Shown here: positions 1-36,553 of the stretch, one piece after another | Numbering within the stretch: position 1 is the stretch's first letter | Layout of the letters: every line of letters starts with the position of its first letter | Origin: a virus | IMG/VR virus record: IMGVR_UViG_3300005536_000004 | Location: 1 to 36,553 of that record | Reading direction: 5' to 3' (one strand) | DNA length: 36,553 nucleotides | Position numbers and translations under genes: made by a program | The notes under the pieces: generated by a model | The model's database searches: none | What the model saw: only the letters and a program-made list of their open reading frames with translations | Told to the model about the DNA's origin: nothing

Positions 1-68
1 AGCATGGCGTGCTGATCCTGCAGCCACTCCCGCGCTTCCTGCTCCGCGCTCGGGCGCTCCGGGGTCAT
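1..68 (-). CDS. 5' fragment of the coiled-coil protein gene (duplicate of 35900-36541)
   Basis: This is the first 22 codons plus two bases of the leftward coiled-coil gene that is complete at 35900-36541. It is truncated only because the window repeats itself here. The ATG at 68-66 overlaps the TGA (67-65) of the preceding gene, giving ATGA coupling. Do not count it as a second gene. Confidence 0.9.
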   Translation of the reverse strand, partial: MTPERPSAEQEAREWLQDQHAM

Positions 69-80
69 AGCGGCCTCGCG
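1..80. repeat. Terminal direct repeat, left copy
   Basis: Bases 1-80 are identical to 36474-36553. The leftward gene that ends at position 65 is followed, through an ATGA overlap, by the gene whose full copy starts at 36541, so the operon is continuous across the join. This shows the map is circular. Whether the overlap is physical terminal redundancy or an assembly overlap cannot be told from sequence. Confidence 0.95.
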
Positions 81-346
81 TCGTAGGCGTCGATGGCGCG
101 AAGCAGAGCGTTGATGCGCACGGCCACCAAGGTCGGTATCACCTCCCATGTCTCGCGGCGCCGTGGCCGAGTCATCATCGACGTCCCGAGATTCCGCGCC
201 GCCTCGACCACCGGGCGCATGCGGGCTAGCTCCGCGCGGGCGTCGCGTGCTGCGGCAGCGAAGATCGCTTCGCGCTGGCTTCCATTCTCGATGGCCTCGG
301 CAATGAAGTCATCGCTCACGCGCGGCTCTGCGCTCTCGGGGGTCAT
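65..346 (-). CDS. Hypothetical 93-aa protein, paralogue of its neighbour
   Basis: The function is not recognised. The ATG at 346-344 overlaps the upstream TGA in an ATGA junction and has a GAGGAA ribosome site about six bases upstream, so I prefer it to a longer frame start at 436. The product begins M-T-P-E-S-A-E-P-R-V-S and contains DARAELARMRPVVEAAR near residues 35-52. The gene directly upstream has nearly the same two segments (SAEPRVS and DARTELAALRPVVDAAR), so the two are tandem duplicates that have diverged. It is helical, charged, with no membrane segment. It is part of the leftward early operon and is followed across the circular join by the coiled-coil gene. Confidence 0.8.
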   Translation of the reverse strand: MTPESAEPRVSDDFIAEAIENGSQREAIFAAAARDARAELARMRPVVEAARNLGTSMMTRPRRRETWEVIPTLVAVRINALLRAIDAYDARPL

Positions 347-648
347 GGCTTCCTCGACTCGTAGGCTTCCACCGCCCGGGCCATATCGTCGCACGCTTCG
401 CTTTCCTCTTTGGTGCAGACACCCGTCGCGTGCCACTTCCGCGCCGCATCGACCACTGGGCGCAGCGCGGCGAGTTCCGTGCGGGCGTCGCGGAGCATTG
501 CGAGCAGCCCCAGGAACTCGTTCGGGTGAAGCCGCATCGGCATCGTGCGGAGGTCGGGATTCGCTTCCATCAGGCCACGCGCGTTCGCCTCTAATGCTAT
601 CAACGCCCCGACGCTCACGCGCGGCTCCGCGCTCGGGTGGTCGGTCAC
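343..648 (-). CDS. Hypothetical 101-aa protein, paralogue of its neighbour
   Basis: The function is unknown. The chosen start is GTG at 648-646, which overlaps the TGA of the Erf gene (GTGA). It places the conserved SAEPRVS segment at the N-terminus exactly as in the downstream paralogue, whereas a longer frame would add an unrelated Arg-rich stretch read inside erf. The central segment DARTELAALRPVVDAAR matches DARAELARMRPVVEAAR of the next gene. It ends in ATGA coupling with that gene. Probably a small accessory early protein; helical and soluble. Confidence 0.78.
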   Translation of the reverse strand: MTDHPSAEPRVSVGALIALEANARGLMEANPDLRTMPMRLHPNEFLGLLAMLRDARTELAALRPVVDAARKWHATGVCTKEESEACDDMARAVEAYESRKP

Positions 649-1619
649 GACGCCATCCCCGGCGGCGGCAGGTCGGGCGGTTCGTTGGCAGCTCTCAGCC
701 ATTCGCAGATCGTAGCCCACTGCTCTCCGGTGAACGCTTTCGCCTCCTTCTCGGTGGCGAGCCGCTGGAGGCCGAGAGCCTTGCCGTAGACGGCGAGCCG
801 GTCAGGCCTGTGGGCGGCGTCATTGGCGATACCGTACCGCTCCATGAGCGCGAATGCGCGCTTGCGTTCGGTGGTGGCGTCGAGCGGCTTGGCGGGCTCG
901 GGAGAAGGACGGGGGGCCGGGTCCGACTCCGACGCCCCCGCCTGCCGAGAGGCCGCTACCTGAGTCGGACGGCTAGGCGGCGTCGGCTGGTTCGAGGCGG
1001 GCGGGGCTTCCGTGCCCGCGTCCATCGCCCGCCGCTTGTCGGCAAGGTCCCCGCAGGTCGCACACAGGCCGTCGCCCCTGCCCGCCAGCCGCGTTTCTCC
1101 GCATCGGGGGCAGAATGGGCCAGGCGCCGACGCCCGGCTCTTGCCGCGAGCGCTGGGCAACGCTGGGCGTTTGTCTGTTCCCTCGTCGGCCTCTGGGTCA
1201 TCGCCAGTCGGCATCAGGAACGTCTTGAGCAGGAAGTATTTCAGGGCTCCGGTCATCGCTTTATAGAGCCCCTTGTCGCCCTTGTCCTCGCCAGTTCCAG
1301 CCCATCCGACGGTCATCGTCTCGCCCGTAGCGCCGTCTGTGAACTGAAACTCCATGATGGCCGTCGTGAGCGTGCCTTCGCGCAGGACCTGCTTGATGCT
1401 GGGAACGAGCGAGATGCCGCGCGACGAGAGCGCCCCGCGCACGGCTTCCACGATATCGGCCTCGGTCGCGTAGTCGTACTTGTGGAACTCGTTTCGCCCG
1501 CGCTTGGGCACCCTTGAAACCTCGGCCATGATCTCAGCTAGCTTGGCGTGCAGGCTCGCGGCGGGCGTGCCGTTGCTCGCCTCGACTGGCACTAGGTCCG
1601 TGCTCACTGACGTGCTCAC
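645..1619 (-). CDS. erf: Erf-family ssDNA-annealing recombination protein
   Basis: A single-strand annealing protein of the Erf superfamily, expected to pair complementary strands during phage recombination or circularisation. The Erf core is residues about 25-148: a helical start (KLAEIMAEVSRVPKRGRN), the HKYDYATEADIVEAVR segment, a GTGEDKGDKGLYKAMTGALK segment and the TFLMPTGDDPEAD end. After the core there is a CPRC...CATC zinc-ribbon-like pair (about 170-189), a Pro/Ala linker, and a helical C-terminal domain with an aromatic QWATICEWL helix. The GTG start (1619-1617) overlaps the upstream TGA and has GGGAG just before it; the longer frame to 1706 lacks such support. The VRR-NUC-like nuclease and endonuclease VII encoded elsewhere fit the same recombination role. 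Confidence 0.9.
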   Translation of the reverse strand: MSTSVSTDLVPVEASNGTPAASLHAKLAEIMAEVSRVPKRGRNEFHKYDYATEADIVEAVRGALSSRGISLVPSIKQVLREGTLTTAIMEFQFTDGATGETMTVGWAGTGEDKGDKGLYKAMTGALKYFLLKTFLMPTGDDPEADEGTDKRPALPSARGKSRASAPGPFCPRCGETRLAGRGDGLCATCGDLADKRRAMDAGTEAPPASNQPTPPSRPTQVAASRQAGASESDPAPRPSPEPAKPLDATTERKRAFALMERYGIANDAAHRPDRLAVYGKALGLQRLATEKEAKAFTGEQWATICEWLRAANEPPDLPPPGMAS

Positions 1620-1831
1620 TTGTCTCCCTTCGTTTGCAGTGCCGCTAGTGCGGCCCCACACCACGGGCAAAAACCCATCGGCGGCAGATCGCAGCCGATG
1701 TTCCAATGCGTCACCTGCCCGTCGGGGTATGTGCTCGGATAGATGAGCGCCCCGTACATTTCGTTATCGGTGCCCCATCCGAGCGCGCGAGCAAAGGCGT
1801 CGCAACACGTAGCGTAAACCCGTTCGCTCAT
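1616..1831 (-). CDS. Small cysteine-containing protein (71 aa)
   Basis: Unrecognised. It has a C-P-W-C-G knuckle near residues 55-59 and further cysteines at about 9, 10 and 48, so single zinc binding is plausible. The ATG at 1831 sits in an ATGA junction with the upstream gene and the TGA overlaps the GTG of erf. It is one of several CxxC micro-proteins in this operon and could bind nucleic acid or protein; nothing more specific can be said. Confidence 0.75.
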   Translation of the reverse strand: MSERVYATCCDAFARALGWGTDNEMYGALIYPSTYPDGQVTHWNIGCDLPPMGFCPWCGAALAALQTKGDK

Positions 1832-2022
1832 CTGGCGCCCCAGACTCGCAGCGTCCCGTCGCTGCGTTCAATCGCTTCGGCGGCGTCTCTCATCTCGCGC
1901 TGATAGTCGCGTTCGTCCGACTCGCTCCAGTCGAGGCAGGCCGGACGTTCGCACGAGGCTCCGAAGCTCCGGACCACCAGCACATCGGTCGGCTGGCCAC
2001 ACAGGGGGCAGGGGGTGGTCAT
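1828..2022 (-). CDS. Small zinc-knuckle protein (64 aa)
   Basis: The protein starts with C-P-L-C-G at residues 5-9, followed by a second pair CERPAC at about 24-29, a four-cysteine arrangement that typically binds one zinc. The rest is an acidic and basic helix (SESDERDYQREMRDAAEAIER). The ATG start and stop are both in four-base overlaps with neighbours. No family is recognised; a small DNA- or protein-binding factor is likely. Confidence 0.75.
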   Translation of the reverse strand: MTTPCPLCGQPTDVLVVRSFGASCERPACLDWSESDERDYQREMRDAAEAIERSDGTLRVWGAR

Positions 2023-2354
2023 CTGCCCACCAGATGCATCGCCGTGGCCCCAGCCGGAGATGCGGTGTACGACGCGAGTTCAATAACGGCCGCGCAGTAG
2101 AATGTTCCTGCGATGCCGCTTCCAACTAAGCAGATGATCGCGGCAAGCCCAACGCCCTCGCTGTCTGAGAACTTGGCCCACAGTGCAAGCAGTGCGGTGG
2201 CCAATAGGAGCAGGATCAGGAACACCCCCAAAACATGCACTTGTGCGTGGAGCCCGCCACCGTATGCCTTCATTGCCTCGGGGCCGAGCTGATCGACTGC
2301 GGTGCCGGCCCGCGTGGCTAGAACCGCCAAGGCGGAATCAAGCTGCGTGCTCAC
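2019..2354 (-). CDS. Small membrane protein with two transmembrane helices (111 aa)
   Basis: Hypothetical inner-membrane protein. Two hydrophobic helices are visible: HVLGVFLILLLLATALLALWA (about 46-66) and GLAAIICLVGSGIAGTFYCAAV (about 75-96). The N-terminal 40 residues are soluble and helical. The GTG start at 2354 overlaps the TGA of the 25-residue micropeptide just upstream, which places it in the same translational relay as the rest of the operon. Being an early gene, a role in superinfection exclusion or envelope modification is possible, but this is inference. Confidence 0.78.
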   Translation of the reverse strand: MSTQLDSALAVLATRAGTAVDQLGPEAMKAYGGGLHAQVHVLGVFLILLLLATALLALWAKFSDSEGVGLAAIICLVGSGIAGTFYCAAVIELASYTASPAGATAMHLVGR

Positions 2355-2428
2355 CACGACCACTTCCCCGCGCCGGTCCACGACGCTTGCGTAGCGAGGC
2401 CCCGGAGCCATGCGAGCAGGCGGGTCAT
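2351..2428 (-). CDS. Micropeptide, 25 aa, hydrophobic with SW C-terminus
   Basis: The 25-residue frame starts at ATG 2428, inside an ATGA overlap with the upstream gene, and ends in a TGA that overlaps the GTG of the downstream gene, so both ends fit the operon's coupling pattern. It begins M-T-R-L-L-A-W-L and ends G-K-W-S-W. A second micropeptide at 6562-6636 begins M-T-R-I-I and ends M-R-S-W-H, and one at 4777-4866 ends R-R-S-W. The residues are enriched in Trp, Leu and Arg, suggesting an amphipathic or membrane-seeking helix. Function unknown. Confidence 0.6.
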   Translation of the reverse strand: MTRLLAWLRGLATQASWTGAGKWSW

Positions 2429-2628
2429 GGTTTGACCTCTGACGCCTTCGCGTCCGCGTTGGTGAATGCTTGCTCCCAGGTGCGGCCCTCGCCAGCAATC
2501 CAGCCCATTCGCTTCTTGCCGCAGATAGTGCCGTAACGCCCGACGATTTTGGTCAGGCCGCGCTCCCAGACGCCTCCGTTGCTGCCCCATCGGTATCTGG
2601 CTTCAAGTAACGCTTCGCGCCTGCTCAC
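2425..2628 (-). CDS. Hypothetical 67-aa protein
   Basis: Unrecognised small basic protein. The GTG start (2628-2626) overlaps the TGA of the previous gene, whereas the longer frame to 2793 would lie wholly inside that gene. The sequence is rich in Gly, Trp and Arg with short aromatic segments (RYRWGSNGGVWERGL, KRMGWIAGEG), suggesting a compact beta fold. The ATGA at its end leads into the 25-residue micropeptide. Confidence 0.7.
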   Translation of the reverse strand: MSRREALLEARYRWGSNGGVWERGLTKIVGRYGTICGKKRMGWIAGEGRTWEQAFTNADAKASEVKP

Positions 2629-3101
2629 GACTGGCCTCCGATCCGTTTGGCCTGCGCGATGGCAGCCTCGATCCGCGCCTCGGCGTCGCGGAGCCGGTCG
2701 AGCGCGCTTTCGAGGCCACATGCACAGGCGAACGCTGGGCTTCTCGGGTCTCGAATGATCCCGTCCACGCGATTCAGGGCATCGGCCGGACACATCCGGT
2801 CATGCTCCACGACGAACGATCCCAAGTCCGCGTCCTCGTCGTCGTGGTCGAGCTTCTGGCGCACGCGGCGCAGCACGTCGGCGACCTTGGCTAGTTCGTC
2901 GGCGAGTAGGGATGCGGCGAGCCGGAGCCCAGCGTCGGCGGCGGGTGGCCGCTCCGCGCCGAGCAGCGTGTCTCCCTTGAGGAATCGCGTTCCGTTGGCC
3001 AGATCGCAGTAGTCTCCCCAATGCGATTCGGTCGGCATGCCGCGCTTGTCGTAGAGCCGCGCACCGCGTTCATGCTGTCCACACGCGCAATCACGGCTCA
3101 T
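2625..3101 (-). CDS. Hypothetical 158-aa protein with cysteine motifs
   Basis: The start at 3101 has an excellent ribosome site (GGAGG, four bases before ATG) and an ATGA overlap with the 46-residue membrane protein upstream; the longer frame would read through that gene. The product has C-A-C near residues 5-7, a central charged helical region (LADELAKVADVLRRVRQKLDH) and a C-terminal CACG followed by another long helix (ALDRLRDAEARIEAAIAQ). It looks like a helical accessory protein. No family is recognised. Confidence 0.75.
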   Translation of the reverse strand: MSRDCACGQHERGARLYDKRGMPTESHWGDYCDLANGTRFLKGDTLLGAERPPAADAGLRLAASLLADELAKVADVLRRVRQKLDHDDEDADLGSFVVEHDRMCPADALNRVDGIIRDPRSPAFACACGLESALDRLRDAEARIEAAIAQAKRIGGQS

Positions 3102-3238
3102 CGTGCCTCCGGGAAGTGGGCGCAGCACCAGAGCAGCCAGGCATACGCCAGGGTGGAGAGGATCAAGGCGGCGGGCGGCCGGCGGAGCGAAGTACGCGCG
3201 GCCCTTGCCCGGTTGAGAGACCGACCCGCCGCGCTCAT
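3098..3238 (-). CDS. 46-aa single-pass membrane protein
   Basis: This small gene sits exactly between two others, with ATG at 3238 overlapping the upstream TGA and its own TGA overlapping the downstream ATG, so it fills the interval precisely. The N-terminal 20 residues are strongly basic (many Arg), followed by one hydrophobic helix, LILSTLAYAWLLWCCAHF, with two adjacent cysteines. Positive-inside topology would put the N-terminus in the cytoplasm. It belongs with the other tiny membrane proteins of this genome. Function unknown. Confidence 0.65.
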   Translation of the reverse strand: MSAAGRSLNRARAARTSLRRPPAALILSTLAYAWLLWCCAHFPEAR

Positions 3239-3552
3239 GTCCGCACCTTCGCGAGAACGGCGCGGGCGGCATCCTGTGACGCATCTACCGCATCCCAGTT
3301 GACCGAAGGACCGCCGCTTCGCTGCACGGCAAATGCCTCGATTGCTCCGATGAGCCGGTCACACACCGCCACGAGTTCAGCGTTCAGGGAGCGGCAGTCG
3401 CGGTTCTCGTCGGCCAAGTCACTCAGCGTCCAGGTTGCTTCGCATAGCGGCTGTCCGCAGACGCTTTTGGTAAAGCAGGAGTGGCCGACCTGCTCCACCA
3501 GATACTCAATCGCTGCCCTGATGCGTTCATCGGAGAGGCGCGGCGCGGTCAC
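3235..3552 (-). CDS. Hypothetical 105-aa helical protein
   Basis: Starts at GTG 3552 in a GTGA overlap with the gene upstream and ends in an ATGA overlap. The N-terminus (PRLSDERIRAAIEYLVEQ) is a helix; a middle segment has three cysteines at about residues 26-37, and the C-terminal half is helical. The opening S-D-E-R-I resembles many Ead/Ea22-type phage accessory proteins, but this is only a resemblance. Early operon member of unknown function. Confidence 0.72.
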   Translation of the reverse strand: MTAPRLSDERIRAAIEYLVEQVGHSCFTKSVCGQPLCEATWTLSDLADENRDCRSLNAELVAVCDRLIGAIEAFAVQRSGGPSVNWDAVDASQDAARAVLAKVRT

Positions 3553-3740
3553 GACTTGGGCTTGCGGAGCGTGCCGTTGAGCAGGACTTCTATGCCCGAT
3601 TGTGCGGCAACAAGCGCCATTTGGGCGTCTGTCATTCTGCCGTGGCGCAGCGCATCGTCAGCATCCTGGAGTTGTTCAATCACGGCCGCAATCATTGGGT
3701 CACGTCGCGGCATCGTGCTCGAATCAATGGGCATGCTCAT
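3549..3740 (-). CDS. Hypothetical 63-aa protein
   Basis: Unrecognised helical protein containing AAVIEQLQDADDALRHGRMT followed by DAQMALVAAQSGIEVL. ATG at 3740 is preceded by a purine-rich AGAGAGCGAAG. About 28 bases separate it from the upstream KGG-repeat gene, one of the few gaps in this operon. Its end overlaps the next gene by GTGA. Confidence 0.7.
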   Translation of the reverse strand: MSMPIDSSTMPRRDPMIAAVIEQLQDADDALRHGRMTDAQMALVAAQSGIEVLLNGTLRKPKS

Positions 3741-3768
3741 GTGCTTCGCTCTCTTTCTGCGCGGCGTC

Positions 3769-3915
3769 TCAAGCCGTGCGGGGGTGCTTCGCTGCCTTGG
3801 CTCTCCCGCCCATGCGGGCGATCTGTGCTCTGCGTTCTGCGCTCAGCTTGCGCGCTCGCGCCTTGCCGCCCTTGCGGCCGATCTTGCGGTAGTGGGCGAT
3901 GAGCGTGCGGGTCAC
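3769..3915 (-). CDS. 48-aa basic KGG-type protein
   Basis: A short GTG-initiated gene in a frame that differs from the longer Arg/Gln-rich frame covering the same bases. The product reads HYRKIGRKGGKARARKLS then AERRAQIARMGGRAKAAKHP. The repeated R-K-G-G-K-A / R-M-G-G-R-A pattern is the one seen in small basic phage and bacterial KGG-like proteins, which are often read as nucleic-acid binders. The distinctive repeats, good length and lack of overlap with neighbours support this frame. It begins four bases after the stop of the gene upstream. Confidence 0.75.
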   Translation of the reverse strand: MTRTLIAHYRKIGRKGGKARARKLSAERRAQIARMGGRAKAAKHPRTA

Positions 3916-3918
3916 GAA

Positions 3919-4158
3919 TCACGCCTCGGGTGGTTGAGGGTCAACTTTCGGCTTTCTCTTGAGGTCTGCGACATTCTTGCAGGTGGCGAAGTGGGTCACG
4001 AAGCATCCCTCTTGCCGGTGGACCTGGAACACCCCGTCCAGGTCGCCACCGTTGAAGGAGAAGATCGGGGCGCGCGGGTCGAGCGGATGTGTCGTGCCCT
4101 TTTCGTCCTTCGCCCATAGGATGGGCTTGCCGCACAACTTGCATGGGACGGTTTTCAT
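3919..4158 (-). CDS. Zinc-ribbon phage protein (79 aa)
   Basis: Strong AGGAGA site before ATG 4158. The N-terminus carries C-K-L-C-G at residues 6-10, followed by PILWAKDEKGTTHPLDPRAP, and C-terminal cysteines (EGCFVTHFATCKN). The layout of a CxxC knuckle, a conserved His-Pro-Leu-Asp segment, then F-V-T-H-F-A-T-C, resembles a common small phage protein that probably binds one zinc. Function unknown. It sits eight bases after the upstream stop. Confidence 0.78.
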   Translation of the reverse strand: MKTVPCKLCGKPILWAKDEKGTTHPLDPRAPIFSFNGGDLDGVFQVHRQEGCFVTHFATCKNVADLKRKPKVDPQPPEA

Positions 4159-4166
4159 GGGCTCTC

Positions 4167-4412
4167 CTACCAGTGCAGGGTCCGGCGGGCCGCGCGGCGG
4201 AGCTTTTCCTCGTCCTTGGTGCGTTTGCACAGTCGAGCCGGCATGACGACGGTTTCCGACTCTCGCTTGGCCCGAGCGAGCGAGACGAGAAAGACTTCCT
4301 TGATGTCCTCGATGGTGGCCGTGTGGCCGCCCTCGTTCATGCCCTTGAGCCATGCGTCGAGCAGATCGTTCGCCCGACCGAGCACGGTGCCTTGATGCGG
4401 GACCTTTCTCAT
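4167..4412 (-). CDS. Hypothetical 81-aa protein
   Basis: Begins at ATG 4412 within ATGA of the upstream gene; a longer frame to 4652 would run antisense-like through that gene and is rejected. The sequence is helical (RANDLLDAWLKGMNEGG, TIEDIKEVFLVSLARAK) with a basic C-terminal tail (KRTKDEEKLRRAARR). It could be a small DNA-binding or regulatory protein at the head of the operon, but no family is recognised. Confidence 0.72.
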   Translation of the reverse strand: MRKVPHQGTVLGRANDLLDAWLKGMNEGGHTATIEDIKEVFLVSLARAKRESETVVMPARLCKRTKDEEKLRRAARRTLHW

Positions 4413-4606
4413 GACGTGGCCCGTACAAACTGATCGGCAGCAGTCACGGCTTCGGTGAACGTGGAGTAGACCTTCCAGTCGCAGTGCGGGCGATTCTCGG
4501 TCCACACGCCGAAGGCTTCGCCCTCTGCGAACACCTTGGCAATGCGCCACTCGGGATTGAAGACCTCGAACTTCCGCACCCACGTTCCTGCACGCCGCTC
4601 GTTCAT
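4409..4606 (-). CDS. Hypothetical 65-aa protein, first sizeable gene of the early operon
   Basis: ATG at 4606 follows a near-ideal GGAGGAG site. The product is aromatic and beta-like (TWVRKFEVFNPEWRIAKVF, HCDWKVYSTFTEAV). It is the first gene downstream of the promoter and repeat-box region at 4657-4702, so it should be expressed early. Such first genes often encode takeover or anti-defence proteins, but nothing in the sequence identifies one here. Confidence 0.75.
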   Translation of the reverse strand: MNERRAGTWVRKFEVFNPEWRIAKVFAEGEAFGVWTENRPHCDWKVYSTFTEAVTAADQFVRATS

Positions 4607-4656
4607 TCGCTCCTCCGCTCTGGTTCGCGGGGCTTCTCGTTCCCCGCGTCACTCAC

Positions 4657-4684
4657 AGTATCTGCTTACCGGGCTGCTTAGCAA
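4657..4684 (-). promoter_or_regulatory. Leftward promoter candidate for the early operon
   Basis: On the - strand, TTGCTA (4684-4679) and GATACT (4662-4657) are separated by 16 bp, each matching four of six bases of the sigma-70 consensus. Transcription would start near 4650, giving a leader of about 45 bases before the strong ribosome site of the gene at 4606. The elements overlap the TGCTTA boxes, which suggests a regulated promoter. Confidence 0.5.
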
Positions 4685-4702
4685 GCCCCTTTTTGCTTAC
4701 CG
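4663..4702. promoter_or_regulatory. Operator-like TGCTTA box array
   Basis: TGCTTACCG occurs at 4663-4671 and again at 4694-4702, 31 bp apart (about three helical turns). A third box, the near-palindrome TGCTTAGCA, lies between at 4675-4683. The boxes cover the spacer, the -35 and the upstream flank of the leftward promoter, as an operator for a repressor would. Confidence 0.45.
4671..4694 (+). terminator. Rightward intrinsic terminator
   Basis: Read on the + strand, GGGC-TGCT, one loop base, AGCA, a bulged A and GCCC form a hairpin of eight pairs, followed by C and five T residues (4690-4694). It would stop rightward transcripts that continue past 32,494 around the circle, antisense to the whole early operon. 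It overlaps the leftward promoter. Confidence 0.55.
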
Positions 4703-4776
4703 CCGCAGACTTGACATTTCGCCTCAGCGGGGGACGTGTCACCGGAAGGTTCCGACCGTTCGCCGCCCCCGCTTCG

Positions 4777-4866
4777 CTACCAGCTCCTACGCCCTACCGC
4801 CTGCCCTGCGATCGCCAGGAATCCCACCACCGTCAACACCGCTACCGCTGCCACCATCGTGACCAT
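4777..4866 (-). CDS. Micropeptide, 29 aa, single hydrophobic helix with SW C-terminus
   Basis: A 29-residue frame with a textbook start: GGAGG, five bases, then ATG at 4866. It encodes one uninterrupted hydrophobic helix (MVAAVAVLTVVGFLAIAG) followed by a short basic tail ending R-R-S-W. It would be the first gene of a transcript from the promoter at 4920-4947. The Ser-Trp ending recurs in the micropeptides at 2351-2428 and 6562-6636. A membrane-inserted peptide, for example a small regulator or exclusion factor, is likely. Too short for a database-independent family call. Confidence 0.6.
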   Translation of the reverse strand: MVTMVAAVAVLTVVGFLAIAGQAVGRRSW

Positions 4867-4919
4867 CTCATCCTCCGCTCATGTGGTCGGGTCTCTGCGT
4901 CCGCCTAGAGCCCCGGTCT

Positions 4920-4947
4920 GCCATAGCCAATGCGTCCGCCATGCCAA
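4920..4947 (-). promoter_or_regulatory. Leftward promoter candidate upstream of the micropeptide
   Basis: On the - strand, TTGGCA (4947-4942) and TATGGC (4925-4920) are separated by 16 bp. The -10 resembles the TATGGT of the promoter at 11802-11829. The start would be near 4912, about 45 bases ahead of the micropeptide ATG at 4866. Confidence 0.4.
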
Positions 4948-5058
4948 CCCGTAACCCCAAGCCCCACGCTAGAACGCTCCCACGCTTCCGCCCTTGACCG
5001 TGCAGCCCGCCATTGCACCCCTTGCGCCCCGCAACGCACGGCGCTAGCCTGACGCCCC

Positions 5059-5748
5059 ATGACGGTCGCTGAGGCCTCTGCGTCCCATTCCAGCCTCGCC
5101 CCCGCCGTCTGCGCCTCATGTACCCATCCGCAGACCGCTGAGGCCAACGCCGCGCTCCTGAGAGGCGAGTCCGTTCGATCCATCGCCCGCCGCCTAGAAA
5201 TGTCCATGCCCTCGCTCTATCGCCATGCCCGCGCTTCCCATCATCTCCGAGGCCGTGTCAATCCTGACACACCCCCGGCCGCCCCAACCTCGCAGCCTCC
5301 CGCCACGCCCCTGTCACATGACCAGGATGACCGCGAGGCCGAGATCCTCGTCCGCAACGCCCTGCGCCACCTCAAGCGCGCCATGACCAGCGCCGAGGAC
5401 AAAGACCGCAACGGAGCTATCACCGCCGCGCGCAACGCCCTAGAGCACCGCGCCAAGCTCCGCGGCCGCCTCATCCCAGGCGGAGTCAACGTCACGCTCA
5501 ACAGCCTCACGTCCGTTGCAGTGGCCGAGCGAGAGCAGGCCGCATCTATGAGCGCGTTCGAGGTCACGGAGCAGGCTGGCGCGTGGCTGGGTGCGCAGTT
5601 AGAGGCAGGGAGCGCGGACGCTGTGCGCACGGTGCGAGCGCTGATGCGCATGCTGCCTAGCGCGGAGGTTGCGGCGGGGGATGCGGTGCGCGAAAGCACG
5701 GGCGAGGGGGAGCGCGAGGTCGGGAGCGACGCTGGTGCGCATGAGTGA
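5059..5748 (+). CDS. HTH/zinc-knuckle protein; possible small terminase subunit
   Basis: A 229-residue DNA-binding protein. The N-terminus has C18-x-x-C21-T-H-P, then a helix-turn-helix over about residues 33-62 (LLRGESVRSIARRLEMSM followed by PSLYRHARASH). This Cys-pair plus HTH plus R-H arrangement is common in phage and actinobacterial proteins that recruit DNA. The middle is a helical segment (REAEILVRNALRHLKRAM) and the C-terminal third is helical and acidic. A small-terminase-like role is attractive because no other candidate TerS is present and TerL is encoded 4.4 kb downstream, but a regulator is equally possible. The start ATG has no clear ribosome site. Confidence 0.7.
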   Translation: MTVAEASASHSSLAPAVCASCTHPQTAEANAALLRGESVRSIARRLEMSMPSLYRHARASHHLRGRVNPDTPPAAPTSQPPATPLSHDQDDREAEILVRNALRHLKRAMTSAEDKDRNGAITAARNALEHRAKLRGRLIPGGVNVTLNSLTSVAVAEREQAASMSAFEVTEQAGAWLGAQLEAGSADAVRTVRALMRMLPSAEVAAGDAVRESTGEGEREVGSDAGAHE

Positions 5749-5912
5749 TGCGCATGGCCTGCTGCGCTGCGTTGAGCGCGTGCGCATGCGGTGCAGCCAG
5801 GCAAGCGACCGAGGGGACGGGGCCACCCCGGGGGGTGCGCTGGGAGTCCCGGCCACTGCACGCTCCCTGTGTCGGTGTGGGGGTGGGGAGCCTGGGGTCG
5901 CAGCGGAGGGGT

Positions 5913-5985
5913 TGGTAGCAGGCTCGGGAGTCGAACCCGACTCGCGCTGGCTTATGAGGCCGGGCGAGTCACCGGACCGCCTGCG
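5913..5985 (-). tRNA. tRNA with CAU anticodon (Met/fMet- or Ile2-like), short D-arm
   Basis: On the - strand the 3' half is canonical: a perfect five-pair T-stem around GGGTTCGACTCCC, a TTCGACT T-loop, discriminator A and an encoded CCA. The acceptor arm pairs GCAGGC with GCCTGC over six pairs; the outermost pair is C1-U72, a mismatch. The anticodon loop is CTCATAA on a stem with three G-C pairs next to the loop and one C-A mismatch. Only 15 bases lie between acceptor and anticodon stems, so the D-arm is truncated. The 1-72 mismatch and loop-proximal G-C pairs recall initiator tRNA. Confidence 0.75.
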
Positions 5986-6060
5986 GTGGGCGTGGCGCTC
6001 GCTGGGAGCGAGGCGTCTGAGGCGTGCGGGGTCAGAGCGAGAGGGCGGGCTCTGGGCGGC

Positions 6061-6088
6061 AGGATAGGGCTGGCGCTGTCAAATGCAA
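6061..6088 (-). promoter_or_regulatory. Leftward promoter candidate for the tRNA
   Basis: On the - strand, TTGCAT (6088-6083) and TATCCT (6066-6061) are 16 bp apart. Transcription would start near 6054, about 70 bases before the tRNA 5' end. No protein gene lies downstream on this strand before the tRNA, so the tRNA is its natural target. Confidence 0.45.
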
Positions 6089-6163
6089 GGGGAAAGCGCT
6101 GGTGTTGACGGGGGAGATGTGAAGTGGTGGAGAATGCGGGCAATCATCCGCGATTCTGGGCGC

Positions 6164-6182
6164 TTGTACCAAGTTGGTACAA
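6164..6182. promoter_or_regulatory. Perfect 19-bp palindrome, operator candidate
   Basis: TTGTACCAA, one G, then TTGGTACAA is a perfect nine-base inverted repeat with a single central base. It lies about 50 bases upstream of the endonuclease VII start, is AT-richer than its surroundings, and has the size and symmetry of a dimeric repressor site. No second copy was noticed. A TAGAAT -10-like element at 6221-6226 lies six bases before the gene's ATG. Confidence 0.6.
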
Positions 6183-6232
6183 AGTCGTGCGATTTGACGA
6201 ATGGCCTCGCCCGTTCCCGCTAGAATCCCATC

Positions 6233-6565
6233 ATGCCCCAACATCGCAAGGCTGTCATGCGTGCTGGTTTGACGCGCCTTCAGTCGGGGCGCTGTGCGAT
6301 CTGCGGTGATCCTCCGGGGAAGCGCGGGCTGCATCTCGACCACGATCACCTGACCGGAATCGTACGCGGACTGCTCTGCCATAGATGCAACTTCGGCATC
6401 GGGCTATTCCGCGATTCCGAGGAACTGCTGATGCGTGCGATCACATACCTCGGCCGTTCGGGATTCTCCGACTACGACATGCTCGCGGCGTGTATCGACC
6501 TCATGGATCAGGTCGAACGAGAGTCTGGGGTGAGGGCGCCGAGGAAGCTGCGGGAGCGAGGCTAG
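6233..6565 (+). CDS. Recombination endonuclease VII (HNH fold)
   Basis: A 110-residue nuclease of the T4 gp49 endonuclease VII family, which cuts Holliday junctions and branched DNA before packaging. The signature is complete: C21-x-x-C24, LHLDHDHLTG (34-42) with the catalytic D-H-D-H core, VRGLLC49-x-x-C52-N53, then a helix IGLFRDSEELLMRAITYLG. A TAGAAT element ends six bases before the ATG and no ribosome site is visible, so the mRNA may be leaderless. Its TAG shares the sequence CTAG with the stop of the leftward micropeptide, so the two converge with no gap. Confidence 0.92.
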   Translation: MPQHRKAVMRAGLTRLQSGRCAICGDPPGKRGLHLDHDHLTGIVRGLLCHRCNFGIGLFRDSEELLMRAITYLGRSGFSDYDMLAACIDLMDQVERESGVRAPRKLRERG

Positions 6566-6636
6566 TGCCAGCTCCGCATGGCGGCGATCAGCGCGGGTCC
6601 GAGCCATATGCACAGGTGCCGGATGATGCGGGTCAT
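6562..6636 (-). CDS. Micropeptide, 24 aa, coupled to the helicase gene
   Basis: ATG 6636 lies in an ATGA overlap with the helicase stop, and TAG at 6562-6564 shares CTAG with the convergent endonuclease stop, so the frame fills this gap exactly. It begins M-T-R-I-I-R-H-L, has a hydrophobic core (CIWLGPALIAAM) and ends R-S-W-H. The micropeptide at 2351-2428 is similar in length, in its M-T-R-(L/I)-(L/I) start, its W-L motif and its S-W end, although it lies in another operon. Function unknown. Confidence 0.6.
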   Translation of the reverse strand: MTRIIRHLCIWLGPALIAAMRSWH

Positions 6637-7823
6637 GGTGCCTCCCTCCAGTCGGGCTCGCGCTCGGCGAACCGTGCGGTGCTCAGGAACGTCAGCGGGA
6701 ACGAGTAGTGCCCGATTCCGTGCCGGTTCTTGCCGACCCCGAGCATGGATTCGTGCTTGGATGGGTTGCGGTGCAGCAGGCATACCAAGTCGGCGACCTC
6801 CTCGATTTCCCCAGCCTCCTTCAAGTCCGCCATGATCGGAAACGCGTTGGGGCCGCGCTGCTCCACCGCCCGCGACAACTGTGCTCCGATCAGCACTGGG
6901 ACCTCCAGGCTCATCGCCAAGGCTTTCAGTTCCCGCACCACCTCACCGACCTGCTCGCGCCGCGTCTGCCAGTAGCGATTAGGCGCTAGAATCTGCACGT
7001 AGTCCACCACGATCAGGGTCGGGCGGTCGCGCAGCATGCGGCAGAACTCGGCCGCCATCGCGGTCACATGGCCCACCGGGGCGCGGCGCGAGGGCGGCTC
7101 CTGAATCCACAGCGCCAGATTGGCCACCTCGCCCGGCCCGCTCGGGAACATGGTCCATAGCCGCCGCCGGATGTCTTTCAGGCTCATCTCCAGCGAGAAC
7201 ATCAGCACCTGCCAGCCCGAGCGCGCCGCCTGGACCGACCAGTCGAGCATCATCGCCGACTTGCCGCCTCCGGGGCGAGCGGCGATCACGTTCAGCGTGC
7301 CGGCCTCGATGTGCGCGTGTTCGTCGAGCGAGGGCAGGCCGGTGCGCACCCGGGGTGCCGCACCGGTCAGTTCGTGCTCGGCCATGATCTCGGCCAGCGA
7401 GCGCATGCCGTCCAGCGGCTGCCGTGGCCCTTCGATGCCGGCGAACCGATCGAGGGCCGCCTTGGCCAGTTCGGCCGGGTCGGCGGATCCGTTCGCCTGC
7501 TCGGCCAGCGTCAGGGCGTGGCGGCGGATCTCTCGCAGTTGCCGCTGGCGCCTGAGCATGGCGGCGTAGGCGGGCAGGTTCTGGGGCGCACAGGCGGACG
7601 AAAGCGCGTTGCCCCAGTCCACCAGCGAGAAGGGAATGCGCTCGGCACGCAGGTTCCAGCGCGCCAGATCCCACGGCCCATCCGCCGTCAGCTCGGCGAT
7701 CGCCTCGTAGGCCGACTTCATGATGCCGCTAAAGTCGGCGCGGTCGAACATCGTCCAACCCTGCCCGCGGTCCCGGAGCAGGGCTCCGATCACGGCTCGT
7801 TCCATCTCGGCTTGCGATGTCAT
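6633..7823 (-). CDS. DnaB-like replicative helicase
   Basis: A 396-residue RecA-fold helicase expected to unwind the phage fork for the host polymerase. An N-terminal helical domain (about 1-130) precedes the ATPase core: Walker A ARPGGGKSA with K188, Walker B LIVVDY (270-275), the LIGAQLSR strand (311-318), DLKEAGEIEEVAD (333-345) and the GVGKNRHG element (362-369). At about 400 residues it is slightly shorter than bacterial DnaB. The ATG at 7823 overlaps the stop of the upstream DUF1376-type gene; a longer start at 7883 would lie within that gene. It is coupled to a 24-residue peptide downstream. Confidence 0.92.
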   Translation of the reverse strand: MTSQAEMERAVIGALLRDRGQGWTMFDRADFSGIMKSAYEAIAELTADGPWDLARWNLRAERIPFSLVDWGNALSSACAPQNLPAYAAMLRRQRQLREIRRHALTLAEQANGSADPAELAKAALDRFAGIEGPRQPLDGMRSLAEIMAEHELTGAAPRVRTGLPSLDEHAHIEAGTLNVIAARPGGGKSAMMLDWSVQAARSGWQVLMFSLEMSLKDIRRRLWTMFPSGPGEVANLALWIQEPPSRRAPVGHVTAMAAEFCRMLRDRPTLIVVDYVQILAPNRYWQTRREQVGEVVRELKALAMSLEVPVLIGAQLSRAVEQRGPNAFPIMADLKEAGEIEEVADLVCLLHRNPSKHESMLGVGKNRHGIGHYSFPLTFLSTARFAEREPDWREAP

Positions 7824-8506
7824 GGCACCCACGCCTCCTCGCTCGCCAGCCCGTCGATTCCCCGGGACTCGGCGCTCTTGCACCAGTTGACGAATGCCCG
7901 GTCAAGGCTCTTGAACGGGTGCTGCTCGTGGTAGGAGATGAGCTTGGCTTCGATCACGGAGAGATCGAGCTTGGGGAATCTGACCTTCATCCGATGCAAG
8001 CAAGCCGCCGTCACGCCGCCGTTGGCGTGGACGGCGGCCTTGCTCGGCAAGGAGCCTGTCTTAGATTCTTCTTCTACGGAAGAGGAAGAGGCAAAGGCAA
8101 GGCTGACACGAAGCGACTCGCTATCCGGTCGCTGTGCGACCGAACCCCAACGCTTGGCGTTGGTTATGCGAGCGCCTTCTGACGCCGATGCTCTTCGACG
8201 CTCCTGCTTCGCACGCTCCAAGACCATTCGTCGCTGAACCAGTACCGGGGTCGCTGAGCGCATCGCTGAGCGAAACGCCGAGCGAATCGCTAGGCGACAG
8301 TGCTGCCAGCGGTCGCGCAGGTCGGACAGCCGGGCGAGTAGTTCGTCGTCGTCAGGAAGCACCCCGCACTCCTCCGCCGACCACGCATGGCAGAGGAGAT
8401 GGACGTAGCCGCCGCGCTGTTCAGGGGTCATCGCTGAGACGATGGAGTCGGAGAGATAGTCTTTCGGATAGAACTGGAACGACGGGGCTCTGTCGTCGGC
8501 TGGCAC
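7820..8506 (-). CDS. DUF1376-type replication accessory protein
   Basis: The N-terminus PSFQFYPKDYLSDSIVS followed by MTPEQRGGYVHLLCHAW is the hallmark of DUF1376 (YdaU-like) proteins, which often sit beside phage helicases and are thought to act in replication initiation or helicase loading. Residues about 60-115 are Arg-rich, followed by a Ser/Glu linker and a C-terminal helical region (FPKLDLSVIEAKLISYHEQHP) that could contact the helicase. The GTG start at 8506 has GAGGGACC upstream. The gene is first in a two- or three-gene replication operon from the promoter at 8656-8683. Confidence 0.85.
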   Translation of the reverse strand: MPADDRAPSFQFYPKDYLSDSIVSAMTPEQRGGYVHLLCHAWSAEECGVLPDDDELLARLSDLRDRWQHCRLAIRSAFRSAMRSATPVLVQRRMVLERAKQERRRASASEGARITNAKRWGSVAQRPDSESLRVSLAFASSSSVEEESKTGSLPSKAAVHANGGVTAACLHRMKVRFPKLDLSVIEAKLISYHEQHPFKSLDRAFVNWCKSAESRGIDGLASEEAWVP

Positions 8507-8601
8507 CTGGGCGGTCCCTCATGGACACTCGGCGTTGCGTTCCCCAGAATCCGGCGGCGTGCTGCCGCGCCAAGGACGAGCGGGCTGGCTTGCTCGGAGG
8601 C

Positions 8602-8652
8602 GGTGTCGGAATCACAGCGAGCACCGCCGGACTCTGGGACGATCCCGACACC
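8602..8652. promoter_or_regulatory. Spaced inverted repeat in the replication operon leader
   Basis: GGTGTCGGAATC (8602-8613) and GATCCCGACACC (8641-8652) are inverted copies agreeing at 11 of 12 positions. The right arm covers the expected transcription start (about 8649) of the leftward replication promoter. The arms are 39 bp apart start to start, so they may be two operator half-sites, or a leader hairpin. Confidence 0.45.
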
Positions 8653-8655
8653 TGC

Positions 8656-8683
8656 AAGATAATCCGATTGCGTCCGCTGTCAA
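8656..8683 (-). promoter_or_regulatory. Leftward promoter of the replication operon
   Basis: On the - strand a consensus TTGACA (8683-8678) is followed after 16 bp by TATCTT (8661-8656). Expected start near 8649, leaving a leader of about 140 bases before the GTG at 8506. It is the best consensus promoter in the window. Confidence 0.7.
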
Positions 8684-8796
8684 GAGGGCGTAGAAAGAAC
8701 TCGCCAGCAAGCGGAGCGTGATGCACGGCGGGCGGTGCTGGCCCCGGACCTCCCCGGCAGAGAGAGCCGCCCGCACCTATCTCCACAGGAGGTCGC

Positions 8797-9135
8797 GTGA
8801 TCCAATGCCCGAAATGCCAGACCACCGACCTCCGCCTCCATAGCGGCGTCTACCGGCTCGATACCCGCCGCCGCTGGCGTCTGTTCGGCCCCCCGATCGT
8901 GGTGCGCACCCTGGTCGGCCATGACTGCTCCTGCCTGCGCTGCCTGTGGGCATTCTCGACCGTTGCCTCCGGCACCATCGACTCGCCCAGCCAGCAGGCG
9001 CACGAAGCCCTCAAGGCGCAGCGCATGAACAGCGATCACAACGGCGAGGACCAGGCCAAGCGCCGCGCCGAGCGCCGACTGCCGCGCATGGATGACGACT
9101 TGGCCGAGGACCCGCGCTATCCGGCCCCTCGGTGA
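8797..9135 (+). CDS. Zinc-ribbon protein opening the late operon (112 aa)
   Basis: GTG at 8797 follows a perfect AGGAGG. The N-terminal half contains C-P-K-C (4-7) and C-S-C-L-R-C (about 45-50), forming a zinc ribbon around a basic beta region (LDTRRRWRLFG). The C-terminal half is a charged helix rich in Arg, Glu and Asp. It may bind DNA or a transcription partner. As the first gene of the long rightward operon it could influence late expression, but that is inference. GTGA coupling leads into the next membrane peptide. Confidence 0.8.
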   Translation: MIQCPKCQTTDLRLHSGVYRLDTRRRWRLFGPPIVVRTLVGHDCSCLRCLWAFSTVASGTIDSPSQQAHEALKAQRMNSDHNGEDQAKRRAERRLPRMDDDLAEDPRYPAPR

Positions 9136-9266
9136 TCTGGCTGCTGTTCGGCGCGATGGCCGTCCTGTGGGGTGCCGTGGTGTGGTCCCGACTCCAGCCG
9201 CCACGGCGCCCCGGCCCGGTCGATGTCCCACCGCCTAAGCGGAAATGGCATGCGCACCGTCGCTGA
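9132..9266 (+). CDS. 44-aa single-pass membrane peptide
   Basis: GTG 9132 lies in a GTGA overlap. The N-terminal 18 residues form a hydrophobic helix (VIWLLFGAMAVLWGAVVW), followed by a Pro/Arg-rich soluble tail with a basic end. It overlaps the next membrane peptide by 17 bases. Its position upstream of the terminase is unusual for holins. Function unknown. Confidence 0.65.
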   Translation: MIWLLFGAMAVLWGAVVWSRLQPPRRPGPVDVPPPKRKWHAHRR

Positions 9267-9348
9267 CATCCTGATCGTCGCCTGCTGCATCGCGGCGCTT
9301 GTGCTCGTTCTCTGCGCCGGTGTGATGCGCCTGTTCGGTCCGCCCTGA
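9250..9348 (+). CDS. 32-aa membrane peptide
   Basis: Starts at ATG 9250 inside the end of the previous gene and stops with a TGATG junction to the next. Almost the whole chain is one hydrophobic helix (ILIVACCIAALVLVLCAGVM) with three cysteines. Two such tiny membrane genes in tandem, followed by a third at 9778, suggest a membrane complex. Confidence 0.6.
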   Translation: MRTVADILIVACCIAALVLVLCAGVMRLFGPP

Positions 9349-9791
9349 TGGCACTCGCCGACCCCGACAAGGAGAACCGCTGGCAGCGCGTCCAGCGGTT
9401 CCTGAACGGCATCATCTGCGGCGGCAACACCGTCATGTCGCTCGACCACGGCACCTACACGCCCACGCTCACCGGGGTCGCCAACGTCGCCGCCTCCACC
9501 GCCTATGAGTGCCAGTACCTGCGCGTCGGCAATACCGTCACAGTCTCGGGCAAGCTGGACGTGGACCCGACGCTCACCGTCACCGAAACCAAGCTCGGCA
9601 TCTCGCTGCCGATCGCCTCGAACTTCGGCGCCGCTGAGGACTGCGCCGGTGTCGCGTTCGCCTCGGGCATCGCCGGGCAGGGGGCTGCGATCCGCGCCGA
9701 CGCCACCAACGACCGCGCCGAGATGGTCTGGATCGCAGGCGATGTCACCAACCAGCCGATGCTAATGATCTTCACGTATGCGGTGGTCTAG
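9348..9791 (+). CDS. Beta-rich virion-like protein (147 aa)
   Basis: The motif GTYTPTLTGVANV followed by an aromatic Y-L-R-V-G-N-T-V-T-V-S-G strand and ISLPIASNF is typical of C-terminal beta domains in phage fibres, head fibres and decoration proteins. The product is small, so a head decoration or short fibre is most likely. The ATG overlaps the previous stop (TGATG); an internal M at residue 30, just before the beta domain, is an alternative start. It lies among membrane peptides and ahead of terL. Confidence 0.72.
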   Translation: MALADPDKENRWQRVQRFLNGIICGGNTVMSLDHGTYTPTLTGVANVAASTAYECQYLRVGNTVTVSGKLDVDPTLTVTETKLGISLPIASNFGAAEDCAGVAFASGIAGQGAAIRADATNDRAEMVWIAGDVTNQPMLMIFTYAVV

Positions 9792-9927
9792 GCTGGACCC
9801 GCGCGCCCGCAAGGCGTTCGATGAGGCCGCCGCCGCGATCCTCAATGAGCTGGGGCTCGTCATCCTCGGCGTCATGTTGATTCTCGGGCTCATCATCTGG
9901 GCCATCGCGTGGTTCGCGCACCGATGA
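9778..9927 (+). CDS. 49-aa membrane protein
   Basis: Starts at ATG 9778, 11 bases inside the previous gene's end, and its TGA overlaps the next ATG. The first half is an amphipathic charged helix (LDPRARKAFDEAAAAILNEL), the second half one strongly hydrophobic helix (LVILGVMLILGLIIWAIAWF). An N-terminal cytoplasmic helix anchored by one membrane span is the likely topology. Function unknown. Confidence 0.68.
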   Translation: MRWSRLDPRARKAFDEAAAAILNELGLVILGVMLILGLIIWAIAWFAHR

Positions 9928-10109
9928 TCCGTGCCCGCATCCTCCTCGCCGTTGCCCGCTGGCTGGGCACCCCGCTCTATCTGCGCTGTATGCCGGGATG
10001 GCCCAAGAGTCGGTGGTGGCTCTATTGGTCGCCCGGCCTCGCCCTGATGCCGCTCCCAGACGGCGAGGTGCGCCACTATCGGGGGCTCCAGCAGTCGTTC
10101 CAGCGATGA
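9924..10109 (+). CDS. Small basic, Trp-rich protein before terminase (61 aa)
   Basis: ATG at 9924 and stop at 10109 are both in ATGA overlaps, the latter with terL. The sequence is basic and aromatic (ARWLGTPLYLRC, WPKSRWWLYWSPGLAL), with a hydrophobic amphipathic start. It could be membrane-associated. The family is not recognised. Confidence 0.65.
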   Translation: MIRARILLAVARWLGTPLYLRCMPGWPKSRWWLYWSPGLALMPLPDGEVRHYRGLQQSFQR

Positions 10110-11794
10110 CCCTCGCCCTCTCGCCCGGATACATCTTCAAGGTCGCCAACGAGAGGCTGAAGGCCGACCCGTTGCTTTCCTTCGGCTGGCCCGGCGAGCC
10201 CCATCGCCTCGCCTGCCGCTACCACGCTCAGGGGCTCGAAACCCTACTGCGCGGCTCGAACGACGCGGCCAAGACCGGGACCGGTTCGGCCATCGTCACC
10301 GCCATCCTCGAAGGCAAGAAGTCGCTCAACGGCGAGCCCCTGCCGGACGTGCCCATGCCGGCGGTCTGGTGGGTGCTGGTCCAGTCGTACAAGCAGCAGG
10401 TGGACGCCTCACAGGCGTGGGTGCTGCGCTGGCTCGGCGATCATCCGCACCGGCTGGTCAACGGGGCCAAGGGCTACGTCGAGCATATCTTCATCGCCAC
10501 GCCGCTCTGTAGCCACAGCGCCGAGGACATGTCCAAGGCCGGCTTCCGCTGCAAAACCTGCTCGAAGCTGGTGTTCCACTGCGCCGAGTCGCCCTCGGGG
10601 ATCGGCGGCAAGATCGACGGCGTGTGGGCCGACGAGCCCCCGGACGAGGACACCTGGCGCGAGATGAGGCGGCGCGGACGCGGCAACCGCATCTTCTACA
10701 AGCTCATCACCGCCACGCCGGTCGAGAAGAAGTGGTGGCACTGGATGCCCGCCGACTTCCACCAGGTCGAGCGCAAGCCCCGCGATGGCCGGGTCGAAGT
10801 CCGCGCCACCATGGACGACAACCGCTTCCTGCTGCCGGCCGTCAAGGCGCAGAAGATCGCCGACACCAAAGGCGACCCGCGCGAACGCGCCCGGCTCTAC
10901 GGCGACTACGTGGACCTCAAGGGTGAGTCACCGTTCCCGCCCGAGCGGCTGGAAATCTGGCTCAAACGCTGCCGCCCGCCCCGCATCGAGCGCGTCAGCA
11001 TCGAGGCCGAGCGCCAGGGGGCCGACGACGAGGTGCGCGCCCACGTCCAGTGCGCGGTGCAGATATTCCACCCCTACGAGCGCGAGGAGCACTACGTCGG
11101 CGTGGTCGATTCCGCCACCTTCCTACGCCTCGATCATCGCACCGGGCTGGTGGCGACGGCATGGACCAACGAGGGCTCCTCGCTGCGCAACGTGCCCGAC
11201 CCGTGCGGCATTCACATCTACGCCCGTCGCAAGCCCCGCCTGGCGATGCGCTTCGTCGGCTATACCGGGGCCTACGGCATCGGTAGCCTCGCCGCCAAGA
11301 TGGCGGTCCGCTATGGCAACGCCCTGATCGACACCGACTTGAGCGGTGGACACGGTGACCCGGCGGTGCGCGCCCTGAGAGACGCCGGCTACTTCCGGCT
11401 CCATCGCAACAATCCAATCTCAAGCCGACCCGGCGGCGGCAGCAGCGAGCTGGGCTTCAAGATGAACGCCAGCAACCGCGCCGAGATGGTGGCCTCGATC
11501 CAGCAGGCGCTGCTCAACGACTCAGTGCTGATCGAGTCGGAGGACTGTATCCGCTCGTTCATGGCCGTCACCTACGTGATGACGCCCTCGGGCAAGGAAC
11601 GCCCTGAAGCCTCCTACGGCGCCAAGGACGAGGACATGATCTGCGCCGGTCGAGCACTCCACCTGATGCAGACGCTGATGCTGCCGCCGCTGCCGCAGCG
11701 CATCGAGCGCGACCCGGTGCTGGCCGCTCTCGGCATCATTCGCGAGCCCACCGTTCGCAGGGTGCAAGGCGGCGTACTGTGGGACCCCGACTGA
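10106..11794 (+). CDS. terL: Terminase large subunit
   Basis: The 562-residue packaging motor and nuclease. The ATPase domain has a P-loop at 50-57 (G-S-N-D-A-A-K-T), where the usual Gly before Lys56 is Ala, Walker B VWADEPP (173-179) and coupling motif ITATP (201-205). Between them is a Cys-rich insert (C135, C149, C152, C159) that could bind zinc. The RNase-H-like nuclease has acidic centres at D335 (VGVVDSA), D409/D411 (LIDTDLSGG) and D508/D510 (AKDEDM). The ATG at 10106 overlaps the upstream stop (ATGA). An upstream in-frame extension to 9998 lies inside that gene and is rejected. Confidence 0.93.
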   Translation: MTLALSPGYIFKVANERLKADPLLSFGWPGEPHRLACRYHAQGLETLLRGSNDAAKTGTGSAIVTAILEGKKSLNGEPLPDVPMPAVWWVLVQSYKQQVDASQAWVLRWLGDHPHRLVNGAKGYVEHIFIATPLCSHSAEDMSKAGFRCKTCSKLVFHCAESPSGIGGKIDGVWADEPPDEDTWREMRRRGRGNRIFYKLITATPVEKKWWHWMPADFHQVERKPRDGRVEVRATMDDNRFLLPAVKAQKIADTKGDPRERARLYGDYVDLKGESPFPPERLEIWLKRCRPPRIERVSIEAERQGADDEVRAHVQCAVQIFHPYEREEHYVGVVDSATFLRLDHRTGLVATAWTNEGSSLRNVPDPCGIHIYARRKPRLAMRFVGYTGAYGIGSLAAKMAVRYGNALIDTDLSGGHGDPAVRALRDAGYFRLHRNNPISSRPGGGSSELGFKMNASNRAEMVASIQQALLNDSVLIESEDCIRSFMAVTYVMTPSGKERPEASYGAKDEDMICAGRALHLMQTLMLPPLPQRIERDPVLAALGIIREPTVRRVQGGVLWDPD

Positions 11795-11801
11795 AAACCA
11801 C

Positions 11802-11829
11802 TTGACGCGCCGCCGAGCGGGCGTATGGT
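11802..11829 (+). promoter_or_regulatory. Rightward promoter for the secreted-protein gene
   Basis: TTGACG (11802-11807) and TATGGT (11824-11829) are separated by 16 bp. The start would be near 11836, at the base of short alternative hairpins (GGTTG/CAACC or GGTGG/CCACC, 11836-11854), then AGGAGG six bases before the ATG. It follows the terL stop by seven bases and is the clearest promoter found inside the late operon. Confidence 0.65.
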
Positions 11830-11875
11830 CCGCGCGGTTGGTGGCACAACCACCTCTGTGCACAGGAGGTTCAGG

Positions 11876-12514
11876 ATGAAGAAGTACGTTTGCCTCGCCG
11901 CGCTGATCGCGCTGGCGGGTCTCAGTGTGTTCGCACAGCCGAGCGAGGCTCGCGCTCGCTTCCCGCTCAACTGGCAGCATTCGAACGGATTCGGCAGCTA
12001 CAACACCGACAGTACGTTCAAGCGTGCGGGTGGCGCGACGTGGGGCGCGAGCACTGCGGGCGATACCACGGTCTCATTCCGCGCACCTCCGCTTCCCGGC
12101 CTGGGCGTCGCCGCCACCGATACGGTGAGCTGGTTCACGTTCTCGTTCACCCCGAGCGGTAAGAATACTCCGCTGGGGCTCACCGCCGGCGCCGACTCCA
12201 TCTATCTCGCCTTGCAGGCCAGCTTCAACGGAATCGACTGGGAGCCGGTTACGCCGGGAACGGTGTTTCTCGCCGCCAACCTCATGCCCACGCCCGTCAA
12301 CGCAATCTCTGCGATTCTGCTGGAACGCGGGACTACCAATCAGTTCTTCTGCAACTTCTTCGTCGGAAATCTGACCGGCAAGATCGTGACGCCGGCGGTC
12401 GGAGCCACCACGGCGGCCACCTACCTCCAGATCGGCGCACACCAGTTCTTCCGGTTCATCGTGACCGGCGACTACACCGGAGCGTTCGAGGGATGGGTGG
12501 AGGTTCTCAACTGA
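11876..12514 (+). CDS. Secreted beta-rich protein with Sec signal peptide (212 aa)
   Basis: The N-terminus is a classical signal peptide: MKKY, hydrophobic core VCLAALIALAGLSVFA, then possible cleavage at VFA|QP or ARA|RF (residue 27). The mature part is beta-rich, with strands and loops such as FNGIDWEPVTPGTV and QFFRFIVTGDYTG, like a jelly-roll or Ig-like fold used in decoration or surface display. It has its own promoter (11802-11829) and AGGAGG, so expression should be high. It lies between terL and the portal, where an exported protein is not expected. A virion decoration protein that is exported or misread by me is the alternative. Confidence 0.8.
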   Translation: MKKYVCLAALIALAGLSVFAQPSEARARFPLNWQHSNGFGSYNTDSTFKRAGGATWGASTAGDTTVSFRAPPLPGLGVAATDTVSWFTFSFTPSGKNTPLGLTAGADSIYLALQASFNGIDWEPVTPGTVFLAANLMPTPVNAISAILLERGTTNQFFCNFFVGNLTGKIVTPAVGATTAATYLQIGAHQFFRFIVTGDYTGAFEGWVEVLN

Positions 12515-12942
12515 TGCGCTGGGCACTGTTCATTGTGGCAGCAACCGCCCTCGCTCCCGGGCTGGCGCTCGCTGGCCTGAAACCGATTCGCATCCCGGTG
12601 GATATCGGCGGGACGGCCGGGCTTTCAGACGGGGCGATGCCTGCAAGTATTCAGAACAATCCAACCGTCGAGGATGACGTTTCGTATCCAGAATACCTCA
12701 GGGCGATCGAGCGCCTTCAGAGGTCAGCAGACCTCACGCTCGACGGCGCGTCGCGAAGCTACTTCCTCACGGGGCCAGACCAACCAGACTTGTGCGGTCC
12801 GGGTGGATGTAATCAGACAACGCCACCCGTACCGCCGGGAATGGGCGGCTGGGATGGCGCGTTCGTTTTCTACCTCGGATACACCGGCGGCGACTGGAAG
12901 GCATCTTGGGCTTTGACGAAGCAATACATGAAGGGCCACTGA
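12514..12942 (+). CDS. Secreted protein with Sec signal peptide (142 aa)
   Basis: Starts in a TGATG junction. A clear signal peptide (MRWALFIVAATALAPGLALA, cleavage at ALA|GL) is followed by a soluble domain with a Cys pair (LCGPGGC), a Pro-Gly segment and an aromatic C-terminus (FVFYLGYTGGDWKASW). It is translationally coupled to the secreted protein upstream, so the two may be made together and interact outside the cytoplasm. No family is recognised. Confidence 0.75.
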   Translation: MRWALFIVAATALAPGLALAGLKPIRIPVDIGGTAGLSDGAMPASIQNNPTVEDDVSYPEYLRAIERLQRSADLTLDGASRSYFLTGPDQPDLCGPGGCNQTTPPVPPGMGGWDGAFVFYLGYTGGDWKASWALTKQYMKGH

Positions 12943-13142
12943 TGCCCAACAGCGAGATGGACGCCCATCGGCGCCGAGCAGTGGAGTTCGCCAAGAACCA
13001 GAAGATGTTCCAGGACGCCGCGAGCGCCTACGTCAACGACAAGGGCGCGAGCGAATCATCGCTGGAGGCGGTGCGGCGCGTGGCCAAGCGTAGCGGATAC
13101 CGGCCCAAGGTCCGCATCGGCCAACATGAGGCGGACATCTAG
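12942..13142 (+). CDS. Hypothetical 66-aa helical protein
   Basis: The ATG at 12942 overlaps the preceding stop (TGATG). The product is basic and helical ([20 protein letters not shown]), with a C-terminal [14 protein letters not shown] segment. It is small and soluble. It lies between the two secreted proteins and the portal group and might belong to head assembly, but there is no direct evidence. Confidence 0.7.
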
Positions 13143-13144
13143 CC

Positions 13145-13300
13145 ATGCCGCTCAAGCGCGGCAGTAGCAAGAGGGTCGTCAGCGATAACATAGCCGAGTT
13201 GATTCGTAGCGGGCGGCCGGCGAAGCAGTCGGCCGCCATCGCCTATTCCGAGGCACGCAGGACCGGGCGAGCAGGCAGGCCCAAGAAAGCGAAGTCATAG
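13145..13300 (+). CDS. Small basic phage protein preceding the portal (51 aa)
   Basis: The protein begins [20 protein letters not shown] and continues [17 protein letters not shown], ending in a Lys-rich tail. This pattern (MPLKxGSSKxxxSxNIxxLI...GxPxKQAxAIAxSxA) is a very common tiny phage protein seen near portal genes, of unknown role. Two bases separate it from the previous stop. Its TAG shares bases with a possible ATA start of the portal frame. Confidence 0.82.
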
Positions 13301-13392
13301 AGCAGAACGGGAGCCCAGCCCCGAGCGATCCCTGCACCGACGTTACCCGTGAGTGGGAGACGCGGAGGAAGTTCTACGCTCAGCCCTATGGG

Positions 13393-15204
13393 TTGATCGA
13401 GAAGTGCAAGGACTTCCTCTACAAGCAGCGCCACTACAAGGACGACAAGGGGCCGCAGCTCGGCTCGCGCCAGCAGCCCAAGGGCGCCGAACTCAACGAC
13501 CTCCACCGTTACAAGGTCGCCCAGATTCTCCACGGCGGACCCTACCTCGACTGCCGGCCGCGAGATCGCCGCACCGATCCGATCGCCGCCGAGTTCGCCA
13601 AGGCAACCGTTCAATCCATCGTTGAGGACAACACCAACCGATACCCCAAGGTGCGCCGCCGGGTCGTGGACGGCTCGCAGGCGGTCGGGACCTGGTACGC
13701 GATGGTGCATTGGGACGAGTCGCGCGGCCCCCACGGCAACGTCATCTTCGAGACCATCGAGCCCTCGCGGGTATTCCCAGAGGCGGGCGCACTCGACATC
13801 CATGATCCGACCTGCGAATCGGTCATCATCGAACGCCACGAGCGGCCCCGCGACATCCGGCGCAAGGCGAAGTGGAAGGACACCGACAACCTGTGGACGG
13901 ACAACCGGGGCCGCTACGGTACCGAAGCCGAATGGACGCGCGCCCACGGCAACCCGTCCACCGACGATCAGTACCTCGCCGACACGGTGACGGTGCTCTA
14001 CTGCTACTACCGGCACAGCGACGAAACCTACACCGCCGACGCCGGGCATCGTGATCTTCCGCTCGGCCAGCAATACATGGCCTGCCCGACCTGCGGGCAC
14101 AAGGACGCGGCGCACGATCGCATGCCCGACGGCTCACTACCCGACTCCGGCATGCCGTGCCCCGCGTGCATGAACAACGAGCCGCCCCAGGTGTCGTACC
14201 TGTACCGGGTGACGCGCGAGAAGCTGACCGATGAGATGAAGAAGTACCCGCGCGGCCGGCTCGTCATCGTCGCGCCCTACCAGCGCCGCACCTTCTACGA
14301 CGATGCGTGGCAGGCGCCCTGCCGCAGCTTCCCGATCTGGCAGCAGCGCGCCTACGAGTCGCCCTACGAACAGCAGGGCGGCACCGACACACTGCTCTAC
14401 TGGAGCCTCCAGTCGCTGATGGACGCGCTGCGGCGCCAGGCCTATGAGCAGATGGTCACGAGCAAGCCGATCATCATGTTCGCGGGCGGCCCGGATGGCG
14501 TGGGACTCACCGACGGCAACAACCAGCCCTTCGTCTATGACGACACCAATGGCCAGATCGCCTACGCCAACGTCACCAGCCTTCAGGGCATGGTGCAACA
14601 GTTTCAGGGCGGCGGCATGCCGGCCTCGCTCCCCTCGCTCTACCAGATACTCTCGTCCTCGTTCTATCAGACCAAGGGCACGGGCCAGGTCAGCTTCACT
14701 CCCGAGCGTTCCCGCGACGTTGCCTACGCCTCGCTCAAGCTCCAGCAGGAATCGGGCGACGTGGCGGTGGATGACCACAAGGAGACCGTGTTCGAGGACG
14801 AGGGCCTGTTCTGGGGCACGGTGCTGGACACCGTGGTCCACAACGCGCCGATTCAGTGGTTCGAGGCGCGCTTCGGCCCCGAGGCCGGGCAGGCGCTGAC
14901 CCTGCTGCGCGCCGAGGTCGGCGCCAACGTCGATGTGATCGTCGGCTCGCCGCCCGCCATCAAGCAGGGCGCGGTCGATGAACTGCGCGCACTTCAGGAG
15001 TGGGACCAACTTCAGAATCCGGCGCTGCGCCGCATCGCGGCGCGCAAGCTCGGCATCTCGCCCGCCGATGAGGCGCAGGTCGAGATGGAGCGCCAGAAGC
15101 TGATGCAAACGATGGGACCGCCGCAGGGCGGCCCAGCGATGAACGGGGGGCCGGCACCCGCACCGCCGGCAGGGATGGGCGCACCCGCTGCGCCCGCGAT
15201 GTAG
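13393..15204 (+). CDS. Portal protein
   Basis: The head-vertex portal, about 600 residues. It has a mixed alpha/beta clip and stem region (GTWYAMVHWDESRG, VIFETIEPSRVFPE), a long helical middle and a Pro/Gly/Ala-rich C-terminus. Counting from the TTG at 13393, a four-Cys insert (C231, C234, C256, C259) resembles a zinc finger. The first canonical start is this TTG, but the same frame reads sensibly upstream to 13297 (TREWETRRKFYAQPYG just before it) with no ATG, GTG or TTG. Upstream coding may start at ATA 13297, which overlaps the previous TAG. Scaffold and capsid genes follow, supporting the call. Confidence 0.88.
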   Translation: MIEKCKDFLYKQRHYKDDKGPQLGSRQQPKGAELNDLHRYKVAQILHGGPYLDCRPRDRRTDPIAAEFAKATVQSIVEDNTNRYPKVRRRVVDGSQAVGTWYAMVHWDESRGPHGNVIFETIEPSRVFPEAGALDIHDPTCESVIIERHERPRDIRRKAKWKDTDNLWTDNRGRYGTEAEWTRAHGNPSTDDQYLADTVTVLYCYYRHSDETYTADAGHRDLPLGQQYMACPTCGHKDAAHDRMPDGSLPDSGMPCPACMNNEPPQVSYLYRVTREKLTDEMKKYPRGRLVIVAPYQRRTFYDDAWQAPCRSFPIWQQRAYESPYEQQGGTDTLLYWSLQSLMDALRRQAYEQMVTSKPIIMFAGGPDGVGLTDGNNQPFVYDDTNGQIAYANVTSLQGMVQQFQGGGMPASLPSLYQILSSSFYQTKGTGQVSFTPERSRDVAYASLKLQQESGDVAVDDHKETVFEDEGLFWGTVLDTVVHNAPIQWFEARFGPEAGQALTLLRAEVGANVDVIVGSPPAIKQGAVDELRALQEWDQLQNPALRRIAARKLGISPADEAQVEMERQKLMQTMGPPQGGPAMNGGPAPAPPAGMGAPAAPAM

Positions 15205-15213
15205 GAGTGGATC

Positions 15214-15969
15214 ATGGCGAACGAACCAACCGGGACGCCTGACCCCGCAACCGGGACGACCGCACCAGCGGCTGACGGCGCTGCGAGTGGTCCGGCTGGC
15301 GGCGCTGGTGCCGAGACGCCGGAACAACTGAAGGCGCGCATCAACGAACTGGAGAGCCAGCGCAAGCAGGACCTGGCCCGACTTAGCTCGGGCGAGGAAG
15401 CGGCTCGCCGGGCACGGGACTTGGAACTGGAGAATGAGCGGCTTCGGAATAGCCAACCGCCACCGACCGGCTACGATCCGAACGCGCAACTCGCCCAGGC
15501 TTGGCAGATGGTCGCCGAGAACAATCCCGAACTGGCCCAGGTCGTGGCCTCAGCGTTTCAGACCACCGAGCAGCGCGTCGCCCGGGTCGAGGCCGAGAAC
15601 CGCTGGTATCGGGAACTCGGCGAGGTCAGCGACCCCAAGGAGCGCGCGGAGGTCGAAGCGCGGGCCCGGGAACTCAAGGTGAGCCCGTCATGGGCGCGCC
15701 GCGATCTGAACTCCCAGAAAACCGATGCCGCCCTCAAGGAAGCCGCCGAACTGAGGCAGCGGATCGCGGACGACGAGGCACGGAGACAGCGCGGCGTCGT
15801 GACGACGCACGCCGGCCCCGCCCCGCCTCCACCCTCCAACGCCAACGAGATGAAGTCCTCCGACTATGCCGCCAAGCAGCGCGAGCTGCAACGCGACGGC
15901 AACATGCAGGAGGCAATCGCACTCAAGGCGCGGAAGGATTCCGGAGACCTGAAGGTGGTTCCCGGATGA
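15214..15969 (+). CDS. Capsid scaffolding protein
   Basis: A 251-residue, highly charged helical protein directly upstream of the capsid gene, as for most scaffolds. After an Ala/Pro/Thr-rich N-terminus it contains coiled-coil stretches (EQLKARINELESQRKQDLAR, RRARDLELENERLRN, RVARVEAENRWYREL), a proline-rich linker and a basic helical tail ending LKVVPG. GTAGGAGTG precedes the ATG. It is expected to guide procapsid assembly and leave or be degraded before packaging. Confidence 0.82.
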   Translation: MANEPTGTPDPATGTTAPAADGAASGPAGGAGAETPEQLKARINELESQRKQDLARLSSGEEAARRARDLELENERLRNSQPPPTGYDPNAQLAQAWQMVAENNPELAQVVASAFQTTEQRVARVEAENRWYRELGEVSDPKERAEVEARARELKVSPSWARRDLNSQKTDAALKEAAELRQRIADDEARRQRGVVTTHAGPAPPPPSNANEMKSSDYAAKQRELQRDGNMQEAIALKARKDSGDLKVVPG

Positions 15970-15989
15970 TCGCGCAGGAAGGATAGAGC

Positions 15990-16844
15990 ATGGCAACGTA
16001 CGTTCCCGCGACCCAGGCTGCGAACTGGATCGAGCAGCATTGGGACTCGGAGATCGGGATCACCGCGTATCAGGAAGCGGTGGGATATCCCAAGTTCAAG
16101 AAGTTCAGCGAGAAGCCCGGCAAGACCTTCAACTTCAGGAAGCACGCCAACCTCACCACCACCAGCCCGGCCGATACGGCGGTGCTGGGCGGCACGACCT
16201 CGCTCACCTACTCGGCCAACACCGAGGCGGTGGTGCAGGCGTCGCCTTCGACCCGCTACTGCGCGGTCGAGGTGGACGAGAACATCCTGTGGCGCATGGT
16301 GACGGACCCGATGGACACGTTCCGCAAGAGCGTGGACATGTCGGTCACCGAGAAGGTGGACAACGTGGCGATGGCGCTGTTCGCCTCGCTCGCGACCTCC
16401 ACCGTCGGCGGCCCGGCCGCGAACATCAGCAAGTCTCTGGTGCTCGAAGCGCAGCGCAAGCTGGTGGTCGCCGGCAAGATGTACGTCAAGATCGGCCAGA
16501 CGCCAATGAGCTTCATCGTCAGCCACAACCAGGTGGATCAGTTGGGCTCGATCACCGACTTCATGGCGGCCAACGTGCGCGGCGACGACCGCAATCCGAT
16601 GGTCACCGGGTGGCTGTTCACGGCGCTCGGCATGAAGTTCTACGAGTCCGGCAACCTGACGAGCGACGGCAATGGAACGCATGGTTGCCTGTTCGTCGAG
16701 GATGCGTTCGGCATCGGCTGGAACAAGGAACTCACGGTCAAGCTCCAGGAGATCGAGCTGGTGCAGCGCGTCATCGCCGCCTGCGACTTCGCGGTGCTGG
16801 AGCGTTTTGATGAACTCGCGGTAGACGTGCAAACCGTGAATTAA
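15990..16844 (+). CDS. Major capsid protein
   Basis: A 284-residue protein behind the scaffold gene, preceded by an AGGA site. The N-terminal YVPATQAANWIEQHW and the segments VEVDENILWRMVTDPMD, FIVSHNQVDQL and GWLFTALGMKFYE fit an HK97-fold capsid subunit. Position, size and absence of enzymatic motifs support the call. The following genes encode virion connectors. Confidence 0.85.
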   Translation: MATYVPATQAANWIEQHWDSEIGITAYQEAVGYPKFKKFSEKPGKTFNFRKHANLTTTSPADTAVLGGTTSLTYSANTEAVVQASPSTRYCAVEVDENILWRMVTDPMDTFRKSVDMSVTEKVDNVAMALFASLATSTVGGPAANISKSLVLEAQRKLVVAGKMYVKIGQTPMSFIVSHNQVDQLGSITDFMAANVRGDDRNPMVTGWLFTALGMKFYESGNLTSDGNGTHGCLFVEDAFGIGWNKELTVKLQEIELVQRVIAACDFAVLERFDELAVDVQTVN

Positions 16845-16875
16845 TAAGGACTTACACCTACACCGGAGGCAGGAC

Positions 16876-17493
16876 ATGGACACTTTGCAGGGCAATCCAT
16901 TCCCGGTCGGAAGCATCGAGTCATTGCGAGCGGCAGGCTTGGACCCTGCGGTGTATCCGAGTTGTTCGGCGCCGCAGGGTTACGGCCGCTGTATGGGATG
17001 CGGGAGTCATCCGACCTGCATCTTCCCGTTCAAGGACAAAGGGGCTGGCACCTCGCGACCGCAGAACGTCGCGGTAGCGCGGGTCTATCGGGTCAACAAC
17101 TCGGCGATCACGCGCATCAAGCCCTGCTACCACTACATGCAGCACGATCATCCGCGCCGCTCCAGCGACCCGAACACGGCCTACGCCGTCTCGGTGATCG
17201 GCTACGAGGGCGATGAGGTGAAGATTCAGATCACCGAGAAGTTGCACGAGAAGGCGGAGACCAACTGTGAGGCGTGCCGCGAGGGGCGCTGTATGGCGCG
17301 GGTGAGCAAGATTCAGACGCTCCGCGTTCCGGAGTGGAAGCCGCCGACGGAGCAGTTCACGCAGAGCGAGTTCGCAGCGCAGGTGACGCAGCAGATGCGC
17401 GAGCGGGTCGAGCGCGAGGCGATGGGCGCACTGGTTGGGGCCAAGCTGCCGCTGGAAGGCCCTACCGTCACGGAGCCCAAGCCCAAGGAGTAG
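16876..17493 (+). CDS. Cysteine-rich head-associated protein (205 aa)
   Basis: GGAGG lies seven bases before ATG 16876. Two cysteine clusters are visible: near residues 30-48 (CSAPQGYGRCMGCGSHPTC) and near 130-140 (CEACREGRC). Between them is a beta region (AVARVYRVNNSAITRIK) and at the end a long charged helix. The protein sits between capsid and connectors and could be structural or assembly-related. I recognise no family. Two zinc sites are plausible. Confidence 0.75.
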   Translation: MDTLQGNPFPVGSIESLRAAGLDPAVYPSCSAPQGYGRCMGCGSHPTCIFPFKDKGAGTSRPQNVAVARVYRVNNSAITRIKPCYHYMQHDHPRRSSDPNTAYAVSVIGYEGDEVKIQITEKLHEKAETNCEACREGRCMARVSKIQTLRVPEWKPPTEQFTQSEFAAQVTQQMRERVEREAMGALVGAKLPLEGPTVTEPKPKE

Positions 17494-17495
17494 CG

Positions 17496-17960
17496 GTGGA
17501 CGCATTCACGCCCAACGAGACGGCGGCGAGCCTCAAGAAGCGGGTGGAGCGCACGCCTACCAAGGCGGATGTCGCGGCGATTGCCGGCCCCGGGGGGATC
17601 GTGGAACACCCTGACGGGACGTGGGAAGCGAAACTTCGGGGTCGGCAGGTTCAGGAGTTCATGGAGTTGCGCCGGCCGCGCGCCCGCAGCGATGCGGAGT
17701 TCGGGGCCAAGGCGCACGAGCAGATTCACCGCACCGAGGTACGCGGCAAGGGCGGCCAGCGCGTGCGGGTGGCCGAGCAGTTGGCAGAGCGGGTCGAGCG
17801 CAAGCACCACGCTTCCTCGGGGCGGACGGTCATCACCATCCCAGACAAGCCAATCGGATACCGCCGCCAGGATGAGGCTGGCCGCTGGTGGAGCTATCAG
17901 GGCGAGAACCGCTGGGCCGAGGTGCAGAACGTGCAGGGTCGCTGGGTTGAGGTGGCATGA
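17496..17960 (+). CDS. Hypothetical 154-aa virion-region protein
   Basis: GTG 17496 follows AAGGAG, two bases after the previous stop, so the longer frame to 17274 is rejected. The N-terminal half is helical, and the C-terminal half has a Trp-rich beta segment (GRWWSYQGENRWAEVQ). It ends in an ATGA overlap with the first connector. Unknown function, probably head completion or assembly. Confidence 0.75.
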   Translation: MDAFTPNETAASLKKRVERTPTKADVAAIAGPGGIVEHPDGTWEAKLRGRQVQEFMELRRPRARSDAEFGAKAHEQIHRTEVRGKGGQRVRVAEQLAERVERKHHASSGRTVITIPDKPIGYRRQDEAGRWWSYQGENRWAEVQNVQGRWVEVA

Positions 17961-18649
17961 GCCAGACCGCCGCCGAAACCGCCCTCAACGTGCGCCGGAT
18001 GATCGACGATCTGGACAAGGACGATTACGCCATTTCGTCGCTCAGAATGGCGAACATCATCTCGGGGGCGGTACAGGCGCTGGCGGCGCGCACCCACCAG
18101 CCGATCAATGCCTCGCCGCCGACCACCATCGTCCTGTCCAACGGAGTATTCGACTACACCATCAGCCTCGCCAACATCGCGATCCGTCAGATTCTCCTCG
18201 CATCGAATGGGCGCGATCTGGTGCGCATCCCACTTGAGGAACTGAACGCCCGCTATCGACAGGACACGAGCGTCCCGGCGGCCAGCACATCGTTCCCGAC
18301 CCATTACGCGCTCTACGAGACCAATACGCAGTTGACGCGGATTCGCGTGGGCCCGACCCCGGACGCCTCGGCCGGGACGCTGCTGGTCTACCGCGACGTG
18401 CTGCCGGCGTCCACATCTGGCGATACCAGCTCGATCCCATTCGGCAACCTGATGTGTCAGGCGGTCGAGGCCTCTGCGGCAGCGGAGTGCGTGCTGTCGA
18501 TGGTGCCCGAGGAGCGTGCCAAGCGAATGATCTCTCAGGACGTGGTGCAACTCTGGCTCAAGGGCGTCGATGATGCGGTCAAGGCCGAGAACGTGCGCCA
18601 GCGCATGATGGGCCGCAGCCAGACACACGTCGTCCAGAGGTGCCCCTAG
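17957..18649 (+). CDS. Head-tail connector/adaptor protein 1
   Basis: A 230-residue adaptor-like protein. An N-terminal helical bundle (NVRRMIDDLDKDDYAISS, ANIISGAVQALAAR) is followed by beta segments FDYTISLANIAIRQILLAS and FPTHYALYETNTQLTRIRV, and a C-terminal helical tail. It resembles the adaptor rings under the portal of short-tailed phages. The segment FPTHYALYE is echoed by IPTRYAAFK in the next gene, so the two are probably paralogous. ATGA start and TAGTG end couple it to both neighbours. Confidence 0.75.
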   Translation: MSQTAAETALNVRRMIDDLDKDDYAISSLRMANIISGAVQALAARTHQPINASPPTTIVLSNGVFDYTISLANIAIRQILLASNGRDLVRIPLEELNARYRQDTSVPAASTSFPTHYALYETNTQLTRIRVGPTPDASAGTLLVYRDVLPASTSGDTSSIPFGNLMCQAVEASAAAECVLSMVPEERAKRMISQDVVQLWLKGVDDAVKAENVRQRMMGRSQTHVVQRCP

Positions 18650-19320
18650 TGGCCGCCCCAGACCTGTCCGCAGGCATCACGCTCATCCGGTTCTGGGTGC
18701 AGGATGCGAGCGCGTCGCTTCCGGGCGTGACCGACGCCCAGATCACGCTCATCATCAACGAGAAGCTCATAACCTGGTACCGGGTCGTGGAGCAGCGCGG
18801 CGCGCGGGTCTCGCTCGGCACCTATGCTACGGGGGTGCTGGAGCAGCAGACCGATGCGGCGGCGACCTATCCCGAATTGTTGAACGTCTCACTGGGCAAT
18901 ATCGATGCCAGTACGCGCGATGACACGCTGGAGAAGATGGAGTGGAACGAGCTTCAGCAACTTCAGAAGGATAGTCCCTCGCAGGGCATCCCGACCCGAT
19001 ATGCCGCCTTCAAGGCCTCCGGCGCCGATCAGACCTGGACCATCGCGCTCCACCCGATCCCGGCCGCAGACTACGAACTGATCGCCATTGCCCGGACCTA
19101 CCCGACGCCGCTGAGTGTTGGGACCGATGTCCCCGATGTCGGCGACGCCGAGAGTTACTGGGTCTACCGCCTAGCGGCGGCCGACCTCGTCAATCCGCTG
19201 GGCGCCCCGGAACTGATGGACTACCTGCTCGGGCCGATCCCCGAGAACATCCGCGAACTGATGGGCGTCTCGCGCAAGCGGCTCGATCCGAAACGACGAC
19301 CAGAGGAGTCTGTGCTTTGA
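18649..19320 (+). CDS. Head-tail connector/adaptor protein 2
   Basis: A 223-residue protein starting at GTG 18649, which shares the G of the upstream TAG (TAGTG). Layout matches connector 1: N-terminal helices (DAQITLIINEKLITWYRVV), a beta segment IPTRYAAFKASGADQTWTI, then LHPIPAADYELIAIARTYP and a helical end. It is likely the second adaptor ring or tail-tube gatekeeper leading to the nozzle protein. Its TGA overlaps a TTG start. Confidence 0.75.
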   Translation: MAAPDLSAGITLIRFWVQDASASLPGVTDAQITLIINEKLITWYRVVEQRGARVSLGTYATGVLEQQTDAAATYPELLNVSLGNIDASTRDDTLEKMEWNELQQLQKDSPSQGIPTRYAAFKASGADQTWTIALHPIPAADYELIAIARTYPTPLSVGTDVPDVGDAESYWVYRLAAADLVNPLGAPELMDYLLGPIPENIRELMGVSRKRLDPKRRPEESVL

Positions 19321-22064
19321 GCGTCGCCGCGCTAGCCGGCCCGAGCCCGAAGCGCCTACCGCGCCGCTACGGCCTGCCGCTGGATGGCTACACCTCCAGC
19401 GTGCCCGCCCACGTCTGCCCGCCCGGGAAGCTCTGGGGCGCGCAGCCGAGCGCCCTGCGCAGCTACAATCTGCGCTACGACCCGATCGAGGGGAAGTTCT
19501 TCCGGCGCGACGGCTCGCTCACGGTGGGGGGCGCCGGCGGGATTCTGGAGGCTGGTCCGGCTAGCATGCGGGCGCGCCAGATGCTCGAACTCCACTCGCC
19601 GACGCTTGAGGACTTGGGCGACTCCTACCCGACCCACTGCCTGCTGCTGAGCCGCGAGAGCGCCACTGCCGCCAACAACAACGCGGCACTCTACCTCTAC
19701 GACACGGTGGGGCCGCAGGACTACACGCTCGGCATGGAGTTCGACGCCACCAACCACTACCCCGGCACCACCGCCGCGACCATGAACATCAAGTGCATCC
19801 CGTACATGCGGACGACGGACGGGCTTTGGGGCCGGCTCAACTCGGCGGCCAAGCGCCAGTACGCGCTCGCGGGCTCGCGCCGCATGCTGGAGATCGGCAA
19901 GCATCTCTATTTCGGCAACCTCCATTCGCTGCCGATGCGCTGGAACAAGCGCTACAACCGACTCACCTCCAGCGGCTCGCAGAACCTGCAACTGGCCCCG
20001 ACCGGGGGCATCGTGCCGATGGGTGCCATCACGCTCACCGGGGTTGGCGTCAATGCCAACGGCATCTGGACGGTCAACGACACGTTCTACTACTCCGTGG
20101 TCTACGAGTACGCGGACGGGTCGTTCTCCTTCCCGATGATGCCGCGCCCGATCAACTCGGAACTGACGACCGGGCTCCACCGCCACGTGGTCGCGGCCAG
20201 CGTCGATACCCTGGTCTGGACCAACATCCCGATCGGCCCTTCGGACGTGGTGGCGCGCTGGCTGTGCCGCACACCCAAGAAGTCCACCAACGCCGCGACC
20301 GGCGGCTCCGCCGAGCCCGAGATCAAGGACCTGCGTCCGTTCGACCGCATTCCCAACAACACGCAGACCAGCTATATCGACATCTACGGCAACGACCTCG
20401 CACTCTCGACCCGCACCGACATCGTGAACTTCGAGCGCCAGTGGCCCAATCCGGCGCGGCACATCTGGCCCTTCGATGGCCGCATCGCCATGGGCTACTT
20501 GAACCCGCACCCGGCCGCGATCCTGCTCTGCCCGAACGTCAACGTTGATGACGACTCGGCCTCGATCCTCACCAACAAGTACGAGTTCGACGTTGGCGCT
20601 ACCACGGCCGACAAGCTCACGCTCTACAAGGACAACGTCACCGACGCCGCGAGCAAGATCGACATCTCTAGCAGCAAGACGATCCAGCAGATGGTGGACC
20701 TAATCAATGCGACCACCGTCGCTGGTGCCGGAGGTAAGTGGCATGCGGCGCTGGTGCCGGGTGCCGATGGCTCGGCGCCAGCCAGTAGCCTGTGCGGGAC
20801 CTCGACGGCGGGCACCCCTGCCGGTCCGGCCGACATCGACGTGGGCGACACGTCCAAGCGCGTGCGCAGCTTCGCTGCGTCCTATCCCGGCATCGCCTAC
20901 TTCGGGACCGCCTACCTCACGGCGGCGGAGCGCAAGGGGCCGTATAAGGGCCGCTGGCGCTTCAGCGAGGGTGGCCCGCAGCTCGCCGGCTCCAACTTCG
21001 GAGATATGTGGCCGGCCGGGAATATCCGCACGGGACTGGAGTCATGGGGCATGCTGATGGGCGGCGCACCGCTGCTCGATGGCTGCATCATCTTCTTCAG
21101 CAAGGCGATCGTCTTGTTCCGCAACATCAAGAGTGGGCGATCGGGGCTGGACGAGGACTACCATCCCGACGATCTGTTCACGAACCTGGGCTGCATCGCC
21201 TGGGACTCGATCGCCTACGGCGACGGTTGGGCGGGCTGCCTGACCTCGCAGGGCTACATGGTATTTGATGGCCGCTCGGGCCAGCAGGGCCGCGCCACCA
21301 TCTCGGGCGACGTCTGGAACCCCGCGACCGGACAGGGAGAGTGGGCCTATGAGATTGCCCAGAGCGAGGCGTCTGTCGGCGTGGACAACGACGCCTCGCA
21401 CTTCCATGCCAAGGTGATGGGCGGGAAGCTCTACATCACCTACCGTTCCAACTCGGCGGTCAACGACGGCGTGTGTGACCGCACGCTGGTCTATGACTTC
21501 TCGGGCAGCGTCGCGGGGTCTGGGCTCGCTCAGGTGTTGCGCCCCGACGGAACGCCGTGGGGTTGGAGCCCGCCGAATGTGATGCAGGTCTCGGTGCTTG
21601 GCGAGGTGCGGAAGTCGGCGGGCATCAAACGCTACGGTGCGATCGAAGCGAACCTCGGCACCACCAACGGGCGCATCGACCAGACCGAAGTGAGCGGTGC
21701 GCCCGCGCAGGACAACGGCGTCAACATCGACTGCGGTGCATGGTTCTGCGAGGACCTGGCCGAGGAGATGCGGAAGAAGCGTGCGCAGCAGGCGTGGGTG
21801 GTCTATAAGTGCAACGGCACGGGGATGAAGTTTCACTTCCGCCGCACCAACGGATCATCGTCAGTCACGGAGACTGGCGGAGGACTGCCACTGCCAAGCA
21901 CGGGATCGGGAACCTTCAGTCGCACACGCGTGCCGTTGCCGCAGAACGCGCGAGCCCCGGCGGTCGGGAATCAGATTCGGCTCTCTGAGGACGGCACGGC
22001 GACCACGCCCCCGGAAGTCTGGGGGGCCGAGCTCGATGAAGTCATCACGGCGTCGTATGACTAA
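19317..22064 (+). CDS. Large tail nozzle (tail tubular B-like) protein
   Basis: A 915-residue protein initiated at TTG 19317 in a TTGA overlap. It is beta-rich with repeated aromatic strands separated by Gly/Asn/Asp turns (HLYFGNLHSLPMRW, AAILLCPNVNVDD, GCLTSQGYMVFDG, KLYITYRSN), consistent with a beta-propeller-like nozzle of podovirus tails. Size, position after two adaptors and absence of tape-measure coiled coils support this. It carries few cysteines late in the chain (DCGAWFCEDL). Confidence 0.8.
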   Translation: MSVAALAGPSPKRLPRRYGLPLDGYTSSVPAHVCPPGKLWGAQPSALRSYNLRYDPIEGKFFRRDGSLTVGGAGGILEAGPASMRARQMLELHSPTLEDLGDSYPTHCLLLSRESATAANNNAALYLYDTVGPQDYTLGMEFDATNHYPGTTAATMNIKCIPYMRTTDGLWGRLNSAAKRQYALAGSRRMLEIGKHLYFGNLHSLPMRWNKRYNRLTSSGSQNLQLAPTGGIVPMGAITLTGVGVNANGIWTVNDTFYYSVVYEYADGSFSFPMMPRPINSELTTGLHRHVVAASVDTLVWTNIPIGPSDVVARWLCRTPKKSTNAATGGSAEPEIKDLRPFDRIPNNTQTSYIDIYGNDLALSTRTDIVNFERQWPNPARHIWPFDGRIAMGYLNPHPAAILLCPNVNVDDDSASILTNKYEFDVGATTADKLTLYKDNVTDAASKIDISSSKTIQQMVDLINATTVAGAGGKWHAALVPGADGSAPASSLCGTSTAGTPAGPADIDVGDTSKRVRSFAASYPGIAYFGTAYLTAAERKGPYKGRWRFSEGGPQLAGSNFGDMWPAGNIRTGLESWGMLMGGAPLLDGCIIFFSKAIVLFRNIKSGRSGLDEDYHPDDLFTNLGCIAWDSIAYGDGWAGCLTSQGYMVFDGRSGQQGRATISGDVWNPATGQGEWAYEIAQSEASVGVDNDASHFHAKVMGGKLYITYRSNSAVNDGVCDRTLVYDFSGSVAGSGLAQVLRPDGTPWGWSPPNVMQVSVLGEVRKSAGIKRYGAIEANLGTTNGRIDQTEVSGAPAQDNGVNIDCGAWFCEDLAEEMRKKRAQQAWVVYKCNGTGMKFHFRRTNGSSSVTETGGGLPLPSTGSGTFSRTRVPLPQNARAPAVGNQIRLSEDGTATTPPEVWGAELDEVITASYD

Positions 22065-22079
22065 CGAGGGGGTGATCTA

Positions 22080-22973
22080 GTGGCAGGGCATCCGAGCCCG
22101 GACCTTCCGGGTATTGACGATCCTTACTTCATCTTCGACGATCCGGCAGGAGGTATCGGCAGCTCGCCGCCGGGATCAACTCCGCCCCCGGGGCCGGGCG
22201 GTGGCCCCGGCAACTTCTTCGGAGGCCGCGCCCAGTCGCTGATGGCTCCGGTTCCGGGCGGATATTCGCCCTACGGTTACCGCCGCAGCCGGCTGCGCCC
22301 ATTCGGGTCACCGCGCATGGCGTCGCCGACGATGGGCCAGCAGGGCGGCTATGGGCCACAGGGCGGCCAGTTCGGGGGATTCCAGTCCCCGGGTGGCGCC
22401 GGCATCGGAGCCTTCAGCCCCGGGGGATCGTACGCGTCGCAGGCGCAACCCGGAGGACGCAATCCGGCGCTCCCGGCGTTCGATCCCAACAACCCGTTCG
22501 CTGGCAGCTATCCGAACCAGCTTCAGACCACCGAGGACATCATGGGCTACCTGCTGCGCCAGTACGCGCAGGGCGGCGGCTTCGATCCGATGGGCGATCC
22601 GCGCATCACGGCGCGTCTGCGCGAGCGTGCGATTGGCGACACCAATGCCCAGCAGCATGCGGCGCGGGTCGGGCTGATCGGGCGCTCCGACGTGGACCCG
22701 AGCACGTTCGGATTCCAGAGCCTGATGGGGGACCTCAACTCACAGGGGAACGTGGCGCGGATGACGGGCGATGCGGAGCTTCAGCAGGCGCTGGCGATGC
22801 AGCAGTTCTACCAGAACCTGTTCGGGCAGTCGGCGCTCGGAACGCAGAATGCGCAGGCGGCGCGCGAGCAGGCGGCGCACCAGGGTCGTATCCAGCGCGG
22901 CCTTCAGGGCGGCGGATTCGATTGGGGCGGCTTTGCGGGCGGTGCCGGAAAGCTGGCGGGGGCCTTCTTCTGA
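22080..22973 (+). CDS. Gly/Pro-rich virion protein (297 aa)
   Basis: GTG 22080 lies 15 bases after the nozzle stop with a purine-rich GAGGGGGTGA ahead. The first half is Gly, Pro, Ser and Gln rich (disordered), for example GGYGPQGGQFGGFQ, the second half helical (DIMGYLLRQYAQ, ELQQALAMQQFYQNLFGQ). An internal or ejected virion protein is likely. It ends in TGATG with the next gene. Not recognised otherwise. Confidence 0.72.
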   Translation: MAGHPSPDLPGIDDPYFIFDDPAGGIGSSPPGSTPPPGPGGGPGNFFGGRAQSLMAPVPGGYSPYGYRRSRLRPFGSPRMASPTMGQQGGYGPQGGQFGGFQSPGGAGIGAFSPGGSYASQAQPGGRNPALPAFDPNNPFAGSYPNQLQTTEDIMGYLLRQYAQGGGFDPMGDPRITARLRERAIGDTNAQQHAARVGLIGRSDVDPSTFGFQSLMGDLNSQGNVARMTGDAELQQALAMQQFYQNLFGQSALGTQNAQAAREQAAHQGRIQRGLQGGGFDWGGFAGGAGKLAGAFF

Positions 22974-24190
22974 TGGCATGGCCCTACGACATGCTGGACC
23001 CCAACGACCCGGCCGGGGCCGATCTGCGGTTCCTCGACGCCCTGCCGCCTCAGTTCATGGAGCAGGGCGGATTCGACCCGTCGCTGGGCGGCATGGTGCC
23101 AGGATTCGGCGGGCAGGCTCCGAGCATGGCGCCGCCCGACTTCGGTCCGACCAACGAGCAAGGGATGCCGAGCGACTTCTGGGCGCGGCTGGCGCAGATC
23201 TCTGGCGCACAGCCATTCTCGTTCAATCCCGGCCACCGCCCGACCGGGATCGAGGTCCTGCTGGCCGGGCTCGCCGGCTTCGGCAACGCCAAGGCGATGC
23301 AGGGCGCGCGCCGCGTGGCCACTGTCGAGGACCGCAACAAGCAGGCGCGCGAGAACGCCAAGGCGCTGGCCGAGCATCGCTGGCGCGAGCGCGAGAACCA
23401 GCGCCAGCGCGAGGCGGTGCGCGGGAACATCGAGGCGACGCAGCGGGCAATCTCCGGGCGCAAGGGGGAGGACGGCGAGCCCCTGGTGCAGGTCGTCGGG
23501 CCGGACGGAAAGCCGATGTGGACGAAGCGGTCTGAGGCGGCCGGAAAGCGCGCACCGGAAACCGGGCTCGTTCAGATCGAGGGGCCGAATGGACCGATGT
23601 ATGTCCGGCAGCCAACGGCCGTCGGACAGTCACCGCCCGCGAAGGCTGAACCATCCGAAAAACTCAAGCCGCCCACGGCTGCGGAGCGCGGAGACCTGAT
23701 CTACGACGTTGGCCTGCTCAAGCAGCTCGGCGACGTTCGCTCTGGATTCCGCCCTGAGTATGTGGGTCCCGGCATTGGGTTGGCCAGGGGGCTGGCGCGC
23801 AAGGGGGGAATGATTCGCGGCCGCCAGGAAGGTGCCTTCCGGGCTTCGCTCGCGGGGATTAGGAATCAGATTCTCAAGATGCGTAGCGGCGGCGCGGTGA
23901 CACCGGGCGAGGCCCAGAGGCTGCTTGATGAGTTGCCGACCGAGAACGACGAGGCCACCAACTTCATGAGCAAGCTCGACCAGTTCGAGGAGTCTGCGCG
24001 GTACATCGCCAACACGCGACGGGAAACGATGTCATCGACCGGGGTTGATCTGAGCAGGTTGCCCGCGCTGCCGACCGGGCGGCCGGCGGGCGGGACCGTC
24101 AAACTCAAGGCGCCGGACGGCTCGATCAAGGAAGTTCCTGCCAACGAGGCGGCGCACTACAAGGCGCTGGGCGCGGTGGAGGTCAGGTAG
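22973..24190 (+). CDS. Internal virion protein, helical (405 aa)
   Basis: Starts at ATG 22973 in a TGATG overlap; a longer frame to 22922 would overlap the previous gene. Disordered Gly/Pro N-terminus, then a long Arg/Glu helix (DRNKQARENAKALAEHRWRE), a beta segment with repeated G-x-P-M motifs (GPDGKPMW, GPNGPMYV), and a helical C-terminus ending with KALGAVEVR. Such segments suggest an ejection protein stored in the capsid. TAGTG couples it to the next gene. Confidence 0.72.
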   Translation: MAWPYDMLDPNDPAGADLRFLDALPPQFMEQGGFDPSLGGMVPGFGGQAPSMAPPDFGPTNEQGMPSDFWARLAQISGAQPFSFNPGHRPTGIEVLLAGLAGFGNAKAMQGARRVATVEDRNKQARENAKALAEHRWRERENQRQREAVRGNIEATQRAISGRKGEDGEPLVQVVGPDGKPMWTKRSEAAGKRAPETGLVQIEGPNGPMYVRQPTAVGQSPPAKAEPSEKLKPPTAAERGDLIYDVGLLKQLGDVRSGFRPEYVGPGIGLARGLARKGGMIRGRQEGAFRASLAGIRNQILKMRSGGAVTPGEAQRLLDELPTENDEATNFMSKLDQFEESARYIANTRRETMSSTGVDLSRLPALPTGRPAGGTVKLKAPDGSIKEVPANEAAHYKALGAVEVR

Positions 24191-25473
24191 TGGCTGACTG
24201 GTTTGAGAAGAATAAGCCGCAGAAGTCCGACGACTGGTTCGCCCAGAACGCCGCCGACACGACGGCTGACGGCACGCCTCGCGGCGCCATGACGCCTGAG
24301 CAGATGTTCGGGCCTCGAGCGATGACGAACCGCTGGCTGCGGGTGTTGCCCTTCCTGACTGGCGCGGGGGGCGCGATTCTGCCGCCACCGTTCGGCGGCA
24401 TTGCCGGCGCGACCGGCGGCGGCATGTTGGGGTCGGCGATGGAACGCGGGCTTGCGGGCCAATCGCTGAACCTCGCCGACCCCAACGTCCGCATGGACAT
24501 CGAGCGGGCCGGGATTAACCAGGGGTTGCTCCAAGCGCCGGCATCGGCCATCGGCAAGGTCGGTGGCGGTCTGATGGGCCTGCGCGACTGGTCCCGCAAC
24601 CGGGCGGTCGGGCAAGCCATCAAGGAGATCAACGAGCCCATGGTCGCCGGCCGGGCGGCTAAACGCGCCGCGCTGGCTAAGGAGGTCCCGGCCGCCTCAG
24701 CGGCCCGCCAGCAGGCGGCGGCGGCCACCAAGGCAGAGATCGCCAGCTCGCCCGCAACGTTTGGCGACAATGAGGTCGCGGATCGCATCATCGCTGAGCG
24801 CGAGGCGCGATTCGGGGTCACGGCCAGCCCCAAGGTGAGGCAACAGATTCGTCTCGACGTGGCTCGGCGCCATGCCTCCGTTCTGCCGCGCCACACGGGG
24901 CGGCTGATCGGTCGTGGCAAGGCGGGCCAGTATGACGCGCCCACGGCCCAGATTGCCAAGCAGGCGTTCGATGATCTGGTGCGCGCCGCCCACACCGGGG
25001 TTGAGGGCGGCATTCGCCCCAAGCCGGGCATCGACATGGACATCGCGAACGCTTGGCGCAGCCTGATCGAGGAGCGCATCCCGAACGTGGGCGAGTTGAA
25101 TCAGGCGACGCGCGGTGCGATCAAGGCAGAGCAATCGGTCAAGAAGCTCCAGAAGGGAATGCCCACTGAGGAGGCGGCGAGAGTGCGCATGCAGGAGCGT
25201 GATGCGGCGACGCGGGCCAAGGTGCTCGCCAATCGATCCGCCAATCCGATCACGCTGATGCGCGGCCTGGTGAGGCCGGGCCAGATGGTGACGCCCGGAT
25301 TCGGCTATCGACCCGGGACGGCAACCGAGTTTGGCGGCAAGGTCGGCGAGATGCTGGCATCGGCTCCGGCTGAGGGCACGGCCTTCGCGCTGCCTCGCGG
25401 GCTGGCGCTGTACCTCGAAATGCTTCGTCAACAGCAGCAGAACGAACCGCCCGTCTATGGGGCACCACAATGA
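24190..25473 (+). CDS. Internal virion protein with membrane-active segment (427 aa)
   Basis: GTG 24190 shares the G of the upstream TAG. The N-terminal WFEKNKPQKSDDWFAQN repeats the W-F-x-x-N motif twice. A Gly-rich hydrophobic stretch (FLTGAGGAILPPPFGGIAGA) around residues 54-73 could insert in the host membrane during DNA entry. The rest is a long helical, Arg/Ala-rich region. It is a probable ejection protein. ATGA at the end couples it to the secreted protein frame. Confidence 0.72.
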   Translation: MADWFEKNKPQKSDDWFAQNAADTTADGTPRGAMTPEQMFGPRAMTNRWLRVLPFLTGAGGAILPPPFGGIAGATGGGMLGSAMERGLAGQSLNLADPNVRMDIERAGINQGLLQAPASAIGKVGGGLMGLRDWSRNRAVGQAIKEINEPMVAGRAAKRAALAKEVPAASAARQQAAAATKAEIASSPATFGDNEVADRIIAEREARFGVTASPKVRQQIRLDVARRHASVLPRHTGRLIGRGKAGQYDAPTAQIAKQAFDDLVRAAHTGVEGGIRPKPGIDMDIANAWRSLIEERIPNVGELNQATRGAIKAEQSVKKLQKGMPTEEAARVRMQERDAATRAKVLANRSANPITLMRGLVRPGQMVTPGFGYRPGTATEFGGKVGEMLASAPAEGTAFALPRGLALYLEMLRQQQQNEPPVYGAPQ

Positions 25474-25487
25474 GAGGGAGGACGAGC

Positions 25488-26231
25488 ATGCGGATGAGAC
25501 TGGCATTGCTCGCGCTGCTCGTCGCAGCGCCGGCATGGGGTGCGGGATCACAGGGCCAGGACGGCAAGTCGGCGCGCGGGCAGATGGAGGTGCCGGTCGT
25601 CGGTGGGTGGTATCGCTCCGATACTACGTACCGGGCGGAGACCATGGACGCCAATGGCAATCTCTACACGCGCGAGTCTGCGCCGATCTTCGATCAGAAC
25701 GGCGTGTCGCAGGCGGTCATCAACAATAGCGGCCTCGCCGTGGCCGGGCTCGATTCATCGGCCGTTATCGACGTTCACAAGTACCGGGTCGTGGGGCTGT
25801 TTATCAAAGGCGTTCCGAGCACCGGCACAGGCGGGATCAACCGCTTCGCGTTCCAGATTCGGGCACACCTGAACGGCCAGTCCGACTCGTCCAGCACATT
25901 CGCATGGTATCCGCAGGTGTCGGCCAACGCGGGCGCCGGAGTGGCGGCCGCAGGGGCTGATGTCGATACGCTCTACCGTCTCGGGCACCTCATCACCCCA
26001 GCCGCGACCACGCTTGGATCGGGCGAGTTCTCGGTGGTGTTCAATCGGGTGCGGAACGCTCCGGCCAACGGCGTGGCCGCAACCATTCGCCAGTATCCGA
26101 GCGGCATCTACCTCCAGCTCTCCAGCGTGTTCGGTTGTGACTTCTGGGCTCCGTACATGAGCGTGCGGGTCGCCAATCTCGTGGGGCCGACATGTGCGAT
26201 CACGGTCCATATCGTCGGGACGCCGCTTTGA
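25488..26231 (+). CDS. Secreted beta-rich protein with Sec signal peptide (247 aa)
   Basis: The start ATG at 25488 has GAGGGAGGAC directly upstream; an in-frame ATG at 25470 in the previous ATGA junction is the alternative and would add six residues. MRMRLALLALLVAAPAWG is a signal peptide with cleavage near AWG|AG. The mature part is beta-rich (KYRVVGLFIKGVPS, RFAFQIRAHLNG, PYMSVRVANLVG, ITVHIVG), resembling in style the secreted product at 11876-12514. It probably forms a surface or virion beta-sandwich. It is TTGA-coupled to the next secreted protein. Confidence 0.78.
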   Translation: MRMRLALLALLVAAPAWGAGSQGQDGKSARGQMEVPVVGGWYRSDTTYRAETMDANGNLYTRESAPIFDQNGVSQAVINNSGLAVAGLDSSAVIDVHKYRVVGLFIKGVPSTGTGGINRFAFQIRAHLNGQSDSSSTFAWYPQVSANAGAGVAAAGADVDTLYRLGHLITPAATTLGSGEFSVVFNRVRNAPANGVAATIRQYPSGIYLQLSSVFGCDFWAPYMSVRVANLVGPTCAITVHIVGTPL

Positions 26232-28240
26232 CGGCGCGGAGCGTCGTAGCGGCGCTGCTGATTCTCTGCTGCGCGAGCATTGCTGAGGCTGGGCGCGGCA
26301 TGGTGATCTCGGGCTACCTGAACGATGCGGTAGGCGAACTGCCGCCCAACAACGACCGCATGCTCAAGCTGGTGACGAACCTGCTTGACCGTGGCGGGGC
26401 CGACTACCGCATCGTCGAGATGCGCAACGTCAAGACCGAGTTCTTCCGCACCGGGCAGATGGTATGGAACTTCGGCACGGCAGGGGCCTATGCCGAGCAG
26501 TTCGATTGGGTGGTGCACGTCAACGCGGCGCTGGGCGCTGGCGGGTATGCCAGCACATTCGCTTCATACCGGCCCGACAGCACGCTCAAGAACGGCAGCA
26601 CCAAGGCCCCGACGGTGCCACAACTGTTCCTTGCCACCAACGCGCATGCGCTTATCAACGGTGACAACACGGCACTGCTCGCGGACGCAGCCTCGGCGGG
26701 CGCCTGCACCACCGGCGTCAGTGGCGGAACCGTGACCGGGGCTGGGCGTGGCGGCTACCTGGCCACCGACCCCTCGGTGCGATGGCTCAACAGCACCTAC
26801 TCCGAATCCTTCGTCAAGAACGGGACCAGCCCGGCCGGCGGCTGGCGGGCTCTGGTTGGTGCCAGTATCCCGAACCTTGAGGCACGCTCTCCCAGCAACC
26901 GTGATGACGATGTGTGCCGCTGGTGCGACAGCATGGTTGTGTCGGCGAGTGCCGAGACGGTCTACGTATTTGAGCGCATGATGAACCACATCACCGGGGC
27001 CAAGCCGGTCGTGTTCGCCATGATGGCCGGGGCCGGGCTCAACAACGATTCACTGTACGACGCTGGCACCAGCACCACGCGCCCGGTCGCTGAGGGCGAG
27101 GTCGGGATCGCCCTCATGGCGCTCGCACGGCTCGACAGCCTGACCAGCGGGGGCGTGTTCACTCGCCCCATCAAGGTTGCGCTCACCATCGACGGTGCAT
27201 TCTCCTACAACGCGCGCATGCACCCGCGCGGCATCCTCAAGGCGGATTCGGCCACGTTTGACGGCAGCATGGACTCGCTGGCCACGCTCAGCATTCCGGC
27301 CACGTTCGGGGTCAACATAGATTCCGTGGCCGCGAATGCGGAGTGGAAGCGGTGGCTCGCCAAGGTGCCCAAGGCGCGCTTCTCGCCGCAAAACTGGACC
27401 GGGATTTCGGACTCAACCGCCAACAGCGACGGCGCATCGTTCCTGCATCCGGTGGACATCATGGGGCGCTATCGCCGCCGGATCGCGTTCGGCGACTCGT
27501 CGGCCGCCGGCAAGGATACGAGCCTGTGGGCGCTACTGCGTGGCGGACGGTTCAAGTGTGACTCGGTCTGGCCCGGACGCTCATCCGGCTTCCTGATGGC
27601 CCCGGATGACGACTGGAGCCCGCTCGGCATGAACGGGAGCGGCACGGCGCCGGGCGTCGATTCGGTTGTGTTCGCCATCGCGCGGGCTGGATTCAGCGGC
27701 GTGCGGGTCAACAGCGGCGACCCGGACCATGATGCCAACTACTTGCGCTCCAACCCTAAGGGCTACTACAACGCGCAGGGCTGGTATTCAGGATCGCGCG
27801 GCACGCGGCTCAAGCTGCTCGCCTATCCCGGCTACGGGCGTGCCGGAGCGGTCCACAACTTCGCGCATACCGACTCGGCGGCCCCCATTGACAGCTCGCG
27901 CTTTGGGATGATCTACCAGGACTTGAACCGCGCATGGGTCGGCATCACGCAGCGCCAGGACACCAACTACGACACATGGCCGTTCGACAATGGGCCGGGG
28001 GGCGGGGTTTCCCGCACCTGGGATGGCGTCTGGCTCAACCAGAAGGACCGCGTCTTTCCACAGCACTATCGGGGCTCGATCGTGCGCATGAGCGCCAACG
28101 ACTTCTCGGGCGACCCGGCGCGACCGACGCGGCGCGGCTGGTGGGTCGTGAAGTCGTTAGCGAACGAGTTCAAGGCGATCAACCGCCTCGCGGGAAGGAC
28201 CATCATCGAGTGGGCCTACCCAGAAGATTGTCTACCGTGA
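26228..28240 (+). CDS. Large secreted protein, possible carbohydrate-active enzyme (670 aa)
   Basis: Initiated at TTG 26228 in a TTGA overlap. The N-terminus TARSVVAALLILCCASIAEA is a signal peptide. The mature part is long, with Asn/Asp/Gly-rich turns; residues about 316-350 (VALTIDGAFS and later LATLSIPATFGVN) resemble the start of polysaccharide-deacetylase (NodB-like) domains, where TFDDG would be expected, so the catalytic motif is degenerate or I am wrong. HNFAHTDS and DDDWSP are other candidate metal or acid residues. It could act on host capsule or cell wall outside the cell, or be a tailspike-type protein. Confidence 0.72.
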   Translation: MTARSVVAALLILCCASIAEAGRGMVISGYLNDAVGELPPNNDRMLKLVTNLLDRGGADYRIVEMRNVKTEFFRTGQMVWNFGTAGAYAEQFDWVVHVNAALGAGGYASTFASYRPDSTLKNGSTKAPTVPQLFLATNAHALINGDNTALLADAASAGACTTGVSGGTVTGAGRGGYLATDPSVRWLNSTYSESFVKNGTSPAGGWRALVGASIPNLEARSPSNRDDDVCRWCDSMVVSASAETVYVFERMMNHITGAKPVVFAMMAGAGLNNDSLYDAGTSTTRPVAEGEVGIALMALARLDSLTSGGVFTRPIKVALTIDGAFSYNARMHPRGILKADSATFDGSMDSLATLSIPATFGVNIDSVAANAEWKRWLAKVPKARFSPQNWTGISDSTANSDGASFLHPVDIMGRYRRRIAFGDSSAAGKDTSLWALLRGGRFKCDSVWPGRSSGFLMAPDDDWSPLGMNGSGTAPGVDSVVFAIARAGFSGVRVNSGDPDHDANYLRSNPKGYYNAQGWYSGSRGTRLKLLAYPGYGRAGAVHNFAHTDSAAPIDSSRFGMIYQDLNRAWVGITQRQDTNYDTWPFDNGPGGGVSRTWDGVWLNQKDRVFPQHYRGSIVRMSANDFSGDPARPTRRGWWVVKSLANEFKAINRLAGRTIIEWAYPEDCLP

Positions 28241-28287
28241 GCCGGCCCGTGCGGGCACACTCCCTACGCTCAACCAAGGAGGCCCCT

Positions 28288-28368
28288 GTGTTCTCGCTTC
28301 GGCACCCTACCGCGACGCCGAGCGTGCGTGATTGGCACAGTCCCTTCGCCCGCATGGAGCCGGCATGA
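28288..28368 (+). CDS. Short ORF with perfect ribosome site before the endolysin (26 aa)
   Basis: AAGGAGG (28276-28282) lies five bases before GTG 28288. The 26-residue product ends S-P-F-A-R-M-E-P-A and its TGA overlaps the endolysin ATG. An in-frame GTG at 28237, overlapping the stop of the secreted gene, would give 43 residues. Its main role may be translational coupling of the lysin. Confidence 0.45.
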   Translation: MFSLRHPTATPSVRDWHSPFARMEPA

Positions 28369-28856
28369 CTCCCGAGGCCGTGGTCGAGCGTGCGTTCCGC
28401 TGCGTCGGGCGCGGCTGCGTCTACCGGCTCGGCAAGGGCGGCATGCGCCCCGAGGCCGAGCACCCATGGGTCATCGAGGACGGGCACTCGCTGTGCGACT
28501 GCTCGGGACTCGCCATGTGGGGGGTCGGACTATCGCGCTTTCAAGACCCGCTTTGGTACGACACGACTCGGATCGTGACGGATGCCGTCGGAGAGAATGC
28601 TCTGTTCCGGCGCGTCGAACTCATCGAGTCACGCCCGTCGGATCTGATCGTCTACGGCGACCCGCCGGGCAAGAAGGGCGGGCAGGGCCACGTCGGGATC
28701 ATCGTTCAATGTGGACTCGCTGGCCCAGTGTCTGTGGTGCACTGTAGCTCTGGAAACCAACGGCACAACGGCGACGCAATCGGCGCCGGGGGGGCTGAGT
28801 TGTGGCTGTCGCGCGGCGGAATCGTTGCGCGCTGTCTGAGGGTGGAGGCCGCTTGA
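28365..28856 (+). CDS. NlpC/P60-like endolysin
   Basis: A 163-residue peptidoglycan hydrolase. C46 in CDCSGLAMW is the expected nucleophile, H109 in GQGHVGIIV the catalytic histidine, and H126 in VVHCSSGN the likely third residue, the order seen in NlpC/P60 cysteine endopeptidases. No signal peptide is visible, so release through a holin is expected; holin-like genes follow. The ATG at 28365 overlaps the preceding stop (ATGA). Confidence 0.85.
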   Translation: MTPEAVVERAFRCVGRGCVYRLGKGGMRPEAEHPWVIEDGHSLCDCSGLAMWGVGLSRFQDPLWYDTTRIVTDAVGENALFRRVELIESRPSDLIVYGDPPGKKGGQGHVGIIVQCGLAGPVSVVHCSSGNQRHNGDAIGAGGAELWLSRGGIVARCLRVEAA

Positions 28857-29173
28857 ACCTTGAGCAAATGCTTCAGATCGTCCAGATGGGGGTCAGCTTC
28901 CTCGCTTTCGGCGGCATCGTGTTCGGTATGGGCCGCATGGCCGAGCGTCTGAACGGCGTCGAGCGCAGCAACGGCAAGACCGAGATCAAGCTGGACGGGT
29001 TGAAGGAATCGCTGTTTGGTGCCGACGGGTCGGACGGCGTGTTCCTGCGGCGGAGCGAGTTCCGCGAGGCGATTGATACGATGATCCGCGAGCGCGAGGC
29101 ACAGGACCGCAGGATGGGCGAGATATCTCACGACATCGGTGGCCTGCGTGAAAGGATCGGGCGTGCGTCGTGA
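28853..29173 (+). CDS. Membrane protein with coiled coil, lysis cassette (106 aa)
   Basis: Starts at TTG 28853 in TTGA overlap with the lysin. One hydrophobic helix (VSFLAFGGIVFGMG, about 13-26) is followed by a coiled-coil-like soluble region (RLNGVERSNGKTEIKLDGLK, IDTMIREREAQDRRMGEI). The topology (N-terminal span, then helical domain) suits a spanin- or holin-like part. The next gene, coupled by GTGA, has the same design. Confidence 0.7.
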   Translation: MNLEQMLQIVQMGVSFLAFGGIVFGMGRMAERLNGVERSNGKTEIKLDGLKESLFGADGSDGVFLRRSEFREAIDTMIREREAQDRRMGEISHDIGGLRERIGRAS

Positions 29174-29559
29174 CCGTGCGCCGCAGGAGAAAGAAGCGCC
29201 ACCGGCTCAACCCGCTCGCGTACCTAACGCCCGAGCTGTTCGCACAGGTGACGAAAGTAGTCGCGCTCTGTGCCGCCGCCGCCGCGCCCTCGGTGATGGT
29301 CAGCCAACAGAGCGCCCAGAAGGTGGAGGCGTCTGAGGAGCAGGTCGGCTACGCGAACGCGAACACCAACGCGGCGCTGGGTATCATTGCCGTGATGGCA
29401 TCGAAGATCGACAGCCTTGAAGGGCGGGTGAGCAAGCTGGAGCGGGAGGCGGCGCGGACCCGGCGCATTCTGCCCGAGGGCATGGTGGGGCCGGAGGTGC
29501 CGCCGGGCTGGACCTTCCAGCCGGTGGTGAAGCGGAAGAAGTGGCTCGGGCTGTTTTGA
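29170..29559 (+). CDS. Membrane protein with coiled coil, lysis cassette (129 aa)
   Basis: GTG 29170 in a GTGA overlap. A strongly basic N-terminus (VRRRRKKRHR) precedes a hydrophobic helix (LFAQVTKVVALCAAAAAPSVMV), then a helical coiled coil (MASKIDSLEGRVSKLEREAAR) and a Trp/Pro tail. Basic N-terminus and single span indicate N-in topology, with the coiled coil in the periplasm. With the previous gene it may form a spanin-like pair. Confidence 0.7.
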   Translation: MTVRRRRKKRHRLNPLAYLTPELFAQVTKVVALCAAAAAPSVMVSQQSAQKVEASEEQVGYANANTNAALGIIAVMASKIDSLEGRVSKLEREAARTRRILPEGMVGPEVPPGWTFQPVVKRKKWLGLF

Positions 29560-29574
29560 CGAAAGGGGGTGGCG

Positions 29575-29856
29575 ATGAGTCCACAGGAGCTACAGTTGCT
29601 CGGCGGCATGGTGATGGGGTGGCTGGTCCAGCAGTTCATGCGCGCGCCGAAAAAGGTGCCCGCATGGCTCGGTTACGTGGCCATCGCCGTGGTCGGCACG
29701 CTCGTCTACGTCTGGATCACGCCGGACGTGATGGAGACGCTGGCCAAGAGTTGGCGGGTCGCCGTTGCCGGACTCGTCACCTTCCTGTTCCAAGTGCGCG
29801 GGCAGGCGAGCGCGTCGTCCGACGCGAAGCTCGCCAAGCCCACGGATTCGCTCTAG
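29575..29856 (+). CDS. Holin candidate (93 aa)
   Basis: ATG 29575 is preceded by AAAGGGGGT; GTG 29569 would add two residues. Two hydrophobic helices (WLGYVAIAVVGTLVYVWI and VAVAGLVTFLFQV) are separated by a short loop with an Asp/Glu turn, and an N-terminal amphipathic region (GGMVMGWLVQQFMRA) may be a third. A two- or three-span membrane protein beside the endolysin is a holin candidate. Confidence 0.75.
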   Translation: MSPQELQLLGGMVMGWLVQQFMRAPKKVPAWLGYVAIAVVGTLVYVWITPDVMETLAKSWRVAVAGLVTFLFQVRGQASASSDAKLAKPTDSL

Positions 29857-29864
29857 GAGGCCTC

Positions 29865-30176
29865 ATGCGTCGCATTGCTCTATTCGTGCTGTTCTTCGGG
29901 GTGCTGTCCGTCCCGGCGTTCGCTCAGGACCCGGCCCCGGTCAGCCTCGCCGACTTCACCGCCCGCACCCAGGTTGGCATCGGCTTTCAGCGTGAGTGGG
30001 TCACGGGCACCGGAGACGAAATCTACGCGCCCAAGGCATCGTGGGTCGCGGTGGTCCCGGTCAGCTTCAACCTCACGCCCTCGACCGATGCCATCGGGCA
30101 GGCGGCCTACAACATGACCACCAAGAGCACGCGGCTGGTGCTCGGCGTCCGCGTGGTCCTGTTCGGGAAGAAGTAA
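29865..30176 (+). CDS. Small secreted beta-strand protein in the lysis cassette (103 aa)
   Basis: AGGAGG precedes ATG 29865. Signal peptide MRRIALFVLFFGVLSVPAFA with cleavage at AFA|QD. The mature 80 residues have alternating hydrophobic strands (RTQVGIGFQREWV, SWVAVVPVSFNLTPS) and end with LVLGVRVVLFGKK, a pattern like outer-membrane beta-hairpins. It lies after the holin candidate. A role at the outer membrane during lysis is possible, as is a virion or surface role. Confidence 0.7.
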   Translation: MRRIALFVLFFGVLSVPAFAQDPAPVSLADFTARTQVGIGFQREWVTGTGDEIYAPKASWVAVVPVSFNLTPSTDAIGQAAYNMTTKSTRLVLGVRVVLFGKK

Positions 30177-30179
30177 CCC

Positions 30180-30440
30180 ATGGCCAAGACCTATGCTGAA
30201 GCACTCGCAGAGATCAAGGCGCAGTACGGCATCGCCAGCGACCTCATCGACAAGAAGCTGGAGAGGCTCATCACCGCCTCGGACGGCGCGCCGCTCGCGG
30301 GCGACATCCTCGCGCTGATCCAGAGTCAGATCACCCCGGCCAATGTCGGCTTCCGGCTGGGCGAAGTTGCCAGCGAGCTGGCCTCGCTCATCAAGAGCGG
30401 GAAGTCGGTGCCAAAGAAGAACCGCTCGGCGCTGGCCTGA
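30180..30440 (+). CDS. Hypothetical 86-aa helical protein
   Basis: The ATG follows the previous stop by three bases, with GGAAGAAG upstream. The sequence is helical and soluble (YAEALAEIKAQYGIASDLID, FRLGEVASELASLIKSG) with a Lys-rich end. It has no recognisable family and lies between lysis and the secreted beta-helix protein. Confidence 0.72.
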   Translation: MAKTYAEALAEIKAQYGIASDLIDKKLERLITASDGAPLAGDILALIQSQITPANVGFRLGEVASELASLIKSGKSVPKKNRSALA

Positions 30441-30442
30441 CC

Positions 30443-32494
30443 ATGCGGCGGACGGCGGCCCGGCTGTGGGTGTGGAGCGCGGCCCTCCTGCTTACGGCTC
30501 CGTCGTCCGCCTTCTCCGATACCAACCGCTATGTCAACTTCCTCACCGGCCGCGACGCATCGGGCGTGGATAGCACCGAATGGGGCCGCACGGCCGCAAA
30601 GCCGTGGAAGTCGATCGCGTTTGCGAACTCTCACCTGCCGCAGCCCAACGGGACCAACGGCAACGTCATCCTGAATATCGCCGGAGATGATGTCGGCCAG
30701 ATCGTCTACGACGCGGTGCCCAACCCGGTCAATGTCTCGGCCGACCTTGCCGCCAAGTCGCTCACGGGAAAGCGGTACTTCATCTACGGCGATCGCTCCG
30801 ACAACACGCTGACCCTGATCCCGGCCGGCACGCTCACCAAGAGCATGGTCACGCTCGCCTACCTGACCTGGTGCCCGGAGCAGCAGACCGGGAGCGCCGA
30901 GGTGGACGACGCCGCGTTTCAGGACACGATCCGCAACTGCGTCATCGGCTTCCCGAACACGTCATTCTCGACCGCCTACGGCACCTTCTCGTTCAACGCC
31001 GACTACTCCAGCGTCAACAACTGCACCATCCGCTCGTCGGTGATCTGGCTCGGCGAGTCGGGTTCGTTCCTCGAGGGCTCGGGCTTCCAGACCAACACCT
31101 GTGCCAACCTCAACAACCACGTCAGCAGCGAGCGGGGCGGCGGCTTCATCGTCGGCTACGGGCGCGCGGACTCGTGCAAGGTCTGGTTCAACACGCTCAC
31201 CATCGACTTCCTGCCCCAGTCGGGCAACGGGCGCGGGTGGTCGCAGTGGCGCACCTACAACACCTCGTTCCGGGGCAATCAGGTGCGGATTCACGGCGGC
31301 CAGGGGTCGAGCTACCCGGCCTGGACGCGGCGCGACAGCAGCGACCGCAACACCTACGACGCCGACACGGTGATCGTCTACGGGGTCGCCGGGCTGGAAC
31401 TGTGGATGTCGCAGGTGGGGAGCAACCCGGGCACCGCCAATATCACCAACGCGAGCACGTTCGACTCCTGCTACTTCTCCTGCACCGGGCGGATGGTGTG
31501 GGGGAGCAATCAGAGCGGGACGAGGGAGACCTACTCCTACACCTCGCTGGTCTCCAACACGAACATGCTGCTGCGCGGGCTCTCGGCGACCGACTCGTGC
31601 TCGATGAACCACTGCACGCTGGTGGCGCGCAATGGACTCACCGGGCTGATCCGGCACTACGGCGGGGGCGGCGCGTTCGGCACCCCGGCGAGTGCCAACA
31701 ACACCTTCAGCTTCATGAACAACATCGTCTACAACATGGGCGCCGACAGCGGGGCGGTGGGCTCGTCGGCCGACTCGGCCACGGTCAACGCGGTCAAGTG
31801 TGGCATCTTCTGGGGCGACTCGTCCAACGTCGCCGGCAAGCTCGCCAGCGACTACAACCTGATCGCCTACTACGGCTACTCGGGCGCTCGCTACGATCTG
31901 CCGGTGGCGTATCGGAACGCCTTCGGCACGGTGCGGACCTCGCGGGTGGGCTCGGGCTCCGACTGGGCCACCTGGGGCACGGCGGTCTCGTCCTACGCCT
32001 ACGACGCCCATAGCGTCATCGAGCACCCGGCGTTCTACGACGCCACGCTTGCCATCGACCGCTCGACCCCACTGGACCTTCGCATCGGAGCGACTTCGGG
32101 AGCGCGCGGCACGGGCTCGGGCGGCAGTGACATCGGCGCGGTCGGATTCGCCGGGGCGGCCGCCTGGCAGTTCATGTCCGACAGCCTGGTCCAGCTCTCG
32201 GATACCAGCCCGGTCGCCGACACGGTGGGCTTCACGGTCAAGAGCATCGGCAGCATCAACCTGACCGCGACCTATCCGAGCATCAGCGTGAGCGCCTACA
32301 GCGTGACGCTGGACACCTCGAGCGTGCTGCTGGCGCCGACGCGGAGCCGGCGCTATGTGCTGACCGTCACCAAGCCGAGCTACAGCATCCCGGTCGGCGG
32401 CTACGACATCTGGCTCAACTTCCTGAGCAATGACCCTGGACTACCGACGCGGACGGTTCAGCTCCGCGTGAACCATGGCTTATATCCGCCGTAA
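30443..32494 (+). CDS. Secreted right-handed beta-helix protein (683 aa)
   Basis: A signal peptide (RLWVWSAALLLTAPSSAFS) precedes a DUF1565-like start (RYVNFLTGRDASG then KPWKSIAFANSHLP), then many Asn/Ser/Thr/Cys-rich repeats (NNCTIRSSVIW, FDSCYFSCTGRMVW, MNHCTLVARNGL), typical of parallel beta-helix proteins such as tailspikes and pectate-lyase-like enzymes. The last 130 residues look Ig-like (VTLDTSSVLLAP). Tailspikes do not normally carry signal peptides. No catalytic residues can be assigned. It is the last gene of the late operon. Confidence 0.78.
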   Translation: MRRTAARLWVWSAALLLTAPSSAFSDTNRYVNFLTGRDASGVDSTEWGRTAAKPWKSIAFANSHLPQPNGTNGNVILNIAGDDVGQIVYDAVPNPVNVSADLAAKSLTGKRYFIYGDRSDNTLTLIPAGTLTKSMVTLAYLTWCPEQQTGSAEVDDAAFQDTIRNCVIGFPNTSFSTAYGTFSFNADYSSVNNCTIRSSVIWLGESGSFLEGSGFQTNTCANLNNHVSSERGGGFIVGYGRADSCKVWFNTLTIDFLPQSGNGRGWSQWRTYNTSFRGNQVRIHGGQGSSYPAWTRRDSSDRNTYDADTVIVYGVAGLELWMSQVGSNPGTANITNASTFDSCYFSCTGRMVWGSNQSGTRETYSYTSLVSNTNMLLRGLSATDSCSMNHCTLVARNGLTGLIRHYGGGGAFGTPASANNTFSFMNNIVYNMGADSGAVGSSADSATVNAVKCGIFWGDSSNVAGKLASDYNLIAYYGYSGARYDLPVAYRNAFGTVRTSRVGSGSDWATWGTAVSSYAYDAHSVIEHPAFYDATLAIDRSTPLDLRIGATSGARGTGSGGSDIGAVGFAGAAAWQFMSDSLVQLSDTSPVADTVGFTVKSIGSINLTATYPSISVSAYSVTLDTSSVLLAPTRSRRYVLTVTKPSYSIPVGGYDIWLNFLSNDPGLPTRTVQLRVNHGLYPP

Positions 32495-32499
32495 GGTTC

Positions 32500-32598
32500 C
32501 TAGCATTGTAGTCGTTCGGGTAGCAGCGGCGGCACAGCCCCCAAGATGCCGTAGCAGGCGGTGCCGCAGTCGCGGCAGGAGAGCCAGCGCCGTCTCAC
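32500..32598 (-). CDS. Micro-protein with cysteine pair (32 aa), last early gene
   Basis: GTG 32598 overlaps the upstream TGA (GTGA). The product contains C-R-D-C-G-T-A-C, a metal-binding style cluster, then a hydrophobic GILGAVPPLLP. It stops five bases before the convergent stop of the late operon. Short, so only moderate confidence. Confidence 0.5.
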   Translation of the reverse strand: MRRRWLSCRDCGTACYGILGAVPPLLPERLQC

Positions 32599-33002
32599 GG
32601 CTTCGGTCTGGCGCGGTGCCGGGCGGAGTAGCCGCGGTGGCACATGCGGCAGCGGCGCTTGCCGGCCGGGTCCAGGTAGAGGTTGTCGCCTTCCAGCGGG
32701 TGCCCCTGCTTGCAGTGCGTGGGGGGCTCGCGTCTACGCATGAGCGCCCTACGGCTCTGGGCTTCGTGGCCGCTGTTGATGGCTTCCTTGTAGCTCGGCC
32801 TGAATCGCGCGCCGCCCTTGGGGTCCTCGCCGCTGAAGCCGGCCGGGAGTACGCGCACGGGGACTGGGCCGAGATAGGGGCCGTTGTGCGACGGCGTGGC
32901 GAGCGGGAGGCGTGGGCGGGCATCCTGAGGCTCCATCGAGCGGCAGTTCTCGATCCGATGCCGCCCATCGCAGCAGGGGCAGACCAGCGGCGGCGTCCTC
33001 AT
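32595..33002 (-). CDS. Zinc-finger nuclease-like protein (135 aa)
   Basis: ATG 33002 overlaps the methyltransferase stop (ATGA). The N-terminus carries C-P-C-C (8-11); the C-terminus has HCKQGHPLEGDNLYLDPAGK followed by CRMCHR, the zinc motif found next to HNH nucleases and in small phage DNA-binding proteins, plus a basic tail (RHRARPKP). No clear HNH core is visible, so this may only be a DNA-binding protein. Confidence 0.65.
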   Translation of the reverse strand: MRTPPLVCPCCDGRHRIENCRSMEPQDARPRLPLATPSHNGPYLGPVPVRVLPAGFSGEDPKGGARFRPSYKEAINSGHEAQSRRALMRRREPPTHCKQGHPLEGDNLYLDPAGKRRCRMCHRGYSARHRARPKP

Positions 33003-33748
33003 AGCGCCAACACTTCTTGAGCGCATCGCCTCGCGGCAATCTCACAGTAGCGTTCCTCGATCTCGATACCGATGGCTTTGCGGCCGAGGTTCCGCGCGGC
33101 AACCAGCGTTGTCCCAGCGCCCATAAACGGGTCGATCACCGTGTCGCTCGGGGCACACGAACACTCAACCAGCGCCTGCACGACGGAGAGTGGCTTCTGC
33201 GTCGGGTGGTGGCCGCGCCGATGCTCTGAGCGCGCCCGAATCACACTGCGCTGAATCTTCGTCATCCCTGCAGGCTGAACGAACGTCGTGGCTCCGGTCT
33301 GTCCCAGCCATTGGGCGGGCCGTGACTTCTTCCGAACTACTCGGGCGTGAGCCTGATACATCTTCGGCGGAACCGCGTAGACGTTCGACCACTCGCCTCG
33401 ATAGAGGTGGACGGCCAGCTCGTGGACCCGCCGGAAACGGTCTGCATGGAGATTGGTCCCGTTGTGCTTTTCCCAGACGATTTCCTCTGCCAACACCCAC
33501 CCGACTAGCGCAGGAAGGTGCTTGAGCAGGTGGCGCAGGGACGTGAACATCCATAGCGAGGCGTCCATGCCCATCTTCCGCTCAAGGTAGGCGAGCCAGC
33601 CGTCGACCATGCCGTCCCACGGCAGGTTGGTGTCGCCATAGGGCGGATCGGTCACGGCACAGGCGGACGAGAAGTCGATCGAGTCGAGCACTTCCCGGCA
33701 ATCCCCGTGGTAGATCGTAACCGCGCCGTCCTGGTAGTAGGGCTTCAC
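32999..33748 (-). CDS. DNA methyltransferase (N4-cytosine/N6-adenine, beta class)
   Basis: A 249-residue methyltransferase. Catalytic motif IV DPPY is at 34-37, HPTQKP at 181-186 and the AdoMet motif I DPFMGAGTT at 206-214, so the catalytic motif precedes the cofactor motif, as in the beta class. The GTG start is adjacent to the upstream TAG and has GGGGGAGG nearby. It likely modifies phage DNA to escape restriction; the target sequence is unknown. No partner restriction gene is present. Confidence 0.9.
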   Translation of the reverse strand: MKPYYQDGAVTIYHGDCREVLDSIDFSSACAVTDPPYGDTNLPWDGMVDGWLAYLERKMGMDASLWMFTSLRHLLKHLPALVGWVLAEEIVWEKHNGTNLHADRFRRVHELAVHLYRGEWSNVYAVPPKMYQAHARVVRKKSRPAQWLGQTGATTFVQPAGMTKIQRSVIRARSEHRRGHHPTQKPLSVVQALVECSCAPSDTVIDPFMGAGTTLVAARNLGRKAIGIEIEERYCEIAARRCAQEVLAL

Positions 33749-34375
33749 CTAGTACCTCCCCCGCAGATCGTAGACCGGCCCGAAGCGCCGAATCTGGGTG
33801 CCGGTGCCGGGGCAGGGCTGCACGAGTCCGCGCAGGAGCCAAAATCCCCAGCGCCCGCACACGAAGCCCTGCACCACCGGGTCGCGGTTCACGTCCTCCA
33901 GATGCACCACGTCCGCCTCGGCCTCATCTCCGGCGGCGAGCGCGAACCACGCCGACCGGCCCGCCTTGGCCGTGAGGTAGAGCGGCGCTCCTTGCGGCGT
34001 CCAGCGTTTGAGAAAGAAAGTGGTGTCGCGGTCGGCGACCACGCCCACGACGCGGTTGCTCATTTCCGACCAGTTGCCGGCGTCGTCGCGGGAGCGTAGG
34101 CGGAACTCGCTGCCGCCGGCACGCCACGTCGCCTCGTCGCTCGGGACCTGGACGTATCCCGAGTCGGGCGCGAACGGCTCGGCGGGCAGCGGCGGCGACG
34201 AGGCGAGCGAGCTATCGCGGTAGAGCGGGACCACCGCCCAGCCGGTGAACGGATCGCGGCGCGCGACTTCGTAGGCGGCGCAGCGAGTCCAGGTGATCGC
34301 GGGCCAGGAGCCGTGCGGGTCGCCGGGGGCATTCCAAGAAAGTTTGAGCCACGCGAGCAGTAGGACGGCGATCAC
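33749..34375 (-). CDS. Exported fibronectin-III-like protein in the early operon (208 aa)
   Basis: GTG 34375 overlaps the TGA of the VRR-NUC gene (GTGA); the longer frame to 34453 is rejected. The N-terminal VIAVLLLAWLKLSW is a short hydrophobic segment, possibly a signal or anchor. It runs into an FnIII-like domain (LSWNAPGDPHG, then AAYEVARR, then EFRLRSRDDAGNWSEMSNRV) over about residues 12-115. The remainder is aromatic and beta-like. This is unusual in a phage early operon and may be acquired from the host. Confidence 0.7.
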   Translation of the reverse strand: MIAVLLLAWLKLSWNAPGDPHGSWPAITWTRCAAYEVARRDPFTGWAVVPLYRDSSLASSPPLPAEPFAPDSGYVQVPSDEATWRAGGSEFRLRSRDDAGNWSEMSNRVVGVVADRDTTFFLKRWTPQGAPLYLTAKAGRSAWFALAAGDEAEADVVHLEDVNRDPVVQGFVCGRWGFWLLRGLVQPCPGTGTQIRRFGPVYDLRGRY

Positions 34376-34644
34376 TTCACCGCTCCGACCACGCGCAGAG
34401 CTTCGTCTGCGGACTCGACGGTGTGGGCAATACCCCGCCACTTTAGCCGCCACTTCATCTGATCGTCCGTCAGCGTCCCGCGCGGCTCTTTCACTTCGAG
34501 AAGATAGTTGACCATCGCCCGCCCCGCCAACAAATCCGGCACCCCTCTTCCGACATCGGAGAGCACTTCGACGGAGCAGCCCGCAGCCCGCAAGGCCTTG
34601 ACGATGTCCGCCTGCCCGGCGTCAGCCCTACGCGCTCGGCGCAT
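34372..34644 (-). CDS. VRR-NUC-like nuclease (90 aa)
   Basis: A compact PD-(D/E)xK nuclease: basic N-terminus, helix QADIVKALRAAGC, then VGRGVPDLLAG (31-41) with D37, and YLLEVKEPRG with E50-x-K52. VRR-NUC proteins cut branched DNA, and phage versions are often Holliday-junction resolvases. ATG 34644 shares a base with the upstream TAA (TAATG). It likely works with Erf and endonuclease VII. Confidence 0.85.
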   Translation of the reverse strand: MRRARRADAGQADIVKALRAAGCSVEVLSDVGRGVPDLLAGRAMVNYLLEVKEPRGTLTDDQMKWRLKWRGIAHTVESADEALRVVGAVK

Positions 34645-34886
34645 TACTTGGCCTTCACGAACGGGTGCGGCCTTCTCCTCACTGCGGCCGTTGAGCGTGG
34701 CGCTAGAAAGGATCGGAACTCGACGTGGCCGCCCCGGACCCGGAAGTCCATGATATGCACCAATCCGCAATCGCAGCATCCGAGACGGTAGCCACGCCTC
34801 ACTGGCATAATCCATTCTCCTGCCTTTGGACTGTCGTAGGCGCGCTTGGTCCTGGGAACTCTGCGCCTCGCTCTACGCACGTTCAC
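34644..34886 (-). CDS. Conserved-looking small phage protein with GCCDCG motif (80 aa)
   Basis: A basic N-terminus (RRARRRVPRTKRAYD) is followed by GYRLGCCDCGLVHIMDFRV and a basic VEFRSF...RSTAAVRRRPH segment. I have seen this pattern (RGYxxxCCDCGLVHxMDFRV...R.N.ATAAxRR) in many phage hypothetical proteins, but its function is unknown. GTG at 34886 is used; GTG at 34880 is an alternative. It overlaps the preceding gene by 14 bases. Confidence 0.75.
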   Translation of the reverse strand: MNVRRARRRVPRTKRAYDSPKAGEWIMPVRRGYRLGCCDCGLVHIMDFRVRGGHVEFRSFLAPRSTAAVRRRPHPFVKAK

Positions 34887-35109
34887 CGCCGTCGCCCGGG
34901 CGCGCGGTCTGGTTTTCTACGCACTTGTCCCTAGTTTCGTCGAGCGCGTCCCACCAAGCCTCGTCAAACCACCCGTCCCAAACCCGCTGAGGCACGCAGA
35001 ACGCCGGGCCGCCGTCAATCGGCGCGATCTCGTATCCACCACGAACGGGCACCGTCCAGTAGGCGCGATCCGGCAGGTCGGCGATCTGGCTCAGGCTCGC
35101 GGCCCTCAC
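34873..35109 (-). CDS. Hypothetical 78-aa protein
   Basis: GTG 35109 overlaps the TGA of the upstream Ead/Ea22-like gene (GTGA). The product is beta-rich and aromatic (YWTVPVRGGYEIAPIDGG, VWDGWFDEAWWDALDE). No family is recognised. It is part of the leftward early operon. Confidence 0.7.
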   Translation of the reverse strand: MRAASLSQIADLPDRAYWTVPVRGGYEIAPIDGGPAFCVPQRVWDGWFDEAWWDALDETRDKCVENQTARPGDGGERA

Positions 35110-35492
35110 TTGCCCGCCTTCCCCAGCCAACGGGCAATAGCGGCGTGTAGCGCACACTCCGGCGTTCCGCATGGCGGATCGCACCCGTGCATGTAGGGGT
35201 CGGCGACGAACCATGCATCGGCCGCCTTGCACACCGCCTCCGCCTCGCGCACGCGGCGGATGAGCGCGAGGATGCGGTCGGGCGAGCAGGCGGCGAAGTA
35301 GCGCACATCGTCAGCACCATTCCGCTCCGCGCACCATGTCCGCCCATAGACCACCGCGCTATTGAACCGTGACGAGTAGACATGGAGGCTCCCGTAACTG
35401 ATGGCCTCCGGGCTTGTGGAGGCGACGTAAGGCCCCGGCGTGGCCTTCGCCGCAAGCTCCGCGAGCACGTCTGCCGGGTCGCGGTCAGGCAT
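35106..35492 (-). CDS. Ead/Ea22-like protein (128 aa)
   Basis: The segment DVRYFAACSPDRILALIRRV followed by REAEAV matches the common Ead/Ea22-like phage accessory-protein pattern (xxxFxAxxxPxxxxALxxxxxEAE). These proteins occur in early or recombination regions; their role is poorly known. The ATG at 35492 overlaps the upstream gene by eight bases. Several cysteines lie at the C-terminus (CDPPCGTPEC). Confidence 0.75.
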   Translation of the reverse strand: MPDRDPADVLAELAAKATPGPYVASTSPEAISYGSLHVYSSRFNSAVVYGRTWCAERNGADDVRYFAACSPDRILALIRRVREAEAVCKAADAWFVADPYMHGCDPPCGTPECALHAAIARWLGKAGK

Positions 35493-35712
35493 CGGCGTAG
35501 CTCCGGCAGTCGGCGCACATGCACGGCTCATCCCATCCATCCGGGTGTTCCTCCCAATCCCAAGTGTGCGCGTACTTCGGTTCGAGCTTCGCCCACAGAT
35601 CGCGCGTCATAACGCACTCGTGGCCCTCGGCGCAGACTAGACACACCGGCGCCCCGCAGGTGCCGCAGTAATGCACGTTGCGAGGCGGCTGGCCGCAGAC
35701 ATCGCAGGTCAC
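35485..35712 (-). CDS. Multi-zinc-finger protein (75 aa)
   Basis: Ten cysteines are spaced as CDVCG, CGTCG, CLVC and CMCADC, with His near the middle (EGHEC). This resembles a double zinc ribbon or B-box/RING-like module. GTG 35712 overlaps the previous TGA. Probably a protein- or nucleic-acid-binding adaptor. No exact family can be named. Confidence 0.78.
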   Translation of the reverse strand: MTCDVCGQPPRNVHYCGTCGAPVCLVCAEGHECVMTRDLWAKLEPKYAHTWDWEEHPDGWDEPCMCADCRSYADA

Positions 35713-35903
35713 CCCCTACTCCCCATCGCCCGCACGCAGCGCCGGCAGCGCGGGGCGTTGCGCGGTGGGCGCACAAGGTCGTGCTCAAACTGGCCACGCC
35801 ATAGGGTCCAGCATTTCGTGTACAGCGCCGTGGTGATGTCGAACTGACGCCACCACGCATGCACCACCCGACTGCGCGACCCGCGTACCGTGCGCCAGAT
35901 CAC
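35709..35903 (-). CDS. Hypothetical basic Trp-rich protein (64 aa)
   Basis: GTG 35903 overlaps the stop of the coiled-coil gene (GTGA), and a longer frame to 36014 is rejected because it lies inside that gene. The product is basic, with SRVVHAWWRQFDITTALY and CRRC near the C-terminus. Unknown function. Confidence 0.68.
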   Translation of the reverse strand: MIWRTVRGSRSRVVHAWWRQFDITTALYTKCWTLWRGQFEHDLVRPPRNAPRCRRCVRAMGSRG

Positions 35904-36541
35904 GGGCGGGGCTCCTTGGCGTTCGTGTGCTGCTCGTGCCCTTCGCGAATGCGCGCGACGATCTTCTCGCGCAGCGCCGCGTCGTTGATCGAATACTCCG
36001 CGATGCCGATGCACCGCTTCTCTTCCGCCCCCCGCGCCCCACGCTCGACGCCCGCGATGAACGCGGCGGTGGACTCGGCGCTCGCGGCGAGGGCGGCGGC
36101 CGCGTGGATATGCGCTTCCAACAGCGTCGCTTGCCGATCGTCCATGTCGCCAGTGAACGTTTCATTCGATGCGGCCACCAGTATCTCCAGCGCCTCCCGC
36201 AACTGCGCGCACATGGCCTGCGCGGCGTCACGTTCGGCCATGATGGCTTCGTGCGATGTATCCACGCGCTGCATCTCGTCTCGCAACGCATCCCGCTCGC
36301 GCCGCGCCTCGGCAAGCTCGGCATCGCGTCTGGCCAGTGCGTGCGTTAGCTGCGTGCTCCCGAACGCTGATTGCCGCGCCTCCAGCACGGTGCGCGCCTC
36401 GGCAAGCTCGCGCTCCAGCGTGGCCTCGCGGGACGTGAGCAAGGCAGCGAGCCGAGAGGTTTTCTCGTGCTCAAGCATGGCGTGCTGATCCTGCAGCCAC
36501 TCCCGCGCTTCCTGCTCCGCGCTCGGGCGCTCCGGGGTCAT
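35900..36541 (-). CDS. Coiled-coil protein (213 aa)
   Basis: An almost entirely helical protein with long Glu/Arg/Ala heptad-like stretches (SREATLERELAEARTVLEAR, RRDAELAEARRERDALRDEM). The N-terminus M-T-P-E-R-P-S-A-E recalls the start of the next gene across the join (M-T-P-E-S-A-E). ATG 36541 is coupled by ATGA to the gene that ends at position 65 of the window. It could scaffold or trap a host protein. Its first 68 bases are repeated at the left end. Confidence 0.8.
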   Translation of the reverse strand: MTPERPSAEQEAREWLQDQHAMLEHEKTSRLAALLTSREATLERELAEARTVLEARQSAFGSTQLTHALARRDAELAEARRERDALRDEMQRVDTSHEAIMAERDAAQAMCAQLREALEILVAASNETFTGDMDDRQATLLEAHIHAAAALAASAESTAAFIAGVERGARGAEEKRCIGIAEYSINDAALREKIVARIREGHEQHTNAKEPRP

Positions 36542-36553
36542 AGCGGCCTCGCG
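36474..36553. repeat. Terminal direct repeat, right copy
   Basis: Identical to bases 1-80. After removing one copy the circular unit is about 36,473 bp. See the left copy for interpretation. Confidence 0.95.

Follow-up and report, generated by a model that had tools for sequence, protein, structure and literature searches.

Do very short reading frames among the early genes of a phage encode products, and do those that resemble one another belong together? The question is raised by three frames of 24-29 codons, a size below gene-calling limits, in a virus record of 36.5 kb with a G+C content of 66% (IMG/VR record IMGVR_UViG_3300005536_000004; the window is this whole stretch, 36,553 nt). They were originally predicted to be a family of micropeptides, perhaps membrane-acting, with a common hydrophobic core and a Ser-Trp end. 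All three frames, here called pep1, pep2 and pep3, exist as predicted in position and length, and all lie on the minus strand (Table 1). Each also has the expected strong start or exact stop/start overlap, with pep1 and pep3 starting in 4-nt ATGA overlaps and ribosome-binding energies of -11.4, -9.5 and -6.5 kcal/mol for pep1, pep2 and pep3, respectively. Their placement beside a membrane-protein gene (pep3) and at the helicase end (pep1) held as well, while pep2, assigned to the head of the early operon, stands alone, separated from the operon's first gene by 170 nt. Judging from these sequence features, all three probably are genuine small genes and belong to a known kind; the claim that they form one family is weak.

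Table 1. Features of the window discussed in the text, and coupled short frames on other viral contigs
Feature	Position	Strand	Sequence	Remarks
Helicase unit	8506-6562	minus		DUF1376/primosomal-like gene, DnaB helicase, then pep1
DnaB-like replicative helicase, 396 aa	6633..7823	minus		phrog_19 E 5e-63, PF03796 E 3e-39
pep1, 24 aa	6562..6636	minus	MTRIIRHLCIWLGPALIAAMRSWH	last cistron of helicase unit
Endonuclease VII-like gene	6233..6565	plus		convergent with pep1; PF02945 E 2e-20, phrog_2914 E 8e-26
tRNA-Met (CAT)	5913-5985	minus		between helicase unit and plus-strand gene 5059-5748
pep2, 29 aa	4777..4866	minus	MVTMVAAVAVLTVVGFLAIAGQAVGRRSW	SD -9.5; predicted single transmembrane helix, then RRSW
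Early operon, compact	4606-65	minus		contains Erf-type annealing protein at 1619-645
Early operon first gene, 65 aa	4409..4606	minus		SD -9.5; 170 nt after pep2
Fourth short hydrophobic frame, 46 aa	3098..3238	minus	MSAAGRSLNRARAARTSLRRPPAALILSTLAYAWLLWCCAHFPEAR	early operon, 4-nt overlaps both sides
Frame before pep3, 67 aa	2425..2628	minus		GTG start; SD -9.5; 4-nt overlap at each end
pep3, 25 aa	2351..2428	minus	MTRLLAWLRGLATQASWTGAGKWSW	SD -6.5; links two genes via ATGA and GTGA overlaps
Membrane protein frame after pep3, 111 aa	2019..2354	minus		GTG start; rival ATG start at 2411
Coupled short hydrophobic frame, 27 aa	L005:18047	plus	MTILMLICLWSLFVTCRMAVYLWRYWR	
Coupled short hydrophobic frame, 36 aa	L007:6607, likewise L008	plus (L007)	MRWALIGAAAIVVVVAVAW...	
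Coupled short hydrophobic frame	L004:9099	plus	MRSKADRDFAGALLAFYGLCAGIMLAVYFGHTWLGWF	

Overlapping junctions of pep1 and pep3

Codon-based coding scores are ambiguous for these frames: all three fall at the 7th-12th percentile of true coding windows, a level that 7-11% of out-of-frame windows also reach. For pep1 and pep3, it is junction geometry together with ribosome sites that supports their being genes. The start of pep1 forms an exact 4-nt ATGA overlap with the stop of the helicase gene (7823-6633), and its ribosome-binding energy is among the strongest in the window, being equalled by 0.6% of the ATGs there and reached at 1.7% of ATGA sites. At its other end, the bases CTAG at 6562-6565 are shared by the pep1 stop codon (TAG) and the stop codon of endonuclease VII, whose gene runs convergently. 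The ATGA at the start of pep3 likewise overlaps the 67-aa frame (2628-2425) by exactly 4 nt, and its end overlaps the membrane-protein frame (2354-2019) by 4 nt through GTGA; here the ribosome-binding energy is one that 9% of the window's ATGs equal or better. The overlaps, like the ribosome sites and hydropathy values, are direct readings of the DNA, and both peptides display the combination expected of coupled cistrons, namely a stop/start overlap with a ribosome site inside the preceding gene.

That pep1 is fused to the helicase by frameshifting was considered and dropped, as no slippery heptamer was seen by eye near the stop, and an ATGA with a strong ribosome site fits better. Ahead of the endonuclease VII gene, positions 6164-6182 form a perfect 19-nt palindrome, TTGTACCAAGTTGGTACAA, whose core is found once in the window and which is possibly an operator.

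One explanation for such junctions is that pep1 and pep3 act in cis only, their translation carrying or releasing ribosomes while the peptides themselves serve no function. The location of pep3 exactly between two genes, overlapping each, would suit this role, and there is precedent for minigenes with a cis effect on the gene that follows (axe-txe, PMC8708949). Downstream of pep1 on the same strand, however, there is no protein gene for ~1.7 kb, just the tRNA, which excludes for pep1 any contribution in cis to reinitiation. An exclusively cis-acting role is possible for pep3; for the pair we regard it as doubtful.

A putative membrane peptide ahead of the early operon

The ribosome-binding energy of pep2 is equalled or bettered by 2.5% of the ATGs in the window. 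Its 21 uncharged residues, with a best 19-residue Kyte-Doolittle mean of 2.59, are followed by RRSW, and this agrees with the make-up of a single-pass membrane micropeptide, in which some 20 hydrophobic residues in a row are flanked by positive charge. A frame this short could have arisen by chance inside the 450-nt region between divergent units: the coding score of pep2 is low, and 36% of shuffles of its region hold some short frame with a ribosome site equally strong. None of those shuffled frames matches its hydrophobicity, however. A short frame combining a ribosome site with a hydropathy of at least 2.5 appeared in 0 of 5000 local shuffles and in 0 of 600 shuffles of 1-8600. Since its ribosome site is accompanied by non-random hydrophobicity, pep2 is supported as a gene, and we consider a chance origin unlikely.

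A structured element following pep2 was also rejected, as the predicted RNA fold of 4640-4776 is no better than that of shuffles (z -0.27); a search of Rfam returned no match. Three of the four plus-strand copies of TGCTTA in the window fall within 37 bases, at 4663-4699, between pep2 and the early operon, and this cluster is possibly a binding site for a regulator.

The overlap chain of the early operon

Within the early operon, eleven successive junctions between 3552 and 346 are all exact 4-nt overlaps (ATGA or GTGA). Because pep3 supplies two of the eleven, the chain is the main argument for its translation. Another view is that the pep3 frame is fortuitous and bears no product, the membrane protein truly starting at the ATG at 2411 in an overlapping frame. 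The codon score of the stretch 2411-2354 is consistent with this view, being 0.21 in the membrane-protein frame versus 0.12 for pep3 in its own. Against it, removing pep3 would leave a 13-nt gap to an ATG without a ribosome site at the cut-off of the scan, which the start at 2428 does reach, and initiation at 2411 would break the run of eleven exact overlaps. It is thus quite unlikely, in our estimation, that pep3 is a fortuitous frame.

The chain has a practical use, as an unbroken series of 4-nt overlaps offers a way to recognize genes of this size when they have no homologs: where a micropeptide has been overlooked, the chain is interrupted, and the break reveals it. The 46-aa frame at 3098-3238 has a hydrophobic stretch at its C terminus, and its last residues are not Ser-Trp.

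Do the three peptides form one family?

A family, if real, would represent a novel type of micropeptide set dispersed through a phage genome, with a basic or aromatic Ser-Trp end serving as an interface anchor for membrane-active peptides made from several units. As predicted, pep2 terminates in R-R-S-W and pep3 in K-W-S-W; pep1 departs from the pattern by one residue, ending R-S-W-H. Among the 11 short frames with ribosome sites, 3 have Ser-Trp at most three residues from the stop (SW or SWx), where 0.034 would be expected, and three such ends occurred in 0 of 300 dinucleotide shuffles of the minus strand of 1-8600, counting short frames with a ribosome site. With a correction for every possible terminal dipeptide, each weighted by its rarity, p came to 0.00025 (4000 shuffles, one filter, motif chosen post hoc). 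This value is optimistic because the filter (15-50 aa, ribosome energy of -6 or better, which just admits pep3) was set once the motif was known. Without weighting, 20% of shuffles show some dipeptide common to at least three frames. Of 278 comparable frames on other viral contigs, 1 has a Ser-Trp end. The ends are thus unusual and commoner than chance, yet the motif has two residues and was picked after seeing the data, and it is the sole feature of the family claim that goes beyond chance.

Other points in favor of a family are that all three peptides are basic, with net charges of +2 to +3, and that the end-to-end alignment of pep1 and pep3 beats shuffles (p 0.0045), a result driven by their shared ends. 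Local alignments among pep1, pep2 and pep3, by contrast, are no better than those of shuffled peptides (p 0.22, 0.20 and 0.37), and in a lenient tblastn self-search no peptide of the three matches another. The serine of the Ser-Trp end is encoded by AGC in two of the genes and by TCG in the third, pep3, and since one substitution cannot interconvert these codons, the end of pep3 is unlikely to descend from the same DNA.

The predicted common core did not withstand analysis either, as the best 19-residue Kyte-Doolittle mean, so high in pep2, is a marginal 1.23 in pep1 and 0.28 in pep3, which has no hydrophobic core. The longest uncharged runs of pep1 and pep3 are 13 and 7 residues, against the ~20 uninterrupted hydrophobic residues of a single-pass segment, and so the proposed action on membranes is plausible for pep2 and not for the other two. 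Nor is the M-T-R start, noted originally in two of the peptides, special to them, since it also begins an unrelated 48-aa frame at 3915-3769. A start codon within an ATGA or GTGA junction requires a second codon that begins with A, and at such junctions the phage has ACC or AGC in most cases; the junctions and the ACC codons together largely explain the M-T start. The 48-aa frame itself (minus strand; VTRTLIAHYRKIGRKGGKARARKLSAERRAQIARMGGRAKAAKHPRTA) is basic and carries KGG-like repeats.

Repeated use of one peptide family is therefore unsupported, with local similarity at the level of shuffles, no cross-hits and differing serine codons, and we judge it very unlikely. More improbable still is an elaboration in which very short basic peptides, dispersed over separate early units, would all carry the Ser-Trp anchor and act jointly on the host membrane, one of them inserted in it and the other two lying at its surface.

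Search for relatives

Searches of phages, IMG/VR and GTDB genomes turned up no relative of the region holding the three genes. In phage records, neither megablast with 12 kb of the sequence nor tblastn with the terminase, membrane protein or individual peptides gave a match, the terminase being without one among 50,697 records, and the helicase had distant matches only (<60% identity). IMG/VR yielded no relative when queried with the helicase, capsid or membrane protein. Queried with the terminase and portal, it gave only a 4.4-kb fragment (L002; 72% and 59% identity, respectively), and this best relative does not include the pep1-pep3 region. The Erf query found ten loci that have the Erf gene alone in common with the window, save for distant matches in three (L003, L005 and L012) to the minus-strand gene at 32999-33748, which lie near the Erf genes there. 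The latter gene probably encodes a DNA methyltransferase, judging by its DPPYGDTNLPW-type motif. Of the eight loci found with endonuclease VII, two (L015 and L016) also have a helicase, of 27% identity and in a different arrangement, located beside endonuclease VII. Genome searches with the terminase and helicase returned nothing. No significant PHROG was found for the terminase, portal or capsid, and no family member or profile matched any of the three peptides, PHROGs giving a weak match for pep2 only (E 0.12). By these searches the phage is very divergent, unlike database entries.

The Erf-bearing viral contigs, although unrelated, contain ATGA-coupled short hydrophobic frames of 27-37 aa, without Ser-Trp ends (Table 1). 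It is because these frames are similar that we place pep1, pep2 and pep3 in a known kind, and the three look like ordinary phage small-gene biology.

Proposed mechanism and comparison with known systems

We think it reasonably likely that the locus contains three separate small genes, pep1 and pep3 being expressed by termination-reinitiation and pep2 encoding a membrane micropeptide, with Ser-Trp ends that have no common ancestor. Translation, coupling, membrane insertion and any function of the products are inferred from the sequence features described above. At pep1 and pep3, a ribosome ending the preceding gene would restart at the overlapping ATGA, aided by the ribosome-binding site within the last codons of that gene, and at the GTGA of pep3 a second restart would hand ribosomes to the membrane-protein gene. 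Initiating from its own ribosome site, pep2 would most likely become a single-pass inner-membrane micropeptide, and the positive-inside rule would place its Arg-Arg end in the cytoplasm. For small membrane proteins of phages, the usual guesses at function are that they affect envelope proteins of the host or superinfection. The common M-T start would follow from junction sequence and ACC usage, and the Ser-Trp ends may reflect coincidence or a shallow convergence on an interface anchor rather than one ancestor.

Several known systems are similar in part. More than 2 million small genes are reported in phages (PMC11323111). The genes described here resemble phage small genes and small membrane proteins (Fremin et al. 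2022, as cited there) as short unannotated frames with ribosome sites in compact operons, often lacking a known function, and differ in that none of the three matches a family member or profile. The minigene of axe-txe (PMC8708949) resembles pep3 in being a tiny translated frame that precedes a gene whose expression it could assist; the minigene has two codons, whereas pep3 has 25 and exact overlaps on both sides. Termination-reinitiation coupling at 4-nt overlaps is established in bacteria and archaea, often with the aid of a ribosome site lying in the upstream gene (PMC6728339), and the exact ATGA and GTGA overlaps of pep1 and pep3, with their ribosome sites inside the preceding gene, follow this arrangement. 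What distinguishes the present case is that the coupling is predicted from sequence and that the links are whole cistrons of 24-25 codons.

Follow-up and report, generated by a model that had tools for sequence, protein, structure and literature searches.

The window (the whole 36,553-base stretch of DNA analyzed here, an IMG/VR virus record) carries a tRNA gene whose CAU anticodon raises the question of its role, as such a tRNA may be an initiator, an elongator tRNA-Met, a tRNA-Ile2 or the degenerate remnant of a host gene. The functions of phage tRNAs are debated, and the portions of the open-licence literature covered here hold little on initiator-type ones (papers are cited below by PMC number, in each case for the portion covered). 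A sequence-only reading had proposed that the locus encodes an initiator-like tRNA with a truncated D-arm. We argue, with moderate confidence, that its sequence is that of a functional phage-encoded initiator-type tRNA (tRNA-fMet-like).

The CAU tRNA gene and its genomic setting

The record is probably a complete genome, because an 80-bp direct repeat is present at both of its ends. The tRNA gene that had been recognized from the letters alone was confirmed by ARAGORN, which reports a tRNA-Met(cat) on the minus strand (5985..5913) as the sole tRNA in the window; on 200 dinucleotide-preserving shuffles of the window, the program made three calls in total, none of them with a CAU anticodon. In an Rfam scan at threshold, the tRNA was not reported (the RF00005 gathering score was not reached), and under relaxed settings the best family at the locus was tRNA-Sec (RF01852), which scored 22.8 bits where its threshold is 47. 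This match, and a second one to a tymovirus tRNA-like family, were rejected as sub-threshold resemblances only. A model built from ten tRNAs of other phage and MAG contigs, with the window excluded and with a computed structure that lacks a D stem, scored the window tRNA at 75.2 bits (E 3.8e-18; next best 12.4), a value that is inflated because the model shares anchor letters with the window. Together, the shuffle control and this model search reject a spurious ARAGORN call: the 73-nt CAU tRNA gene is genuine. Table 1 lists its parts and neighbors.

Table 1. Coordinates of the tRNA, its structural elements and surrounding features in the window.
Feature	Position	Strand	Basis
tRNA gene, CAU anticodon, 73 nt with encoded CCA	5913..5985	-	ARAGORN; 75.2 bits, E 3.8e-18 against a model that excludes the window (inflated, see text)
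Acceptor stem, 5' strand CGCAGGC; C1/U72 unpaired; G2-C71, C3-G70, A4-U69	5979..5985	-	Sequence and comparison
Putative miniature D-arm GGTC-CGGT-GACT; 4-bp stem with outer G.U pair; 4-nt loop containing GG	5967..5978	-	Comparison of short-D CAU tRNAs
Anticodon arm CCGGC-CTCATAA-GCCAG; G29-C41, G30-C40, C31-G39; C28.A42 mismatch	5947..5963	-	Sequence
Anticodon CAU	5954..5956	-	ARAGORN
T arm TCGGG-TTCGACT-CCCGA	5924..5940	-	Sequence
Acceptor stem, 3' strand GCCTGCT; discriminator A73; encoded CCA	5913..5923	-	Sequence
DnaB helicase	7883..6633	-	
Primosomal-type protein	8506..7820	-	
Erf recombinase	1706..645	-	
Endonuclease VII	6233-6565	+	
ORF, coding by codon statistics	5059-5748	+	
Promoter-like site, 9/12 matches, doubtful	6230..6258	-	Region scan against shuffles

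The gene sits in a 484-base gap between the ORF at 5059-5748 and the endonuclease VII gene, on the strand opposite to both. A promoter of its own had been suggested, and the region does contain a promoter-like site that is the sole minus-strand candidate and that exceeds chance, as region shuffles average 0.0; its assignment to the tRNA is doubtful, however, given that 245 nt separate it from the tRNA gene downstream and that it shares bases with the 5' end of the endonuclease VII ORF. The region scan found no terminator-like site. The gene list gives 15 GTG and 6 TTG starts among 40 genes, numbers that are inflated because the furthest-upstream start was taken for each gene. Most structural genes scanned between positions 9998 and 32494 have no Pfam or PHROGs family.

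Relatives of this phage are scarce in the searches made. The terminase-like protein retrieved one relative only from viral contigs (the 4.4-kb contig L002, 72% identity) and matched no phage record, the capsid protein retrieved no relative, and the tRNA region matched two records of Gordonia phage Mollymur only, over a 79-base piece of an endonuclease VII gene; no relative of the phage that spans the tRNA locus came out of these searches. A strict tRNA pattern gave zero matches in viral contigs.

Anatomy of the tRNA

Read directly, the acceptor stem forms six pairs and leaves C1.U72 mismatched, which confirms the non-Watson-Crick end described earlier; the T arm pairs perfectly, and the ACCA end is encoded. 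The D-arm and anticodon arm are joined by CGC, and the anticodon arm and T arm by CGCGAG. It had also been noted that three G-C pairs flank the CTCATAA loop. That count is correct, but the initiator signature GGG/CCC is absent: because the pair adjoining the anticodon loop is C31-G39, the stem is of the GGC/GCC type rather than the canonical one.

The D region (positions 8-26) is only 15 nt long, as the description of a truncated arm implied, but an arm-less reading is unneeded, since the region can fold into a 4-bp stem capped by CGGU. We thus predict a miniature D-arm of four pairs and a CGGU loop, which is the best reading of this region, rather than a truncation. Computed folding places the cloverleaf at about -22.6 kcal/mol and the minimum at -31.7 kcal/mol; because the minimum is a structure with an extended anticodon stem, the cloverleaf is without support from folding energy alone. 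The tRNA contains two exact 7-nt complements (positions 16-22 and 41-47; window 5939-5970) that could form this long alternative stem. We set the extended stem aside despite its lower energy, because the one tRNA compared by eye, that of contig L067, lacks the complementary segments.

A miniature D-arm recurs in other tRNAs

The D region is no longer than 17 nt in 25 of the CAU tRNAs, and ten of these, the window's included, can form a stem of 4 bp or more closed by a 3-4 nt loop containing GG, as compared to a mean of 0.9 and a maximum of 5 for shuffled D regions; when 3 bp suffice for the stem, 13 of the 25 qualify, and shuffles give 1.9 on average and 8 at most. This comparison is not blind, as the miniature arm was defined after examples had been seen. 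In eleven tRNAs selected because they pair, including two whose stems are 3 bp long, the letters of the D stem vary between contigs while the pairing is kept. Only the L018 and L140 copies among ten other miniature-D tRNAs reach the RF00005 threshold (matched by position), and the miniature D-arm shows that likely real tRNA genes can fall under the standard Rfam threshold. Such arms are not confined to CAU tRNAs, being present in 12 of 678 non-CAU and 7 of 142 CAU tRNAs.

The tRNA most similar to the window's overall is that of L028 (79% identity). The D region most like it by eye belongs to L067, which is absent from the best eight by identity and which has an integrase beside its tRNA (L067:7854-7925 and 8187-8999), so that the tRNA may serve lysogeny in that contig. 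None of 37 window ORFs has a tblastn match in L067, which indicates that similar tRNAs occur in seemingly unrelated phages. Separately, a CAU tRNA-like sequence whose D region is odd, very short or displaced recurs in L011, L014, L019-L021, L034, L035, L039, L042, L046, L050, L053, L060 and L066; it lacks a CCA end, pairs G1 with C72 in one parse, and may be a different element.

The unusual anatomy could also mean that the gene is a degenerate, non-expressed copy or the attachment-site remnant of a host tRNA, which would account for the short D region, the C28.A42 mismatch, the sub-threshold Rfam score and the non-cloverleaf minimum, and which the integrase in L067 and the service of phage tRNAs in lysogeny (PMC10865867) would suit. 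We consider this rather unlikely, as acceptor pairs 2-7, the T arm, the anticodon loop and the CCA end are all intact, other contigs have miniature D-arms as well, and the window ORFs scanned, a subset in which most structural proteins match nothing, gave no integrase.

Initiator-like pairs in viral CAU tRNAs

The acceptor features of the window tRNA are concentrated in viral CAU tRNAs. In ARAGORN calls on viral and phage loci (L003-L174, a pool that includes loci selected for C31-G39 and from which 22 of 826 tRNAs were dropped for poor acceptor pairing), the 1-72 positions are unpaired in 76 of 133 CAU tRNAs and in 21 of 671 other tRNAs (Fisher p 4e-50, relatedness ignored). The pairs G2-C71 and C3-G70, which are formylation determinants, are present together in 87 of 133 CAU and 51 of 671 other tRNAs (Fisher p 4e-46, relatedness again ignored).

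To describe the anticodon stem, we used a sample unconstrained at 31-39, which among the matches listed holds 97 distinct CAU tRNAs, 91 of them usable after six were dropped for poor acceptor pairing. Among these listed matches, 65 of the 91 are mismatched at 1-72, and the mismatched tRNAs carry G-C at 2-71 in 59 cases, C-G at 3-70 in 56 and A73 in 60. The anticodon stems of the same 65 listed tRNAs are G-C at 30-40 in 55 cases and either G-C (34) or A-U (20) at 29-41, whereas the 31-39 pair is G-C in 29, C-G in 15 and U.G in 11; only four have the full GGG/CCC, and 11 have GGC/GCC, the window's type. A second sample, defined by the host-like T-loop TTCAAAT, comprises 100 distinct tRNAs among the matches listed, 89 of them usable (11 of 100 were dropped for poor acceptor pairing, and 3 of 120 loci gave no parse). 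Here, again among the matches listed, 47 of 89 are mismatched at 1-72, with G-C at 30-40 in 44, G-C at 31-39 in 30 and GGG/CCC in 11. When both samples are pooled, the mismatched CAU tRNAs listed have G30-C40 in 99 of 112 cases, G31-C39 in 59 of 112 and GGG/CCC in 15 of 112. Both samples cover tRNAs with the CTCATAA loop and fixed T-arm letters, and the viral contigs may include host tRNAs. At these positions, the sequence of the window tRNA agrees with a class that is widespread among phage tRNAs and shares the same conserved and relaxed sites.

A single CAU tRNA, as in the window, is common in this material: 55 of 84 tRNA-holding viral loci of at least 6 kb in the unconstrained sample have one tRNA only, with CAU, among the matches listed, where the loci are contig pieces chosen for a CAU tRNA. 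ARAGORN also detects CAU tRNAs that are unannotated in the records of Stenotrophomonas phage DLP_6 and Myxococcus phage Mx1 (L004:703-778 and 970-1046; L006:764-833 and 973-1049).

Bacterial CAU tRNAs and the position of G39

Cellular CAU tRNAs provide the reference against which the window's end and stem can be read. In the bacterial stretches L200-L229, all eight initiators have G31-C39 (six GGG/CCC and two AGG/CCT), which indicates that this pair is constrained in cells, and seven of the eight are unpaired at 1-72, two of them with the same C.U mismatch as the window (L207 and L222). Of the remaining bacterial CAU tRNAs, the ten that lack G39 all pair position 1 with 72, and nine of them carry U39, the exception being L225 with C39. 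Ten further CAU tRNAs of this set are G39 copies, and L215 (cut) and L223 (bad parse) were dropped. The initiator-like character proposed earlier is thus borne out by the concentration of the 1-72 mismatch and G2-C71/C3-G70 in viral CAU tRNAs, and by the existence of bacterial initiators with C1.U72.

The same reference bears on the two other decoding roles. An elongator tRNA-Met that supplements AUG decoding would agree with the TTCGA T-loop, which is as in elongators, and with the 246 internal AUG codons of the gene list. However, the window tRNA has C1.U72 and initiator-like 2-71 and 3-70 pairs, whereas the bacterial non-initiators without G39 are uniformly paired at 1-72, and at least 65 phage CAU tRNAs with a TTCGAYT loop are also mismatched there; we regard an elongator as unlikely. 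The sequence-only reading had named tRNA-Ile2, in which a lysidine-modified CAU reads AUA, as another meaning of this anticodon, and CTCATAA loops do occur in bacterial Ile2. This assignment is disfavored by the 1-72 mismatch, by the paired ends and prevalent U39 of the bacterial non-initiators and by the scarcity of AUA (9 of 10,276 codons in the gene list), and is highly improbable.

The G39 of the window tRNA is rare among cellular CAU tRNAs. An anticodon-arm pattern (GCCTCATAAGC) combined with a strong T arm matched 71 viral-contig stretches and 25 stretches in 84,980 genomes, counts that are not normalized. Ten G39-bearing genomes were searched again, and nine have a separate CCC- or CCT-type initiator, G010 having none among the matches listed. 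In 100 genomes of one phylum, position 39 is C in 68, U in 81 and G in one of the 150 matches listed (counted by hand), the single G39 match being the one by which its genome was chosen. Among five genomes of another phylum, G111, which was not chosen for G39, carries a match to CTCATAAGC; G39 is therefore rare but not confined to phages or to chosen genomes. PHROGs searches of the genome stretches with G39 copies found phage-type proteins in L176, L198 and L192, and no match among the proteins tested in L199, L180, L184, L179, L178 and L188. The last of these, a MAG contig labelled Deltaproteobacteria, holds ten tandem CAU tRNA genes and one unclear copy (L188:3682-4561), whose anticodon stems differ between copies and several of which are unpaired at 1-72 by eye.

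Proposed function and the altered 31-39 pair

A functional initiator-type tRNA would act as follows. The CAU anticodon would allow charging by the host methionyl-tRNA synthetase, a weak 1-72 end, together with G2-C71, C3-G70 and A73, would make the charged tRNA a formylation substrate, and the grip of the 30S P site on G29-C41 and G30-C40 would let the tRNA feed translation initiation during infection. In published work, 16S residues A1339 and G1338 contact the 30-40 and 29-41 pairs, G31-C39 is one of three conserved initiator pairs, and formylation is tied to C1-A72 (PMC11497404). Measured against that description, the C1.U72 and C31-G39 of the window tRNA count against an initiator, as do its score below the Rfam threshold, the non-cloverleaf energy minimum and the C.A mismatch in the anticodon stem.

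The swap from G31-C39 to C31-G39 lies outside the two pairs contacted by 16S rRNA and removes the C39 of host initiators. An enteric VapC cleaves tRNA-fMet between A38 and C39 (earlier work cited in PMC4105405), and another VapC acts on tRNA-fMet (PMC8522696). Phage tRNAs have been proposed to evade anticodon nucleases (PMC10264068) and rescue phages from tRNA-targeting defences (PMC11555353); in the case of Shigella VapC-LT2, phages generally avoided encoding tRNA-fMet (PMC10264068), and Shigella phage Sf14 is likewise without it (PMC12482277). A plausible benefit of the swap would be escape from host nucleases that cleave the initiator at A38/C39. Such escape would not be a universal driver, because 31-39 is still G-C in 59 of the 112 mismatched phage CAU tRNAs among the matches listed. 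RNA ligase genes share a stretch with a CAU tRNA in L003 (2971-3048 and 3598-4698, about 0.5 kb apart) and L192 (904-938 and 6350-7489, about 5 kb), which would fit a conflict over tRNA cleavage.

Alternatively, an initiator-type tRNA may add to the initiator supply only, with the 31-39 change and the small D-arm being tolerated drift that is unrelated to nucleases; given an initiator-type tRNA, we put this slightly short of an even chance. As relaxation predicts, the pairs in contact with 16S rRNA, and most of all 30-40, are retained, and the pair without such contact takes many forms (G-C, C-G, U.G or A-U); miniature D-arms are also found in the 12 non-CAU tRNAs counted above. The uniform G31-C39 of the bacterial initiators argues against drift, and the differing anticodon stems of the ten tandem tRNAs in L188 hint at diversification instead. 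A retained 30-40 contact pair beside a free cleavage-site pair fits, as far as sequence can indicate, initiator function with or without nuclease escape. More tentatively, many phage lineages may carry their own class of initiator tRNA, in which the requirements of formylation and the P site are kept and the A38/C39 pair is changed, so that initiation could outlast the destruction of host initiators; the window tRNA would be a miniature-D member of this class that the standard model misses. If loss of GGG/CCC is indeed common among phage initiators, with the pair that 16S rRNA grips most firmly retained, these tRNAs would be natural experiments on the essential features of an initiator, and would offer a direct and cheap test of whether phages protect initiation from anticodon nucleases.

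Comparison with known systems

Neither a relaxed GGG/CCC nor a miniature D-arm was found described for initiator-type tRNAs of phages in the portions of the open-licence literature covered, a scope that leaves most subscription journals outside; what was covered of PMC6293099 and PMC7824862 has no bearing on either feature. Single phage CAU tRNAs, some of them called fMet, are known (PMC12429752 and PMC10747093), and those of Sinorhizobium prophages, in which the CAU tRNA is often the only tRNA of the prophage (PMC12429752), resemble the window's by description.

The window tRNA is like bacterial tRNA-fMet in its CAU within CTCATAA, unpaired 1-72, G2-C71, C3-G70, A73, G29-C41, G30-C40 and encoded CCA. 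It differs in having C31-G39 instead of G31-C39, a 15-nt D region with a 4-nt loop, the C28.A42 mismatch and a T-loop that reads TTCGACT rather than the TTCAAAT of most sampled initiators. Phage CAU tRNAs annotated as tRNA-Met or tRNA-fMet include one in Streptomyces phage Patelgo (gene 123). The second such tRNA of Patelgo has T1.C72 and C31-G39, the latter as in the window, but the D region in Patelgo is of normal length. The 4-nt, GG-containing D-loop is shared with tRNA-Sec (RF01852), from which the window tRNA is distinguished by its CAU anticodon, 4-bp D-stem, 7-bp acceptor stem and lack of a long variable arm. Finally, the tRNA resembles the phage tRNAs for which evasion of anticodon nucleases has been proposed (PMC10264068) in being changed near a nuclease cleavage site; however, the changes there are in the anticodon loops of other tRNAs, whereas here the change is in the stem of what is probably an initiator-type tRNA.
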